Positions 1 to 64,000 of a DNA stretch of 64,000 nucleotides are shown here, one piece after another. The translations under genes and the position numbers were made by a program. The stretch lies in assembly GCF_006538165.1 (NCBI RefSeq), contig NZ_BDLU01000032.1:62001-126000 (forward strand), in the 5' to 3' direction. Each line of letters starts with the position of its first letter. Positions within the stretch are counted from its first letter, which is position 1. The stretch is from Komagataeibacter diospyri (GTDB lineage: Bacteria > Pseudomonadota > Alphaproteobacteria > Acetobacterales > Acetobacteraceae). The notes under the pieces were generated by a model. It worked only from the letters and a program-made list of their open reading frames with translations, was not told the DNA's origin and searched no databases.

Positions 1-1
1 G

Positions 2-289
2 GAATTCTGTTCCGGCACGCTCTACCTAGGGAAATCTCCTTATACAAAGGCGCTGCTTGAACAATGGGTGCTGCGATGCCGGGCCGACCCGATGACATGG
101 GATCAGGTTCATCTATGCAGTGCCTGGTGTGATATAAATAGCAAACTCCCGCTGAAGACGGCATGGTTGCCACGTGCTTATTTGCAGATCGAAGGCGCGC
201 CGGAAACAGATGCCGATGTCATCAAGCACTGGCAGTGCTTCGCGCCAGCTTCGCGCCGAACGCAAGACATCTCATTCCACTGCCCTTAA
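2..289 (+). CDS. Glycosyltransferase, C-terminal end (partial, runs off window)
   Basis: The frame is open from the first bases and stops at 289, so this is the last ~95 residues of a longer gene. The visible part reads like the end of a nucleotide-sugar glycosyltransferase: an SGTLYLG segment, then a WDQVHLCSAW segment (the conserved D-Q in the last helix of such enzymes), then WLPRAYLQIEG and a tail with HW. Family knowledge suggests transfer of a sugar during surface polysaccharide synthesis, which fits the glycosyltransferase, flippase and ligase genes further on. The donor and acceptor cannot be told from this fragment. The methyltransferase gene follows within 20 bases, so the two may be co-transcribed. 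Confidence 0.6.
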   Translation, partial: EFCSGTLYLGKSPYTKALLEQWVLRCRADPMTWDQVHLCSAWCDINSKLPLKTAWLPRAYLQIEGAPETDADVIKHWQCFAPASRRTQDISFHCP

Positions 290-305
290 GATTACCGATC
301 AGGGC

Positions 306-956
306 ATGGTCGATCGTCAGTTGAATCGCCTCTGGCGCAAGCCGGAGGAACTCTTCTGGATCATGGAGGAAACCAGCGGTACGAATCAGGGAAACAATCT
401 GAATTTCCCCGAGGGATTTGATGTTCAGGCTGCGTTGAAAAAATCTGTCGACGGACATTTTCCTGTGCTGGAAATAGGATGTGGCGTCGGTCGGATCGCG
501 TCTCTGTTCAGGCCGGACGAATATATTGGCGTTGACATCAATCCAACCGCACTTTTACAGGCCAGGACGTTATTCCCCGACCATACGTTTCGTATTCATG
601 ATCAGGGTTACGAATATCCTGAAAGTCCAACAGCACTGTTTTATACTGTCCTTCTGCATGTTTCCGATCATGAGATCGAAAACATTCTCCAGCTTGCCAC
701 AAAGGACCGCGAACGTCTGATCATCGCAGAGATCATGGACCGGAGATGGCGCCGTTCTGGAAATCCACCAGTATTCAATCGTGACCCCGAGGAATACATA
801 CTGATCATGCAACGGATAGGATGGGGTCTGGCATCAGCTTTTAAATATGAATACGAACATTATGCGAGGCAGCCGTGGAATATAGGCCGTGACAGCCGCT
901 TTACAATGCTGGCATTCGAACCAATACGGCCGGAATCGACTGCCCTGAATGACTGA
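306..956 (+). CDS. Class I SAM-dependent methyltransferase
   Basis: The protein is about 216 residues from the ATG at 306. Motif I of class I methyltransferases is clear (VLEIGCGVGRIA), followed by YIGVDINPTAL, whose acidic residue binds the ribose of SAM, and a motif IV-like FYTVLLHVSD. The substrate is unknown; the neighbouring glycosyltransferase suggests a sugar or a polysaccharide precursor. The frame is open back to 174, but that stretch overlaps the upstream gene and reads poorly, so 306 is preferred. The ATG at 363, with GGAGG 13 bases upstream, is an alternative. A hairpin follows the stop. Confidence 0.7.
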   Translation: MVDRQLNRLWRKPEELFWIMEETSGTNQGNNLNFPEGFDVQAALKKSVDGHFPVLEIGCGVGRIASLFRPDEYIGVDINPTALLQARTLFPDHTFRIHDQGYEYPESPTALFYTVLLHVSDHEIENILQLATKDRERLIIAEIMDRRWRRSGNPPVFNRDPEEYILIMQRIGWGLASAFKYEYEHYARQPWNIGRDSRFTMLAFEPIRPESTALND

Positions 957-958
957 AC

Positions 959-1005
959 GGACTGCATGTCCGTTTGTAATGAGCAGGGTGTGCAGTCCGC
1001 CTTTT
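959..1005 (+). terminator. Possible rho-independent terminator after the methyltransferase
   Basis: GGACTGCA at 959-966 pairs perfectly with TGCAGTCC at 991-998 and is followed by GCCTTTTC. It starts three bases after the stop codon. The 24-base loop is long and the T run short, so efficiency is doubtful. Confidence 0.4.
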
Positions 1006-1025
1006 CTTGGTCGGGTCCCGGGCAT

Positions 1026-1160
1026 GAAAGTTTCAACCGCTCATATGAAGGCTCTGGCATCAGGGACTGCATAGCTGCAGATGGCCATGACAGAGCGCTG
1101 TCATTCACGCTTTCGTCCGGTCAGGCACACGACTGCCATCTGCTTATCCCCTATGCAGTG
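1026..1160 (+). pseudogene. Remnant of an IS5-family transposase
   Basis: The plus frame here reads IAADGHDRALSFTLSSGQAHD followed by a short LLIP segment. This resembles the middle of the DDE domain of IS5-group transposases (K-h-h-hD-x-x-G-x-P-L-x-F-x-L-T-x-G-Q-x-H-D), which are abundant in acetic acid bacteria. Neither the preceding catalytic part nor the following one is present and no terminal inverted repeats were found, so this is a decayed internal fragment. The family assignment rests on one motif. Confidence 0.5.
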
Positions 1161-1249
1161 ATCTGCCGCGAAGGCACGGCGGCTCTATTTTCGCCCATTG
1201 GGCATCGGTCAGAATGACGCGATTCATATGGTCTTTGAATTATATTCAG

Positions 1250-1282
1250 AGGATTGAAAAAATCCTTACCAAAAACTTCGGG
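1250..1282 (+). repeat. Partial copy of the dispersed two-palindrome intergenic repeat
   Basis: The sequence GATTGAAAAAATCC followed by TTACCAAAAACTTC matches one end of the longer copies at 2228, 10134, 13597 and 51254 (TTTTGAAAAA...TCACCAAAAACTTC). Only one end is recognisable. It lies just past the transposase remnant in a 655-base stretch (957-1611) without an intact gene. Confidence 0.5.
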
Positions 1283-1611
1283 AGGCTCTTGTCTCCCGCC
1301 AATACCATCTGCACTGCATGCCGTTTTTTGTCATGTCTTACATTCGTATCCAGCCCGCAACCCGTCAGGCAGGAATGCGTTGCCTATCCATGGTTACGAA
1401 CGCATTACAGCCAGAATATGGAAAGCTTTCATTAATAATGGTCACGACAGATCATTCATGTGACCATTTACTTTTTCATCATGCCGAAACCATAGCCTGA
1501 TTATTCATTCCATTAATGCATACACAAACAATCCAGACGCAAAACCTTGTCCATGAATTCATATCTTTATTCAAGACAGTGAAACGACATTGATCACATG
1601 ACAGGAAGACC

Positions 1612-2178
1612 ATGAAAAAAACGATCCTGTGTCTGGGCGTGCTGGCCGTTACGGGGTGTGCCACCAGACCTGCCGAAATCAATGCGCAATATGTGAACCC
1701 CGAACCTTACATGCGGCAGAACTGCGCGCAGCTTGCCCAACTGGATGAAACGGACACACAGGCCCTTGCCTCGGCAGATGCAGGGCGCATGGCGCACACC
1801 CGATATATCCAGCCCGGCCAACTGAAGGGCGAACTGGACGCGGTCCATACGGCCGAACGCGGCAAGAATTGCGTGGGGCGCTACAACGCGTCAGATTATG
1901 ACAGCACCGGCGCGGTCTATCCTGACAGGATACTGCCTGACCGTCCTGCCCCGGCGGTGACGACCATGCCCGCCCGCAGCAATATCCAGAGCGGCGTCAA
2001 TCCGGGCACAGGCACAGGCAGCATTACGGCACATTCCTCTGTCGCCGAACAGCAATTGTCCAGCCCGACTTATGTCGCACCGACCAGTCGTGCCTCCAGC
2101 TATCCAACGCCGAGCATGCCGGTACCAGCCGCAGGCTATACGACGTCCCCGTCCTATACTGCCAGTCCATTCCAGTAA
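1612..2178 (+). CDS. Small envelope lipoprotein of unknown function
   Basis: The 188-residue product begins with a lipoprotein signal: MKK, a short hydrophobic run, then a lipobox VTGC with the acylated cysteine near residue 16. The mature part has an EPYMRQNCAQLAQLDETDTQALASA segment and a disordered C-terminal half rich in proline, serine, threonine and alanine. AGGAAG lies seven bases before the ATG, which fixes the start. It should be membrane-anchored on the periplasmic side. I do not recognise a functional family. A dispersed repeat lies beyond its stop, between it and the convergent dehydrogenase gene. Confidence 0.75.
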   Translation: MKKTILCLGVLAVTGCATRPAEINAQYVNPEPYMRQNCAQLAQLDETDTQALASADAGRMAHTRYIQPGQLKGELDAVHTAERGKNCVGRYNASDYDSTGAVYPDRILPDRPAPAVTTMPARSNIQSGVNPGTGTGSITAHSSVAEQQLSSPTYVAPTSRASSYPTPSMPVPAAGYTTSPSYTASPFQ

Positions 2179-2227
2179 CCTGGCACGTTGCCCGGCTTCC
2201 ATCGGCGCACTGATAAATAAGAAACAG

Positions 2228-2304
2228 AAGTTTGCGAGTGTCGCCTTTTTTCAAAAAGGCGGCATTCTCCAAAGCTTTTTGAAGAACGCCTCACCAAAAA
2301 CTTC
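2228..2304 (+). repeat. Dispersed intergenic repeat with two internal palindromes
   Basis: This copy lies between the convergent lipoprotein and SDR genes. It has a GCCTTTTTTCAAAAAGGC palindrome, then an AAAGCTTTTTGAAGAA block, with AAGTTT at one end and AAAAACTTC at the other. In reverse complement it matches the copy at 51254-51333 along its length. Each palindrome ends in A/T runs, so the element could terminate transcription from either side. Confidence 0.65.
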
Positions 2305-2437
2305 CTTTATGATTTGCAGACTGGCTTTTCAGACAGTCATTTAAATATCCCGCCCCGCCTGGCCGTCCGTTCCCCTGTTGTGGAAAAACGGGCGCTCAGG
2401 CGGAAACATGACAGTCGCCACAATCGAGACGCTACCT

Positions 2438-3226
2438 TCAGATTGTGCTGAGCACCCCGCCATCGACACGCACAGACGCCCCGGTAGTGGCGGAAGCCTG
2501 TGGGGACGACAGATAAACCACCATGTTCGCCACTTCCTCCACCGTTGCCGCACGGCGGATGATGGATGTGGGCCGATGCGTCATGACGAATTCAGCCGCA
2601 ACTTCCTCCAGTGGCCTGCCGGTCTTTTCCTGTTCGGGTTTCAGCATATCCGCCAGCCCTTCGGACAGCGTCGGCCCCGGCAGCACGGAATTCACCGTAA
2701 CCCCCGTTCCCGCCATCCGTTCCGCCAGTCCACGCGCCACCGAAAGCTGCGCTGTCTTGCTGAAACCATAATGGATCATTTCGACCGGGATGTTCAGCGC
2801 GGATTCCGAGGACACAAAGACAATCCGCCCCCAGTTCCGTTCCTTCATGCCCGGCAGATAGGCACGCGACAGCCGCACGCCGGACATGACGTTGACCTCG
2901 AAAAACCGGCTCCAGTCCGCGTCTGGCGTATCAAAAAAATCCTTCGGTTCAAAAATCCCCAGATTGTTGATCAGGATATCACACGATGGGTACGCGGCCA
3001 CCAGCGCCGCACACCCCGCTGCCGTGCCCAGATCGCCCGTGAACCCTTCGGCCTTTCCCGCGCCAAGGCCGGACAGGTCCCGCACCGCCCTGTCCACCGC
3101 AGGTGCCTTTCGCCCGTTCACCACCACCCGCGCCCCGCTGGTGACCAGTCCCTTTGCAATGGCCATCCCGATGCCGCCGGTTGATCCCGTTACAATGGCC
3201 GTGCGGCCCGTCAGGTCAATGTGCAT
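2438..3226 (-). CDS. Short-chain dehydrogenase/reductase (SDR)
   Basis: The 262-residue protein is a classical SDR oxidoreductase. It has the TGSTGGIG cofactor-binding motif near residue 13, the NNLG strand motif, an active-site serine in VSSES, and the YxxxK catalytic pair in HYGFSK. A C-terminal RVDGG segment is typical of the family. An NRGRKAP-like basic stretch after the second strand (VVNGRKAP) would favour NADPH, but this is inference. Substrate unknown. The start at 3226 is set by a strong AGGAGG five to ten bases upstream. The open frame runs on to 4141, but that part is antisense to the dehydrogenase gene and is not protein-like. Confidence 0.85.
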   Translation of the reverse strand: MHIDLTGRTAIVTGSTGGIGMAIAKGLVTSGARVVVNGRKAPAVDRAVRDLSGLGAGKAEGFTGDLGTAAGCAALVAAYPSCDILINNLGIFEPKDFFDTPDADWSRFFEVNVMSGVRLSRAYLPGMKERNWGRIVFVSSESALNIPVEMIHYGFSKTAQLSVARGLAERMAGTGVTVNSVLPGPTLSEGLADMLKPEQEKTGRPLEEVAAEFVMTHRPTSIIRRAATVEEVANMVVYLSSPQASATTGASVRVDGGVLSTI

Positions 3227-3649
3227 GGTCCCTACCTCCTGCAATATCTGAAAACGGGGCACATCGTACACCAGACATTGCCCCGCACAACCGACCCGGA
3301 GGCCGTGATGGGACATGAACGGACCGGCAGCGCATCCCGCACCGCCAGCTGGCGTCCCGTATTGTTCAAACCCGCGTGATGATGACGCAGGCATCATATC
3401 CGTCACACTGCTTTTCCTCCTTGGCCATGCCCGGAAACCACGCAGTGAGTGTGCCCCTGCCCTGTTCCCGGCACGCATTGACAATATACCAATGGATATA
3501 GTCACGATGGGGAGAGCGTTCCCGCGACGGGTCGCGCCAGCCGGGATCATCCCATAGCCTAGCAACCCGTTTGTGCGTTCAGACAACGCAAACCTTCGTC
3601 CGTTATGGAAAACATGACCCACGAAGCAGCCACAAAGGACACTGACGAC
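3227..3649. other. Divergent intergenic region between SDR and dehydrogenase genes
   Basis: About 420 bases separate two divergent starts. The dehydrogenase frame could begin at 3605 or 3614, which would shorten this region. No intact gene, repeat or clear operator was seen; both promoters must lie here. Confidence 0.5.
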
Positions 3650-5023
3650 ATGACCAGTCCCTATCGCACCATCAATCCGGCCACCGGAAAGACGGAAAAG
3701 GTCTTTGACCTTCATGACGACAAGACAATGCTGGCGAAACTGTCCACCGCCCACCAGTTCTGGGAAAGCGACTGGCGGCACCGTTCCATCGCACAGCGCA
3801 AGGCGATCATGCTCAAGGCTGCGGAAATCCTGCGCCGGGACAAGGAAAAGCATGGCCGCCTGATTTCCATGGAAATGGGCAAGATCCTGCCCGAAGCTAT
3901 CGGGGAAATCGCACTTTCGGCCGATATCCTCACCTATTACGCGGAAAAGGCCGAAACCTTCCTTGCACCGCGCGAACTGCCGGTGTCGCAGGGCCATGCA
4001 ACCGTCACCAGCGAACCGCTGGGCATCATCTATTGCGTGGAACCGTGGAACTTCCCCTATTACCAGCTCGCCCGCGTCGCGGCCCCCAACCTGATGGCGG
4101 GCAACGTCGTCATGGTCAAGCACGCGCCGAGCGTGCCACAATGCGCCGTGGCGTTTGAAGAGCTGTTCCGTGAAGCGGGCGCGCCCGAAGGTGCGTATAC
4201 CAACCTGTTCATTACCAATGACCAGTCGGAAAAGCTGATCGAACGCCCCGAAGTGCGTGGTGTCGCCCTGACCGGCAGCGAACGCGCCGGCAGCGCCGTG
4301 GCGTCACAGGCCGGGCGTGCGCTGAAGAAAAGCACCATGGAACTGGGTGGGTCCGACGCCTTCATCGTGCTGGATGATGCCGATCTGGACAAGGCCGTGC
4401 CCATGGCCATTCGTGGGCGCATGTCCAATAACGGTCAGGTCTGCACTGCAGCCAAGCGGATGATCGTGCACAAGTCACTGGTCGATGAATTCACGTCGCG
4501 CCTGAAGGTGGCAGTGAATGAATTCCAGTACGGCGACCCGCTGGAACAGGGCGTCACCCACGGCCCGATGAGCAGCCAGGCCGCCATGGAACGGGCCGTG
4601 TCCCAGGTGGAAAAGGCCGTGTCCCACGGGGCGGAACTGGTTGCGGGAGGCAAGAAGATCGACCGCGAAGGCTTTTTCATGAAGGCCGCGATCCTGACCA
4701 GCGTCACCAAGGACAACCCCATTTTCTATGAGGAAATCTTTGGCCCCGTCGCCATCATCTATTCTGTCGGCAGCGATGACGAAGCCATTGCCATGGCCAA
4801 TGATTCGCCATACGGACTGGGTGGATCCATCCAGACCAGCGATGTGGAACGTGGCCGTCGCGTCGCGGCACGGATTGATACGGGCATGGTGTTCATCAAC
4901 AACATTACCGGCTCGGCACCCGACCTGCCCTTTGGCGGGATCAAGAACTCCGGCTATGGTCGTGAACTTTCGGAATTCGGCATTGAGGAATTCCTGAACC
5001 GCAAACTGGTCCATACCCCCTGA
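3650..5023 (+). CDS. sad: NAD(P)-dependent succinate-semialdehyde dehydrogenase (Sad/YneI type)
   Basis: This 457-residue aldehyde dehydrogenase oxidises succinate semialdehyde to succinate in related enzymes. Visible features: YRTINPATGK at the start, the oxyanion asparagine region PWNFPYYQ, LTGSERAG of the cofactor fold, the general base in MELGGSDAF, the catalytic cysteine in NGQVCTAAKR, and the EEIFGPV and GRELSEFG segments. The length and the KHAPSV motif match the Sad/YneI branch better than the longer GabD branch. AAAGGA ten bases before the ATG at 3650 supports this start; ATGs at 3605 and 3614 lack a good ribosome site. A strong terminator follows. Confidence 0.85.
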   Translation: MTSPYRTINPATGKTEKVFDLHDDKTMLAKLSTAHQFWESDWRHRSIAQRKAIMLKAAEILRRDKEKHGRLISMEMGKILPEAIGEIALSADILTYYAEKAETFLAPRELPVSQGHATVTSEPLGIIYCVEPWNFPYYQLARVAAPNLMAGNVVMVKHAPSVPQCAVAFEELFREAGAPEGAYTNLFITNDQSEKLIERPEVRGVALTGSERAGSAVASQAGRALKKSTMELGGSDAFIVLDDADLDKAVPMAIRGRMSNNGQVCTAAKRMIVHKSLVDEFTSRLKVAVNEFQYGDPLEQGVTHGPMSSQAAMERAVSQVEKAVSHGAELVAGGKKIDREGFFMKAAILTSVTKDNPIFYEEIFGPVAIIYSVGSDDEAIAMANDSPYGLGGSIQTSDVERGRRVAARIDTGMVFINNITGSAPDLPFGGIKNSGYGRELSEFGIEEFLNRKLVHTP

Positions 5024-5040
5024 TCCAGCCCTGCCGGATT

Positions 5041-5073
5041 GCGCCCCCTGTCGTATGATGGGGGGCGTTTTTT
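5041..5073 (+). terminator. Rho-independent terminator of the aldehyde dehydrogenase gene
   Basis: CGCCCCC at 5042-5048 pairs with GGGGGCG at 5061-5067 around a 12-base loop, followed directly by TTTTTTAT. It lies 18 bases past the stop codon. Confidence 0.85.
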
Positions 5074-5353
5074 ATATGCAGCCCATTGGATCACGCCACG
5101 ACGACGCATGCGCTCTGGCGCGGTATCATGCTCCGACTGGTCAGACCAAACCCGCAATGGATACCTTGCGAAGGGAAAGCATAGGAAACGGAATCTCCAG
5201 TTCATGTCATAAAAAAGACCAGAATATGTGCCACAGAAAATAAAGTATCTGTTTGTAACAAATATGCGTTTTTTTGTTTCAAATGAGACATAAAATGTGT
5301 CAGCGATTATAAACTGTATTAATTTTTTATTTTTGCGTGTCAAAATCATTTGC

Positions 5354-6496
5354 ATGCGTATTGTCTATATCATCAACAGCCTGAATGGCGGAGGCGCCGA
5401 ACGTCCGCTGCCCGATATCGTGGCGCAAATGCGCGCACGCGGCCACGATGTCCATGTCCTCGCTCTGGCGCGAAAGGCTGGCAATGCGGTTGCCTGGCTG
5501 AAAGACGCCGGGATTGTCCATGACATCCTCTCCCCACGTCCCGAAAAATTTGCCTCTTTGCGCACGACGCTTGCCGCCGTGCGTCGTCACGCACCCGACC
5601 TGATCTGGACATCCCTGACACGCGCGACCCTGTACGGGCAGATGGCGGGCATCGTGCTGCGCAGGCCCGTGGTAAGCTGGCAGCACAATGCCTATCTTCG
5701 TCCATGGAATCGACGCATCCTGCATGCCACGCACAGGCTGACGGATCTGTGGGTGGCGGATTCCCGCTTTGTCGCAAAATGCACGGCACGACAGCTGAAT
5801 GTGCCGGAACGCGATGTAATTACATGGCCCCTGTTCACCGCACAGGCCCACATGCCACAGGCCGCGCCATGGGCCGGACCGGGTGACGGACGCGGGGTGT
5901 TCCGCCTGGGTACGCTGGGCCGACTGGAAGCCCAGAAAAATTACGGGCTGCTGATCCAGACCATGGCCTGTCTGCGTGATCATGCGCCGCACTGCCGCAT
6001 CCACCTGGATATCGGTGGCGAAGGCTCCCTCGCCCCGCAGTTACAGGAGCAGATCACGACACTTGGGCTGGATAATATAACACTGTCGGGCTTTCAGGCC
6101 GACCCGTTCGCATATTGCGCCGGGCTGCATGGCTATGTGCAGCCATCGCTGTTCGAAGGGCTGTGCATCGCCCTGCATGAAGCGATGCAGGCGGGCGTGC
6201 CATCCATCGTCACGCCCGTGGGTGCCATGGCGGACGTTGTGACGGATGGGGAAACCGGTCTGTTCCTTGATCCTCCGACGCCGGAACGCCTCGCCAGCCT
6301 GCTGCTGCGGCTGTACGACAACCCCGCGCTGTGCGCCCGGATGGGGGCCGCTGCCCGGCAGCAGGTCCTGTCTTCGTATAACCTGAATGCGATAACGGCT
6401 CAGGCCCGGGCAGTCATGGAACGGGCGGAACAGCTGGTCGCCACGCAGGCTGGTGCCGTGCGGGCCGGTACCAGCCCCCTTACCCCCATCAGGTAA
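5354..6496 (+). CDS. GT4-family glycosyltransferase
   Basis: The protein is 380 residues from the ATG at 5354, which gives the typical GT-B start MRIVYIINSLNGGGAER. The C-terminal half carries the donor-binding signatures of family GT4: LGTLGRLEAQKNY, GGEGSL, SGFQADPF, and the EX7E-like segment SLFEGLCIALHEAM, followed by PVGAMADVV and GLFLDPPTPE. It probably adds a sugar to a lipid-linked polysaccharide precursor at the inner membrane. The frame opens at a GTG at 5297, but that extension is unlike the family. The upstream 200 bases are AT-rich, suggesting a promoter and perhaps a transferred block. Confidence 0.8.
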   Translation: MRIVYIINSLNGGGAERPLPDIVAQMRARGHDVHVLALARKAGNAVAWLKDAGIVHDILSPRPEKFASLRTTLAAVRRHAPDLIWTSLTRATLYGQMAGIVLRRPVVSWQHNAYLRPWNRRILHATHRLTDLWVADSRFVAKCTARQLNVPERDVITWPLFTAQAHMPQAAPWAGPGDGRGVFRLGTLGRLEAQKNYGLLIQTMACLRDHAPHCRIHLDIGGEGSLAPQLQEQITTLGLDNITLSGFQADPFAYCAGLHGYVQPSLFEGLCIALHEAMQAGVPSIVTPVGAMADVVTDGETGLFLDPPTPERLASLLLRLYDNPALCARMGAAARQQVLSSYNLNAITAQARAVMERAEQLVATQAGAVRAGTSPLTPIR

Positions 6497-6514
6497 TCAG
6501 GGTACCACATCCCC

Positions 6515-7387
6515 TTATCCCTTCAGGTGGAATACGACCGGCAGCGTAAGATGCGTGCCTTCCAGCGTGCCACCATCAGAAGTGCAATGAACATTGCGCG
6601 CGGCGGCAACGGCCGTGCTGTCCAGATCGTCGTAACCGGTACTGCTGCGCAGGTTCGCCTGCACCACCTGTCCCTGTCCGCCAATAACCAGATCCACCAG
6701 CGCGCTGCCTTCTTCATGCATATGCCGGGCCATGGGGGGATAACGCCATGCGGGTGGCGTACAATGCAATGCGGAGGCAGGCCGTGCAGCCGTTGCAGCC
6801 TGTTGCGCATGCCCGGATGCCGTCGTGGCGTGGGCGGTATCGGTCCGGGCCCCGGACGGGGGTGCAGGCGGCGCGACAGATTCTGCATGCGTGGCCGTTG
6901 CGTGGGCGGATGCCCGCGGCGGTGATACGGGCGTGCTGACGGGGGGATGCCGCATGACTGGCATTTCCTGCTTGCCCCCCACACGGGGTGTGGGCTGTGG
7001 CTGTGGCTGTGGCTGTGGCTGTGGCTGTGGCTGTGGCTGTGGCTGTGGCTGTGGCTGTGGCTGTGGCTGTGGCGTAGCCGGTCCGGGGGGCGTTGCAACC
7101 TCCGGCCGGTCAAAAAAGACCTGAATGGCATTTTTTTCGCTGGGTGATGCAGGCACGCCCTGGTGCCCCGGCAGCAGCCATGCCCCGATCACGCCGTGTC
7201 CCAGCACCGCCAGCAGCACCGCCCACCCGGCCGCCATGCGCGCCCAGCGCCCACGCGCCCGTGCACCGTCGGGGACAAGCAGCCGGGCTGCTGTTCTGTC
7301 TTGCTGTTGCGGCACGGTTCCATCCATTGTAGCCGGTACGGCGGCCTGCGTTCCATTTGACAAACAGGAACGCACCCACGAGAACAT
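6515..7387 (-). CDS. tonB: Energy transducer TonB
   Basis: This 290-residue protein has the TonB layout: a cytoplasmic N-terminus, one membrane helix around residues 50-70 (MAAGWAVLLAVLGHGVIGAW), a long proline-rich periplasmic linker with an uninterrupted Pro-Gln repeat, and a C-terminal domain with YPPMARHMHEEGSALVDLVI and a final LPVVFHLKG. It would couple the proton-motive force to an outer-membrane receptor. It is divergent from the DUF2946 and copper-receptor genes, with only 47 bases between starts, so it probably serves that receptor. The ATG at 7327 is an alternative start but would also keep the helix. Confidence 0.85.
   Translation of the reverse strand: MFSWVRSCLSNGTQAAVPATMDGTVPQQQDRTAARLLVPDGARARGRWARMAAGWAVLLAVLGHGVIGAWLLPGHQGVPASPSEKNAIQVFFDRPEVATPPGPATPQPQPQPQPQPQPQPQPQPQPQPQPQPTPRVGGKQEMPVMRHPPVSTPVSPPRASAHATATHAESVAPPAPPSGARTDTAHATTASGHAQQAATAARPASALHCTPPAWRYPPMARHMHEEGSALVDLVIGGQGQVVQANLRSSTGYDDLDSTAVAAARNVHCTSDGGTLEGTHLTLPVVFHLKG
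6993..7073 (-). repeat. Hexanucleotide tandem repeat coding the TonB Pro-Gln linker
   Basis: The plus strand reads GGCTGT repeated without interruption for about 81 bases (roughly 13.5 units). On the coding strand each unit gives Pro-Gln. Because the unit is six bases, copy-number change would alter linker length without shifting the frame. Confidence 0.9.
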
Positions 7388-7434
7388 AAATCTGTTACCG
7401 CCTTATCTTACAACCACAAAGAGCCTGTTCAATC

Positions 7435-7896
7435 ATGGGCCATGCCCGCCACCCCTTCCTGCATGACATGCCTGTGATCCGCTGGGTCATGGTGCTGTGC
7501 GCGTGCATGGGGCTGTGGGGACAGTTGCTGATTGAAAGCCGCAGCATGCCGGGGGAACTGCCCCGGACCACCATCATGCGGCTGACGGGGATCGATATCG
7601 CGCCCCCGGGACATACGGCCACCACGGTCCATAGGCCCGCCCATCATCATGCCATGATGGATGGCATGCCTGCCGGTCCGCACGACATGGCGGCCCATCC
7701 GGGCCATGACCATGCCGAAGGCTGCCCGCTGTGCCCGCTTCTGCACCTGCCCGCCCTTGCGCTGACACTCCTGCCCTTCCTGCCGCTGCCATCCCTGGCA
7801 TGGCGGCAGGCCCGGCATGAGCCGCGACAGCCCCGCGCGCCCCCATCCTCTCCACTCGGCTTGCCGCCGTCACGGGGGCCACCTTCCGTTTCCTGA
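7435..7896 (+). CDS. His-rich DUF2946-type membrane protein, copper-associated
   Basis: The 153-residue product has a hydrophobic N-terminal helix (WVMVLCACMGLWGQLL), a histidine- and methionine-rich middle (HRPAHHHAMMDGM, HPGHDHAEG), a CPLC motif, a second hydrophobic helix and a basic proline-rich tail. This arrangement matches the DUF2946 family, usually found beside TonB-dependent copper receptors. A role in periplasmic copper handling is inferred from His/Met/Cys content and from the neighbouring receptor 65 bases downstream. No strong ribosome site precedes the ATG at 7435; an in-frame ATG at 7468 is possible. Confidence 0.65.
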   Translation: MGHARHPFLHDMPVIRWVMVLCACMGLWGQLLIESRSMPGELPRTTIMRLTGIDIAPPGHTATTVHRPAHHHAMMDGMPAGPHDMAAHPGHDHAEGCPLCPLLHLPALALTLLPFLPLPSLAWRQARHEPRQPRAPPSSPLGLPPSRGPPSVS

Positions 7897-7961
7897 ACCC
7901 ATGCGCTGTCGCATGCCCGACCGGGTGTGCGCATTCCCGTTCCCTGTTCAGGACATGAAAA

Positions 7962-10118
7962 GTGACTTCCATAAAAAGAACGGCCGCGTCCATTGCCGCG
8001 GCTGCTGGCGGCTACATGCTGGCTGCCGGCCTGTACCCCGTCATGGCGCAGGCCGAAACCACCGTAACCCTACCCGGCCTGTCGATCGAGGACACGGCCG
8101 AAAACACCCCCATGGGTGACCGCCTGCTATCGGCCAGTTCCCCATCGCAGGCGTCCCGCACGGCAGCCAGCCTGAGCAGCCCTGATACCGCCAGCCTGTT
8201 TCGCAACCAGCCCGGCGTCAGCACCTATTCCGCAGGCGGGCTTGCGTCCCTGCCGGTCATCAACGGCATGGCCGATGACCGCGTGGCGACCGTGGTCGAT
8301 GGCGTGCGCATTGCCTCAGGCTGCCCCAACCACATGAATCCCGCCCTGTCCTTCATCGACCCCGACAGCGTGGACACGGCCACCGCCATTGCCGGGATCA
8401 CCCCCGTCAGCATGGGGGGCGACAGTACCGGCGGCACGATTGATGTGGAACGCAAGGACCCGCAATTCGCGCGCCATGGCAAAATACTGGTCACCGGGCA
8501 TGTCACCGGCACCTATCGCAGCAATGGTGGCGGCTATGGCGCATCGGGCAGCCTGACGGTGGCCAATGACATGTTCAGCCTGCGCTACAACGCATCCTAC
8601 AGCCAGGCAGGCGATTACAATGGCGGAGGGGATGCGGGCGTGGTCCGCTCCACCAGCTATCTGACCTACAACCATGCCGTGACCTTTGGCATGCACAAGG
8701 ACAACCACCTGTTCACCCTGACATTCGGGCAGCAGGACACCCCGCATGAAGGGTTCGCCAACCAGTACATGGACATGACCAACAACCGCTCCACCTTCGT
8801 GAACGGCAAGTATGTCGGCACCTTTGACTGGGGCGAACTGGAGGCGCGCGGCTACTGGCAGCGCGAGGACCATGCCATGGACTTCCTGCCCGACCGCGAC
8901 AAGACCACCCACATGCCCATGAACACCAACGCCCGCATGGCAGGCTACAGCATCAAGGCCACGATACCGCTGGCAGAAGGGCAGACCCTGCGGCTGGGCA
9001 GTTCGTTCGACCATTCCGGGCTGAATGACTGGTGGCCGCCTGTTGCCGGCAGCATGATGATGGGACCAGGCACCTATCACAGCATCAATGACGGCCATCG
9101 CGACCGACTGGGCCATTTTGTGGAATGGGAAGCGGCATGGACTCCGCGCGTGACCACGCTGCTGGGCTTCCGCAATGACCTGGTCATGATGAATACGGGG
9201 CCGGTATCCGGCTACTCATCAACCATGAACATGATGAACATGGCCAATATCAACGCGGCCAATGCGTTCAATGCCACCGACCGGGGCCGGACGGACGTGA
9301 ACTTTGATGTCACGGCCATGGTCCGCTGGAAACCCCGCCGTGACCTTACGATCGAAGGCGGTTATGCGCGCAAGACCCGCTCGCCCAACCTGTACGAACG
9401 CTATGCCTGGGGGCGGTCGGCCATGGTCACCAGCATGATCAACTGGTTTGGTGACGGCAACGGCTATGTCGGCAATCCCGACCTGAAGCCTGAAGTCGCC
9501 AATACCGCCTCCATCACCGCCGACTGGCATGACCCGAACGGCGACAGGTGGGACCTGAAGGTCCAGCCTTACTACACCTATACCCACAATTACGTGAACG
9601 CACAGCGCCTGGCATCGGCCGGGCAGTTCTACACGCTGGGATTCGTCAACCATAATGCCCAGAGCTACGGCATAAACGGTTCGGGCAATTACCGCCTGTG
9701 GCAGAACACCCGTTTTGGTCGTGGGGAAATCGTGGCCAACATCAACTGGGTGCGCGGGCAGGACCTGACCAATGGCGCGGGGCTGTACCATCAGATGCCG
9801 ACCAATGGCAGCGTATCGCTGAACGAACGGTGGAAGAACTGGAGCGGCCGGGTGGAAATGACCTTCGTGAAGGCCAAGGACAGCGTGGACTGGGTCCGCA
9901 ACGAACCCCGCACGCCCGGCTATGCCCTGCTGGGACTGGGGGGACAGTACCACTGGCGCTACATGACGCTGGATGCCAGCATCGACAACGTGCTGAACCA
10001 GAAATACGAACTGCCGCTGGGTGGATGGTCGCTGGCCGATAACGCGGCAACCGGCGTGCTACGTGCGCTGCCGGGCATGGGCCGGTCATTCAATGTCAGC
10101 CTGACCGCCAACTTCTGA
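7962..10118 (+). CDS. TonB-dependent copper receptor (OprC/NosA family)
   Basis: A 718-residue outer-membrane receptor. The signal peptide ends near VMAQAE (about residue 32), followed by a plug domain (RNQPGVSTYS, DDRVATVVDGVRIA) and a beta-barrel closing in a C-terminal FNVSLTANF. The plug contains ASGCPNHMNP: a CxxxM motif like the copper ligands known for OprC. A DHAMDF segment around residue 305 could give the matching HxM pair. Extracellular loops are methionine-rich (SMMMGPG, NMMNMAN). The start is a GTG at 7962 with AGGA eight bases upstream. Neighbours TonB and the DUF2946 protein support copper uptake. Confidence 0.85.
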   Translation: MTSIKRTAASIAAAAGGYMLAAGLYPVMAQAETTVTLPGLSIEDTAENTPMGDRLLSASSPSQASRTAASLSSPDTASLFRNQPGVSTYSAGGLASLPVINGMADDRVATVVDGVRIASGCPNHMNPALSFIDPDSVDTATAIAGITPVSMGGDSTGGTIDVERKDPQFARHGKILVTGHVTGTYRSNGGGYGASGSLTVANDMFSLRYNASYSQAGDYNGGGDAGVVRSTSYLTYNHAVTFGMHKDNHLFTLTFGQQDTPHEGFANQYMDMTNNRSTFVNGKYVGTFDWGELEARGYWQREDHAMDFLPDRDKTTHMPMNTNARMAGYSIKATIPLAEGQTLRLGSSFDHSGLNDWWPPVAGSMMMGPGTYHSINDGHRDRLGHFVEWEAAWTPRVTTLLGFRNDLVMMNTGPVSGYSSTMNMMNMANINAANAFNATDRGRTDVNFDVTAMVRWKPRRDLTIEGGYARKTRSPNLYERYAWGRSAMVTSMINWFGDGNGYVGNPDLKPEVANTASITADWHDPNGDRWDLKVQPYYTYTHNYVNAQRLASAGQFYTLGFVNHNAQSYGINGSGNYRLWQNTRFGRGEIVANINWVRGQDLTNGAGLYHQMPTNGSVSLNERWKNWSGRVEMTFVKAKDSVDWVRNEPRTPGYALLGLGGQYHWRYMTLDASIDNVLNQKYELPLGGWSLADNAATGVLRALPGMGRSFNVSLTANF

Positions 10119-10133
10119 CCAGATAAAAAAACA

Positions 10134-10212
10134 GAAAGTTTCCAGACGCCGCCTTTTTCTAAAAAAGGCGGCGTTCCCTGAAGCTTTTTGAAAAAAGATT
10201 CACCGAAAACCT
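10134..10212 (+). repeat. Dispersed intergenic repeat with two internal palindromes
   Basis: This copy sits between the convergent receptor and flippase genes. It has a GCCGCC...GGCGGC stem with a TTTTTCTAAAAAA centre and an AAGCTTTTTGAAAAAAG block. Flanks are GAAAGTTTCC and CACCGAAAACCTC. It has the same orientation as the copy at 2228. Confidence 0.7.
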
Positions 10213-10229
10213 CTTTAAATTTACAGGGG

Positions 10230-11603
10230 CTATGTTCCCTTTTCAGGCACCGGCGCCGGGGACGCATCTCCTGCCGCCGCTCCTGCCGGCCTGCGTCCCG
10301 GCGCCATACGGCGGAACCATGCCACGACCGGACGCAGGCAGACACCCAGCATGATAAGACCCGCCACGACGGCTGCTGCCGCCGCCCCTTCCAGATGCCA
10401 CGCCATGGTCATGCCATAGACCAGCGGCAGGTAGGTCAGGGTGACGATGATCCGCCCTTTCAGCACCTGCGACACCTGCCCGATCACGGTCAGCAGCGGC
10501 TCCAGCGGCACGACCCCAAGCCCCAGTATCGCACTTCCCAGCATAAGCATGATCAGCGAACGCCCACCATGCCAGTGGACATGCAGCATCCATGTCAGCA
10601 GGATATTGCCCACCGCCATCGCCACCCCCATCAGCAGGATGGAAAACCCGCCGATCATCAGGAACAGCTTGATCGTCACGCGTTTGATGCCATACCAGTC
10701 CTGTTCTTCACGCAGGCGGATGAATTCGGGGTACAGCGCGGGCATCATAAGCTGTGCCGGCTTGGCGATCCCTTCGCCAATCTGGCGGGAGACGCGATAG
10801 ACCGCCGCATCGGCCGGGCCAAGGATCCCCCCCACCAGCAACGTGCCGAACTGGTTGAAAACCGACCCCAGCAGATGGTTGCAACTGGTGGACAGGGTAA
10901 AGCGCCATATGCCCGGCGCATCACCCGCCTTCAGCGGGGCAAACAGGCTGAAACGCTGCGTGGCGCCCGTATGGCGCAGTTGCAGCCACCCCAGCATGGT
11001 GCTGCTTATGAACATGACCAGCTGTGTCACGCTCCATACCAGCAGATAGTAATCCAGCCCCATGTGATACATGAACCCGATGCCCGACCCCACGGTGCGC
11101 ACCAGCGCGCCGGACAGGTCGGTCAGCATGGTCAGCCAGAAGGAATTGCACAGCCGGAACACCCCGGCCGACCAGCTGGTGTTCATGAATGCGATGGTCA
11201 GCATATAGGCAAAGGCCGCCCCCTGATCCGCCGCCGGCCACCCCATATAGGCACCGAACAGTGCGACCCCCAGCGTACCCACCAGCCACCCGACGCCGCC
11301 GCTTATGTAATCGGCACGGATGCAGAAAGCCAGCACACGCGAAAACTGTGCCTGGCGGCCATTGGTAAACGGTTCGGTGCCGTAATGCAGCAATGGCTGC
11401 CACGACAGCAGGTGCGTGGCCTGCGATACGGCGGCCCCGAACGTCGTAACCAGCATCAGCACACCGAACTGCGACAGCCCCAGCGCCCGCACCGCCCATG
11501 CGATATAGACAAAACTGCAGATCGCATTTGTCGCCCGCCCGGCAATCAGGAAACCGGTATTGCCGAAAATGCGCTTGAGTGCATCCCGTTCAGAAGTGGA
11601 CAT
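10230..11603 (-). CDS. Polysaccharide flippase (Wzx-like, MOP superfamily)
   Basis: The 457-residue protein is strongly hydrophobic with about 12 predicted membrane segments. The start GNTGFLIAGRATNAICSFVYIAWAVRALG and the central RQIGEGIAKPAQLMMPALYPE segment are typical of MOP-family exporters of lipid-linked oligosaccharides. It would move an undecaprenyl-linked repeat unit across the inner membrane. It lies 191 bases downstream of the ligase-like gene on the same strand, consistent with a Wzx/Wzy-type or LPS assembly unit. The C-terminus is a soluble Pro/Ala/Gly tail. Substrate unknown. Confidence 0.75.
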   Translation of the reverse strand: MSTSERDALKRIFGNTGFLIAGRATNAICSFVYIAWAVRALGLSQFGVLMLVTTFGAAVSQATHLLSWQPLLHYGTEPFTNGRQAQFSRVLAFCIRADYISGGVGWLVGTLGVALFGAYMGWPAADQGAAFAYMLTIAFMNTSWSAGVFRLCNSFWLTMLTDLSGALVRTVGSGIGFMYHMGLDYYLLVWSVTQLVMFISSTMLGWLQLRHTGATQRFSLFAPLKAGDAPGIWRFTLSTSCNHLLGSVFNQFGTLLVGGILGPADAAVYRVSRQIGEGIAKPAQLMMPALYPEFIRLREEQDWYGIKRVTIKLFLMIGGFSILLMGVAMAVGNILLTWMLHVHWHGGRSLIMLMLGSAILGLGVVPLEPLLTVIGQVSQVLKGRIIVTLTYLPLVYGMTMAWHLEGAAAAAVVAGLIMLGVCLRPVVAWFRRMAPGRRPAGAAAGDASPAPVPEKGT

Positions 11604-11794
11604 GGGTGATCACACGTACAAAAACCCGCGCACGGGATGGCCCCGGACACGTGCCCTCGGAACAACAGGCGAAAACGATAGCGCAGGCTCCCCTAACTGA
11701 ATACGGACGAGGAAGGAGGCCGGCAGACTGGCCCCTGCCACCGTTCATCCGTGTATCCCACGGCGGGCACTGTAATGCGCCACGCCTGCCGGGG

Positions 11795-13066
11795 CTAGTC
11801 CCCGCCATGCACGTATTGCAACCGGGATGCAACTGGGGAGGCCGCCAACGCCCATCCCGCAATCATGCACAGCCATCCCGCCGTGGGCTGTGTCAGTAAT
11901 GAGCTGGTGGACGCCATGGGCCAGAAAACCAGTGTCACGACAACCGCCAGCATCAGCCGCTGCGGGTCGCGTGTGGGGGCGACATCCTTCCATATGGTCA
12001 CCAGCAGGCAGGCAACCAGTGCAATAAACAGCCCCATGGCAGGCAGTCCCCCCATGGTTCCCATCAGCAGGTAATAGTTGTGCGGATGCAGGTTGCAGCC
12101 GGTCGCACCGCCATGCGGCCCTTCCGCCACACCCAGCCACGGCAGGCCGTGAAAATACACCGGATCGGGACAGGCATGGCGAAACCCGTCAAACCCCAGC
12201 CCGAACCACGGGTGCTGCTGGATCATCACGCCCGCGCGGATGAACAGCATGCCATACGGGCTGTCGGCAAAGGCATGCATGTGCGCGATGAAGTTCACGA
12301 CCAGCTTGTGATACGCCTGCGGCGCCAGCACCGGCGACAGCGCCACACTACCCGCCCCCAGCAGCCCCACGGCCACCAGTCCGCCCCGCAGGCGCGGCAC
12401 CAGCACACCGACAATGCCCATTCCCCCCAGCATGAGGAACAGCGGCATGCGCTGCGCCACCAGCACCATGGTCAGCACCAGTCCCAGCAGCATGGCCGCC
12501 GCCATGACCCGCCCCCGCGCGCCTTCACGCTGCGACAGCCGTATGGCGGCGGGAAACAGTCCCGGCAACGCCGTCATGAACAGCCCCGATCCCGCGCGCG
12601 GCGCCCATAACGGCCCCAGCAGCGCGCCATCCGCCCACCGGCCGTAACCCCATATGTTGTGCCCCCATATGTATTGCTGCCAGCATCCCGCAACCAGCCA
12701 TATGGCAACGCTCCCATACACCCGCGCCAGCACGGCACGTATGCGCGCAGCGGGCAGTATCCACACCTGCAGGGCGGCGATGAACAGGAAATATCGCCCG
12801 AAGCACACGGCCTGCGCGCGCCCATGACCATCCCCCATGACCATGGAGGAAAGGATGATCTGTCCCCATAGCAATCCCGCCACGATCACCCAGGGCTGCC
12901 GCAACCAGTTCCCGTGCCGGGTTACAATGCTATGGGCCCCGAACAGCACCGCCACCACCGTCACCACGATTTCAGCAGGTGCCAGCGCATACAGCAGCAG
13001 CACCGGCATGGGGACGACAAGGCCGGTTGCAATCCGCCACATCCACTGTTCAGTCTGCTGCTTCAA
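11795..13066 (-). CDS. O-antigen ligase/polymerase-like membrane protein (Wzy_C)
   Basis: About 423 residues with ten or more membrane helices and one large periplasmic loop. The loop region has HPWFGLGFDGFRHA and, later, HPHNYYLLMGTMGGLPAMGL, matching the conserved HPHN motif of O-antigen ligases and polymerases. It would join polysaccharide chains to lipid A core or polymerise repeat units in the periplasm. I prefer a TTG start at 13066 with AGGGAG eight bases upstream. The frame runs back to an ATG at 13153, but those 29 residues are polar, not protein-like for the family, and lack a ribosome site. Confidence 0.7.
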   Translation of the reverse strand: MKQQTEQWMWRIATGLVVPMPVLLLYALAPAEIVVTVVAVLFGAHSIVTRHGNWLRQPWVIVAGLLWGQIILSSMVMGDGHGRAQAVCFGRYFLFIAALQVWILPAARIRAVLARVYGSVAIWLVAGCWQQYIWGHNIWGYGRWADGALLGPLWAPRAGSGLFMTALPGLFPAAIRLSQREGARGRVMAAAMLLGLVLTMVLVAQRMPLFLMLGGMGIVGVLVPRLRGGLVAVGLLGAGSVALSPVLAPQAYHKLVVNFIAHMHAFADSPYGMLFIRAGVMIQQHPWFGLGFDGFRHACPDPVYFHGLPWLGVAEGPHGGATGCNLHPHNYYLLMGTMGGLPAMGLFIALVACLLVTIWKDVAPTRDPQRLMLAVVVTLVFWPMASTSSLLTQPTAGWLCMIAGWALAASPVASRLQYVHGGD

Positions 13067-13258
13067 CCTGTGTTCTCCCTGTTCACGCCCCTGCTGGCGG
13101 GATGTATCGCAAGATGGGTCGAAGGCAAAACCGTAGCGGGCCTTTCCCGACATGCCGTATCAACGGAATCCTGATAAAGCGCGGGCATATTGTATTTGTA
13201 AAACCGGAAAAAGATCCGCATCCTTGCCACCGGCATATCAAAACACGGGAGACGGCAT

Positions 13259-13435
13259 ATGGAAGACGAAGACGGCATCGTAACCGAACGGAAGGTTCTG
13301 GTGCACGAGATCCGCGCCGACCTCGAACGTCTGTCCGAAACAGTGGACAACGCACAGACGGTGACCGCTGACATCCGCGCCACCATCGCCATGGTGGCCG
13401 ACAAGATGGATGCGCTGTCCGACCTGATGCGTTAG
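13259..13435 (+). CDS. 58-residue acidic coiled-coil protein
   Basis: A short frame beginning MEDEDGIVTERKVLVHEIRA and ending DALSDLMR. A GGGAG ribosome site lies seven bases before the ATG, and third codon positions are strongly G/C as in neighbouring real genes. Residues 10-58 show a heptad-like pattern of leucine, isoleucine, valine and methionine, suggesting one amphipathic or coiled-coil helix. No family recognised. It is divergent from the ligase gene. Confidence 0.6.
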   Translation: MEDEDGIVTERKVLVHEIRADLERLSETVDNAQTVTADIRATIAMVADKMDALSDLMR

Positions 13436-13596
13436 GGGCTGCCTGCATTCAACATAACCGGATCGTAGCGCACGAGATGGACAGACCCCATGAATGCAAG
13501 GAACGTTCTTTTACATCGCAAAGCAATCCTGAAGGCATATGCGGAAGACTGCATGCAACAGGCCTGAATTTGAAACTTCCTGTAAATTTCAAATAC

Positions 13597-13670
13597 GTTT
13601 TGGATGAAGCTTTTTTCAGGAAGCTTCACCAGACGCCAGTTTTTTGAAAAAGCGGCCCCCATAAAACCTT
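13597..13670 (-). repeat. Dispersed intergenic repeat, degenerate copy
   Basis: GTTTTGGATGAAGC, then TTTTTTCAGGAAGCTTCACC, then an AGTTTTTTGAAAAAGCGGC palindrome. It runs in the opposite orientation to the copies at 2228 and 10134 and the same as that at 51254. One stem is partly lost. Nothing else recognisable lies in 13436-13596. Confidence 0.6.
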
Positions 13671-13705
13671 TATTACTTTTCAGCAAAGTATCATTTTTAA
13701 CACCC

Positions 13706-13808
13706 CCTTAAAAATTTCCTTATTCCCCTGATACAAAATGATATTTTCCAGACACGTATCTGATACGCATAACAGTTAAGAATTCCTCTCATCTGGAGGA
13801 AGACAGAC
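13706..13808 (+). promoter_or_regulatory. 103-bp upstream region conserved with 27675-27777
   Basis: The 103 bases before the small exported peptide align without a gap with the 103 bases before its paralogue at 27778. Shared blocks include CCTTAAA, ATTTCCTTAT, GATACAAAATGA, ATCCAGACACG/TTCCAGACACG, GGATACG/TGATACG, CAGTTAAGA and CTCTCATCT. A GGAGGAAG ribosome site ends the region. The promoter must lie here; conservation may reflect recent duplication or a constrained leader. Confidence 0.6.
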
Positions 13809-14066
13809 ATGATAAAGAAAATCGTCTTTCTGGCGCTGGCCATACCGGGTGCCGCAGTGGTCAGTTATCCGACAATCACCAATGCGCATCGGGTCGTTGG
13901 CCCAGCTTCCCTTTTCGATCAACCGGAATCCGTAAGATCGTATGGATTCGCGCCAGATGGGAACACCGCAGCATTACCAGAAACTGTCTGCAACAGGTCC
14001 TGCAACCCGTCACGATCGTCTGGAAAAAAATTCTTTCTGACAGGTAATAGGTTGAAAAAAAGGTAA
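13809..14066 (+). CDS. Small exported peptide, copy A (85 residues)
   Basis: The product begins MIKKIVFLALAIPGAAVVSYP, a clean signal peptide with likely cleavage after TNA (near residue 27). The mature start HRVVGPASLFDQ is shared with copy B at 27778. After FDQ the two diverge: copy B stops after one more residue, while this copy continues for about 45 residues with two cysteines (CNRSCNP) and a basic end. That tail may be a read-through of a lost stop. GGAGGAAG precedes the ATG. Function unknown; export to the periplasm or outside is inferred from the signal. Confidence 0.6.
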   Translation: MIKKIVFLALAIPGAAVVSYPTITNAHRVVGPASLFDQPESVRSYGFAPDGNTAALPETVCNRSCNPSRSSGKKFFLTGNRLKKR

Positions 14067-14202
14067 AACGATCGCTGGTAGCGCCATATGCCGCAGATAA
14101 ACATATTTTGAAATATATTCCGCCCCATATCGGCCTTTTATTCTTAACAAAAATTTCATAATCTTGACCTGAAATTATATAAAATATTCAGGCAGATATA
14201 TT

Positions 14203-17118
14203 GTGGGAACCAGTAATACCTTTTTCAATACTTCATTAAACGCTTTTTTTATGTTGGTTGCGCCTGTCTCCCTCCCCACCATGGCAATGGCGACAACAAT
14301 TTCAGGAAACGACAACTTTACCTTAACATCCGGAGAAAGTGTGGTTGCGGATGACGACAAGGGTATTTCCCTGAAAAAACCAGACAATCTGTCTGTCACG
14401 GTCGATCAGGGCGCGAGCATCACCTCCTCCGATGACGCAATCCATGCCGGAAGCGCCACTAAGGGAACGGTATCCATTACCAATAGCGGCACCATTGAAA
14501 GCACTACTGATGGACAGGCCATTGATCTGAACGACATTACGGGTACGTCCAACAGAACAACCATCACGAATACCGCAAGTGGCGTCATAAAAGCGGATAA
14601 TGATGATGGCATCCGCCCGGGTACAAACGCCACGGTTGTCAATTCCGGGACCATCTATGCCGATGGGGCCGTCGGGGACAAGCATGACGGGATTGATTTT
14701 CAGGAAGCCCCCACCGGCACGGTCATCAATCAGAGTGGCGGCCTGATTTCCGGTGAACGCCATGGCATCACGACAGGTGGCTATGTCGATGTCTATAATG
14801 CTGCGGGCGCTACGATCATTGGGCGGAACGGGTCAGGCGTCGGGTCGGATGGCACCGGCAAGGTCGTAAATTATGGCACGATCATAGGCGGCTATAATGG
14901 ATCCGGTACCGGAGATGGCGATGGGGTCGATATTGATGGTGCTGCGTATATTGACAACTGGGGCACCATCCGTGCTGAAGGCGCTGCCGGCGTAGATGCA
15001 CAAAACCAGACAAACATATCCGAAGGCCTCGCCTTAACCGGTGGCGGCACGGTCATTAATGAAAAAGGCGCACTGATCACGTCCGTCCAGAGTGGGATAA
15101 CCATGTGCTGCTCTGACAGTCCATTTACTTTCCATAACTATGGCACAGTCCACGGAGACAATATTGGGGTCGGTGTCAGCGGTCAAACTTCCATATATAA
15201 TTATGGTGCCATAACGGGTGGATATGCCGCCCTGGCAAGCTGGATTATTGGGCCATCGACCACATCATTATATAATTACGGAACCATATCCGGCGGGACC
15301 GATGCCATCCTGAACTTTTCCGATTACAATACGTCCATTTACATGGCAAGCGGATCCCGGATTATTGGTGATATAGAAAATTATGGAAATATAAATTTCA
15401 GTGTTGATTCAACCTATAATATGGACAACCACATTATAGGCAATGGCGACATTATCAAATCAGGCAGCGGCGATCTGGTCCTGACGGCCAATAATGGCAG
15501 TTCCTTTACCGGCGCTACCGATATTCAGGCAGGCACCCTGACGGTTGATGGCTCCATCGCCTCTTCCACGGTAACGGCCCAGTCGAACACAATGCTGGAT
15601 GGTAATGGCACGGTCGGAAGCGTAATAGTTAAGGACAACGCCACCCTGATGGCAGGTACCCCCGCCAAGGCAGGCACCCTCAAGGTAAATGGCAGCCTGC
15701 AGCAGCAGGCCGGGTCGTCCTATATCGTGAATGGCGGGCATGTATCCGTAAGCGGACAGGCACAGATCGGATCGAACACGCAGTTGGTCATGGCATCCAC
15801 TGCGGGCATAGCCAATGGTTTCCGCAAATCAGATGAAGCCGGGATATACCGGGTCCTGACCGCGTCACAGGGACTGAGCGGGACTTATACCACACTGGTT
15901 GGCAATACGCAGATATCCGCTTTCGATGTCGTGACAGAAGGTTCGGACGCAAACGACGTATATCTGCGCCTGGAGCAGGTCCGTTCCTTTGCCGATGTTG
16001 CCCACACCCGTAACGAAAGTGCCGTGGCACATGCTCTGGACAGCATGACAGCGGGCGCGATGAAGGATGATGTCGGCCTTGTCGGAAATAGTGCTCAGGC
16101 CCGGCAGGCATTCAATGCGACATCTGGTGAAATCCATGCGTCCGCCCGCACGGAACTGATCCAGGACAGTTTTTATGTGCGCAATGCCGCCATTGACCGC
16201 CTGCGCGGGGCTGCATGCGATCCTGGTGCGGGCACCCAGTCCACCGCGACCATGAAAGGCCGCCGCACCGATGGCACCTGCCAGTCCGAAGGTGCGGCAA
16301 TGTGGGGTGAAGCCTATGGTGGCTGGGGCCATAATGCGGGCGATGACAATGCCGGTTCCATGCACCACAGTGTCGGCGGCTTCGTGCTGGGGGCGGATAC
16401 GTCCGTATTTAGCACATGGCGCATTGGTGGGCTGGTCAGTTATGGCCACTCCGGCTTTGAGGTCGGCAGTCGCTCATCTTCAGGCCACAGCAACAATGTG
16501 TCGGTTGGCGGCTATGCCGGGACGCATTGGGGACGCCTGGCCCTGCGACTGGGCGCAACATATTCATGGGATATGCTGGGCATCAACCGTCAGGTCATGT
16601 TCGCGGGTTATTCAGGGCGTGAAAACAGCAGCTATCTGGGGGGCACCGCCCAGGGTTTTGGTGACCTTGGCTACCGCTTCGACGTCGGGCATGTGGCATT
16701 GGAACCGTTTGGAAATGTTGCCTATGTCAACCTGCATACAGATGGCTTCAATGAACATGGTGGTAAAGCCGCGCTGGTCGGTCGGGGAATGGATACGGGC
16801 ACGACCTATTCGACTTTTGGTTTACGCATGTCGTCCAATATACAAATGGGTTCCCTGCTTCTAATGCCGAATGCCAGCCTGGCTTACCGCCACACCTTTG
16901 GGCACCTGACACCAGCGACACAGGAATATTTCGCACGTGGCGATGGCCCGGCGTTTGATGTGGCAGGCGTTCACCTGTCGGAAAATACCGCCGTGCTGGA
17001 CGCTGGTCTGAAGGCAAGAATGACCAACCGGGTCAATATTGGCGTGTCCTATATCGGTCAGTATGGTGAACGTTCCACCGATAGTGGTATTCGTGGAAAA
17101 TTCGATCTGAAGTTCTGA
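14203..17118 (+). CDS. Autotransporter with beta-helix passenger (type V secretion)
   Basis: A 971-residue protein. The signal peptide covers about residues 1-30 (ending PTMAMA). The passenger (about 31-620) carries recurring NYGTI-type turns (VVNYGTIIGG, DNWGTIRAEG, LYNYGTISGG), the pattern of right-handed beta-helix adhesins, and a GDLVLTANNGSSFTGATDI autochaperone-like repeat. A linker with two cysteines (residues ~670-692) precedes the beta-barrel (about 697-971), which starts MWGEAYGGWG and ends FDLKF with a terminal phenylalanine. The start is a GTG at 14203 with only a weak ribosome site. It may act as an adhesin; no enzymatic domain is seen. Confidence 0.85.
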   Translation: MGTSNTFFNTSLNAFFMLVAPVSLPTMAMATTISGNDNFTLTSGESVVADDDKGISLKKPDNLSVTVDQGASITSSDDAIHAGSATKGTVSITNSGTIESTTDGQAIDLNDITGTSNRTTITNTASGVIKADNDDGIRPGTNATVVNSGTIYADGAVGDKHDGIDFQEAPTGTVINQSGGLISGERHGITTGGYVDVYNAAGATIIGRNGSGVGSDGTGKVVNYGTIIGGYNGSGTGDGDGVDIDGAAYIDNWGTIRAEGAAGVDAQNQTNISEGLALTGGGTVINEKGALITSVQSGITMCCSDSPFTFHNYGTVHGDNIGVGVSGQTSIYNYGAITGGYAALASWIIGPSTTSLYNYGTISGGTDAILNFSDYNTSIYMASGSRIIGDIENYGNINFSVDSTYNMDNHIIGNGDIIKSGSGDLVLTANNGSSFTGATDIQAGTLTVDGSIASSTVTAQSNTMLDGNGTVGSVIVKDNATLMAGTPAKAGTLKVNGSLQQQAGSSYIVNGGHVSVSGQAQIGSNTQLVMASTAGIANGFRKSDEAGIYRVLTASQGLSGTYTTLVGNTQISAFDVVTEGSDANDVYLRLEQVRSFADVAHTRNESAVAHALDSMTAGAMKDDVGLVGNSAQARQAFNATSGEIHASARTELIQDSFYVRNAAIDRLRGAACDPGAGTQSTATMKGRRTDGTCQSEGAAMWGEAYGGWGHNAGDDNAGSMHHSVGGFVLGADTSVFSTWRIGGLVSYGHSGFEVGSRSSSGHSNNVSVGGYAGTHWGRLALRLGATYSWDMLGINRQVMFAGYSGRENSSYLGGTAQGFGDLGYRFDVGHVALEPFGNVAYVNLHTDGFNEHGGKAALVGRGMDTGTTYSTFGLRMSSNIQMGSLLLMPNASLAYRHTFGHLTPATQEYFARGDGPAFDVAGVHLSENTAVLDAGLKARMTNRVNIGVSYIGQYGERSTDSGIRGKFDLKF

Positions 17119-17136
17119 CTTCCCTGTATACGGACT

Positions 17137-17190
17137 GAGGCTGCCCTTATGTTGCCCTGCATGAGGTATGCAGGCGCAACAACCAGCCTC
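17137..17190 (+). terminator. Nested stem-loop after the autotransporter gene
   Basis: GAGGCTG (17137-17143) pairs with CAGCCTC (17184-17190). Inside, GTTGC pairs with GCAAC and CTGCAT with ATGCAG around GAGGT. It begins 19 bases after the stop. No T run follows, so it may stabilise the 3' end or act with Rho instead of terminating alone. Confidence 0.4.
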
Positions 17191-17700
17191 AACCTGCCCC
17201 ATGACATGAAGACGGTTTATATTGAGTATCGTACAAACCCGCCATCCCTCGCGTCTGTTCCGGCGTGACGCATAACAGGAAATCAGCAGCCCGGAGACCT
17301 TAAGGACCGGGATGCATACCAACCTGTCCAGAACAGCCATCCATCCGACGGCCACAATTACAAAGAGTTATGTACGTGACTATTTAGAATTTCTTCTTCT
17401 TTTTCACACATGCATTACCGACAGGCGATCCGATCCGGGTGCGAAACAGCGGCGCAACGGATCAATTCCCATGAGTTCTGTATGACATCAGTCTTCATAG
17501 CTGACCCAAATCCGTCAAATCAGAAATACAATCCTATGTACCTTACCCCTCAGCCGGGAATTGACCAGAACGTGTAAACTTGGCGCGATGCAGGAAACGA
17601 ACCTATATGGCACCATAACCCGCTTCAACAGCGCATGAACGGGGTCAGGTGCTGCTGCCAGCAAAAAAAGACGATACTGTAACCATACAAAATGCAGCAT
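17191..17700. other. 510-bp stretch without a supported gene
   Basis: Open frames here are short or antisense and lack ribosome sites and convincing protein character. No repeat or RNA gene recognised. It borders the left end of the mobile element. Confidence 0.5.
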
Positions 17701-17733
17701 TTTTTGTGCACGGTCACATCTAGACGGCGGCGG
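17701..17733 (+). repeat. Left direct repeat of the mobile element (attL-like)
   Basis: This 33-base sequence matches 33973-34005 at 30 of 33 positions, the last 18 bases (ACATCTAGACGGCGGCGG) being identical. At its right edge it runs into GCGGTCTTGAAAA (17730-17742), a 13-base copy of the anticodon arm of tRNA-Ser(UGA) at 34057-34069. That link to the tRNA supports this being an integration boundary. Confidence 0.6.
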
Positions 17734-17940
17734 TCTTGAAAATCTCCGCCACTCTCCGATAAATTTCCAAAATCGTTTATTATCAATACGATGGCGTGCG
17801 TTCATATTCCGCATGTAACGCCCTGCTCCTGCCTTCCCGAACATCAGGTCGGCACAAAAACCGGCACAGCCATCGACGCGGATCACCAGCCAGATCGCGG
17901 GTGATCGCCGGAGATCACCCGGTATGGTTTTTCATTGAAT

Positions 17941-17963
17941 ATGATACCATATTTCAGTATCAT
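17941..17963 (+). promoter_or_regulatory. Inverted repeat before hicA, likely HicB operator
   Basis: ATGATAC and GTATCAT form a perfect 7-base inverted repeat with a 9-base spacer, ending six bases before the hicA start codon. Binding by the ribbon-helix-helix end of HicB would block transcription; this is inference from position. Confidence 0.5.
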
Positions 17964-17969
17964 CCGTTT

Positions 17970-18221
17970 ATGAAAGCCAAGCACCGCCGCACCCTCGAAC
18001 TGATCTTCAGGCGGCCTGTCTCCGGCAACGTGCCGTGGGGCGACATTGAAGCCCTGTTCATCTCACTGGGCGCCGAAGTGTCGCGGGAAGGATCACGCAT
18101 TGGCGTGGTCCTGTTCGGGGAAATCAGGGTCTTTCACCGCCCCCACCCCAAGCCGGATACGAACAAGGGTGCTGTGGCATCAGTGCGGAAATGGCTGGAG
18201 CAGAACGGAGTAACGCCATGA
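17970..18221 (+). CDS. hicA: HicA-type toxin (mRNA interferase)
   Basis: The 83-residue protein MKAKHRRTLELIFRRPVSGN... matches the alphaproteobacterial HicA branch with WGDIEALFISLGAEV, a GSRIGVVLFGE strand pair, the HRPHP motif and a DTNKGAVASVRKWLE helix. HicA toxins cleave mRNA when free of antitoxin. The stop overlaps the hicB start by four bases, the usual toxin-first order. The ATG at 17970 is chosen because it begins the family-typical KxKHRRTLE; the frame runs further up without support. First gene inside the mobile element. Confidence 0.85.
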   Translation: MKAKHRRTLELIFRRPVSGNVPWGDIEALFISLGAEVSREGSRIGVVLFGEIRVFHRPHPKPDTNKGAVASVRKWLEQNGVTP

Positions 18222-18550
18222 ACAACGTGATGGAGATTGGCGGCCACCGGGCCGTCATCCAGTTTGATCCGGAAATCGGCATGTTCCGGGGCGAATTCCT
18301 TGGCCTGAATGGCGGGGCGGACTTCTACGCAGACAGTGTGGAAGGGCTGCGCAGGGAAGGCGAGACCTCGCTCCGCGTGTTTCTGGAAATGTGCGAGGAA
18401 AAGGGGATCGCCCCTACCAAACGCTACTCCGGCAAGTTTCAGGTCCGCCTGTCACCAGATGTTCATGCCCGTGCCGCTGAGATTGCGGCCGCCCGTGGCG
18501 TGAGCCTGAACCGGCTTGTTCAGGATGCGTTGGAGCTTGTTGAGCGGTAA
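18218..18550 (+). CDS. hicB: HicB-type antitoxin
   Basis: The 110-residue protein has the HicB layout: an N-terminal RNase H-like domain (YADSVEGLRREGETSLRVFLE) that masks the toxin, then a ribbon-helix-helix DNA-binding end (FQVRLSPDVHARAAEIAAARG, SLNRLVQDALE). It overlaps hicA by four bases (ATGA), so translation is coupled. It should neutralise HicA and repress the operon through the inverted repeat at 17941. Confidence 0.85.
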   Translation: MNNVMEIGGHRAVIQFDPEIGMFRGEFLGLNGGADFYADSVEGLRREGETSLRVFLEMCEEKGIAPTKRYSGKFQVRLSPDVHARAAEIAAARGVSLNRLVQDALELVER

Positions 18551-18757
18551 GATTCACTTATCAATCAGATCGTGAATTACTGGTGCTGTTTTGTAAGGGA
18601 GGCGAATGGCAAGGCCTGAACGGGTTCCTGCCGTTTTTTCACCTGACACACATTATGTGTTTATCTTGTGCATAAGAGCTTTAATGCACACTACATATTG
18701 TGCTTTCCTCTTCCAATATTTTGAAGGTACGGCTATCCAGATTTCAGACAAAAAGAA

Positions 18758-18851
18758 AGGGGCTAGGATTCGTGGTCCTGCCCCTCTCTGCTCCGCAAGC
18801 GAATTGGCCGCCTGCGGAATGCTCTCTTGTGTAGCATGGGCCATATGGCCC
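18758..18851 (+). other. Cluster of three consecutive hairpins (possible structured RNA)
   Basis: Three stems stand in a row in a 350-base non-coding stretch: AGGGGC/GCCCCT with nested AGGA/TCCT (18758-18785), TCCGCA/TGCGGA (18792-18818), and the perfect palindrome GGGCCATATGGCCC (18838-18851). They end about 50 bases before the following gene. They could be a leader or a small RNA; no known RNA family is recognised. Confidence 0.3.
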
Positions 18852-18901
18852 GTACAAGATGCAGGGTCAAGGCGGCTTACATTAAAACTGTAGGTTACAA
18901 A

Positions 18902-19210
18902 TTGACCAACTTCAGCAATGCTTCGCTATATGAGCAGGCAATCCGCTCCCAGCAGCGGCTATATGTTCGATATCATGGGTCAGATCGTATAATTGAACCG
19001 CATACCTTCGGCAGATGTCGTAACGGCAATGAATTGTTGCGCGCTTGGCAGGTCTCAGGTGGTAGCCGTTCTGGCATACCAACGGGCTGGAAGCTGTTCA
19101 ACGTAGACGAAATAAATACTGCACAACCGACAGGTGAAACATTCCCCATTCCCCAGCCTGGGTATAAACGTGGTGATACAGCCATGCGCGTAATCTACGC
19201 GCAATTGTAA
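18902..19210 (+). CDS. WYL-like small protein of unknown function
   Basis: About 102 residues from a TTG at 18902; the frame also contains an upstream ATG at 18827, but that would run through the hairpin cluster. SLYEQAIRSQQRLYVRYHGS, DRIIEPHTFGR, LLRAWQVSGG and PTGWKLFNVDEI resemble the beta-strand core of WYL domains (a strand of Y-x-G, then hI-x-P-h, then W-h, then W-x-x-F-x-h-x-x-I). Standalone copies of this kind occur in many bacteria. A ligand-sensing role is only a guess. Its 3' end overlaps an antisense gene. Confidence 0.6.
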   Translation: MTNFSNASLYEQAIRSQQRLYVRYHGSDRIIEPHTFGRCRNGNELLRAWQVSGGSRSGIPTGWKLFNVDEINTAQPTGETFPIPQPGYKRGDTAMRVIYAQL

Positions 19211-19283
19211 ATCCACCACAGTTGCAACGGCCCGGTTCAAATGCCGGTCCGTTGTAGACTGCACAGTCAGACCAATGCTTCAT
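19098..19283 (-). CDS. Small phage-type protein with WSDCAVYN and CNC motifs
   Basis: The 61-residue frame begins MKHWSDCAVYNGPAFEPGRC and continues NCGG. This cysteine-bearing start is familiar from small proteins in phage and prophage lysis regions. An AAAGAGAG ribosome site precedes the ATG. The rest reads poorly and overlaps the 3' end of the plus-strand gene by 113 bases, so the C-terminus may be an out-of-register remnant. Function unknown. Confidence 0.4.
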   Translation of the reverse strand: MKHWSDCAVYNGPAFEPGRCNCGGFTIARRLRAWLYHHVYTQAGEWGMFHLSVVQYLFRLR

Positions 19284-19341
19284 TATGCTCTCTTTCTGAT
19301 TCTCTTTCCTCAAAAGAAGATCCTATGCGGCCTCCACCAGA

Positions 19342-19464
19342 TCACGGCGCGGAAGGCCCAAGATTATCGCGCACGTAACGCTGGTGGTCCCAACGCTCCA
19401 CAAAATAGATCACCCACGCCAGCGCGGACTGTACCACGATGATGCCAAGAGCCGCCCAGATCAT
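19342..19464 (-). CDS. 40-residue membrane protein in the phage lysis cluster
   Basis: The frame MIWAALGIIVVQSALAWVIY followed by a charged end (FVERWDHQRYV...) predicts one membrane helix with its charged tail on one side. Its start overlaps the stop of the preceding 37-residue gene (ATGGAATGATC), so it is the last of a translationally coupled series. Small one-helix proteins here could be spanin, holin-modulating or unknown phage proteins. Confidence 0.5.
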   Translation of the reverse strand: MIWAALGIIVVQSALAWVIYFVERWDHQRYVRDNLGPSAP

Positions 19465-19574
19465 TCCATCCGTCCCTGCCGCCAGCAGTCGCGCGCGAAC
19501 GCGATGAGCAGATAGCTCACCGCGCAGGCCGCCCCCAGCACGAAGCCGAGGGCCAATCCGGAATAGAAGTTCAC
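19461..19574 (-). CDS. 37-residue membrane protein in the phage lysis cluster
   Basis: A GTG-start frame whose stop overlaps the next start and whose own start overlaps the preceding stop (GTGA). Residues 4-27 (YSGLALGFVLGAACAVSYLL) form one membrane helix, followed by FARDCWRQGRME. Overlapping starts and stops on both sides argue that it is translated. Function unknown. Confidence 0.5.
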   Translation of the reverse strand: MNFYSGLALGFVLGAACAVSYLLIAFARDCWRQGRME

Positions 19575-19771
19575 GACGCCTGAATGGCCGCGTTATCGGC
19601 CTTGCACTTGGCGTAGATCGCTTCGATGTCGGCTGCGGTCGGGCCGGTGCTGCTCTTGGTCTGCTCGACCGCCTGCACGATGGTGGTCCATGCTTCGGGC
19701 CCGTATTTCTCGATCAGGCCGATGACGGTGGTGGCGCCGCTTACGATGGCGCTGATTTCCGCTGTATCCAT
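19571..19771 (-). CDS. Hypothetical 66-residue phage protein
   Basis: The product starts MDTAEISAIVSGATTVIGLI and has a helical C-terminus (AADIEAIYAKCKADNAAIQ). It lies between a phage lipoprotein gene (stop two bases upstream) and two tiny membrane genes, all co-oriented. No signal or full membrane span is evident. I do not recognise the family. Confidence 0.6.
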   Translation of the reverse strand: MDTAEISAIVSGATTVIGLIEKYGPEAWTTIVQAVEQTKSSTGPTAADIEAIYAKCKADNAAIQAS

Positions 19772-19772
19772 A

Positions 19773-20135
19773 TCAGTTGCTCCCCGTGGTCGTGGTCGCC
19801 TGCGCGTCGGCCAGCGCGGATTGCAGTCCGGCCAGCGCGCTTTCGGCAGTGGAAACGGTGGTGGTGGTCAGGCTGTCTCCCGCGGTGATGGCGTTATCCA
19901 GCGCGGTCAGCGGGGTCATGGCGGCGGCGGATGCCGTCTTGATCTCGGCCTTGACCGTGGCGTTCACATTGCCGCTGGCCAGATAGGCTTCGGCACCAGT
20001 GGCGGCCACGTGGTAGGCGCTCATGGTATCGTATGCAGCCTTCTGCAGGTTCACCTGCCTGTCGGATGCACAGGCCCCGAGGGTGGCCAGCGAGAGGACG
20101 GCGGCGCAGGCCGCCAGGCGGGATCGTTTGATCAT
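19773..20135 (-). CDS. Phage-encoded lipoprotein
   Basis: The 120-residue product has a lipoprotein signal, MIKRSRLAACAAVLSLATLG followed by ACAS, giving a lipobox LGAC with the cysteine near residue 22. The mature part is alanine- and threonine-rich and helical (KAAYDTMSAYHVAATGAEAY). Its place in the lysis cluster suggests a role at the envelope during lysis or exclusion, but it does not look like a short Rz1 spanin. Function unknown. Confidence 0.65.
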   Translation of the reverse strand: MIKRSRLAACAAVLSLATLGACASDRQVNLQKAAYDTMSAYHVAATGAEAYLASGNVNATVKAEIKTASAAAMTPLTALDNAITAGDSLTTTTVSTAESALAGLQSALADAQATTTTGSN

Positions 20136-20144
20136 GTCGGTTCC

Positions 20145-20408
20145 TTATGGCCAGATCACGGCTGGCGTGTAGGCGGACCACGTGTTCTCTGCCGTGCAGA
20201 CGTAGATGCCGCCGGATGCGAAAATGATGGTGCCGGGCACCCCGGGCGCACTGTCGGACGCGGGCGCGGCCCCGATGGTGATGGTCAGGTTTCCCGCGCC
20301 ATCAACTCCGGCTGCGCTTGTTTCGATCATGCGCTGCGCATCAAGGCGCGTCGGGTATTTGCCGGGATCGAAAGGTCGACTGCGCCTGATGGGGTTAGGC
20401 GTTCCCAT
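20145..20408 (-). CDS. Hypothetical 87-residue phage protein
   Basis: The product MGTPNPIRRSRPFDPGKYPT... has a helix DAQRMIETSAAG, then beta-type sequence with GTIIFASGGIYVCTAENTWS, a pattern seen in small phage structural or tail-tip proteins. Its start overlaps the end of the holin-like gene by 14 bases. Role unknown. Confidence 0.55.
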   Translation of the reverse strand: MGTPNPIRRSRPFDPGKYPTRLDAQRMIETSAAGVDGAGNLTITIGAAPASDSAPGVPGTIIFASGGIYVCTAENTWSAYTPAVIWP

Positions 20409-20745
20409 TGGTCGCCTGCTCCGGCCGGCCTTTTTTGTTCAGGACCGGGATACCGGCCGAAGCCACGGCCTGCTTGGCGGCAGGCTTGTCCGCCACCGGC
20501 ACGCGCACGCCCGATTGCCCCGGTTTGAAGTGGTTTTCCGCCCAGCCGATGTTCAGGCCGATGGTGGTGATGACCTGCCAGGCCACCGCCCACCGGCTGC
20601 CTGCGTGCGGCGGCGGCACCATCGCGGTGACTGCGCCACAGGCGATGATGAACAGGGCGACATAAAAGGCATACTGCTCCGGAACCTCGGTCAGCAGCAG
20701 CGCGATGACGGCCCCGAGACCGCCCAGTTTTGCAGTGGTGTTCAT
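20395..20745 (-). CDS. Holin-like phage membrane protein
   Basis: The 116-residue protein starts MNTTAKLGGLGAVIALLLTE, then has PEQYAFYVALFIIACGAVTAMV as a second helix and VAWQVITTIGLN as a weaker third, with a charged C-terminus. Small proteins with two or three helices next to an endolysin-type gene are often holins. The start at 20745 overlaps the hydrolase stop by four bases (ATGA). The longer upstream frame lies within the hydrolase gene. The holin role is inference from context. Confidence 0.6.
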   Translation of the reverse strand: MNTTAKLGGLGAVIALLLTEVPEQYAFYVALFIIACGAVTAMVPPPHAGSRWAVAWQVITTIGLNIGWAENHFKPGQSGVRVPVADKPAAKQAVASAGIPVLNKKGRPEQATNGNA

Positions 20746-21164
20746 GCACCATCTCCATGCAGGCCGATCCGGTAGAAATCGTGATGGCCGATTGTCTTGA
20801 TGAAAAACCGGGGCAGCGCCCACATCGGGACCGGGCTGCCGTGCCGGTAGTAGCTGTCCGCGCCGTCCGTCAGGTCCACCAGCGCTCCGGCCACCAGTTG
20901 CAGGGCCAGTTCGTGAGCCGTCCGGTATTGCGGGTCGGACTGGTTCAGGCTGGCTATCTTCCCGGCGTTGGGATCATCCGCATTCCAGCAGGAGAACTGC
21001 CACGGCGCGCGGCAGACGGATGTGATGTCGCGGCCCCACCAGCCGGGGTGCGCCGCCCGGTTGCCGATTACGTTCAGGACCGCCTGCATGCCGCACAGCC
21101 CTTCCCCCCTCGCCTCGCCCCATGCGGTGCGGGCTGCAGTGTCTATGGCGGTGGCGTCCAGCAT
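20742..21164 (-). CDS. Cell wall hydrolase (SleB/CwlJ type), probable endolysin
   Basis: The 140-residue protein has ARTAWGEARGEGLCGMQAVLNVIGNRA, the signature of the SleB-like hydrolase family with its catalytic glutamate in WGEARGE, followed by VCRAPWQFSCWN. Such enzymes cleave the glycan backbone of peptidoglycan. Placed before a holin-like gene, it is the likely phage endolysin. The ATG at 21164 overlaps the previous stop (TGATG), supporting this start. There is no signal peptide, so export would need the holin. Confidence 0.75.
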   Translation of the reverse strand: MLDATAIDTAARTAWGEARGEGLCGMQAVLNVIGNRAAHPGWWGRDITSVCRAPWQFSCWNADDPNAGKIASLNQSDPQYRTAHELALQLVAGALVDLTDGADSYYRHGSPVPMWALPRFFIKTIGHHDFYRIGLHGDGA

Positions 21165-21538
21165 CAGCCGAACACCCCGTGCCAGATGTGGCAGACGGCG
21201 CGCCATGCGGCGTCTCCGATCTGGCCCCAGCCCAGCAGCCCGGTAATCAGGACAGCCCAGAACATCATCCGCTTGTCGCGGGCCGCTTCCCGTTCCTCGA
21301 TGCGTCCCAGCCGGGAGGACAGGTCGTTATCGCGATTGTCCTGCTTTTCCTGCAGGGCGCTGAAACGGTCGTTCATTTCACGGCGGGTCTCGGCGGCATT
21401 ATCGTTGACCGCCTGCATCAGAAGCGCGTTCTGGTGCTTCATGTCATCGCGCAGATTGTCCTGCACGCCTTCGACGCGGGCGACACGTTCACGCACCACG
21501 GCGACTTCCTCGACCGTGGCATAACGGGGATCGGTCAT
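21164..21538 (-). CDS. Phage coiled-coil protein with C-terminal membrane helix
   Basis: The 124-residue product has a long amphipathic coiled coil (EVAVVRERVARVEGVQDNL through SRLGRIEEREAARDKR) followed by one membrane helix, MMFWAVLITGLLGWGQIG. The form resembles haemolysin XhlA-like or inner-membrane accessory lysis proteins. It is translationally coupled on both sides (shared TGATG and stop/start at 21538). A lysis-accessory role is inferred. Confidence 0.6.
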   Translation of the reverse strand: MTDPRYATVEEVAVVRERVARVEGVQDNLRDDMKHQNALLMQAVNDNAAETRREMNDRFSALQEKQDNRDNDLSSRLGRIEEREAARDKRMMFWAVLITGLLGWGQIGDAAWRAVCHIWHGVFG

Positions 21539-21831
21539 CAGTGAGATACCGCCTCACCGGACACGCCCGTCCATGCGCTGCCGTTCCACAGCACCAGCAC
21601 GCCAGCGCTTCCGCTGCCGATCCTGCAGTCAGAGCAGAAGGAAGGAATGCCAGTCTGCCCCGATGCGGGAAGTGCTGCATATGTGGTGGAAAGCGGGACG
21701 CCTATGCCCTGGGACCCCGGCGTCTGTGCGCCGAAGTCAAACAGGCCATGGTCCATGGGGGACGTGGGTGCTGCATGCGCCTGCACCGTGACAAGAAGGC
21801 TGGCGGCTGCCAGAAGGTGAGAGAAGCGCAT
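21538..21831 (-). CDS. Exported hypothetical phage protein
   Basis: The 97-residue product begins with a signal peptide (MRFSHLLAAASLLVTVQAHA, cleavage likely after AHA). The mature part has FCSDCRIGSGSAGVLVLWNG, a beta-rich segment resembling phage tail-tip or head-decoration modules. GGGGA precedes the ATG by five bases. First gene of the minus-strand cluster that ends at 19342. Function unknown. Confidence 0.55.
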   Translation of the reverse strand: MRFSHLLAAASLLVTVQAHAAPTSPMDHGLFDFGAQTPGSQGIGVPLSTTYAALPASGQTGIPSFCSDCRIGSGSAGVLVLWNGSAWTGVSGEAVSH

Positions 21832-21955
21832 GCCGTCCCCGAAAACTGAATGGTCAGGTTTTCGGGGTATGGGTGGTTTGTTAGTACGGTGTGGGATGGC
21901 AGGCGTTTTTATCCCTCACATACCGTGATCTCTCGGCACCGACGTAAAGCATAAC

Positions 21956-21986
21956 TTGACACATTAAGCGTAAAGCAATACTTTAC
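21956..21986 (+). promoter_or_regulatory. higBA promoter with operator over the -10 box
   Basis: A consensus -35 box TTGACA (21956-21961) and a -10 box TACTTT (21979-21984) are 17 bases apart. The perfect inverted repeat GTAAAG-CAATA-CTTTAC (21970-21986) covers the -10 box. The higB ATG at 21992 would lie almost at the transcription start, so the mRNA may be nearly leaderless. Confidence 0.55.
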
Positions 21987-21991
21987 TCTCG

Positions 21992-22282
21992 ATGGAAATC
22001 GAAAGCATCAGACACAAGGGATTGCACCGGTTTTTCGAGACAGGAAACCCGAAGGGAATCGTGGGAGATACTGCCCGCCTGCGCAAGATGCTGGCTTTTA
22101 TCGATGCTGCGGCTTCGCTGGATGAACTTTCGGTTCCACCCAATTACGGCCTGCATGCCCTGTCAGGAGATCGGGCCGGCACATGGTCCATGACCATAAC
22201 GCGCAACTGGCGGCTGACCTTCCGGGTCAATGACCAGGGCGCACTGGAAGATATGGATATGGAGGACTATCATGGCGCTTAA
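21992..22282 (+). CDS. higB: HigB-type toxin (RelE superfamily)
   Basis: The 96-residue protein has the HigB core: GLHRFFETGNPKGI near the start, LRKMLAFIDAAAS, then PPNYGLHALSGDRAGTWSM and TRNWRLTFRV, where the W-S and R-L-T-F residues mark this ribosome-dependent mRNA nuclease family. It overlaps the antitoxin gene by 11 bases in the toxin-first order typical of higBA. The -10 box and operator lie just before the ATG. Confidence 0.85.
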   Translation: MEIESIRHKGLHRFFETGNPKGIVGDTARLRKMLAFIDAAASLDELSVPPNYGLHALSGDRAGTWSMTITRNWRLTFRVNDQGALEDMDMEDYHGA

Positions 22283-22571
22283 GATGCACCCGTCCCTCGC
22301 CGTAAACGTTGGGGACTGGATCAGAACTGAACTGGTTGAGCCCCACGGCCTGAAGATCAAGGAGCTGGCCGAACACTTCGGGGTATCACGGCAGGCGCTG
22401 AGCGCCCTGCTGAACGGTCGCGCCCACCTGTCCGCCGATATGGCGATCCGGTTTGAAAAGGCATTTGGCGTAAAGGCCGATACCCTGATGCGCATGCAGG
22501 TGGCATGGGACATGGCGCAGGCCCGCATCCATGAGGCGGACCTGCATGTGCGGTCTCTTGTCGCGGCGTAA
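22272..22571 (+). CDS. higA: HigA-type antitoxin (XRE family)
   Basis: The 99-residue protein has the HigA helix-turn-helix: GDWIRTELVEPHGLKIKELA, then HFGVSRQALSALLNGRAHLS and MAIRFEKAFGV. GGAGG precedes the ATG at 22272, inside the end of higB, fixing the start. It should bind HigB and the inverted repeat at 21970-21986 to control its own operon. Confidence 0.85.
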   Translation: MALKMHPSLAVNVGDWIRTELVEPHGLKIKELAEHFGVSRQALSALLNGRAHLSADMAIRFEKAFGVKADTLMRMQVAWDMAQARIHEADLHVRSLVAA

Positions 22572-22621
22572 CAGTCCGGTCGCGTCCCCTCCCCGCACAG
22601 GCAAGGAAGGGAACATTCCAC

Positions 22622-23122
22622 CTACCGGCCTAACTGTCGGGTTTGTTCCTGCTTGATCCGCTGCACGTCATTCCACATCTGCATGATGCCGTGCGCCGCA
22701 GCCCGCAGGCTACGTTCGCAGTTGTCGGCATTGGCCTTGTCCGGGTGGTGGTAGATGCGGGTGCAGACGGCCAGCGCCTTGCCCAGTTCACCGGCGACTT
22801 CGGTGGCGGACAGGGGCTGCGCATCTTCAAAGAAGTCGGGCTTTTGCGGCGTGAGATCGACCGCCTGCCCCATGTCTTCTGTCCGTATATACCGCCCCAG
22901 CACCTTCACCGCGAACAGCACCCGCTCGCCCAACGGGTTGACGGTCCAGACCAGCCCGGTACGTGTCCGCGCCAGACGTTCCCATTCCGCCGTGGGTTCC
23001 AGGCGGGCCACCACGATATTGCCCTTCTCATTGACGATCACGGCCTCGGTGCCCGGCGCAAGGTGGCAGTCATTCGCATCGAACAGAATCAGCTTGCCAT
23101 CAAGCTGTATGGCCCCGCTCAT
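22622..23122 (-). CDS. Hypothetical phage protein, 166 residues
   Basis: The product starts MSGAIQLDGKLILFDANDCH, has a mixed beta region to about residue 75 (GNIVVARLEPTAEW, GLVWTVNPLGERVLFAVK) and a helical C-terminus (AGELGKALAVCTRIYHHP). It follows the antirepressor gene with a four-base overlap (ATGA), so the two are translated together. No known family recognised. Confidence 0.6.
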   Translation of the reverse strand: MSGAIQLDGKLILFDANDCHLAPGTEAVIVNEKGNIVVARLEPTAEWERLARTRTGLVWTVNPLGERVLFAVKVLGRYIRTEDMGQAVDLTPQKPDFFEDAQPLSATEVAGELGKALAVCTRIYHHPDKANADNCERSLRAAAHGIMQMWNDVQRIKQEQTRQLGR

Positions 23123-23907
23123 GTTGGGATTGCTCCCGAACGATGCGCGAAAGGGCGCGGGGTTGCCTTCTGGGCCAGTCCGGCCGCCAGCGTGGTGTCA
23201 TCGTCCGGCACGTCACCGATGATCGTCCTGATCTTCGCCAGCCCCTTCTGCGTAATCATCGGCTGGCCCACGCCTTCGACATAGCCGGTACGCCTGACCT
23301 CGACGTTCTTGGACTCCATCAGCCCGGCCTTGATCTTGTCGGCATAGGCGCACTTGCGACCTGTGACGCTGTGGGTATAGAGCCAGCCGAGTTCGATCAG
23401 CCGGTTGACGAACTTCCGCTCCGGCCACCCGCACTGCTGGGCTGCGGAACGCAGGTTATGGACCCCTTCGAGTGATGCCAGTTTATCGAGGGCCGCCACT
23501 TTGGGTTCCAGTGCCCTCTTTTCCTCGACTAGCTTGTCACGCTCCTGTGCCAGGCGACCAGCTTCGAGAAGGGCTTCGGCGTAGGTCTTGGGGAGTGCCG
23601 GGGCCTGCTGGGCTTCCAGTTCCATCCATCGGCGGACCACCTTCAGGCGCAGGTCGGCGCGGTAGCCGAGGACGAGGTTGTAGGTCAGATCCTGCGGGAG
23701 GTTATAGCACTCACGCTCCTTGCCTTGAGCGTCTAGATAGGTCGATCCAAACTTGGATCGACCCTCTCCGACCTGTTCCAGCATAGCGCGAATGTCACGC
23801 ATAACGTGCGCATGTTGCTTGGCCGTCAGTTCCGCGATCTCGCGGCTCGACATGGTGAGTGCGTTTCCTGTGGAAACTGCTATGGTCGGTATGCTAAAAG
23901 CCGTCAT
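23119..23907 (-). CDS. Rha-family phage regulator with KilAC antirepressor domain
   Basis: The 262-residue protein has an N-terminal Rha domain (SSREIAELTAKQHAHVMRDI, then YNLPQDLTYNLVLGYRADLR and a KVVRRWMELE helix), a coiled-coil linker (residues ~115-145), and a C-terminal KilAC/ANT-type domain (VHNLRSAAQQCGWPERKFVN, LIELGWLY, then TQKGLAKI). Proteins of this kind counter phage repressors or interfere with host factors. It lies in the regulatory part of the element, downstream of the Arc-like and C1-like genes on the same strand. Confidence 0.8.
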   Translation of the reverse strand: MTAFSIPTIAVSTGNALTMSSREIAELTAKQHAHVMRDIRAMLEQVGEGRSKFGSTYLDAQGKERECYNLPQDLTYNLVLGYRADLRLKVVRRWMELEAQQAPALPKTYAEALLEAGRLAQERDKLVEEKRALEPKVAALDKLASLEGVHNLRSAAQQCGWPERKFVNRLIELGWLYTHSVTGRKCAYADKIKAGLMESKNVEVRRTGYVEGVGQPMITQKGLAKIRTIIGDVPDDDTTLAAGLAQKATPRPFAHRSGAIPT

Positions 23908-23919
23908 TCGTTGGGTTCC

Positions 23920-24141
23920 TTATTCAACGTGAGAAGCATCGGGGGATTGTTTGGCGACGTGCCCCGATGCTTTGTCTTCTTCCATTCGCAGTCTAATGAG
24001 AAAATTGATTTCTGCATTCATACTGCGCCGACTTTTAAAAGCTTGTGCCCTAATCCATTCATGAGATGGCGGATCAAGCCTTATCTGAAGAGGCTTTTTT
24101 TCTTCCGTACGAAACGAAGACACTTTCCTATCCTTAGTCAT
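23920..24141 (-). CDS. Arc-like ribbon-helix-helix DNA-binding protein
   Basis: The 73-residue product contains KPLQIRLDPPSHEWIRAQAF followed by KSRRSMNAEINFLIRLRM, the strand-helix-helix order of Arc/MetJ repressors used by phages. It sits between the C1-like repressor and the Rha gene, so it probably controls early phage transcription. Operator unknown. Confidence 0.75.
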   Translation of the reverse strand: MTKDRKVSSFRTEEKKPLQIRLDPPSHEWIRAQAFKSRRSMNAEINFLIRLRMEEDKASGHVAKQSPDASHVE

Positions 24142-24198
24142 TCAACGGGGCTATTCCCGTTTCTGACTAATGCCATTTTGGGGTTATGGCGTCAATGC

Positions 24199-24936
24199 TT
24201 ATTTGGCATTATGTTCCTTGATTGTGTCCTCTATCCGTGCGTAATGGACTTCACTGCGCCAACCATAAAGCAACTCTTCCCATTCAAATATTCTATGAAT
24301 TGACACAATATCGTTTATATTTAAATTAAAAATATTCCAGTCTTCATTCATTCCATTACATCCAAATGAAATAACATCCTTATTTACTCCCAAAAACCTT
24401 CCACACATTGCATCAATATTACTTGTGAAAATAATCATTGGCCTTCTGAAAGATTTACACAAATCGCCGAAATATGGATCAATTAATAAATTAATGTCTT
24501 TCATGTAGTATAAAATGTCCCCAGACAGCCACCTCTCCGACAACGAGTCTGAAGGCATCAAGAAGGCTGTAACATTCTTCGGAACAGACAGATCCTCATC
24601 CAATAACCCTGGAGGACAAGAAACTTTCATTGAAGTATTATCCAAAATAACAAATGAATTCGTTTTTTGTGACTTTATGGTTGATTTTACATCAATAAGA
24701 ATTTTATTTTTATTATTCGTCTCCTGCAGTATATTAATATCGTTCCCTGCCAATAAATCGTTTATACTGACATCAAGGGCTTTTGATATTTTTTCAATAT
24801 ACTCAACAGTTAACCTTCTTTGCCCTTTTTCGAGCCGATCTATTTGAGACTGAGAAACACCGAGAACATTCGCCAATTTAGCTTGAGACAAGCCGCGAAT
24901 CTCTCTCATTTCACGTATATAATTTTTCTTTGCCAT
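24199..24936 (-). CDS. C1-type phage repressor with N-terminal HTH
   Basis: The 245-residue protein starts MAKKNYIREMREIRGLSQAK, an XRE helix-turn-helix (LANVLGVSQSQIDRLEKGQR) over about residues 8-62. The C-terminal half resembles a LexA/S24-type dimerisation domain (SDSLSERWLSGDILYYMKD), but I do not see a clear Ser-Lys peptidase pair, so it may not self-cleave. A perfect operator-like palindrome lies eight bases upstream. The gene is clearly AT-rich compared with the chromosome, pointing to recent transfer. Confidence 0.75.
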   Translation of the reverse strand: MAKKNYIREMREIRGLSQAKLANVLGVSQSQIDRLEKGQRRLTVEYIEKISKALDVSINDLLAGNDINILQETNNKNKILIDVKSTIKSQKTNSFVILDNTSMKVSCPPGLLDEDLSVPKNVTAFLMPSDSLSERWLSGDILYYMKDINLLIDPYFGDLCKSFRRPMIIFTSNIDAMCGRFLGVNKDVISFGCNGMNEDWNIFNLNINDIVSIHRIFEWEELLYGWRSEVHYARIEDTIKEHNAK

Positions 24937-24943
24937 GACCCAT

Positions 24944-24960
24944 TATGCCGTACTGGCATA
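24944..24960 (-). promoter_or_regulatory. Palindrome at the repressor start, likely C1 operator
   Basis: TATGCC-GTACT-GGCATA is a perfect six-base inverted repeat centred about 16 bases before the repressor start. A second half site, TGGCATTA, lies at 24981-24988. Autoregulation by the C1-like protein is the simplest reading. Confidence 0.5.
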
Positions 24961-25312
24961 TCAGCCGTCCAACACCATATTGGCATTATAATTAAAACGT
25001 CTTTCTTCCTTTCCTGTCCCACACTACAGGCATTTTGTTCCCCCCTTGTTCGCTACCACGTTCCAGTTATCCATCCGACCCCTTCGCCACAATGCCTGCC
25101 TCATTTCCCGCTATAATGGCCTGACGACCGGGCTGCTTGAAGGAAGTTGAACGAATGATGCATCATACCCGATCGACGCAGAACGCCAGAAACATCACGA
25201 TATAATTCGTGAGGTTGCAACCAATATGCCATCAAACCATATCTACCTTGAATGAGAATAAAGGAATAATTTCCTATTTTCTTGTTCATATTGGTTCTTA
25301 GATGTAAAATTC

Positions 25313-25325
25313 ACACCTAGGGTGT
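25313..25325 (+). promoter_or_regulatory. Palindrome ACACCTAGGGTGT upstream of the Panacea gene
   Basis: A perfect 5-base inverted repeat with a 3-base centre lies 165 bases before the Panacea gene start, in a 550-base region (24937-25490) with no confident gene. It may be an operator for the rightward transcript; no protein can be assigned. Confidence 0.3.
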
Positions 25326-25490
25326 ATCCTCAGACGCATGAATGGCGTTGTATGCGAAAACAGTTTTGCACGGGTGCATTCATGCGCGACGGGCAAGACC
25401 GACAGAGCTTGGGTTTGGACGTGAGAGCGTATCCCGAGCTTTTCGTGTCGAAAGAGTTTTGTGGAGGCATTTAGTCAGGGAGGTCATGTG

Positions 25491-26003
25491 ATGCCTAATC
25501 ATAATGTTGCGGCGATCGCTAACGAGTTCCTCAAACGCGCACGCAGAGATGAGTGTGGACTGACAAATATGCAACTCCAGAAGCTTCCATATATTGCTCA
25601 TGGATGGGGACTCGTGGCGTTAGATGCGCCGTTAATTGAACAGCAGCCACAAACTTGGCCATACGGTCCGGTTTATCCAGACCTGTATCAAGATTTGAAA
25701 AGATATGGTGCTGGCTCAGTGACTGCCCTAATTCGAGAAAACAACTCTTCTCCATTCAAGGAAGAACGAGGGGATGTGATTTCTGGGTGTTTGACACGAG
25801 CAGAGTCTAAACTCCTAGATACAGTATGGAAGAAATATGGAAGTTTATCTGGAAGCGCTTTATCTAGGATCACGCATCTTCCCGACACTCCGTGGTCTCA
25901 AGTAATGAAAACAGATGGCCCATTTTCGACAATAAATAACGAAGTTATAAAAAAACATTACAAATATTTAAAAAATAAAAATATAGAAAAAGAAAAGTCT
26001 TGA
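25491..26003 (+). CDS. Panacea (DUF4065) domain protein, probable antitoxin
   Basis: The 170-residue protein matches the Panacea/SocA-like fold: VAAIANEFLKRARRDECGLT, MQLQKLPYIAHGWGL, WPYGPVYPDLYQDLKRYGAG, and a C-terminal helix region with TPWSQVMK. Panacea domains are known as versatile antitoxins paired with many unrelated toxins, and also appear in phage-related regulators. GGGAGG lies about nine bases before the ATG at 25491, better than the upstream start at 25461. A membrane protein gene follows after six bases, its presumed partner. The codon use is AT-rich. Confidence 0.75.
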   Translation: MPNHNVAAIANEFLKRARRDECGLTNMQLQKLPYIAHGWGLVALDAPLIEQQPQTWPYGPVYPDLYQDLKRYGAGSVTALIRENNSSPFKEERGDVISGCLTRAESKLLDTVWKKYGSLSGSALSRITHLPDTPWSQVMKTDGPFSTINNEVIKKHYKYLKNKNIEKEKS

Positions 26004-26009
26004 TTCTTT

Positions 26010-26585
26010 ATGTCCACAACTCAGGATCAACCTGACCTTTCTTTTATAGGCCCAGCAGCAGAATTATCAGAAGATAGCGAAACTGCCTCCCCTCCGGGAG
26101 GTAGTTCTGCGGGTGATGAAAAGAATCCTGATAAAGACAATGGCAATGTGGCCGATTTTGTTACTGCCTTTGCCAGACAATTAGAGGCCGAAGCTCGAGA
26201 GGCCGCAATTGCAGACAGCAAAGCAAAACGAGAAAGAGAAAAAGAGCGACTTCTTGATGAGTTGAAATCATCAAGACAAGACAGAAAAATAAAAAGAAAA
26301 TTTAGTGATGATGTATTGAGTTATCTTTGGTGGTTTTCTTTCTGTTGCTTAGCAATAATTTTCCTTCAAGGTTTTTCTCCAAAAGTAGATCTTCATTATC
26401 ATAGCGATCATTTTTGGAATATCGAGCTAAGATCGAGTGGTTTCCATATTGGAAATACGCCGCTGACAACATTGATCGGCAGTACGGCAGCAAGTGCTAT
26501 TGGACTGGTTGCAATAGTCCTAACCGGCCTTTTCAAAGTTAAAAAAGATGAAGGAAAGAGAAAGGATAGCGACAAAAAAACCTGA
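26010..26585 (+). CDS. Two-helix membrane protein paired with the Panacea gene
   Basis: The 191-residue protein has an acidic, disordered N-terminus, a charged helical stretch (residues ~50-98, LEAEAREAAIADSKAKRERE and on), one membrane helix near residues 105-125 (SYLWWFSFCCLAIIFLQGFS), a short exposed loop, a second helix near 150-176 (TTLIGSTAASAIGLVAIVLT) and a lysine-rich end. The IGSTAASAIGL-type second helix is familiar from membrane proteins found beside Panacea genes. It begins six bases after the Panacea stop, so they form one operon. A toxic or effector role at the membrane is inference. Confidence 0.65.
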   Translation: MSTTQDQPDLSFIGPAAELSEDSETASPPGGSSAGDEKNPDKDNGNVADFVTAFARQLEAEAREAAIADSKAKREREKERLLDELKSSRQDRKIKRKFSDDVLSYLWWFSFCCLAIIFLQGFSPKVDLHYHSDHFWNIELRSSGFHIGNTPLTTLIGSTAASAIGLVAIVLTGLFKVKKDEGKRKDSDKKT

Positions 26586-26744
26586 AACCAAGATTGAGCA
26601 GACTGATAGAATAGCAGGACTGCACACCGCCCATATCCAGCACCCTCGAAGACGTAGAACGCCTGGCAAAAGCTCTTCAATCTGCATCACCTGCATAGGC
26701 CATGTAGTAGTCAGACGACTGCCACAAAGCGCCAGCCCGGTGTT

Positions 26745-26834
26745 GATTCCGTAATATCAGAAGATTACGCAATGCCCGCCGAGCAGGCGCATTTCCGGGC
26801 GTTGGCGCGGAAGCATCTGGAAAGGCTGCTCTAA
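26745..26834 (+). pseudogene. C-terminal fragment of an unidentified gene
   Basis: A plus-strand frame reads DSVISEDYAMPAEQAHFRAL then ARKHLERLL and stops. It looks like the end of a helical protein but has no matching start or ribosome site, so it is probably debris. Nothing else was recognised in 26586-26869. Confidence 0.25.
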
Positions 26835-26869
26835 AATTTAGCGGCAGGCGGCCTTCCGGATTTCACGCA

Positions 26870-26885
26870 AATTGTATCTACAATT
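26870..26885 (+). promoter_or_regulatory. Palindrome before brnT, likely BrnA operator
   Basis: AATTGTATCTACAATT is a perfect 7-base inverted repeat around TC, 38 bases before brnT. A related half site, TATACAATC, lies at 26912-26920. BrnA is known to repress its own operon; assigning this site to it is inference. Confidence 0.5.
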
Positions 26886-26923
26886 AAATTGATCTTATGC
26901 TCTTTATCGTATATACAATCTGA

Positions 26924-27187
26924 ATGAGATACGATTGGGACGAAGCCAAGCGCCAGAGCAATATCGAAAAGCATGGCGTGGACTTTGTTACCGCTGAGGA
27001 TTTCGAATGGGATGTAGCACTGGTGTTTGCCAGTCGCAGTTCCAGCGAACCTCGGCTCTGTGCCGTCGCGCCAATCAATCTCCGCCTTCATGTGCTGGTG
27101 TTCAGCATTGAAACGCGTGTTGTCCGCATTATCAGCCTGCGCAAGGCAAACAAACGGGAGGCAACGCTCTATGCCGCGCAAACCTGA
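26924..27187 (+). CDS. brnT: BrnT-type toxin
   Basis: The 87-residue protein starts MRYDWDEAKRQSNIEKHGVD, the BrnT hallmark (a Y-D-x-x-K-x-x-x-N-x-x-K-H-G pattern), then DFEWDVALVFASR and VVRIISLRKANKREATLY, the conserved RIISxRKAxxxE end. BrnT is a RelE-fold ribonuclease. It overlaps the antitoxin gene by 17 bases. Compared with the family it appears complete. Confidence 0.9.
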   Translation: MRYDWDEAKRQSNIEKHGVDFVTAEDFEWDVALVFASRSSSEPRLCAVAPINLRLHVLVFSIETRVVRIISLRKANKREATLYAAQT

Positions 27188-27473
27188 ATTCATCATGCCG
27201 ACCGATGAAGAAGATGCCCGGATCAACCGGGGCATTGCATCAGACCTCGATAGCCCCGAACTGACCGCGGCAGATTTCCACAATGCCCGGCCTGCCCGGT
27301 CTGCTGTGCCAGAACTGGCCTCTGTCAGCAGGGTACGTGGGCCACAGAAAGCACCGACCAAAAAGCTGGTTTCCATGCGTCTGGATCCGGACCTTGTAGA
27401 GCGCCTGAAAGCTGACGGTCCCGGATGGCAGCGGCGTGCGAATGACATGCTTCGGCAGGCTGTGGGGTTGTGA
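27171..27473 (+). CDS. brnA: BrnA-type antitoxin
   Basis: The 100-residue protein MPRKPEFIMPTDEEDARINR continues to a C-terminal ribbon-helix-helix (KKLVSMRLDPDLVERLKADG, WQRRANDMLRQAV), the BrnA layout with an N-terminal toxin-binding arm. It starts inside brnT, so the pair is co-translated. It should neutralise BrnT and bind the palindrome at 26870. Confidence 0.85.
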   Translation: MPRKPEFIMPTDEEDARINRGIASDLDSPELTAADFHNARPARSAVPELASVSRVRGPQKAPTKKLVSMRLDPDLVERLKADGPGWQRRANDMLRQAVGL

Positions 27474-27674
27474 GTAATGGCAAGGATGACATTAAGTCGG
27501 CGGGAGTCGGATGGGGCAGCGGAGTAGCCACATCCCCCTTCTCCTGCACAACCAATGATGCCATCCTCATCATGACGCGCCGTGACACGGTGTAATTCTC
27601 CCAGCCGTAGGACGGTTTTCGGGCCGGATCGCCATGCAGGGTTCCCGGGAGGCCCTGCCGGTGCGTCACTCTCT

Positions 27675-27777
27675 CCTTAAAGATTTCCTTATCTGCCAGA
27701 TACAAAATGAGATTATCCAGACACGCACCGGATACGTGCGCCAGTTAAGACTCCCTCTCATCTAAAGGGAGGCCAGC
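27675..27777 (+). promoter_or_regulatory. 103-bp upstream region conserved with 13706-13808
   Basis: This stretch before peptide copy B aligns gaplessly with the region before copy A. It ends in an AAAGGGAGG ribosome site. The 200 bases before it (27474-27674) hold no supported gene. Confidence 0.6.
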
Positions 27778-27897
27778 ATGATAAAGAAAATAGTCTTTCT
27801 GGCGCTGGCACTGCTAACGGCGGCAGTGGTCAGCTATCCAACAATCACCAATGCACATCGGGCCGTTCAGCCAGCTTCCCTTTTTGACCAGCGGTGA
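27778..27897 (+). CDS. Small exported peptide, copy B (39 residues)
   Basis: The product MIKKIVFLALALLTAAVVSY continues PTITNAHRAVQPASLFDQR and stops. It is a signal peptide (cleavage likely after TNA) plus a mature peptide of about 12 residues. It is a close paralogue of the N-terminus of copy A at 13809, with mostly silent or conservative differences. AAAGGGAGG precedes the ATG. A mature peptide this short could act as a secreted signal, or the gene could be an export-linked leader; neither is shown. Confidence 0.55.
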   Translation: MIKKIVFLALALLTAAVVSYPTITNAHRAVQPASLFDQR

Positions 27898-27958
27898 GGT
27901 GCGTTGACCCGCCTCCTGCCGGTAATGAAGGATTAATCTCCATCATTAGAGATATAAG

Positions 27959-28207
27959 ATGCCATTTTATAAATCGCTGCACCATTTCATACAGAACTCG
28001 CACAGGAATTTTGATATCACCACCGCACATGCACCGGGTCATGAAGCCCCGGATGCCGGTATTTACCGATGCACAGGGTGCGGACGCGAGATTGGTCTGG
28101 CAAAGGGTCACGCTTTACCACAGCAGAACCACCATCAGCACGCACTGCGGGATGGCCCTATCAGGTGGCAGCTTGTGGCAGCGGCGATTGAGAAGGGTTC
28201 TCCTTAG
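27959..28207 (+). CDS. Small CxxC/HHQH protein of unknown function
   Basis: The 82-residue product has HEAPDAGIYRCTGCGREIGL, then LPQQNHHQHALRDGPIRWQL. The combination of one CxxC, an NHHQH motif and PIRWQL is a recognisable family of small soluble proteins common in alphaproteobacteria, of unknown function; metal binding by Cys and His is likely. The 3' end overlaps the minus-strand gene at 28161-28400 by 47 bases. Confidence 0.65.
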   Translation: MPFYKSLHHFIQNSHRNFDITTAHAPGHEAPDAGIYRCTGCGREIGLAKGHALPQQNHHQHALRDGPIRWQLVAAAIEKGSP

Positions 28208-28400
28208 AATAATCAATGATCCGTCTGACTGACAGGGGCGGATCATAAAACCCGGCATTCGGAAAATGCCGCCACATGACCGGGGCGAGATCAGCAACGG
28301 CGCGCGCCACTATAACCAGTTTCCCGGACTCAATATTGCTTCCCATGAAGTCACAGACAGCTTTGACATCGGGGTCCATTTCGACAACCAGTTTATCCAT
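28161..28400 (-). CDS. Hypothetical 79-residue protein
   Basis: The product starts MDKLVVEMDPDVKAVCDFMG with GGAGG five bases before the ATG. It continues with VARAVADLAPVMWRHFPNAG and a basic end. It is co-oriented with the large virion genes but separated from them by a 53-base gap. No family recognised. The tail-to-tail overlap with the CxxC gene leaves its last residues uncertain. Confidence 0.5.
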   Translation of the reverse strand: MDKLVVEMDPDVKAVCDFMGSNIESGKLVIVARAVADLAPVMWRHFPNAGFYDPPLSVRRIIDYSKENPSQSPLPQAAT

Positions 28401-28453
28401 AATGTCCTCCACGTGATTACTCTACCGCACAGTAGGGTATCTGTACAATAGGC

Positions 28454-30985
28454 TTACTGACCCGCCATTGCCTGATACGGGCTCCAGCTAGGCGACAGCC
28501 AGAACTTCTGGCCCTGGTTCTGCTGGATGCCCTGTTGGTAGCGCCTGAGGTATCCGGGGTTCATCATTTCCTGCAGGCGATAGAACACCAGATAATCGAG
28601 GGCGGCGCGGGTGTAGAACAGGTTGCCGAACGGCAGTTCCCGCCGGGCTTCCTGCAGCAGGTTCATCTCGAACGTCTTGCCCTTGGGCGCATCGGCGCTG
28701 CCCAGCGCCATGTCGCGGCTGTTGGCGAACATCTTGAACAGGCTGCTGGCGTCCGAGAAGGTCGGGCCTGCCAGCGTTTCGAGGAATGAGTTGCCCATGC
28801 GGCTCTGTTCGCCAAACAGGAAATCACCATAGATCCCTGCCCCGCCGCCCTGCTGCATGGCAGCCAGCACGGTGCGCCAGTCGGCCGGGTCGCGCGGTTC
28901 CTTGCCCACGGCCATCGCTTTCAGGCTCATGGCGGCGTAGCCCAGAACGGTTGTGGCCACGATCAGGTGCGCGATGCCCGCCACGTCCGCGCCGTCGCGC
29001 GTGACCTCCCTGCCCCACACGCGCCGGATATGCGTAAGCGGGAACGACTTGAACTGCATGAGCATCCGCATGGCCTGCCCCAGCACCGGGTTCACCCGGT
29101 CGGCGGCGGCGTAGCTGCCCTGCATGAAGGCCTGCGTGCGCGGGTCGATCTCGGTCATGCCCTCGCGCACCTGGTCGATAATGTAGGAGGACAGCTTTGA
29201 TTGCAGTTCGTTGCGGGCTTCATCGTGGGTGATGTTGTCGCGCAGCAGGGGTTTCAGGTCGTCCTCGGTCAGGTGATCCAGTTCGGCTGGCAGGATGTGC
29301 ATGTTGCCATCTGCCGCTTCCTTCGCCGTGCCGCGCAGCACGTTCCATTCGGCTTCATCAATGCCGTAGCGCGTGAGCGACTGGCGCAGTTTTGGGTGCA
29401 GGCCGCTGAAATCCTTTCCTGCATTGCGCCCAAGGTTGTGGGTCAGCATGGTGCCGAACCCTTCCTTCATGGCGTCGGTCCAGTATTGCAGGCCGTTCAG
29501 CCGATGGAAGAACTGCACGGTGCGACCCATCTTGCCCAGCGGGCCGTCCTCGCCATGGAAGCGGGTCATGATCGCGCCCAGCGTGCCGTCAATCCCCACG
29601 CCCATCATGTGCGCGATCTGGCGCCGGTTGCGCGTGCCCTTGCTGAGCGTGCCGGGAACCACGCTTTTCAGCGCGTTCATGTAGCTTTCCAGCAGCGGGA
29701 TGCCGTTATGCCGCGCCACCGAAGCCGTGACCGCGATATCGGGCAGCGAGGACAGCACCACGCCACCCAACTTGGTGATGGCCTGATAGGAGCGCAGATA
29801 GGCCCCGATGGCGGCAATGGTCTTGTTCTGCGGCGCGGCCGCCCGGCCGGTCACGACATCGACCAGCGCGCCATCCTTCAGCGTGCGCAGCCTGTCCACC
29901 GTCTTGAAGTCGTTGCGGTCTTTGGCTGTGGCTATGGCCCGATCGGCCACATGGTCGAACATGGCGCGCGGGTTGGTGCCCAGCGTACGCATGACGGCGG
30001 CGTTGCGTGCGCCGCGCTCCATGCCCTGCATCACGCTGTCCAGTACGTTGCCCTGGCCAAACTGCTCGTTATAGGCCAGCCAGTCATCGGCCGATCTGAA
30101 CATCAGGCTGCGTTCCTGACTGGCGCGTTTGGCGGCATTGGCCGGTCCCCTGAAGCCGGACAGCCAGTCCGATCCGTTGGCGCTTTCATGCACGCCCGAT
30201 GCCAGCGCCTGCCATGTGGCGCGCAGGTAATGTTCCTCGCTGGTGTCGGCATCCAGCCGGTCAAAGGTGCGCGGGTCCAGCTTCGGCAGGATGCTGTCGC
30301 GCCATGCCCGGTAATCTTCCTCGCCGCCGTTGCCGCGGATCTTCCACATGTCATGGCTCTGGCGGGTGACGTAGTGTTCCTGTTTTCCGATCCATGCTCC
30401 GGCCTCGTTCTGCAGGGCGCGGACCTTTTCCTGATGGCGGTGCAGGATCTCGGCGGCCTGCCGGGCGTGTTCGTTACCCGTGGCCGCGCCCGATGCCGGG
30501 TCATCCAGCCGCCACATCTCACGCGCGATATCGCGGTCAAAGTCATGGTTGCGGCGGGTCACGGCCTTGAGCAGCCCGGCGCGGTCGAGGTCCGTCACCA
30601 GCGGGCCCATGACATCCGCAACCAGAGCGTGTGTCGTGGCCGCAACCGACAGGGCGGCCCCGCGCTGCGTGTTCTCGCGCCCGGCGATGATGCCTTCCAG
30701 CGCCTGCGCTTCCTCGCCTTCGGTCAGGCGGCCCATGATCTCGGACCGGCGGGCAAGGTTGATCTTCTGGTTGCGTTCCTCGATCAGGGAGGCGATGCGG
30801 CGTTCCATGCCAAGCTGCCGCCCGGCCTCGCGCGCGGCGTCCTGCGGCGACATGCCTTCGCTCATCAGGCGGTCCATGCGGCGCTGGGTGCTGGCGAACA
30901 CCTCATGCAGTTCATCTTCGGACAGGGCGCGGCCCGCGGCGCGCGCGGCGGTCTCGAAACAGTGGCGATATGATCCGTCAGCCAT
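28454..30985 (-). CDS. Phage internal virion (ejection) protein, 843 residues
   Basis: A large, mostly helical protein. The N-terminal 120 residues carry charged helices (EDELHEVFASTQRRMDRLMS, SLIEERNQKINLARRSEIMG), the middle has long alanine-rich helices, and near residues 675-700 there is a hydrophobic stretch (IAHLIVATTVLGYAAMSLKA). This composition and its place next to a second large gene match the pore-forming ejection proteins of short-tailed phages. It overlaps the upstream gene by eight bases. No lytic transglycosylase motif was found. Specific function inferred from context. Confidence 0.6.
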   Translation of the reverse strand: MADGSYRHCFETAARAAGRALSEDELHEVFASTQRRMDRLMSEGMSPQDAAREAGRQLGMERRIASLIEERNQKINLARRSEIMGRLTEGEEAQALEGIIAGRENTQRGAALSVAATTHALVADVMGPLVTDLDRAGLLKAVTRRNHDFDRDIAREMWRLDDPASGAATGNEHARQAAEILHRHQEKVRALQNEAGAWIGKQEHYVTRQSHDMWKIRGNGGEEDYRAWRDSILPKLDPRTFDRLDADTSEEHYLRATWQALASGVHESANGSDWLSGFRGPANAAKRASQERSLMFRSADDWLAYNEQFGQGNVLDSVMQGMERGARNAAVMRTLGTNPRAMFDHVADRAIATAKDRNDFKTVDRLRTLKDGALVDVVTGRAAAPQNKTIAAIGAYLRSYQAITKLGGVVLSSLPDIAVTASVARHNGIPLLESYMNALKSVVPGTLSKGTRNRRQIAHMMGVGIDGTLGAIMTRFHGEDGPLGKMGRTVQFFHRLNGLQYWTDAMKEGFGTMLTHNLGRNAGKDFSGLHPKLRQSLTRYGIDEAEWNVLRGTAKEAADGNMHILPAELDHLTEDDLKPLLRDNITHDEARNELQSKLSSYIIDQVREGMTEIDPRTQAFMQGSYAAADRVNPVLGQAMRMLMQFKSFPLTHIRRVWGREVTRDGADVAGIAHLIVATTVLGYAAMSLKAMAVGKEPRDPADWRTVLAAMQQGGGAGIYGDFLFGEQSRMGNSFLETLAGPTFSDASSLFKMFANSRDMALGSADAPKGKTFEMNLLQEARRELPFGNLFYTRAALDYLVFYRLQEMMNPGYLRRYQQGIQQNQGQKFWLSPSWSPYQAMAGQ

Positions 30986-32801
30986 TCTTCATATTCCCGA
31001 TCATGCAGCCTGCGGCGGCTTCATACGCGCGGGCATCGCCTTCCGCGCGCTGTGTCTGTTCATGGATGTCGTCCAGCACCTTGCGGTCCTCGTCCGTCAT
31101 GCCTTCGGGCATGGTCATCTTCCCTTCGCCATCCGTGGCCATGCCAAGGCGGCGGTTGGCGTCATCCACGGCGGCGCGGGCCTGCGCCAGTTCGTCATCT
31201 GCTGTGCCGCCCGTTACCTGCGGGGCAGCGGCTTCGGTCTGGTCCACCGATCGACGGGAGGATGTGATGTCCGACGTATCTTCAAGGATCTTGCGGCGGG
31301 ATGCATCGGTCAGTATATTGGCTGCACTGCTCTGCATCCCGCCGCTACCCAACCCGGTCGAACCGGACGGAACCTGCGACTGGGCATAAGAGGGATGATC
31401 CCCGTCCGGACGGGGTGAGCCAGACTGGGCGGACTGGCTCCATAGCAGTTCTTTTTTCTTCAATGCCCGATATTTAAATGGTGATGCTGTAGCAACACGG
31501 TAATGCCCTTCCCCATCTTCGATCAGGTGAAGGACTGCCGCGTTATGTCGTGAATCAGAAACCGTTTTTCCTTCAATCCGGTTCACGAACAGCGCCATCT
31601 TTTTTACGCTGCCTGTGTCGCGTCGGATCTCACTCGCATTCCCTATCGTATCCCTCACGAATGATACCGCATCAGGATACCCCTGCGAACGGATGTCACG
31701 TCCATGCTGGGCTTCGATATGGAGACGACCGTAATTGTCTCCGGCTTTTTCCGCCCCTGAGCCGGGAAAGTAATGCTGACCTTCCGACAGGATGATGGGC
31801 AACGACGGCACGCCGTCTATTCCTTCCGGAATGTGCCCAACCCGAACCGGCGCATCAAGCGGTGTGCCCGGCACATCCTCGGGCCGCGTCGGCGGCCATG
31901 GCCGATCATCCATCCCCTGCGCCTGATCCTGCGCCTGCGTGGGGATTTCCTGCCCTGCCCCTTCGGGATCAATCGCATCCGTCAGTTCACCCACCACGTT
32001 GGGGCGGTCCTGCGCCAGGGCGGCGATGGCCTCATTCGTCGCGACGTTTCGCGCCTCGGGCGACAGGCTTTCCATCCGGTCGGATACCGGGTTGGCCATG
32101 TCATCCAGCGTGGGGGCCGTGTCCTTGGTCGGCTGGGCCTTTTCCAGTTCGCGCGCCGGGAACGCCATGTGCATGCCGCCGCCCAACAGGCCGCCAAACG
32201 CAACGTTGGTCAGCGCCTGTCCCATGGTCCAGTCGTTATGCTCGTCCTGCGAGATGCCATAGTTCAGCGGTTCCAGCGCAGCCTGTCCGGCCATGCCCTG
32301 CGTGGCCCCGGCCAGCCCGCGGGCTGCCAGACGGCTATCAACACCGAACCGGCCAAGAATGGAGGCCGCGCGGGCCTCCCCCATGCCCGGCACGAAGGCC
32401 GAGACGACATTCAGCGGATCAAGGAACTGTGGCAGCAGGCCGCCACCAATCCGGGCCGTCCCGCCCAGTATGCCGCCCGGCCCGCTGGCCATGGTGGCCT
32501 GCCGGACGGCCTGCGCATGTTTCTGCTGGTACAGGTCGTTGGCCAGCGCATCCGATACCGGCGCGCTGAACTTCAGGCCCGGCGTCTGATACCGGCTGTT
32601 GGCCTGATCGGCTGTCAGGATGTTGGGGTCCAGTGCCTGCGCGCGATGGCGCACCCAGTCGGCAATACCCATAACCGGCGTATCATGGATGCCTTCCGAC
32701 ACGGCCGCGCCAAGGGTCTGCCCCAGCGTGGACTGCATGTTGTCCGTGCCCTGCTGCTGGACGGATGCAGCCTCGATCGGGTCACCACTGATGAACGGCA
32801 T
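30978..32801 (-). CDS. Phage ejection protein with a C-terminal nuclease-like domain
   Basis: A 607-residue protein. Residues 1-210 are glycine/alanine-rich with hydrophobic stretches (GGILGGTARIGGGLLPQFLD, NVAFGGLLGGGMHMAF), fitting a virion ejection protein. A proline-rich linker follows (to ~330). Residues ~345-455 form a separate module: HYFPGSGAEKAGDNYGRLHI, EAQHGRDIRSQGY, VRDTIGNASEI, FKYRALKKKELLW. This resembles the PBECR-type nuclease domains (Barnase/EndoU/RelE-like) known in phage structural proteins. The C-terminus is coiled coil. The domain call is from pattern only. Confidence 0.6.
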   Translation of the reverse strand: MPFISGDPIEAASVQQQGTDNMQSTLGQTLGAAVSEGIHDTPVMGIADWVRHRAQALDPNILTADQANSRYQTPGLKFSAPVSDALANDLYQQKHAQAVRQATMASGPGGILGGTARIGGGLLPQFLDPLNVVSAFVPGMGEARAASILGRFGVDSRLAARGLAGATQGMAGQAALEPLNYGISQDEHNDWTMGQALTNVAFGGLLGGGMHMAFPARELEKAQPTKDTAPTLDDMANPVSDRMESLSPEARNVATNEAIAALAQDRPNVVGELTDAIDPEGAGQEIPTQAQDQAQGMDDRPWPPTRPEDVPGTPLDAPVRVGHIPEGIDGVPSLPIILSEGQHYFPGSGAEKAGDNYGRLHIEAQHGRDIRSQGYPDAVSFVRDTIGNASEIRRDTGSVKKMALFVNRIEGKTVSDSRHNAAVLHLIEDGEGHYRVATASPFKYRALKKKELLWSQSAQSGSPRPDGDHPSYAQSQVPSGSTGLGSGGMQSSAANILTDASRRKILEDTSDITSSRRSVDQTEAAAPQVTGGTADDELAQARAAVDDANRRLGMATDGEGKMTMPEGMTDEDRKVLDDIHEQTQRAEGDARAYEAAAGCMIGNMKNG

Positions 32802-33001
32802 CAGCCCAGCCCCCCTGACTGCACGGTGTTGAGGGAACCCGGATACGGCGCGGACCCGCCACCCTTGCCATACTGGCCGGAACGCATGCCATCGAACGTG
32901 ACGGTCACCGGGCTGCCGTCCTTGCGGCGCATGACGTAAGGCGTGGCCCCGTTGCGTGGCGGGATGACCAGCACGAGGCCGCTTTCATCATTATTGGGCA
33001 C
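32801..33001 (-). CDS. Hypothetical phage protein, possibly 5'-truncated
   Basis: The frame as taken starts at a GTG and gives 66 residues, MPNNDESGLVLVIPPRNGAT... It is co-translated with the next gene (TGATG). The frame stays open upstream with residues AGGQWVP before the GTG, and a neighbouring frame just above reads protein-like (VTVPGYGLALEFRFPLPEPA). The true N-terminus may therefore lie further up with a frameshift, antisense to the integrase start. Function unknown. Confidence 0.45.
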   Translation of the reverse strand: MPNNDESGLVLVIPPRNGATPYVMRRKDGSPVTVTFDGMRSGQYGKGGGSAPYPGSLNTVQSGGLG

Positions 33002-33018
33002 CCACTGGCCGCCTGCGC

Positions 33019-33963
33019 GTGCGGCGCAGGCTCCGGCAGTGGAAAACGGAACTCGAGCGCGAGGCCGTAACCGGGGACAGTGACCAGCTTTTTGAGGAAG
33101 CGGTCATCCGCTGGATTACCGAAGTGCTGGAAACCTCGGTCAAGCCCCAGACCATGCGGCGCTACACCATCTCCATCCGCAGTCTGGAAGCCACATTCAA
33201 GGGCGTGCGGGTGTGCGACATCACCACCCGACTGATTTCCAATTTTGTATCCAGTCGGTCGGGGTACGTCACCAACGCCACCATCCGCCGGGACCTGACC
33301 GCCCTGTCCCGCCTGCTGTCGGCCTGCGTGGCGTGGGGTTGGATCACCAGCAACCCCGCCCTGTCCTTTGACCGCACGATCATCCGCGAACGACGCGATC
33401 CGATCACGCCGCCCTGCCCGGATTCGGTAGCGCGGGTCAAGGCTGCCTGCCCGCCCGGCATGGCGGCAATTCTCGACCTGCTGGAACAGACCGGCATGCG
33501 GGAAAACGAGGCCGTCAGTCTGACAGGCGACAACGTGGACCATGAACGCCAGCAGATCCGGCTGTTGCGCACCAAAACGAGTCGGCCGCGCACGATCGCA
33601 TGGGTCACGCCGGGCGGAAATGCGACGGCATTGCTTGAGCAGGCACCCCATACCGGCTGTCTGTTCCCAAACCGGGATGGACATCCCTATCGCAACGCAG
33701 CTTCGAATTACGGACAGATCATGCGCCGGGTGATGGCGCGATGCGAAGCCAAGGGCATTCCCTTCACCCGCTTCCGCATCCATGACCTGCGCCACGCCTT
33801 CGCCATCCGATGGCTCAAGACAGGCGGGGATATCTACCGGCTGAGCCGCCATCTGGGGCACACCTCGGTCAAGACGACCGAGATCTACCTGTCCGCCCTG
33901 ACAGCGGATGAACTGGACCGCGTGCTGCATGTCGGCACAAAAGACGGCACAGAGACCCCATAA
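33019..33963 (+). CDS. Tyrosine recombinase / phage integrase
   Basis: The 314-residue protein has a SAM-like core-binding domain (LFEEAVIRWITEVLE to SNPALSF, about 25-115) and a catalytic domain with the R-H-R-Y set: arginine in TGMRENEAVSL, HDLRHAFAIRW, GHTSVKTTEIYL with the nucleophilic tyrosine. The N-terminal arm-binding domain seems short or missing: the frame opens only at a GTG at 33019, against the phage gene on the other strand. It ends nine bases before the right direct repeat and 66 bases before tRNA-Ser, the expected place for the element's integrase. Confidence 0.85.
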   Translation: MRRRLRQWKTELEREAVTGDSDQLFEEAVIRWITEVLETSVKPQTMRRYTISIRSLEATFKGVRVCDITTRLISNFVSSRSGYVTNATIRRDLTALSRLLSACVAWGWITSNPALSFDRTIIRERRDPITPPCPDSVARVKAACPPGMAAILDLLEQTGMRENEAVSLTGDNVDHERQQIRLLRTKTSRPRTIAWVTPGGNATALLEQAPHTGCLFPNRDGHPYRNAASNYGQIMRRVMARCEAKGIPFTRFRIHDLRHAFAIRWLKTGGDIYRLSRHLGHTSVKTTEIYLSALTADELDRVLHVGTKDGTETP

Positions 33964-33972
33964 ATGTAGCGG

Positions 33973-34005
33973 TTTTTGTGCATGCTAACATCTAGACGGC
34001 GGCGG
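33973..34005 (+). repeat. Right direct repeat of the mobile element (attR-like)
   Basis: It matches the left repeat at 17701-17733 at 30 of 33 positions, with 18 identical bases at its right end. It lies between the integrase stop and tRNA-Ser. The enclosed element is about 16.3 kb. Confidence 0.6.
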
Positions 34006-34029
34006 CAGACCTAGCTAAACAGACGATAT

Positions 34030-34119
<90 letters not shown>

Positions 34120-34285
34120 AACCAGTATCCCAACCCATACCAATCTGTTTCAGAAGGCTGGTTTTCTGCCCTTCTGTCGGCATTCTCTGTGCGTATTGTT
34201 CCTATTTTGTTTCATGCTGCTCCGTCCTCTTGTGGGCACGCAGCGGGCATGAAAAAGCAGGGGAACGGGTAAGGGGAGAATCCAC

Positions 34286-34523
34286 ATACTGACCAACACG
34301 AAAATCCGTTCGGCCACGCCAGAGCCACAGCATACCGGCTTGCAGACGCCGGAGGATTGTTTGTGCATGTCATGGCCAGTGGCAAGAAAATCTGGCGGCT
34401 CCGCTACAAATTCCAGAAACGGGAAAAAATGCTGACGCTGGGTGATTAACCATCTGTCGCGCTGGCAGATGCATGCCTGGAACACGAAGAGGCCAGGCGC
34501 ATCCTGCGTAAAGGGCGTGACCC
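34286..34523 (+). pseudogene. Remnant of a P4-type integrase (DUF4102 arm domain)
   Basis: The plus strand reads LTNTKIRSATPEPQ, shifts frame once near 34330, then YRLADAGGLFVHVMASGKKI, WRLRYKFQKREKMLTLGD, a stop where the family has tyrosine, and PSVALADACLEHEEARRILR. This is the N-terminal arm-binding domain of P4-type integrases, with a frameshift, a nonsense change and a lost start. It begins about 170 bases past the tRNA-Ser 3' end, where such integrases usually sit. The catalytic part is gone. The rest of 34120-34648 shows no gene. Confidence 0.75.
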
Positions 34524-34648
34524 GGTACCGGTCTGGCTCGCCATCCCTGTGACAGGTCTGTTCCACTGCTTACAGAATCCGCAGTCCCTGCATGCCACCG
34601 GGCAGGCATATGGGGCACAGACATATGTATTATCCGCGCCCCGTCCAA

Positions 34649-37600
34649 TCAGTCTTCAGGCACATGCCCCGCCATGCGTGCCGCTTCATCGGCAATGGCC
34701 TGTTCACGCACCCGGCGACGGGCACGGGCCCGCAACCACAGCCATGCGCCAGTCCCCAACATGACCGCACCTGCAACACCGCACAGGTACATCAGGATTG
34801 GATGACGCGACAGGAACCAGTCCACCCACATCCACAGCGGCAACCTGCCCACCGTATAGGTGGGTGATGTGCGATAGGTCGTGAATTTGTCACCATTCTT
34901 CAGCACGAGGTCACCCTGCAGGCTGGACAGCGCCTTGCGGTCATGCAGGCTGGTGACCAGATCATGAATATGGGCGCCATTATCCCCCAGCAGCGCCAGC
35001 ACCGAACGATGGCTGGCATAGGGGGATTCCGCACCGATCATCATTGCGGCGTTGTGCACCGGGGCATTCAGGTTGGCGGTCACGCCATTGCGCAGCCCGC
35101 TGCCATCACGGTCCTGAAACATATACCATATACCCTGCAGCCCCATATCCTGACCGACATGGATATGGCCATCGTCAATCTGGTATGCCGAACGTGACAG
35201 CAGGGCAGCCGCCGGGCCCATCTGCTGCACCGGGGCAAGCAGGATCACATCGCCCGGGGGCGGATTCTTCGCGATATCCGCTGTCGTGGCAAAATGCACC
35301 CCTGCGGCGGGATACCATGTCACCGACCCCATGAAGCCCATCAGGTCAAGATAGGCCCCGATCGTATCGGTATCCGGCGTGGGCGGCAGGACCACCGTGG
35401 TTTCCCCAAGATCGGCCATACGCGAAAACGGAAACCCGATTTCGGAAAAATAGGACAGGTTGGGCAAGGTGGTGAAATGCACCCCACGCCGGAAATCCAG
35501 CACGGAATCCGAATCAATCCCAAGACGCAGGTTACTGACTTCATTCGAACGGTGACATGCCCCACGGTCCACCGGACGGGCATCAAAGTTGAACTGCAGA
35601 TCATTCTGCCCGAACAGAAGCCATGACGGCAGCGCCGTGACATGCCCCACTGCCCCGGCATGCTGGGTGACCATCCGTTCCGACCACATGCGCCACAGGC
35701 TGTTGCCCAGCAGCGAATAGCTTTGCAGATAGGAGTTGTTGAGACTGACATCCAGACGGGAAGTATTGGTATCAACCACCGGGCTGTCCGGTGTACGTAC
35801 CCACAGATCCATCAGGAAAGGCAGGCCGTGCCACGTATACAGATCGGGTGGCAGGTGAAACGGCACGTGCAGCGTACCGGGCGCGAAGCCACCAGCCTGC
35901 AGGTCGCCTGCCGTCACCAGTTCACCAAAGCGCACCGGGCGATCCGTCGGGATGAAGGCCGGGGCATCATAAGGCCTGCGGGGACGTAGGGTGACGTCCT
36001 GCACTACGGTAGATGACACGTTGCCCAGCGTATCGGGCGAAAACACCAGCGCGCGGGCCGCGATCTCAACATCATGCGGCGTGCGCCCGGTTACGATCAG
36101 GACGGTGCCCCACCTGTCATTGGGATTGGCGATTTCCAGCAGCGTCGGACCGGCGGGCATGTGTCTGTGGTCATCAACGGGAATGTTCTGGCCGATTTCA
36201 ATGGCATTGCCCGATGCCGGTATGCTGCGCGACACGGGAAAGGATAGCTGCCGCGAATCAGCCATCCTGCCAAACCATGAGGCGACAAGCCCCCCTGCCC
36301 GCATGATGTCCTCCCCCGGCACTTCTGCGGGCATGACCACAGGCACCCGCATGGCCACCTTCAGGTTGGGATCGAAAAAGGGTACCGGCAACCGGCTCAG
36401 GTCACGTTCAGGCACGATCCGCGCGGTGGTCAGGGTAATGCTGGACTGGTCCGATATCTGGGCCCACAGCACATCATTGTACAGGTCGTTGCAATCACGC
36501 CTGTATTCACCGGCAAAATGGAAATTGAGCTTGTTGTCCCCCGTGAAATAAAGCGGATCGACCGCAAATTCCATCGGCCCGAAAGTCGGATGGGCGGGAT
36601 CGATACGGATCGTGCCGACATACTGTTCATTCAGGGTAATGGTCAGCGCCGTGGCTTCGGGCAGAAGCGAGGGCGAAATCGCCCCCGACAGCTTCAGCGT
36701 CGCATGGGTCACGACGCGATTGGCCGGCACCACCACGTCAATTCCCTGCAATGGCGAAAAGCCGCGCAGGGTCAACGGGCCATTTTCAAGGCCGAGATCA
36801 TGAAACGGAATGGTGCGCGTAATTTCGGTATCGGCCACCCGGTCCGCAAGCGTCGGGTCCGCCATACTGCCCACGGGGGGAATATCGCCACTGTTGGTAT
36901 CCCCCAGCGGGGTCAGGCGCGACACGCCGGTCGTGTTGTAAACCGGGGGCGACACGGGTGCCCCGGCTGGGGCGGTGGTAGCTGGCGGCACGGGCGGGGG
37001 CGAAGCAGCGTCCTGCGCCACGGCAGGCATCATCACCGACAGCAGCATGCCCATCCCTGCCGCCATCATGGTCATGCCATAGCCAATGCCCCGACGGACA
37101 GGGGGCACCACAAGGCTCTTTTTTTCCAGCGTTTCTTCCTTGTGCACGCTATCATCACTTCCTTCAGCTTCCTGCGCCGGGCTGAGATCCCACAGGTAGG
37201 GCGGGGACAGAAGGCCGCCTATGCTTTTTATGACCTGATATATGCTGTTCAACGGTCGGTCATCCTTGAAATCGGCCCAGTTATGCCATGCATCGCTTCG
37301 GCCGAACACAAGGCTGACAATCTGGCGTTCCTGTTCCAGCGTCTCGATTTTCCATTGCAGGTGCAGCCACGAACCGCGCTGCCCGAGTATGGTGGCAGGC
37401 ACTGCCACCTCGATCCCGTCATCGGGCTTGCTATAGCGCAGGGTGATATCCAGCGGGGTTTCCAGCTGTTCGGGCAGGCTGAGGGTCACACCCGCCCCGC
37501 CCAGCGAGATATCGGTCGTATGGGCATGGAATACCGCGCCATCGTCAAAACAGACATCAACCGGCAGCTTGACCCGTACCCGCGGCTTGTGCCGGATCTG

Positions 37601-39304
37601 CCGCGTCTCTCGTCCCACCGCAATGGACGCCAGCACCACGATCAGGCTGATGGTGATCCATAGCGTATTGAGCACGAAAGACTGGAACGCCAGTTTCTGG
37701 TGATACTGGAAAATCATGCCCAGAATGCCACGCACCATCCCCGCAAACAGGATCAGCGCCATGATGACATTGGGGTACACCGCGCTGAAATCAAAATATC
37801 CCCGCGCCAGCAGCCCCCCCTTATCGGTGACGTTGAACTTGCCCTTGTGCGGCTGCAGCAGGGTGACGATGGTGATGCGGATGAGAAACAGCGCGAGCGA
37901 TGTCTCGTAGATTTCGCTCCAGAAGGAATAGCGCCATCGCCCCTCGATCCGTGACAGGGTCATGATGGAATGGAAGATATGCGGCAGCGCATAGACCATG
38001 ATGGCAAATGGGGATGCCGCAATGATGTTCTGCCCGAAAAACAGGAACCCCAGCGGTGAAACAAGGAAGGTTACCCTGGGGATGGCAAACAGGAAGTGCG
38101 ACATGGCCGACAGGTAGCAAAGCCGCTGTTCCCACCGCAGGCCGCCGCCCAGCATGGGATTATCCAGCCGCATGATCTGCAGCATGCCACGCGCCCAGCG
38201 CACGCGCTGGCCGATATGCAGGATCAGCCGTTCGGTCGCCAGTCCACCGGCCAGCGGCTGGCACAGATACGCCGTCCCCCACCCCTTGCGCTGCATCTTC
38301 AGCGCGGTATGGGCATCTTCCGTAACCGTTTCGGTCGCGAACCCGCCAACACTCAGCAGCGCCGAACGGCGGATGGCCGCACAGGAACCGCAGAAGAACG
38401 TGGCATCCCAGAAATCATTGCCGTCCTGCACCAGTCCGTAGAACATGTTGCCTTCGGGCGGGACGTCATAGCCTGCGGCAAGGTTACGCTGGAACGGGTC
38501 TGGGGAATAGAAATGGTGCGGCGTCTGTAGCAGCGCCAGCTTGGGGTTCGCCACCATCCAGCCAATGGTCTTGAGCAGGAAGGACCGGGTGGGCACGTGG
38601 TCGCAGTCGAAAATGACCACGAACTCCCCCCTGGTGATCTTCATGGCATGGTTGAGGTTACCGGCCTTGGCGTGGTTGTTCTCGGAACGGATGATGTAGC
38701 CCGCGCCGGATTCCCTGGCGAAATCGTAAAAGGACTTCCGCCGCCCGTCATCCAGGATATAGACATTCAGCTTGTCCGCGGGCCAGTGCAGGTCCATCGC
38801 CCCCAGCACGGTCGAACGCACCAGTTCCAGATCCTCGTTATAGGACGGGACATAGACATCCACCATCGGCCAGTCATCAGGGTTGTCCGGCAGGCGGTGC
38901 GGCTTGCGGCCCAGGGGCCATGACATCTGGAAATAGCTCAGGCACAGGGTGGACAGGGCGTACCCCTCCGCCATCAGCAGGGCTATCGACATGACAATCT
39001 GCAGCGGGCCGGTAAACTGCACCGTGCTGCCCAGCCGCCAGATCAGATAGCGAAAGGACACGAACAGAGACAGCATCATGAGGATGCAGGTGACATGCCG
39101 CCCCTTCCTCCGGTTCAGGAAGAAGAACAGGCTGATCGTACCCACGGAAATATAGGCCTGCTGTGCCGGGGCAAGGGTGATGTCGCCAACAGACAGGCAG
39201 AGAAACGCCCCTCCAGCCAACAGAAAGCAGACAAGCCACTTCAACCCGCGCGGCGTGGCCATGAACGCATCACCGCCCCACTTCAGCCACAATTCCCTTA
39301 GCAT
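34649..39304 (-). CDS. bcsAB: Fused cellulose synthase BcsA-BcsB, stand-alone copy
   Basis: A 1,551-residue fusion. BcsA part: membrane helices, then the GT2 catalytic motifs ILDDG (185-187), FDCDH (233-236), TED (328-330) and QRVRW (366-370), a gating-loop FNVTDKG (489-495), and a PilZ domain binding cyclic-di-GMP with RHKPR (570-574) and DISLGGAG (597-604). BcsB part from about 745: a signal-like helix ending AVAQD, then the periplasmic beta-rich domains and a C-terminal anchor helix near 1505-1530. It makes and guides beta-1,4-glucan. No bcsC, bcsD, bcsX or bcsY gene is next to it, as in the secondary acsAII/bcsAB copies of Komagataeibacter. Confidence 0.92.
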   Translation of the reverse strand: MLRELWLKWGGDAFMATPRGLKWLVCFLLAGGAFLCLSVGDITLAPAQQAYISVGTISLFFFLNRRKGRHVTCILMMLSLFVSFRYLIWRLGSTVQFTGPLQIVMSIALLMAEGYALSTLCLSYFQMSWPLGRKPHRLPDNPDDWPMVDVYVPSYNEDLELVRSTVLGAMDLHWPADKLNVYILDDGRRKSFYDFARESGAGYIIRSENNHAKAGNLNHAMKITRGEFVVIFDCDHVPTRSFLLKTIGWMVANPKLALLQTPHHFYSPDPFQRNLAAGYDVPPEGNMFYGLVQDGNDFWDATFFCGSCAAIRRSALLSVGGFATETVTEDAHTALKMQRKGWGTAYLCQPLAGGLATERLILHIGQRVRWARGMLQIMRLDNPMLGGGLRWEQRLCYLSAMSHFLFAIPRVTFLVSPLGFLFFGQNIIAASPFAIMVYALPHIFHSIMTLSRIEGRWRYSFWSEIYETSLALFLIRITIVTLLQPHKGKFNVTDKGGLLARGYFDFSAVYPNVIMALILFAGMVRGILGMIFQYHQKLAFQSFVLNTLWITISLIVVLASIAVGRETRQIRHKPRVRVKLPVDVCFDDGAVFHAHTTDISLGGAGVTLSLPEQLETPLDITLRYSKPDDGIEVAVPATILGQRGSWLHLQWKIETLEQERQIVSLVFGRSDAWHNWADFKDDRPLNSIYQVIKSIGGLLSPPYLWDLSPAQEAEGSDDSVHKEETLEKKSLVVPPVRRGIGYGMTMMAAGMGMLLSVMMPAVAQDAASPPPVPPATTAPAGAPVSPPVYNTTGVSRLTPLGDTNSGDIPPVGSMADPTLADRVADTEITRTIPFHDLGLENGPLTLRGFSPLQGIDVVVPANRVVTHATLKLSGAISPSLLPEATALTITLNEQYVGTIRIDPAHPTFGPMEFAVDPLYFTGDNKLNFHFAGEYRRDCNDLYNDVLWAQISDQSSITLTTARIVPERDLSRLPVPFFDPNLKVAMRVPVVMPAEVPGEDIMRAGGLVASWFGRMADSRQLSFPVSRSIPASGNAIEIGQNIPVDDHRHMPAGPTLLEIANPNDRWGTVLIVTGRTPHDVEIAARALVFSPDTLGNVSSTVVQDVTLRPRRPYDAPAFIPTDRPVRFGELVTAGDLQAGGFAPGTLHVPFHLPPDLYTWHGLPFLMDLWVRTPDSPVVDTNTSRLDVSLNNSYLQSYSLLGNSLWRMWSERMVTQHAGAVGHVTALPSWLLFGQNDLQFNFDARPVDRGACHRSNEVSNLRLGIDSDSVLDFRRGVHFTTLPNLSYFSEIGFPFSRMADLGETTVVLPPTPDTDTIGAYLDLMGFMGSVTWYPAAGVHFATTADIAKNPPPGDVILLAPVQQMGPAAALLSRSAYQIDDGHIHVGQDMGLQGIWYMFQDRDGSGLRNGVTANLNAPVHNAAMMIGAESPYASHRSVLALLGDNGAHIHDLVTSLHDRKALSSLQGDLVLKNGDKFTTYRTSPTYTVGRLPLWMWVDWFLSRHPILMYLCGVAGAVMLGTGAWLWLRARARRRVREQAIADEAARMAGHVPED

Positions 39305-39484
39305 ATTTTATAACCAGACCGACCTGAATAAAAACTGCTGATACACATGCATGCAACAGACGCGCAGGGACATTTCACGGACCATTATTGCGCCCCGCGG
39401 CAGGCATGATTTATTCCTTATGACAAACAGTTCCGCTTAAAAGGTATCTCTTTCCCGTGATTTTTTAATGGGAGGGAACATTAA

Positions 39485-39598
39485 ATGACGTGCCATCGTG
39501 ACCGCAAGGTATTATGTGGGATGCCGATTTATTTTTACATATCGGATAAAAAAACAAACCTCACGCCCGTTGACAGTATAAGTCAGGGAAATTCATAA
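39485..39598 (+). CDS. Candidate 37-residue ORF upstream of bcsAB
   Basis: ATG at 39485 follows a strong GGGAGGG ribosome site (nine bases). The peptide MTCHRDRKVLCGMPIYFYIS continues DKKTNLTPVDSISQGNS. It is in AT-rich DNA of the 475-base region between bcsAB and rhlE, divergent from bcsAB. No family recognised and only the ribosome site argues for translation. Confidence 0.25.
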   Translation: MTCHRDRKVLCGMPIYFYISDKKTNLTPVDSISQGNS

Positions 39599-39685
39599 AT
39601 CCGATATCGGGTAATAATATCATATCCATTTATTCATTAAATAAAACATTTCATTTTACATATATCATCTGATCATGACAGACGG

Positions 39686-39722
39686 AAAAAGGCACCCGAT
39701 CCACAGGACCGGGTGCCTTTTT
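39686..39722 (-). terminator. Rho-independent terminator of rhlE (bidirectional in form)
   Basis: GGCACCCG (39691-39698) pairs with CGGGTGCC (39710-39717) around 11 bases, with AAAAA before and TTTTT after. It is 57 bases past the rhlE stop. Confidence 0.85.
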
Positions 39723-39779
39723 CATATCATCGCATATGCAGCGCCTGCCCACCGGGGCAAAAATGCGCCGCCTGCGGGA

Positions 39780-41117
<1,338 letters not shown>

Positions 41118-41447
41118 GAATGGCGCCTCCTGGCGCGAAAAAACAGGGCCGTGGGGCACGCAGGAACCTGCATGCCCGGATGGCGAACTGACAGACATAC
41201 CCGGCACCGGCCCTTATATGCACGGGGGCACTCGGTCTGTTGTCGCAAGGATATCATGTAAGGAATAAAGGCCGGTCCAGTCTGCTTCTGTTCGTGTCCC
41301 CCGCGTCAAGGACACGTGCAATCAAACCAGCACAAGGAACAGGCGCGGTCCGTTCCCAAGCCTGAGGCTGTATATTGTTACGGGGGGGACCGCAAGCTTT
41401 TTCATGCAAGCCCCCCCTTCATGCGCCCCCATTACGGGCGGGCCGGT
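41118..41447. other. Intergenic region with a G-run/C-run hairpin
   Basis: About 330 bases between rhlE and the nitroreductase gene, holding the rhlE promoter. GGGGGGG at 41382-41388 can pair with CCCCCCC at 41411-41417 around CGCAAGCTTTTTCATGC; on the minus strand it lies about 30 bases past the nitroreductase stop and may end that operon. No gene seen. Confidence 0.4.
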
Positions 41448-42065
41448 TCAGGCAGAGGGAAATCGGTCGGTCAGGATGACTTCGCTGTCAGGCAGCCTGC
41501 CCACGCGCGGCGGGGCATGTTCCGTGCCCTTGCCGATGACGACAAACATGGCCACCACATGGTCGGCCGGCAGGTTGATCAGGCGGCCGACCGCGTCATA
41601 ATCAAACCCGTCCATGGGACAGGACTGGTAGCCCATGGCCGTGGCGGCCAGCATGAGTGTCTGGGCTGCAAGCCCCGCGCTGCGCATGGTTTCGTCCTGC
41701 TGGACCCATTCGCGGCCTTCGTAATAACCCCGGATCATCTCCGCCATGCGCTGCTTCACGTCATCGGGCGCGCCATCGAAATAACGGGCCGGGTCCTTCT
41801 TCCACGCATCACGGTCGGCACAGATCACGATCAGGGCGGAGGCATCGGTCACATCGGGCTGGTCCCACGCCACCTTGCGCAGTTCATGACGCAGGGCCGG
41901 ATCGCGCACCACCACGAAACGGCAGTGCTGGATATTGAATGCCGAAGGCGCACGGCGCGCGGCTGCAAGCAGTTCATGCAGTTCCGCCGGGCTTATCGCG
42001 TGATCCGGGTCATACGCACGGATGGCGCGCCGGGTCCGGATGGCCTCAAGAGTATCCACTGTCAC
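41448..42065 (-). CDS. Nitroreductase-family FMN oxidoreductase
   Basis: The 205-residue protein starts MTVDTLEAIRTRRAIRAYDP, the RRxxRxY FMN-binding motif, then LLAAARRAPSAFNIQHCRFV and a C-terminal AAQTLMLAATAMGYQSCPMD and GKGTEHAPPR. These enzymes reduce quinones, nitro groups or other electrophiles with NAD(P)H. The start is a GTG at 42065 after GGGGAG. It follows metW by 20 bases, so it is probably the last gene of the metX operon. Physiological substrate unknown. Confidence 0.85.
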   Translation of the reverse strand: MTVDTLEAIRTRRAIRAYDPDHAISPAELHELLAAARRAPSAFNIQHCRFVVVRDPALRHELRKVAWDQPDVTDASALIVICADRDAWKKDPARYFDGAPDDVKQRMAEMIRGYYEGREWVQQDETMRSAGLAAQTLMLAATAMGYQSCPMDGFDYDAVGRLINLPADHVVAMFVVIGKGTEHAPPRVGRLPDSEVILTDRFPSA

Positions 42066-42085
42066 ATCTCCCCACCGTGGCGACT

Positions 42086-42700
42086 TTATTTATGGGGGGT
42101 ATCCTTGCGCCGTAACAGAAACAGCGCCTGTTCCCCAAACAGGTTGGCCAGCCGGATCGAACGCCGCCACGGTGCGCGCTCGCCATCTTCATCAACAGCC
42201 ATCCACTGCTGGACAACATAACCCTCGTCCCGGCACAGCGTCAAAAAGTCGAGGATCGTGCACGGGTGGATATTGGGCGTGTCGTACCACGGCGTGCTCC
42301 ACACGCTGGTCATGGGCATGCGCCCGCGCATCAGAAGCTGCATGCGCAACCGCCAGTGGCCGAAATTGGGGAATGACACGATGGCGTAACGCCCGATACG
42401 CAGCATCTGGCGCAGCACCTCCCGCGGGCGTTCGACCGCCTGCAGGGTGCGCTGCAGCACCACGTAATCAAACGCATTGTCGGGGTAATGGACAAGGTCG
42501 TGGTCCGCGTCCCCGTGCATGACCGGCAGGCCATGGGCAACAGAACGCGTAACCTCGCGCATGTCGATCTCGATCCCGCGCGCATCACACCCGCTGTTGC
42601 GGAACAGGTAGTCCAGCAGCGCGCCGTCACCACTGCCCACATCCAGCACGCGGGTCCGGGGACGGATCATGCCCGCGATCAGGCGCTGATCAAGCCGCAT
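42086..42700 (-). CDS. metW: Methionine biosynthesis protein MetW
   Basis: The 204-residue protein has a SAM-type fold: RVLDVGSGDGALLDYL (motif I), ARGIEIDMREV, DFDYVVLQRTLQAV-type motif IV and IVSFPNFGHWRLRMQL, which is diagnostic of MetW, with TPWYDTPNIHPCTILDF. MetW works with MetX in acylation of homoserine in many proteobacteria. The start at 42700 overlaps the metX stop by a few bases (TGACCATG context), so translation is coupled. Confidence 0.9.
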   Translation of the reverse strand: MRLDQRLIAGMIRPRTRVLDVGSGDGALLDYLFRNSGCDARGIEIDMREVTRSVAHGLPVMHGDADHDLVHYPDNAFDYVVLQRTLQAVERPREVLRQMLRIGRYAIVSFPNFGHWRLRMQLLMRGRMPMTSVWSTPWYDTPNIHPCTILDFLTLCRDEGYVVQQWMAVDEDGERAPWRRSIRLANLFGEQALFLLRRKDTPHK

Positions 42701-42702
42701 GG

Positions 42703-43872
42703 TCAGCCAATCCCCGCATGTTCGGCTGCCCCGCACAGGAAGCCACGGATGGTCCGGTCGAAATCAGGTTCATCCAGCAGGAAGGCATCATGACCCTTGT
42801 CACTATCGATCTCGACAAAGGATACGTTTGCCGCGACCTGGTTGAGCGCACGCGCCAGAAGCCGCGCCTGCGACGTGGGGAACAGCCAGTCAGACGAAAA
42901 CGATATGATGCAGAAGCGCGTGCGCGTGCCCTGGAACGGACGCGACATGTCACCATCATGCTCGGCCCCGAGGTCGAAATAATCCATCGCGCGCGTGATC
43001 GTCAGGTAGGAATTGGCGTCAAACCGCCGCACGAAGGTCGATCCCTGGTGACGCAGGTAGCTTTCCACCTCAAACATCTCACCAAACAGCGCGCCCGGTC
43101 CCCCTGCGGCCCCACGCCCGGGAGTCGTGCGCACGCGGCGGCCGAATTTGCGTGTCAGCGCCGCTTCGGACAGGTAGGTGATGTGCGCCATCATGCGCGC
43201 GACCGCCAGCCCGCGGGCCGGGATCTCGTTACATTCCCAGTACCGCCCCCCATGCCATTGCGGGTCGGCGAATATGGCCTGGCGGCTGACTTCGTTGAAG
43301 GCGATGTTCTGCGCCGAATGGAAGGGGGATGTCGCAATAGGCATGGCCGCGAACACCTGCTCCGGATAGGTTGCGCACCATTCCAGCACCTGCATGCCGC
43401 CCATGGATCCGCCAACCACCGCCAGCAGGCGGTCAATGCCCATATGTGCGACCAGAAGATGCTGCGCGCGTACCATGTCACGGATGGTGATGGCAGGGAA
43501 ATCGGTGCCCCATGGCTCCTCCGTCCCGTCTTCGTTCACCCGCAGGCTGCGCGGGCCGGTCGTGCCCATGCACCCGCCCAGCACATTGATGCAGATGACG
43601 AAGAAACGGTCGGTATCAATCGGCAGGCCCGGACCGACCATGCGTCCCCACCATCCGGGCTTGCCGGTCAGGGGATGGGGGTCGGCCACATACTGGTCGC
43701 CTGTCAGCGCATGGCAGACAAGGATCGCATTGTCACGCGCGGGCGACAGGGTGCCATAGGTACGGTACGCCACATCCACCGGGGCAAGGTGGAAGCCACA
43801 GTCCAGCTGCAATCCGTCAGGAAAGCTGACATGCTGGTGCGACAGGGTGGTAGCGGGATTGGTCTGGTCCAT
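42703..43872 (-). CDS. metX: Homoserine O-acetyltransferase MetX
   Basis: The 389-residue alpha/beta-hydrolase transfers an acyl group from acyl-CoA to homoserine, the first committed step of methionine synthesis. Seen: the [12 protein letters not shown] nucleophile elbow, [12 protein letters not shown], an acidic residue in [11 protein letters not shown], and the catalytic histidine in [10 protein letters not shown]. MetX-type enzymes can use acetyl- or succinyl-CoA and the sequence alone does not settle which. The ATG at 43872 begins the family-typical sequence; the frame opens earlier at 43950. No known riboswitch is recognised in the 116 bases before it. Confidence 0.9.
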
Positions 43873-43967
43873 TCTGTATCCGGCATTGCGTCGACAGGGA
43901 CAATGAAAAAAACTGACAGGGGTTGCGTATGGCACCCCGGCCCGGCACATGCAAGGTTCATGGCACG

Positions 43968-43987
43968 CCCCGGCCGCCGGGCCGGGG
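43968..43987 (-). terminator. GC hairpin directly after dnaE
   Basis: CCCCGGCC and GGCCGGGG form a perfect 8-base stem with a 4-base loop, one base past the dnaE stop. There is no adjacent T run. It may slow or pause transcription into metX rather than end it. Confidence 0.4.
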
Positions 43988-43988
43988 T

Positions 43989-46900
43989 TCAGAACTGCTC
44001 GACCCTGCCCACCCCTTCAATGGCCTTGATCATCTGCGCCACGCGGGGGGTTACGCGGTAACGCTCGGCCAGCGTCAGTTCCACATCGCGCGTTTCCGCA
44101 ACCGATGGCAGCAGGATCACACGGCCCCGCCCATTGCCATTGTCCTGCAACACGTCACGGATCGGTTCCAGCGCGTCCGCCCGGTCGAACCAGATGCGCA
44201 GTTCCGCCGCGGCCTCCGCCGCAGCCTGCTCCAGCTCCATCACGTCGGATGCCGTGATACGCAGCGCCTCGCCTTCCAGCTTCAGGTCCGCCGTAACCAC
44301 CACCGCATTGCCCGCCACAAGGATTTCACGCGACCGTGACAGCACTTCTGAAAAGAAGGTAATCTCACACCCACCCGACGCATCGGACAGGCGCACCCAC
44401 GCCATCTTGTTACCCGTGCGCGTGGGGCGCTCCTTGCGGTCCACCACACAGCCCGCGATCTTGACGCGACCGATACCCGCCTGCGCTGCCGCCTCCAGCC
44501 CCGTGGCCCTGACCGCCCCCAGCCTGCGCATGAGCGGGCCGTAGGAATCCAGCGGATGCCCGGTCAGGTGGAAACCGATGGCGTCGGCTTCCATGTTCAG
44601 CCGTTCGAATTCAGGCCAGTCGGCGCAGCGTGGCAGGCGCAGCGGTTCACGCTGCGCCGGCGTGCTGGCACTGCCGCCGAACAGCCCGATCTGGCCGCTG
44701 GCGGCTTCCTGCGCATTGGCCTGCGCGCGCCGCATCACGGTTTCAGCCCCCCCGCAGGCCTGTGCGCGGTTTGGCAGGATGGTGTCAAATGCCCCCGCGC
44801 GGGCAAGGTTTTCCAACTGCATCTTGTTGACCTGTTTAGGGTCAAGACGGGCTGCCAGATCCTCAAGGTCGGTAAAGGGCCTGTCACCGCGCACCGCCAC
44901 CAGCGACTGCATGGCGCTCAGACCGACCTTTTTTACCGCGGCCAGCGCGTAGCGGATGCCATAGCCTTTGCCATCGGGCAGTTTTTCCACCGTAAAATCG
45001 GGGCCAGAGGCATTGATGTCAGGCGGCAGGATGGGAATGCCCAGCCGGTCGGCTTCCTGTCGCAGGCCCGCCAGCTTGTCGGTCTTTTCACGCGCAAGCG
45101 ACATGCAGGCCGCAATGAAGGCGACGGGATGGTTCGCCTTCATCCACGCCGTCTGGTACGACACCAGCGCGTAGGCGGCGGCATGGGATTTGTTGAACCC
45201 GTAATCGGCGAACTTGGCCATGAGGTCGAACACCTCGGCAGCCTTTTCGCGCTCGATCCCGCGCTTCATCGCCCCTTCGGTAAAGATCACGCGCTGGCGG
45301 TCCATTTCCGCGCGGATCTTCTTGCCCATGGCGCGCCGCAGCAGGTCGGCCCCGCCCAGGCTGTAGCCCGCCATTTTCTGGGCAATCTGCATGACCTGTT
45401 CCTGATAGACCATGATACCGTAGGTCTCTTCCAGGATCTCGCGGATTTCCTCGTGCGGCGGCTCCCACGGCTCACCATGCTTGCGCCTGCAGTAATCGGG
45501 AATGTTGGCCATGGGACCGGGACGGTACAGCGCCACGGCGGCAATCAGGTCTTCCAGCCGGGTCGGGCGCATCTGCTTGAGCACGTCGCGCATGCCAGCG
45601 CCTTCGAACTGGAATACGCCGCCGGTATCGCCGCGCGCCAGCATGTCGTAGGTCAGTTCGTCATCCAGTGGCAGGGCCGACAGATCGACCTCGACCCCCA
45701 TGCCGTGCAGGAACTGCACCGCACGTTGCAGGATGGTCAGCGTGGTCAGGCCAAGGAAGTCGAATTTGACCAGCCCCGCCTGCTCCACGAATTTCATGTT
45801 GTACTGCGTGACCAGCATATCACTCTTGGGGTCGCGGTACAGCGGCACCAGTTCCACCAGTTCGCGGTCGCCAATCACAACACCGGCAGCATGGGTACTG
45901 GCATGGCGGAACAGGCCCTCCAGTTGCTGGCCGATTTCCATCAGCCGGCGGATGGCCTCATCCTCGTCACGCATTTCCTGCAGCCGCGGCTCCCCCTCGA
46001 TCGCCTGTTTCAGGGTGACCGGCTGGGCCGGGTTATTGGGGATCAGTTCAGCCACGCGGTTGACCATGCCGAATGGCAGGCCCAGTACGCGCCCCACGTC
46101 ACGTACCGCCGCACGCGCCTGCAATTTACCAAACGTGATGATCTGGGCCACGCGGTCGGGGCCGTATTCGTTACGGACGTAGCGAATGACCTCATCACGC
46201 CGGTCCTGACAGAAATCGATATCGAAGTCAGGCATCGACACACGTTCGGGGTTCAGAAACCGTTCGAACAGCAGGTTGAAGGGAATGGGGTCGATATCGG
46301 TAATGGTCAGCGCCCATGCCGCCAGCGACCCCGCACCCGACCCGCGCCCTGGCCCCACGGGTATGTCATGCGCCTTGGCCCACTGGATGAAGTCGGCCAC
46401 GATCATGAAATAACCGGGAAAACCCATCTGGGCGATGATATCGAGTTCGAATGCCAGGCGTTCCTCGTATTTCGTCCGGGTCTCGTCATCGACAGTCATG
46501 CGCGACAGACGGTTTTTCAGGCCGGTCACGGCCATGTGCCGCAAGGTCTGTTCTTCGGTCTGGCCTTCTTCCACCTTGGGGCAGACCGGCAGCAGGGGCT
46601 TGCGCGTCTCCACCGCTATGGCGCAGCAGCGCGCGATGTCCAGCGTGTTGTCGCAGGCTTCGGGCAGGTCGGCGAACAGTTCGCGCATGACCTCCGGCGG
46701 CTTGAACCAGTGTTCGGGCGTTACCCGCCAGCGGTCGCGTTCGGCCATGGTGCGGCCCTGCGCGATACACAGCAGCGCATCATGCGCCTCGTACATGTCC
46801 GGCTTGGGAAAGAAGCATTCATTGGTGGCCACCAGCGGCAGGCCCATACGGTCGGCCATGGCGATCATGCCCGGTTCCACAGCACGTTCCGCCGCCTGCC

Positions 46901-47423
46901 CATGCCGGTGCAGTTCCACCGCCATGTGGCTGCCATAGGCTTCATGCAGCCGGTCCATGAGGCGCGCGGCCTCCCGCTCCTGCCCTTCGGCCAGCATGTG
47001 GAACAATGGCCCCCGGCTGCCGCCCGTCAGCAGGAACAGCCCGGCCGCGCGTTCGCATAACAGGTCGAGCGTAACGGTCGGTTCGTCCGTTTCGTGTTGC
47101 AGAAACCCCGCCGAGGACAGGAATTGCAAATTGGCCAGCCCCTCCGCATTGCGCGCCAGCAGCACCACGGGTTCCGCCGGGCTGCCGGGCTTGTCACTGC
47201 GTGACGGCAGGCCCACCTGGCAGCCGATAATGGGCTGCACGCCCTTTTTCCCGCAATATTGCGAGAATTCCAGCGCGCCGAACATGTTGCCCGTATCGGT
47301 AATGGCGACGGCAGGCATGCGCATGTCATGCGCCAGCGCCACCAGTTCAGGCACGCGGATGGCCCCCTGGCTGAGGGAATAGGCGGAGTGGACACGCAGG
47401 TGGACGAAATCGGCATGGGACAT
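43989..47423 (-). CDS. dnaE: DNA polymerase III subunit alpha
   Basis: This 1,144-residue protein is the replicative polymerase. It starts [20 protein letters not shown], the PHP domain, then has [14 protein letters not shown] and [16 protein letters not shown], which carry two catalytic aspartates, and [18 protein letters not shown] and [20 protein letters not shown] of the fingers and helix-hairpin-helix region. The C-terminal OB fold includes [20 protein letters not shown]. The length and order match DnaE1 of alphaproteobacteria. It is the downstream end of the proS-lolC-lolD block. Confidence 0.95.
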
Positions 47424-47535
47424 ACGGTCATTCTACCGCACTCCACCTTCAATGTGCACTCCCCATCCCGCATGCAGACGCAATGGCGAAGCGGGTCACT
47501 TGATCAGAATGGCATGGAAGACGAAGATGGCGTGT

Positions 47536-47566
47536 ACCTGACCTTCTGACAGGCAGAAGGTCAGGT
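47536..47566 (-). terminator. Perfect 13-bp hairpin between lolD and dnaE
   Basis: ACCTGACCTTCTG pairs perfectly with CAGAAGGTCAGGT around ACAGG. No T run on either strand, so it is more likely an RNA stem or protein site than a rho-independent terminator. It lies 127 bases past the lolD stop. Confidence 0.4.
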
Positions 47567-47692
47567 CGCTGCATGAAACTTTGCTTTCATCCATTTTCCT
47601 GCACAACGGTACGAGGCGATCGGAGCGCTCCGTACGCTGCCCCATATCCCGTGAACAGGACAGGTACCTGCTGGTGCCTGCGGCGACCGAAA

Positions 47693-48403
47693 TCAGGCCG
47701 CCGTGTTTTCCACCGGCACAACCAGCCCGTCACGAAGGGTCACGATACGGTCCATGCGGCGTGCAAGGTCCATGTTATGGGTTGCGATCAGGGCGGCGAC
47801 CCCGTGGGCCCGCACGGTTTCCAGCAGCGCGTCGAACACCGCATCAGACGTATTCACATCCAGGTTGCCCGTCGGCTCGTCAGCCAGCAGGACATGCGGA
47901 CGGTTGGCCAGTGCGCGTGCAATGGCCACGCGCTGCTTTTCCCCTCCCGACAGCTTGCCCGGCAGGTGATCCAGCCGGTGCGCCAGCCCGAAAATGGACA
48001 GCAGTTCATCCGCCCGCGCACGTGCGGCCCTGCGCGCAATGCCCGCGATCATCTGCGGTAGCATGACGTTTTCACGCGCGCTGAATTCAGCCAGCAGATG
48101 ATGGAACTGGTACACGAACCCGATCCGGTCGCGCCTGATTTCGGTGCGCCGGGCATCCATCAGCGCACCCGCATCCTGCCCCGCCACCATGACACAGCCC
48201 GCATCCGGCTTTTCCAGCAGCCCCGCCAGATGCAGCAGCGTGGACTTACCCGTGCCCGACGGTGCGACAAGGGCCACGATCTCACCGGCGTGCAGCGTCA
48301 GATCCGCGCCGCGCAGCACATCCAGCGTTTCCTCTCCACTGACATAACGGCGCACGACACCATCCATGCGTAGCGGTGGGGCGGCATTCAGGACATCACT
48401 CAT
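47693..48403 (-). CDS. lolD: Lipoprotein-releasing ABC transporter ATPase LolD
   Basis: The 236-residue ATPase has Walker [10 protein letters not shown], an [10 protein letters not shown]-loop, the [19 protein letters not shown] signature and [11 protein letters not shown] Walker B, all in LolD form. It powers release of outer-membrane lipoproteins from the inner membrane to LolA. It overlaps the end of lolC by eight bases, so the two are co-translated. Only one transmembrane partner gene is present, as in many alphaproteobacteria. Confidence 0.92.
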
Positions 48404-49640
48404 GGCGCAGGGCCTCCACCGGGTCGGTTTTCGCAGCCCGCCATGACGGATACAGCGTCGCCAGCAGCGACAGCACCAGCGCCATCACGATCACTTCGAT
48501 CACCTGCGACCAGATCAGCCTGGCGGGCAGATGTTCCAGATAATAGACCTCGGGATTGAACAGGTTGGTGCCTGTGATGCGCTGCAGAAGCTGGCGGATA
48601 TGTTCGATATTCAGGCAGAACACGATGCCCAGCCCGGTACCCACAAACGTGCCGGTCACCCCCACTGACGCCCCGCACATGAGGAAGATACGCATGATCG
48701 CCCCGCGCGTGGCCCCAAGGGTGCGCAGTACGGCAATATCCGCGCCCTTGTCCTTGACCATCATGATCAGCGATGAAATCACGTTGAAGGCGGCGACAAG
48801 GATGATCAGCGTCAGGATCAGGAACATCACGTTCTGTTCCACCTGCACCGCGCCGAAGAAGGCATTGTTGCTCTGCGTCCAGTCCATGACGCGCACATTG
48901 CCATCCATGACCTTCTCGATCGCCTGACGGATGGGGCTGACATTTTCCGCGTCCCGGGTCATGACCTGCACCTGCGTCACCTGCCCCGGTAGCTGGAAAT
49001 ACACCTGAGCCGCATGCAGCGGCAGGAAGACATAGCTGGCATTATAGTCATTCACCCCGGCATCGAATATGGCCACCACGCGATAGGCACGCACGCGCGG
49101 CATGGTGCCAAATGCGGTCGCCGCCCCCTGCGGGGAAACCAGCGTCAGCCTGCCGCCGATCGTCAGTCCCGCGCGTTCCGCCAGCGTGGTGCCGACGATG
49201 ATGGTGTCATCCGCGCCAAAGTCGTCCACGGACCCCGCGACAAGGTTGTCGCTGACTTCATGCAGCGCCAGCAGGTCGGCCCGCGTCATGCCGCGCACCA
49301 GTCCGCCCGCATTGTAGCTGCCGGAATTGAGCAGCACCTGCGATTCAACCAGAGGCGCCGCCGAGACAACACCCGGCACCCTGCGCACCCGGGCCGCCAC
49401 ATCATCATAATCACTGATGGTGCGTGTCACGCCAAATACGCTGAGATCTCCATTCAGGCCGAGGATACGACCCAGCAGGTCGGCCTTGAACCCGTTCATG
49501 ACCGACATGACGATAATCAGCGTGGCGACACCCAGCGCGATCCCCACAAGCGAGAAGATCGCGATGACGGAAACGAACCGCTCCCCCCGCTGGGCATGCA
49601 GGTACCGCCCGGCGACCATCCGCTCGAAGGGGCCAAACAT
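48396..49640 (-). CDS. lolC: Lipoprotein-releasing ABC transporter permease LolC/LolE
   Basis: The 414-residue protein starts [20 protein letters not shown], then a membrane helix, a periplasmic domain of about 220 residues, and three C-terminal helices with [33 protein letters not shown] and [17 protein letters not shown], hallmarks of LolC/E. As there is a single gene, it probably acts as a homodimer (LolF-like). The start overlaps the proS stop (TGATG). Confidence 0.92.
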
Positions 49641-50962
49641 CAGGCGCGTATTTTCGCGATAAGGGCCAGCGCCGCATCCACCGTTTCCTCGGTGCGCTCA
49701 CCCGTGCGGCGGTTCTTCACTTCCACCTTGCCATCCTTCGCCCCGCGCGGACCGACAATCAGCTGCCACGGATGGCCCAGCAGGTCGGCATCAGCAAACT
49801 TGGCCCCCGCGCGTTCGGCGCGGTCGTCATACAGCAGATCGTCAGGGGCGGCCGCATACAGCTTTTCACAAATGGCGTCGCACTGCGCGTCACCATTCTT
49901 CAGGTTGATGATGGCAGCCCGGAAGGGGGCGACGGAAGCGGGCCAGATAATGCCGTTGTCATCATGGCTGGCTTCAATGATCGCGGCGACAAGGCGCGAC
50001 ACGCCAATGCCGTAAGAACCCATTTCCGGATACAGCGGCGCGCCGTCAGGACCGCTTACGGCAATATCCATGGACCGGGTATATTTGCGCCCGAAGTTGA
50101 AGATATGCCCGACCTCGATGCCACGGCCCTCGCGCTGGCGTTCGGCGGGCACTTTTGCCCATGCATCCGCGTCATGCATCTCATCCGTCGCGGCATAGAA
50201 CGACGTCATGCCGGTGAAGAACTTTTCAAGCGATGCCCGGTCATTGAGGTCAACGTTCTCGCCCAGCCAGTCCTGGTCCTCCAGTGCGCTGTCAAAGAAC
50301 ACGCCACTTTCCCCCGTCGGGGCAAGGATCAGGAATTCGTGGCTCAGTTCCCCGCCAATTGGCCCGGTATCGGCGCGCATCGGGATCGCGCGCACGCCCA
50401 GACGCTGGAACGTGCGCAGATAGGCCAGCATCATGCGGCGATAGGTATCGACAGCGGATGCATGATCAAGGTCGAAGCTGTAGGCGTCCTTCATGTAGAA
50501 TTCGCGCCCGCGCATCACGCCGAAGCGGGGACGCACCTCGTCACGGAACTTCCACTGGATCTGGTACAGGACCTGCGGCAGTTCCTTGTAGGACTTGACC
50601 GCCTGTCCGAACAGGTCAGTGATCATTTCCTCGTTGGTCGGCCCGAACAGCATGTCACGTTCATGGCGGTCACGGATGCGCAGCATTTCCGGCCCGTAGG
50701 CGTCATACCGGCCTGAACGCTTCCACAGATCAGCCGACTGCATGGTGGGCATCAGCAGTTCCTGCGCGCCCACGGCATCCTGTTCGTGGCGTACGATATT
50801 CGCGATATGGCGCAGCACCCGCAGGCCGGTCGGCAGCCAGGCATAGATGCCTGCGGCTGTCTGGCGAATCATGCCCGCACGCAGCATGAGCCGGTGTGAC
50901 GTGATCTGGGCCTCGGCCGGATTTTCCTTGAGGGTCGGCAGAAAACTGCGGGACAGACGCAT
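49640..50962 (-). CDS. proS: Prolyl-tRNA synthetase, short alphaproteobacterial form
   Basis: The 440-residue class II synthetase charges tRNA-Pro. Motif 2 ([30 protein letters not shown]) and motif 3 ([17 protein letters not shown]) are clear, and the C-terminal anticodon-binding domain ends [17 protein letters not shown]. The editing domain found between motifs 2 and 3 in the E. coli enzyme is absent, which is normal for the alphaproteobacterial type. It starts the proS-lolC-lolD run. Confidence 0.93.
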
Positions 50963-51201
50963 ATCCGTATGAACCTTGAAGTATGAGAACCGATAATGCT
51001 GCGGACCCTAGACCAATCACAACGCCCGTGGAATGGGGCATATGTGTGATATCCCCCCCGGCCACACCGAAGCGTGATGGCCAAAGCCCGATAGGGCGTA
51101 AACATCCGCGTGATGAGGCATGGCGGCAACCCCGCCCCGGAGCTAAGCTGCGCAGGCAAATCTGGTTGCACACAAGACGCCGGGTTTAGGGAAAACGTAC
51201 C

Positions 51202-51243
51202 AAAAAAATAATGGCAGGAAACGGTCCGTCCGTTCCCTGCCAT
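51202..51243 (-). terminator. Rho-independent terminator between rnj and proS
   Basis: On the minus strand ATGGCAGGGAACGG pairs with CCGTTTCCTGCCAT (one bulge) and is followed by TATTTTTTTGG. It lies past the rnj stop and the dispersed repeat, so it ends the nuo-birA-rnj transcript. Confidence 0.75.
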
Positions 51244-51253
51244 AATCATTTAA

Positions 51254-51333
51254 AGAAGTTTTTGGTAAAGCTTTTTTCAAAAAGCTTCCAAAGAACGCCG
51301 CCTTTTTTGAAAAAGGTGGTTACCAGAAACTTC
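51254..51333 (-). repeat. Dispersed intergenic repeat, best-preserved copy
   Basis: AAGTTTTTGGTAAAGC, then the palindrome AAGCTTTTTTCAAAAAGCTT, a CCAAAGAACG spacer, a GCCGCC...GGTGGT palindrome with a TTTTTTGAAAAA centre, and CCAGAAACTT. It starts seven bases past the rnj stop, inside the 377-base gap before proS. Confidence 0.7.
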
Positions 51334-51339
51334 CATCAA

Positions 51340-52983
51340 CTATACCCGCAGCAGATGCACATCGACCAGCGGACGCTTCTGCAGCTTGCGACCCAGCGCA
51401 CGACGCAGGGCGGTCTTGGCCGCTTCGCGGAAGGTGGTGTCGTTTTCACGCAGTTCATCAGGGATCTCGTCCAGCGCATTGCCGAATTCTTCGGTCACGC
51501 GCTGTGTTTCGGGGTCTTCGGCATCCAGCAGGCCGGGCGCGCTGACCTTCGGGTCGCCGATCAGGTAGCCTTCGTCATCCACAGCGAAGCTGCCAAGCAC
51601 CATGCCGTTGAACAGCATCCGCCGCCGCGCCGACAGCACGCCACCATTCATGGGCAGAATACGTCCGCCATCCAGCACCAGACGCCCGGTGGGAGCGGTA
51701 TCGCCAATTTCGACCCCATCGGCGCGGATGTCGAGGATATCGCCATCTTCCAGCAGCACGGGTTCGATATTCAGTTCCTGCGCAATGGCGGCATTGGCTG
51801 TCAGGTGACGCCATTCACCATGCACCGGGATCAGGAAACGCGGGCGCACAAGGTCATACAGCCTGCGCACGTCGCCACCCGTGGCGTGGCCCGATACGTG
51901 CACAAGGTGATCCTTGTCAGTAATCACATGCACGCCGCGACGGGTCAGGCTGTCCTGCACCTGAATCACGGCCTGCTCGTTACCGGGGATCATGCGGCTG
52001 CTGTAAATGACCGTATCCCCTTCACCCAGCGCAATGTTGGGGTGGGTGTCGGCCGCGATACGCGACAGGGCGGAACGGGGTTCGCCCTGGCTGCCGGTCA
52101 CGATCAGCAGGATCTGGTTGTCGGGGATGGAATTGGCGTCCTGTTCCGACAGGAAATGCGGCACATCCGACAGGTAACCGCATTCACGCGCTGCGACCTC
52201 AAGGTTGCGCAGGCTGCGCCCGACCACGGCCACGCGGCGGCCAGCGGCCTTTGCCGCCATGGCCAGCGTTTCCACGCGGGCGACGTTACTGGCGAAGCAG
52301 GTCACCGCGATCCGCCCCTCAAGCGAGGCGATGAGACGCGTCATCTCGCGCCGCACGTCGGCTTCGGATGCAGACGGGCCTTCGGTGCGGACATTGGTGC
52401 TGTCGCACACCATGGCCAGCACGCCCTCACGCCCCAGTTCAGCAAAGGTTTCAAGGTCGGTCGGCGGCCCCACCTGCGGATCGGGATCGATCTTCCAGTC
52501 ACCGGTATGGACAATGATGCCCTGCGGCGTGCGCAGCACCAGCGACTGCGATTCCGGCACCGAATGCGTGACCGAGACGAAGCGCAGGTCAAACGGCCCG
52601 ACCGTAAAGGCGCTGCCGGGGGCGACCACATGAATGGGCACCTGCTGCAACAGCCCGGCTTCCCCCAGCTTGCGGCGCAGCACGGCGGCTGCAAACGGCG
52701 TGACATAGACCGGGCAGCCAAGCTGCGGCCACAGATGGGCGATCGCGCCCAGATGGTCTTCATGCGCGTGGGTGACCACCAGCCCGGTCAGCCTGTCCCT
52801 GCGTTCGGCAATGAAAACCGGGTCTGGCAGGATGATTTCCGCTTCCGGCGTGTCATTGCCGCTGAAGCCGATGCCACAATCCACCGCAAGCCATGCCTCA
52901 CCCTGCCGGTACAGGTTGAGGTTCATGCCGATTTCGCCTGTCCCGCCTAACGGAAGGAATGAAACGCCTGTCATATCATTCAT
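51340..52983 (-). CDS. rnj: Ribonuclease J
   Basis: The 547-residue metallo-beta-lactamase/beta-CASP nuclease has THAHEDHLGAI (HxHxDH metal motif), SVTHSVPES, VHTGDWKIDP, the beta-CASP region VTCFASNVARVETLAMAAKA, TGSQGEPRSAL, and HVSGHATGGDVRRLYDLVRP with PVHGEWRHL. It degrades and matures RNA from the 5' end. Alphaproteobacteria often carry rnj between nuoN/birA and proS, as here. The ATG at 52983 with AGGA upstream is preferred over the TTG just before it. Confidence 0.93.
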   Translation of the reverse strand: MNDMTGVSFLPLGGTGEIGMNLNLYRQGEAWLAVDCGIGFSGNDTPEAEIILPDPVFIAERRDRLTGLVVTHAHEDHLGAIAHLWPQLGCPVYVTPFAAAVLRRKLGEAGLLQQVPIHVVAPGSAFTVGPFDLRFVSVTHSVPESQSLVLRTPQGIIVHTGDWKIDPDPQVGPPTDLETFAELGREGVLAMVCDSTNVRTEGPSASEADVRREMTRLIASLEGRIAVTCFASNVARVETLAMAAKAAGRRVAVVGRSLRNLEVAARECGYLSDVPHFLSEQDANSIPDNQILLIVTGSQGEPRSALSRIAADTHPNIALGEGDTVIYSSRMIPGNEQAVIQVQDSLTRRGVHVITDKDHLVHVSGHATGGDVRRLYDLVRPRFLIPVHGEWRHLTANAAIAQELNIEPVLLEDGDILDIRADGVEIGDTAPTGRLVLDGGRILPMNGGVLSARRRMLFNGMVLGSFAVDDEGYLIGDPKVSAPGLLDAEDPETQRVTEEFGNALDEIPDELRENDTTFREAAKTALRRALGRKLQKRPLVDVHLLRV

Positions 52984-53266
52984 CAATAAATCCTGTATCA
53001 GTTACCATGGTTTCAGATGCGTTTGAAAAATGGCACAGGAACGCCCGTTCCGTGCCGTTGTACGTGCCCTGCTGTCAGCCCGGTCGGGGCCAAAATCCTG
53101 TCCGGCGCCAGCCTGTCGCCGGTCCGCCTGCCCTGGTGACGTCGGGTGGAGCAGCCCATCCCGCCCGGTATGGGGGAACGGCGCTCGACACCTTTCGCCA
53201 TAAAATCACGCATGGGATTATCATGTAATCCCGCCAACTTAAATCTCTTTCCTTGGCTGGGGCCGA

Positions 53267-54061
53267 TTATTCTGGGTTCGCAGGGGCCAGCAGCACTTCC
53301 CCCGTCACCACGCGCCGCACCCCTTCGGACGTGCGCAGCAACAGGATACCGTCATCCCCCAACCCTGCAAACGTGCCGGTAAACTGCTGGTTTCCTGCCG
53401 TAACCCGTATGGGTGTGCCGATCGCGTGCCCGCGTTCCAGCCACGCCGCACGGATGGCGCCAAATCCATGGGCCCGGTAACGCGACAGCCACAGGTCCAG
53501 ATGGTGCAGAAGCCTGTACGCCACGTCGGGTGCCGCCGGCACATCGGCCTGGCAGTCCGCCAGGCAGGACAGCGTGCGGCCTGCGATATCGGGTCTGGCG
53601 CGCAGGTTGGCCCCAATGCCGATCACCTGCCACGACCCCCCTGCCCCGATCCCGGTTTCGATCAGGATACCGGCCATCTTGCCCCCATCCAGCAGCAGGT
53701 CATTGGGCCATTTCAGTTCCAGCGTATGACCGGCGGGCACGTAACCTGTAATGGCGTCATACAGTGCAAGTCCCGCAATGAAGGGCCATAGCCCCACCGG
53801 CACGTCCGCCCCCTGCCCCACCAGCATGACCGACAGGGCCAGATTGCCACCGGGATCGTTCCATTCGCGCCCCCGGCTGCCACGTCCCGCCGTCTGTTCC
53901 AGCGCGAGTATGGCAACACCATCCTCCCTTTCGCCCGCCTCAAGCCGGGCCTTGCACAGGTCGGATGTTGATCCCAGCCTGTCATGCACCTCCATCCGCC
54001 ATGCGGCCCCGCCGCCACGGGGGATCGGGACAATGGACGGACGGCGGGCGGGCTGGGTCAT
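53267..54061 (-). CDS. birA: Biotin-[acetyl-CoA carboxylase] ligase
   Basis: The 264-residue ligase attaches biotin to carboxylase carrier protein. Seen: GSTSDLCKARL, ALEQTAGRGSRGREW (biotinyl-AMP site), GNLALSVML, LKWPNDLLLDGGKMAGILIE and the C-terminal SH3-like GTPIRVTAGNQQFTGTFAGL. There is no N-terminal helix-turn-helix, so this is the class I enzyme without repressor function. It lies three bases from nuoN in the conserved nuoN-birA-rnj order; a 283-base gap to rnj holds no supported gene. Confidence 0.92.
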   Translation of the reverse strand: MTQPARRPSIVPIPRGGGAAWRMEVHDRLGSTSDLCKARLEAGEREDGVAILALEQTAGRGSRGREWNDPGGNLALSVMLVGQGADVPVGLWPFIAGLALYDAITGYVPAGHTLELKWPNDLLLDGGKMAGILIETGIGAGGSWQVIGIGANLRARPDIAGRTLSCLADCQADVPAAPDVAYRLLHHLDLWLSRYRAHGFGAIRAAWLERGHAIGTPIRVTAGNQQFTGTFAGLGDDGILLLRTSEGVRRVVTGEVLLAPANPE

Positions 54062-54064
54062 GCG

Positions 54065-55489
54065 TTACCTGAACAATGCGCTCGCCGCCGCCTGTGCCGC
54101 TGTTGCGACAGGACCAAGCCCCACCACGAAGAATGTGGTCACCAGCCCCATCCCCACCGATACGAACGACACGGAAACAGGCGAGCGGTCCAGCGCCGGG
54201 GCGGCGGCATCGAAAAACATGATCTTGACGATCCGGATATAGTAATACGCCCCGATCACGCTGCTGATGATACCGATTGCCGCAAGCCCGTAAAGATGCG
54301 CGTTGATCGCGGCATAGAATACCATAAGCTTGCCAAAGAACCCGGCCAGCGGCGGCGCGCCCGCCATGGAGAACATGAACACCGCCATGGCCAGTGCCAT
54401 GCCCGGATCCGTGCGGCCCAGACCGGACAGGTCGCTGATCCGGCTGACCGCATGCCCCTTGCGGCGCATGGCGACAATGCCCGCGAACGCACCGACATTC
54501 ATGAACAGATAGGTCACCAGATAGACCAGCGTACCGCGCGTGCCCTCTGCCGTGCCGGCCGCCATGCCGATCATGGCGTAACCCATGTGCCCGATGGAGG
54601 AATACGCCATGAGCCGCTTGATATTGCCCTGCGGAATGGCCGCAAGCGACCCGAACACCATGGACGCGGCGGAAACGATTTCAATCAGCAACTGCCACTG
54701 CGGCGTCATGCTGCCAAAGGGACCGGCCATGACGCGCAGCAGCACCGCGAATGCCGCGATCTTGGGCGCACCGGCCATATAGGCGGTGACCGACGTGGGC
54801 GCACCCTGGTACACATCGGGCGTCCACATATGGAACGGCACCATGGACAGCTTGAAGCACAGTCCCACCAGCACGAACACAATGCCTACCATAAGCCCCG
54901 CGGGCAGCACCGCACTACCGCGCACGGCCTGCTGCAGGCCGGCATATTCCATCGTTCCGGCAAAACCGTATGCCAGCGAGATGCCATACAGCAGCAGCCC
55001 CGACGCCAGCGATCCCAGCACGAAATACTTCAGCCCCGCTTCCGCCGCCGTTACCCGGTCACGGGCAAAGGCGCACAGGATGTAGATAGACAGCGAAGAC
55101 AGTTCCAGCCCGACAAACAGCGTCATGAGATTTCCCGATGACGCCATGATCATCGTGCCCAGCGTGGAAAACGCGATCAGGACAGGGAATTCGAACTTGT
55201 CGATTTCCATTTCCCGCGCGTACCCTACGCTCAGCACGACTGAAAGGGCGGCCCCTGTCAAACTCAGCACCTTCATGAAACGGGCGAAGCCGTCATTGAT
55301 GAAGATGTGGTTGTACCCGGTGCCATCGGGCGAAAACACGACAAGGATGCCCGTGACCACCAGAGCCAGCAGCGTCATCATCGCACAGGAAAAGAAGGCC
55401 TGCCCGCGCCGTTGCATCACCCCGGCAAGCAGGATGACCAGCCCCGACAGGGCCAGCACGATTTCGGGCAGCGCAAGTGTCCAGTTCAT
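54065..55489 (-). CDS. nuoN: NADH-quinone oxidoreductase subunit N
   Basis: About 474 residues with 14 membrane helices. LTLFVGLELSSLSIYILCAF-type helix (GLELSSLSIYILCA) carries the conserved glutamate, KYFVLGSLASGLLLYGISL and LCFKLSMVPFHMWTPDVYQG the conserved lysines, and HTGYAM-type GHMGYAMIGM and AGAPPLAGFFGKLMVF follow. These mark NuoN and not NuoM. I place the start at 55489 (MNWTLALPEI, AGGG upstream); an ATG at 55507 is in frame. The preceding gene is nuoL, with nuoM missing. Confidence 0.93.
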   Translation of the reverse strand: MNWTLALPEIVLALSGLVILLAGVMQRRGQAFFSCAMMTLLALVVTGILVVFSPDGTGYNHIFINDGFARFMKVLSLTGAALSVVLSVGYAREMEIDKFEFPVLIAFSTLGTMIMASSGNLMTLFVGLELSSLSIYILCAFARDRVTAAEAGLKYFVLGSLASGLLLYGISLAYGFAGTMEYAGLQQAVRGSAVLPAGLMVGIVFVLVGLCFKLSMVPFHMWTPDVYQGAPTSVTAYMAGAPKIAAFAVLLRVMAGPFGSMTPQWQLLIEIVSAASMVFGSLAAIPQGNIKRLMAYSSIGHMGYAMIGMAAGTAEGTRGTLVYLVTYLFMNVGAFAGIVAMRRKGHAVSRISDLSGLGRTDPGMALAMAVFMFSMAGAPPLAGFFGKLMVFYAAINAHLYGLAAIGIISSVIGAYYYIRIVKIMFFDAAAPALDRSPVSVSFVSVGMGLVTTFFVVGLGPVATAAQAAASALFR

Positions 55490-55515
55490 TGGTATTGGCC
55501 CTGACATGCCTGGGG

Positions 55516-57453
55516 TTAGCGGAAGAACAGCATGGTGGTCAGCAGCACCACCAGCCCGATCAGCATGGAAAAGGCATAGACCGCCATCGACCCGGTCTGG
55601 ATGCGCACGGCCTGCCCCGCACTGCCTGCGGTCAGGCGGGCCAGCCCTTCGGGTATGCCTTCGACCACATCTTCATCCACGCCCTTCCACAACAGACGCG
55701 CAACCGCGCGATAGGGGCGGATGATGGCCACGTCATACAGTTCATCGAAATACCATTTGTTCAGCAGGAACAGGTAAAGCGGACGCAGGCTGCGCGCGAG
55801 TGCGGCCGGAATGCCGGGGCTTGCGACATAGCAGACATAGGCCACGACGATGCCGAATACGGCGGCGAATGTCGGCACCAGTGCTATGAAGCCGGGCGTC
55901 TGTTCAAGACGTTCAATCACGTCATGACCGGGAATTGCGGCAATCGCCCCGTTCCAGAACGCTGCCTGGTGGCTGCCGATATAGAACGGTTCCAGCACGA
56001 TACCCGCAATCACCGCACCCACGGACAGCAGCCCCACCGGCAGCAGCATGGACGCCGGGCTTTCATGCGCGCCGTCATGCAGGTGCGCCTCCCGCGGCTT
56101 GCCATGGAACACAAGGAAGATCAGGCGCCAGCTGTACAGCGCAGTCAGGAATGCGGTGATGCACCCCATGACCCAGCCATAATGGCCCATGGTGCTGTCC
56201 GACATCCATGCGGCCTCCAGGATCGCATCCTTTGACCAGTAACCGGCAAAGGGAAAGATACCGGCCAGTGCAAGGCTGCCGATCCACATGGCGGCATAGG
56301 TGAAAGGGATTTTCCGCCACAGCCCGCCCATGCGGAACATGTCCTGTTCATCATGTACGGCATGGATCACGCAGCCCGCGCCAAGGAACAGCAGCGCCTT
56401 GAAAAATGCATGCGTGGTCAGGTGAAACATGGACGCCTGATAGGCCCCGACACCAACGGCCACGAACATGTAGCCCAGCTGCGAACAGGTGGAATAGGCA
56501 ATGGTGCGCTTGATGTCGGGCTGCACCAGCCCCACGGTCGCGGCAAAGAAGCTGGTGGTGCCCCCAACCAGCACGATCAGGTCGCGCGTTACCGGGGCCA
56601 GTTCCACCAGCGGCGACATACGCACCATAAGAAAGATGCCCGCCGTGACCATGGTTGCCGCATGGATCAGGGCGGAAACCGGGGTTGGCCCCTCCATCGC
56701 ATCAGGCAGCCATGTGTGCAGGAACAGCTGCGCCGACTTGCCCATGGCCCCGATGAACAGCAGCGTGGCAATGACTTCATACAGCGGATGCGTGCCGAAC
56801 AGCACGAACGTGTCATTCACATGGTAGGGAATGGCGGCAAAGATTTCCTCATACGACACGCTGCCCAGCCGGATGAAGATCAGCGAAATTCCGACAAGGA
56901 AAAACAGGTCCGCCACACGGTTGACCACAAACGCCTTGATGGCGGCGGCACAGGCGGATGGCCGGTCGTACCAGTAGCCAATCAGCAGGTAACTGGCCAG
57001 ACCCACCCCTTCCCAGCCAAAGAACAGCTGCAGCAGGTTGTCCGACGTCACCAGCATGAGCATGGCGAACGTGAACAGCGACAGGTAGGAGAAGAAGCGG
57101 TACACCGGCCGCGCTTCATGAGCCATGTAGCCCACGCTGTACACATGCACCAGCAGGGAAACAACGGTAACCATGGCCACCACGCTGACCGAAAGCATGT
57201 CCATGCGCAGCTGCCAGTCGGCACGGAAACCCGCGGCATGGACCCAGTCGGCCACCGGCACGACAAACGTGCCCACATCGCCCATCTCGAACCCCAGCAC
57301 GCCAATGGCCGCCAGCGCCGAACAGGTCATGAGGCCGATCGTGGTCAGCCGCGCCGCCCCGTCACCCATCAGGTGACCGAAACAGCCCGCCACCAGAAAG
57401 CCGATAAGGGGCGCGAACACCGCTACTTCAAAAAGGAAGGATGCCGTCTGCAT
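55516..57453 (-). CDS. nuoL: NADH-quinone oxidoreductase subunit L
   Basis: The 645-residue antiporter-like subunit has FAPLIGFLVAGCFGHLMG at the start, LQLFFGWEGVGLASYLLIGY (key glutamate), FLHTWLPDAMEGPTPVSALI, HAATMVTAGIFLMVR, KRTIAYSTCSQLGYMFVAVG and FKALLFLGAG. The long C-terminal lateral helix region is present and it ends with a last membrane helix (MLIGLVVLLTTMLFF). Length and both ends look normal, so the missing neighbour nuoM was not lost by fusion with this gene. Confidence 0.95.
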   Translation of the reverse strand: MQTASFLFEVAVFAPLIGFLVAGCFGHLMGDGAARLTTIGLMTCSALAAIGVLGFEMGDVGTFVVPVADWVHAAGFRADWQLRMDMLSVSVVAMVTVVSLLVHVYSVGYMAHEARPVYRFFSYLSLFTFAMLMLVTSDNLLQLFFGWEGVGLASYLLIGYWYDRPSACAAAIKAFVVNRVADLFFLVGISLIFIRLGSVSYEEIFAAIPYHVNDTFVLFGTHPLYEVIATLLFIGAMGKSAQLFLHTWLPDAMEGPTPVSALIHAATMVTAGIFLMVRMSPLVELAPVTRDLIVLVGGTTSFFAATVGLVQPDIKRTIAYSTCSQLGYMFVAVGVGAYQASMFHLTTHAFFKALLFLGAGCVIHAVHDEQDMFRMGGLWRKIPFTYAAMWIGSLALAGIFPFAGYWSKDAILEAAWMSDSTMGHYGWVMGCITAFLTALYSWRLIFLVFHGKPREAHLHDGAHESPASMLLPVGLLSVGAVIAGIVLEPFYIGSHQAAFWNGAIAAIPGHDVIERLEQTPGFIALVPTFAAVFGIVVAYVCYVASPGIPAALARSLRPLYLFLLNKWYFDELYDVAIIRPYRAVARLLWKGVDEDVVEGIPEGLARLTAGSAGQAVRIQTGSMAVYAFSMLIGLVVLLTTMLFFR

Positions 57454-57458
57454 TTCCC

Positions 57459-57782
57459 TTACCCCTTCATCATCGTGATATCATCGACTTCGATCGAGCC
57501 GCGATTACGGAAATAGACCGTGACAATGGCCAGCCCGATGGCGGATTCCGCCGCCGCGATGGTCAGCACGAACAGGGTCATCACCTGCCCCGACAGGTCG
57601 CCGGTAGCAGCCGAAAACGCCACGAAATTGATATTGGCCGAAAGCAGGATCAGTTCGATCGACATCAGAATGATGATGACGTTCTTGCGGTTCACGAAAA
57701 TGCCGAACACGCCCAGAACCAGCAGGATTGCGCCAATGCTCAGGTATGGCCCAAGACCAATCCCCTCAATCGCGCTATGCAT
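57459..57782 (-). CDS. nuoK: NADH-quinone oxidoreductase subunit K
   Basis: The 107-residue protein has three membrane helices; [38 protein letters not shown] (conserved glutamates in IELILL) and [20 protein letters not shown] are typical of NuoK. The ATG at 57782 lies inside the end of nuoJ (eight-base overlap). The longer open frame upstream is antisense to nothing real but overlaps nuoJ and is not used. Confidence 0.95.
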
Positions 57783-58548
57783 TGTCCTGTCCTTTCGTGC
57801 CTGCCGCAGGGGTAATGACCACCAGCGCGGTTTGTGTTTCTTCTTCCATTTCCTGTTCACGCCACGCCTGCGTGCCATAGCTGCCGGGGACGGACGCCAC
57901 GTCGTATGACGTATGCGGACGCAGGAAGCCGCCCTGTGCCGCAACACCCACGCCCAGCGGAACCTGCAGCATTTCCAGGCTGTCGGCGGGCGTGCGGTCA
58001 TGCTGGCGGTCGATGTTCTGGCGACGTCCGGTCGGCCGGTCACGCAGCGTCAGTACGATTGCGCCGATCATGGCCACCAGCAGCACCAGTGCGCAGGACT
58101 GGAACAGAAAGATGTAGTGGGTATAAAGCACGTCCCCCAGCGCCGCCGTATTGGTACGCGTGGGCGACGACGGAACAATGTGCCCGACCTGATCAATATT
58201 GGACGCCACGCGCCAGCGGGTGAACGCCATGATCAGTTCAACCAGCAGCACGCCGCCAACCACGCCACCAATGGGCGCGTAGCGCTGTACGCCTTCACGC
58301 ATCCGCGCGAAATTGACATCCAGCATCATGACTACGAACAGGAACAGGACCGCGACCGCGCCGACATAGACAATCACCAGCGTCATCGCGAGGAATTCGG
58401 CCCCCGCAATCAGGAACAGCCCCGCCGCATTGAAGAATGCAAGGATGAGGAACAGTACCGAATGCACGGGGTTGCGCGCGCACACCACCATGGTGGCGGA
58501 CAGGACCAGAACCGCCGCAAAAACGTAAAAGACAATCTGGGTCATCAT
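57775..58548 (-). CDS. nuoJ: NADH-quinone oxidoreductase subunit J
   Basis: The 257-residue protein has five membrane helices with [40 protein letters not shown] and [20 protein letters not shown], the NuoJ signatures. A hydrophilic C-terminal extension of about 75 residues follows the last helix ([16 protein letters not shown]...), longer than in E. coli. AGGAAG seven bases before the first of two adjacent ATGs sets the start. Confidence 0.93.
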
Positions 58549-58626
58549 GGGTGAGCTTCCTGCAGCATGGATGTTTCCTCCTGCTGGCATGACGGGGCTG
58601 GCCGGTGCTGCGCCCGCCGTGCGATG

Positions 58627-59115
58627 TCAGCGGTACGGGGCATCAAGTTCGAGCCTGCGGGCAAGGACGCTTTCCCAGCGGTCGCCATTGGCCAGCAGCT
58701 TGTCCTTGTCGTACATAAGTTCTTCGCGGGTTTCGGTCGCGAACTCATAATTCGGGCCTTCGACAATCGCATCGACCGGACATGCTTCCTCGCACAGGCC
58801 GCAATAAATGCACTTGGTCATGTCAATGTCGTAGCGTGTGGTCCGGCGGGAACCGTCATCACGCGGTTCGGCCTCGATGGTGATGGCTTCCGCCGGACAC
58901 GTCGCCTCGCACAGCTTGCACGCAATGCAGCGTTCTTCCCCGTTGGGGTAACGACGCAGCGCGTGTTCGCCACGAAAGCGCGGTGACAGCACGCCCTTTT
59001 CATAAGGGTAGTTGATCGTGGCCTTTGGTTTGAAAAACGCCTTCAGTGTCACGCTCATGCCCGTCACCAGTTCGGACAGAAGCATGGACCGGGCGGCTTT
59101 GCTTAAGGTACCCAT
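58627..59115 (-). CDS. nuoI: NADH-quinone oxidoreductase subunit I
   Basis: The 162-residue ferredoxin-like subunit carries two 4Fe-4S motifs, [16 protein letters not shown] and [16 protein letters not shown], binding clusters N6a and N6b of the peripheral arm. It also has the [17 protein letters not shown] segment. The start at 59115 shares a base with the nuoH stop (TGATG). A 78-base gap separates it from nuoJ. Confidence 0.95.
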
Positions 59116-60137
59116 CAGCCTGCTCCTCCGGGCAGAAGGCCCGTTACCATCAGGAATCCCGCGCTCAGCACCATCCACGCCAGCGAGAAGGGCAGGAACA
59201 CTTTCCAGCCCAGCCGCATGAGCTGGTCATAGCGATAGCGGGGGAATGTCGCGCGCACCCAGATGAAGACAAACAGGCAGAACAGGATCTTCGCGATCAG
59301 CCACAGCGGCCCCGGTATCCATGTAAAGGGCGCGATCCCCAGCGGCGGCAGCCATCCACCCAGGAACAGGATGCTGACCATGCCAGACATGAGGAACATG
59401 TTCGCGTATTCACCAAGAAAGAACAGACCGAAGGCGAGCGCGGAATATTCGACGAAGAAGCCCGCCACCAGTTCGCTCTCGCCTTCCGGCAGATCGAATG
59501 GCGCGCGGTTGGTCTCGGCCAGTGCCGAGATGAAAAACACGATGAACATCGGGAACATGGGCAGGCAGAACCATACGTTGCGCTGCGCCAGCACGATGTC
59601 ATTCAGGTTGAGGCTGCCCACCGCCAGCAGGACCGACACGATCACCAGCCCGATGGACACTTCGTAGGACACCATCTGTGCGGCCGACCGCAGGCCACCA
59701 AGAAAGGCATATTTGGAATTGGACGCCCACCCCGCGATCAGGATGCCGTAAACACCCAGCGATGAAATCGCCAGCAGGTACAGCACGCCCACATTGATGT
59801 TGGCGATGGCCAGCCCGTTGCCCGTAGGGATCACCGCCCATGCCACCATCGCCAGCGAAAATGTCAGGAACGGCGCGAACAGGAACAGCATCCGGTTCGC
59901 ACCCGACGGGATCACCGTCTCCTTCGTGAGCATCTTGATCGCGTCGGCAAAGGCCTGCAGCACGCCAAACGGGCCGTTCACGTTCGGCCCCTTGCGCAAT
60001 TGCATGGCGGCCATCACCTTACGTTCGGCCAGCGTCAGGTATGCAACCCCAAGCAGCAGCGGCACCAGTACCGCCAGCGTTTCCAGCACGATCAGCAGAA
60101 GCTGGCCCAGCGTGGTGTGAAAGAAGAAATCTGCCAT
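59115..60137 (-). CDS. nuoH: NADH-quinone oxidoreductase subunit H
   Basis: The 340-residue membrane subunit forms much of the quinone site. [68 protein letters not shown] and [20 protein letters not shown] are all conserved NuoH segments. It starts [12 protein letters not shown] at 60137, five bases past the nuoG stop. Confidence 0.95.
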
Positions 60138-60142
60138 CTTGC

Positions 60143-62203
60143 CTACTCCGCCGCGATTGCGGGACGCACGTAAATCCCAGAACAGGTTTCCATGGTGGGA
60201 CTGGCGCGGCACATGGCATGGGTCAGGTAATAATCAGCAATGACCGGATGGAACGGATCACTGGACATGATGACCGTTCCTGCCTGCGGCGGCGTCATGT
60301 CTGATGTGCCGTGGCGGGCCCACGCAACCCCGAATGCCGGGTTGGCCCGCACCATGCGTGCGCGCAGGGCCTCGATCGTGTCGTAGGGCAGCTTGCGCCC
60401 CACAACTTCGGAAAAGGCGCGTAATATGCGCCAGTCCTCGCGCGCATCACCGGGCGGCATGATGGCGCGGAACGCTTCCTGCACCCGCCCTTCGGTATTG
60501 GTGTAGGTACCGGGCTTTTCGGCATATAGCGTGCCGGGCAGGATCACGTCCGCCCGCGCGGCCCCCGCGTCGCCATGATGGCCCTGATAGATGACAAAGG
60601 TTTCCGGCCCGATGCGGTCGGTTGCGAATTCATCCGCACCCAGCAGCCACAGCACGTCCACCCCGCCATCCAGCATGCCCGCCACGTCACGGCCTTTTGG
60701 TCCGGGCACAAGGCCAAGGTCCAACCCGGCAACGCGGCTGGCGGCCGTGTGCAGCACGTTGAATCCATGCCAGTCAGGCGTAATGGCCCCGACCTGCACC
60801 GCCAGATCCCAGCATGCCTTTGCAATTGCCTGTCCGTCGGGCCGCGTCAGTGCGCCATGACCGAGAATGACCATGGGCTTTTCCGCGTTTTTCAGCACAT
60901 CGGCAAACGCCAGCTTCCCGTCTGCCAGTTCAGCCAGCGTATCCGGCCCAGCACCCAGTACCTCGGCCGTGTAGGTCGGGTCGGCATTGGGCGCGCCAAT
61001 CATGCCGATGGGAAAACCACCCCGCCCGGCCGCAAGGAAACGCTTGCGGATACGCGCATTCAGCACGGGCGCTTCCTGCCGGGGAATGGAGCCTACGATC
61101 AGCAGCGCGTCCGCATCCTCGATACCGGCAATGCCACTGTTGAAGGTATAGAAATCACGGCGCGACATATCGTATTTCGCCCCGTCCTGCCGGCAGTCGA
61201 TATTGCTGGACCCCAGTGTTCCCATAAGGTCCTTCAGCGCCATCATGCTTTCAGCATCGCACATGTCGCCCGCAATCGCGCCGATGCGCTCACCCGGCAC
61301 GCTTTTCAGCCGTGTCGCGATGGTGGCAAAGGCATCCTGCCAGCCTGCGGGCTGCAATCTGCCATCCACCCGCACCCATGGCCGGTCAAGGCGCCGACGG
61401 CGGAAACCATCGACCACGAACCGTCCCTTGTCCGACAGCCATTCCTCGTTCACCTCGTCATTGATGCGCGGCACGATGCGCAGTACTGCCGCCCCGCGTG
61501 CATGCATGACGATATTGGTCCCCACCGCGTCACATACGTCGATGGAATCCGTGCGCCTGAGTTCCCATGACCGGGCGGTAAACGCGTACGGCTGCGATGT
61601 CAGCGCGCCCACGGGACAGATGTCGATCAGGTTTCCCGACAGTTCGGATGTCAGGGCCTTTTCAACATAATTGGTGATTTCAAGGTTTTCACCGCGTGAA
61701 ATCCCGCCCAGTTCGGGCACGCCCGCGATTTCGGTCGAAAAGCGGATGCAGCGCGTGCACTGGATGCAGCGCGTCATGACCGTCTTGACCAGTGGGCCAA
61801 GATATTTATCGGTCACCGCGCGCTTGTTTTCGCGATAGCGGGAATGATCCGCGCCATAGCCGAAGGCCTGGTCCTGCAGGTCGCATTCTCCACCCTGATC
61901 ACATATGGGGCAGTCCAGCGGGTGGTTGATAAGCAGGAATTCCATCACCGCACGACGGGCGCGGCGCACGACTTCGGTATCGGTGAATATCTGCATCCCG
62001 TCACCAATCGGGAAACCGCATGAGGCCACCGGCTTGCGCCCGCCCGATACCTCGACCAGGCACATCCGGCAATTGCCCGCGACTGACAGGCGTTCATGAT
62101 AACAGAAACGCGGGATTTCCTTGCCCGCCGCCTCACACGCCTGCAGCGCGGAGGAACCTGCGGGGACTTCAACCGGAATACCGTCAACGGTTACTTTTAC
62201 CAC
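60143..62203 (-). CDS. nuoG: NADH-quinone oxidoreductase subunit G
   Basis: The 686-residue iron-sulfur subunit has a 2Fe-2S ferredoxin domain ([19 protein letters not shown]), [14 protein letters not shown] with the histidine-ligated cluster region, and [18 protein letters not shown] with CPVGAL. The C-terminal two thirds is molybdopterin-oxidoreductase-like, as in other NuoG proteins, without a cofactor role. The start is GTG at 62203, five bases after the nuoF stop. Confidence 0.95.
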
Positions 62204-62208
62204 TGTTC

Positions 62209-63534
62209 CTACTCCGCAGCTTCAACCAGGCCCGCAGGCACCTGCACGGACCGCGTGCCGCCATGGGCTGCCTTGTAGGCATGAATGCGTTCTTCCATGA
62301 CGGGCCGGAACCGGCGGATCAGCCCCTGTATCGGCCATGCCGCCGCATCGCCCAGCGCGCAGATGGTGTGCCCTTCCACCTGCCGGGTGACCTGTTCCAG
62401 CATGTCGATTTCCTCGATTTCGGCGCGGCCTTCGACCATGCGTTCCATGATGCGCATCATCCATCCCGTGCCCTCGCGGCACGGGGTGCACTGGCCGCAG
62501 CTTTCATGCTTGAAGAATTTCGAGAAGCGGGCGATGGCCGCGATGATGTCGGTGGATTTGTCCATTACGATCATGCAGCCGGTGCCAAGGCCGGAGCCTT
62601 CGGCGCGCAGGCTGTCGTAATCCATCAGCACGGTGTCACACACATCGCGCGGCAGCATGGGCACTGAACAGCCACCGGGAATGACCGCCAGCAGGTTGTC
62701 CCACCCGCCCCGCACGCCACCGCCATGCTTTTCGATCAGGTCCTTCATGGGCACGCCCAGCTCTTCTTCAAACACGCAGGGCGTGTTGACGTGGCCCGAT
62801 ATGGCCATGAGCTTGGTGCCCGCGTTGTTGGGCCGCCCCAACCCGGAGAACCACGCAGCCCCCCGGCGCAGGATGGTGGCGGAAACGGCAATGCTTTCCA
62901 CATTGTTGACCGTGGTGGGGCAGCCATACAGGCCCATGGCCGCCGGGAACGGCGGCTTCATGCGCGGCTGGCCCTTCTTGCCCTCCAGGCTTTCCAGCAG
63001 GGCGGTTTCCTCACCACATATGTACGCACCGGCACCCCGGTGGATGTAGAAATCGAAGTCCCAGCCCGACCCGCAGGCATTCCTGCCGATCAGTCCCGCC
63101 GCATACGCCTCGTCAATGGCGTGCTGCAGGTGCATGGCCTCGTTATGGAACTCGCCACGAATGTAGATATAGGCCGCATGCGCCCCCATGGCGAAGGAGG
63201 CAATCAGCGCGCTTTCCACCAGCTTGTGCGGGTCATGGCGCAGGATCTCGCGGTCCTTGCAGGTTCCGGGTTCTGATTCGTCGCCGTTGATCACCAGGTA
63301 ATGCGGTCGCCCGTCATTCTTCCTGGGCATGAACGACCATTTGACGCCAGTGGGAAAACCCGCGCCACCGCGCCCACGCAGGCCGGACGCCTTCATCTCG
63401 TTAATGATGGCATCGCGCCCGCGCGCCAGTATTTCCGCCGTGCCGTCCCAGTCGCCCCGTGCGCGCGCGCCAGCCAGCGTCCAGTCATTCTGGCCATACA
63501 GGTTGGTGAAGATGCGATCCTTGTCCTGCAGCAT
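62209..63534 (-). CDS. nuoF: NADH-quinone oxidoreductase subunit F
   Basis: The 441-residue subunit binds NADH and FMN. Seen: [19 protein letters not shown] (NADH site), [43 protein letters not shown] (FMN site) and the N3 cluster motif [15 protein letters not shown]. It follows nuoE by five bases. Confidence 0.95.
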
Positions 63535-63539
63535 GTTCC

Positions 63540-64000
63540 TTACCCCTGCCCCTGCGGCTTTTGCGCCGCGTCTTCCACCAGCACCTTGCGCCCACCGGCG
63601 GGGGCGGAGTTCAGGCGGTCTATGGTGGGACCGGGCGTGGGCCGTTCGCCACGCTTCAGCGCCTCGATCAGTTCAATGGTGCGCGGACCGTCCAGATCTT
63701 CGTAGTAATCATCATCGACCTGCAGGATCGGGGCATTGGCGCAGGCACCAAGGCATTCGACCTCCGTCAGGGTGAACAGGCCGTCGCTACTGGTCTCACC
63801 AAACGCCCTGATGCCCGTCGCCGCCTTGCATGCCGCCGTCACGTCATCCGAACCACGCAGCCAGCACGATGTGGTGGTGCACACCTGCAGGTGGTACCGG
63901 CCAATCGGTTTGGTGTTAAACATGAGGTAGAAGGTTGCGACCTCGTAAACCCGGATCGGAGCCATTTCCAGACGTTCGGCCACCACATCCATGGCCACGC
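63540..64000 (-). CDS. nuoE: NADH-quinone oxidoreductase subunit E (partial, runs off window)
   Basis: The last ~152 residues are in the window; the 5' end lies beyond 64000. The 2Fe-2S thioredoxin-like domain is complete: [31 protein letters not shown] and [19 protein letters not shown], with the four cysteines binding cluster N1a. A proline- and alanine-rich tail follows. nuoD, C, B and A would be expected further upstream. Confidence 0.93.

Follow-up and report, generated by a model that had tools for sequence, protein, structure and literature searches.

The systems closest to the one considered here are the complex I gene sets of Acetobacter pasteurianus. In passages of the genome papers, the nuo operon of strain SKU1108 is given as APT_01737-01725 with a separate nuoM, APT_00690 (PMC5158111), and complex I of strain 386B is listed as APA386B_556-567 and APA386B_2247 (PMC3751514); because these locus tags place nuoM apart, its split from the operon can be regarded as already published for this one species. 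The tables of a proteomic study of A. pasteurianus likewise number nuoM 1610, as against 3342-3354 for the other subunits, and they report changes of 0.62, 0.33, 2.16 and 1.78 for NuoM (fig_HN.1610), of 0.93, 0.31, 2.22 and 2.12 for NuoN (fig_HN.3354), and down, down, up and up for the rows from NuoB to NuoI (PMC10742644). The distribution of nuo operons has been described together with a tree built on nuoHIJKLN (PMC4596401), plasmid-borne Nuo subunits have been reported from Komagataeibacter saccharivorans (PMC12361115), and further sources are cited alongside these (PMC12405394, PMC13209655, PMC9368920). Among the literature matches listed, which consisted partly of titles and abstract openings, no description was found of a clade-wide relocation of nuoM beside mutL or of a genus with two copies; relative to the literature found, the new elements are the spread of the arrangement over a whole clade, its site beside mutL and a genus in which an in-operon nuoM and an orphan nuoM occur together.

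For the 64,000-nucleotide stretch of Komagataeibacter diospyri DNA analysed here (the window), the original prediction had noted a nuo operon in which nuoM is absent between nuoL and nuoN, and this absence is real. NCBIfam profiles, read past the window end, recover nuoA to nuoL and nuoN in order, i.e., 13 genes without nuoM, with nuoD, C, B and A lying beyond the window end after nuoE (Table 1). The two genes that border the vacant place are full-length, as had been claimed, and exceed the curated NCBIfam cut-offs over nearly their entire lengths. Where nuoM would be expected in a canonical operon there is a gap of 8 bases; the 26-base spacing given originally corresponds to an alternative nuoN ATG at 55489. 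In tblastn with the NuoM of this genome and five canonical NuoMs as queries, no trace of nuoM was found in the window: only the paralogues nuoN and nuoL were matched below E 1e-10, and the next-best match stood at E 0.12 (all others at 0.1 or more). A misassembly of the junction was considered and rejected, as it lies well within a 443,702-base contig and all 42 genomes in which the junction was read agree. The downstream neighbour of nuoN is birA, an adjacency also present in many of the relatives read.

Table 1. The nuo operon in the window, its neighbour, and the distant nuoM of the same genome (window positions unless a contig is named)
Feature	Position	Strand	Remarks
nuoL-nuoN junction	55508..55515	-	8 bases, from nuoL stop codon to nuoN ATG at 55507; place of nuoM in canonical relatives
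nuoN	54065..55507	-	480 aa; closes the operon; NCBIfam NF004440, 594 bits (cut-off 519)
nuoL	55516..57453	-	645 aa; TIGR01974, 781 bits (cut-off 407.5)
nuoK	57459..57785	-	taken as 108 aa; NF004323, 153 bits (cut-off 89)
nuoJ	57775..58590	-	NF005164, 268 bits (cut-off 154)
nuoI	58627..59178	-	NF004539, 310 bits (cut-off 225)
nuoH	59115..60212	-	start unrefined, ORF overlapping nuoI and nuoG; NF004745, 513 bits (cut-off 450)
nuoG	60143..62203	-	TIGR01973, 715 bits (cut-off 470)
nuoF	62209..63534	-	NF010120, 823 bits (cut-off 389)
nuoE	63540..64000	-	truncated by window end; whole gene L010:13540-14199
birA (biotin-protein ligase)	53267..54061	-	TIGR00121, 129 bits (cut-off 83); outside complex I
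nuoM of this complex	G000:C37:31907-33448 = L008:9307-10848	-	outside the window; 513 aa, intact; NF004499, TIGR01972

A search of the whole genome with PF00361 returned seven matches, of which six exceed the cut-off: the NuoL and NuoN of the window, the L, M and N proteins of a second nuo cluster on another contig (C70), and the product of one lone gene on contig C37; the seventh (C32:233662, 20.4 bits) falls below it. Since all six are thereby accounted for, the replacement of NuoM by an MrpD-like protein, one of three options originally offered, is rejected. The lone protein on C37 is instead a NuoM by the curated equivalog model, matching NF004499 near its full length (594.4 bits against a cut-off of 585, residues 12-497 of 513) and also passing TIGR01972 (555 bits, cut-off 264). 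It is 98% identical to the proteins of named loci. Its gene lies downstream of mutL, with a gyrB-type gene on its other side; lspA, ileS and a gene for riboflavin kinase/FAD synthetase follow at a greater distance. Among solved structures its best match is the Paracoccus-type subunit M of 8QBY (E 3.5e-130, residues 12-494), an entry that we take to be the complex I of Paracoccus denitrificans. The residues Glu151, Lys230, Lys261 and Glu403, which presumably correspond to E. coli Glu144, Lys234, Lys265 and Glu407 and which, from work on E. coli, we take to be the channel glutamate of TM5, the lysines of TM7 and TM8 and the glutamate of TM12, are all in place as expected of an antiporter-like channel and are identical in 17 of 17 rows of relocated NuoMs.

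The junction is not an in-operon deletion peculiar to this strain; the split arrangement is old and common to the genus and related genera. A lone NuoM is found in all 19 genomes of the genus (92-100% identity), and named GTDB genomes furnish 28 such loci, counting only matches that cover at least half of the query, from Komagataeibacter, Novacetimonas, Gluconacetobacter and one Acetobacter. MutL is encoded upstream of NuoM in every one of the 28, and in 20 of them the fetched flank includes gyrB on the downstream side. In a sample of 150 genomes of the family, 18 possess the relocated type of NuoM, and when flanks of up to about 8 kb per side are read, mutL and/or gyrB stand beside it in 17 of them, with a single genome having neither there. 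Extra lone NuoMs were also observed in G029 and G119. A sample of 397 genomes contains 63 classed as the relocated type, this call being by score, and by context too for 18 of the 63. All 63 have nuoL (in one case cut by a contig end). In 45 of them it is on a different contig from nuoM, which in drafts is by itself no proof of distance; in the other 18 the two share a contig and stand 188 kb to 3.8 Mb apart, counted linearly with circular contigs ignored. The nuoL-nuoN junction was read in 42 of the 63, the present genome included, and in each of them it is closed up and without nuoM; the offset of the nuoN match from the nuoL stop ranges from -3 to +77 bases. By comparison, the order L-M-N was found at 28 of 28 loci read from other alphaproteobacterial families (a match having been obtained in 45 genomes of such families) and at 11 of 11 canonical loci of the Acetobacteraceae, the twelfth locus of that set being the orphan of G117 discussed below.

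In a careful tree of 51 rows, the relocated NuoMs and this orphan form one clade with support of 100/100, whose stem measures 0.69 changes per column. A quick tree of 71 rows, which includes 28 alphaproteobacterial outgroup rows, nests this clade inside the Acetobacteraceae NuoMs with a stem of 0.73, and in it the C37 protein is of the same lineage as the NuoMs of the canonical operons of its family. The relocated genomes are also a single clade in a quick tree of NuoL+NuoN (44 rows, SH-aLRT 100), which a canonical genome, G024, adjoins (86); its stem is 0.29, as against about 0.7 changes per column for NuoM. Of the NuoM rows, the one nearest to this NuoM clade comes from the operon of G085 (100/98); it sits on a long branch of 0.76-0.83 and has 9 of the 18 clade-marking substitutions. 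Because the NuoL+NuoN tree places G085 elsewhere, and not next to the relocated clade, long-branch attraction and real kinship are inseparable for this placement. The 18 sites in question are those fixed differently in relocated and canonical NuoMs (at least 90% in each group), several of them near channel residues, and together with the long stem they make it possible that some property of NuoM has been altered. Over nine comparisons each, dN/dS is 0.05-0.17 for nuoM, 0.04-0.26 for nuoL, 0.02-0.19 for nuoN and 0.08-0.17 for mutL; the relocated nuoM is under purifying selection and very probably functional.

The spacer between mutL and nuoM measures 133 bases in this genome. Across ten loci of Komagataeibacter and Novacetimonas its mutL half is variable, while conservation covers the roughly 70 bases ahead of the nuoM start, which suggests a putative promoter or leader belonging to nuoM itself. 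A consensus scan of the spacer found no sigma-70-like promoter, a folded RNA consensus in it is weak, and the one conserved 18-mer that was tried had no match in 20 kb around the operon. Transcription of nuoM might nevertheless start from a promoter of its own within this spacer, as a weaker element of the proposed scheme.

The presence of nuoM follows that of nuoL. Among acetous genomes of the 150-genome sample, 18 have a relocated NuoM together with a matching NuoL, 21 have neither, and 0 of 39 are discordant, eight genomes of 72-88% completeness and no strong NuoM match having been excluded from the count. Two of those eight (G137 and G155) encode an alpha-type NuoL but gave no match for NuoM; the lack of NuoM in them was taken as an assembly gap because sampled members of the same genera (G053 and G081) have adjacent L and M. 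In an IleS tree, 18 of the 21 NuoM-less genomes are positioned next to the relocated group or inside it, according to where the root is set, with G050, G135 and G152, as well as the canonical G020, left out because of partial IleS matches. As this tree allows a single loss, the 21 are not independent cases. In the 15 NuoM-less genomes whose mutL region was read, ileS-lspA-mutL is present and nuoM was not found there at E 1e-4. Thus, in the genomes compared, the distant nuoM is an intact gene of the same lineage that keeps its channel residues and is present or absent along with nuoL.

We therefore read the locus as part of an ordinary 14-subunit alphaproteobacterial complex I (NADH:quinone oxidoreductase), of which nuoM alone is encoded at a distant site after relocation in an ancestor, and give this reading a probability of about 95%. 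Of the options originally listed, that nuoM lies elsewhere is the one that held, and that of a reduced complex I fell along with the MrpD-like substitute. In established structures of complex I, NuoM is placed between NuoL and NuoN, which speaks against a reduced complex that works with these two only and to which the distant NuoM is unrelated. Such a complex would agree with the operon itself being devoid of nuoM, and it is nonetheless highly improbable: the genome does hold a lineage-matched NuoM, on C37, which is under purifying selection and is kept where nuoL is kept, and in the published A. pasteurianus tables the amount of NuoM co-varies with that of the operon subunits (PMC10742644).

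It is just as improbable that the NuoM of the E. coli-type cluster on C70 serves both complexes. That protein is indeed present and full-length, but it shares about 40% identity with the lineage-matched NuoM, has a different NuoM model as its best fit, and belongs to a cluster that is split inside nuoF in this genome; moreover, 7 of the 19 genomes of the genus have no such second NuoM at E 1e-10, and the M-less L-N junction was read in six of those seven (all except G015). The long stem branch and the clade-fixed substitutions near channel residues could also be taken as signs that the distant NuoM has taken on a different role outside complex I, e.g., as a stand-alone cation/proton antiporter. 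Against so remote a prospect stand the absence of any Mrp-type partner among the ten ORFs scanned around the C37 gene, the absence of another alpha-type NuoM from this genome in the PF00361 search, and the absence of the gene from those genomes compared that lack nuoL. With relocation as the preferred reading, the distant NuoM would be made separately and be incorporated into complex I, as its joint presence with nuoL and the published protein co-variation in A. pasteurianus indirectly suggest; it would be inserted as the middle antiporter-like subunit of the membrane arm, between NuoL and NuoN, and proton pumping would therefore be normal.

The events behind this arrangement may be approached through a genus, here g100, represented by three genomes in single contigs of 2.7 Mb (G117, G247 and G289), all of which have a canonical L-M-N operon and an extra orphan NuoM at 803-813 kb. 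Near the orphan in G117 lie a glutamate synthase gene and a Glu/Gln tRNA-synthetase-type gene; mutL was not found beside it, and the ileS-lspA-mutL block of this genome is without nuoM. In all three genomes the NuoL match contains a flagged TGA, which in G117 falls at codon 4 of the match, before a later ATG, and is no break. On the preferred reading, the acetous acetic acid bacteria descend from an ancestor in which nuoM had come to stand downstream of mutL, within the ileS-lspA-mutL block, and had been lost from between nuoL and nuoN, so that these two genes abut. A route by which a second nuoM copy arose before the in-operon one was lost, as opposed to a one-step move or a transfer of nuoM between lineages, is a tentative proposal whose chances we put a little short of even. 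In its favour, g100 combines an in-operon nuoM with an orphan inside the fully supported clade of all relocated NuoMs, and the IleS of G117 lies next to the canonical/relocated split in the quick tree (canonical apart from G117, 83). The orphan has 14 of the 18 clade-fixed substitutions. On the other hand, its position outside all relocated NuoMs is supported at just 84/78 in the careful tree and 86 in the quick one, the NuoL+NuoN of the G117 operon group with canonical genomes (SH-aLRT 92), the AU test mildly rejects a grouping of the G117 in-operon NuoM with the orphan clade (p-AU 0.027), and the orphan is away from mutL; in view of these points, g100 may have gained one of its copies by transfer. 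A more far-reaching idea, which we regard as unlikely, is that the relocated NuoM began as a second, diverging NuoM coexisting with the in-operon form, as it still would in g100, and that the diverged form with its 18 fixed substitutions later replaced the original in the acetous clade, where it may adapt proton pumping to an acidic environment; the complex I of g100 could then take either M subunit, as a swappable proton channel.

These results remove a false alarm, as no proton channel is missing from this complex I, and they serve as a warning that in acetic acid bacteria a complex I judged incomplete from its operon may have been misjudged. The clade may also be seen as a natural case of a membrane-complex subunit encoded at a distant locus, and g100, with its two NuoM forms, as a testable system for the replacement of an antiporter-like subunit.

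Among known systems, the complex I of A. pasteurianus (SKU1108, 386B and NBRC 3283) is alike in having a nuo operon and a nuoM at a separate locus, with the passages of the genome papers confined to locus tags and leaving the site, age and extent of the split undiscussed. The E. coli-type cluster of the present genome, probably of the type given for Asaia in PMC4596401, likewise encodes a complex I, its L, M and N genes adjoining one another, and differs in the identity, best-fitting model and nuoF split set out above. Subunit M of 8QBY belongs to the same NuoM family, with the four channel residues aligned, and its structure is known. The canonical alphaproteobacterial nuo operon, finally, has the same subunits with L before N, and what sets the present one apart from it is that nuoM does not lie between the two.

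Three genomes of a single genus (G117, G247 and G289) combine a canonical operon, in which nuoL, nuoM and nuoN are adjacent, with an orphan NuoM encoded outside it, and in the NuoM trees this orphan type falls in one clade with the relocated NuoMs of acetic acid bacteria. Half of the substitutions that mark the relocated NuoMs (9 of 18) are also present in the in-operon NuoM of G085 (locus L134), a member of another genus, which clusters with the relocated clade in the NuoM trees; the grouping is not recovered in the tree of NuoL plus NuoN. For G156 (L323), from the same genus as G085, the analysis covered gene order.

Two other Acetobacteraceae, G029 and G119, each have a canonical operon and one lone additional NuoM. 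These lone proteins form long branches in the NuoM tree, and in both the alignment places Asn at the channel Lys of TM8; we regard them as independent nuoM duplicates, perhaps with altered coupling.

Upstream of the relocated nuoM of K. diospyri, about 70 bases are conserved across Komagataeibacter and Novacetimonas, a conservation that the mutL-proximal part of the spacer between mutL and nuoM lacks in these genera, and this segment is possibly a promoter or leader. At two Gluconacetobacter loci (L026 and L028), mutL and nuoM lie about 2 kb farther apart than at most other loci, as if something had inserted between them.

The K. diospyri genome also has a second nuo cluster, of the E. coli type, which is broken inside nuoF and divided between two contigs. 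On C70 a phage integrase gene adjoins the break, and on C13 an antirepressor-type gene lies about 2 kb away from the break, an arrangement that might reflect a prophage-like element residing within this nuoF.

Coordinates of the nuo features discussed
Feature	Genome or contig	Locus
Conserved bases upstream of nuoM	C37	L008:10849-10917
Second cluster, remainder of nuoF and nuoG to nuoN	C70	L009:6635-18535
Second cluster, nuoF N-terminal piece and nuoE, CD, B, A	C13	L332:8430-12182
Orphan NuoM	G117, G247, G289	L105:8127-9659, L326, L327
Lone additional NuoM	G029	L122:6074-7522
Lone additional NuoM	G119	L124:6110-7555
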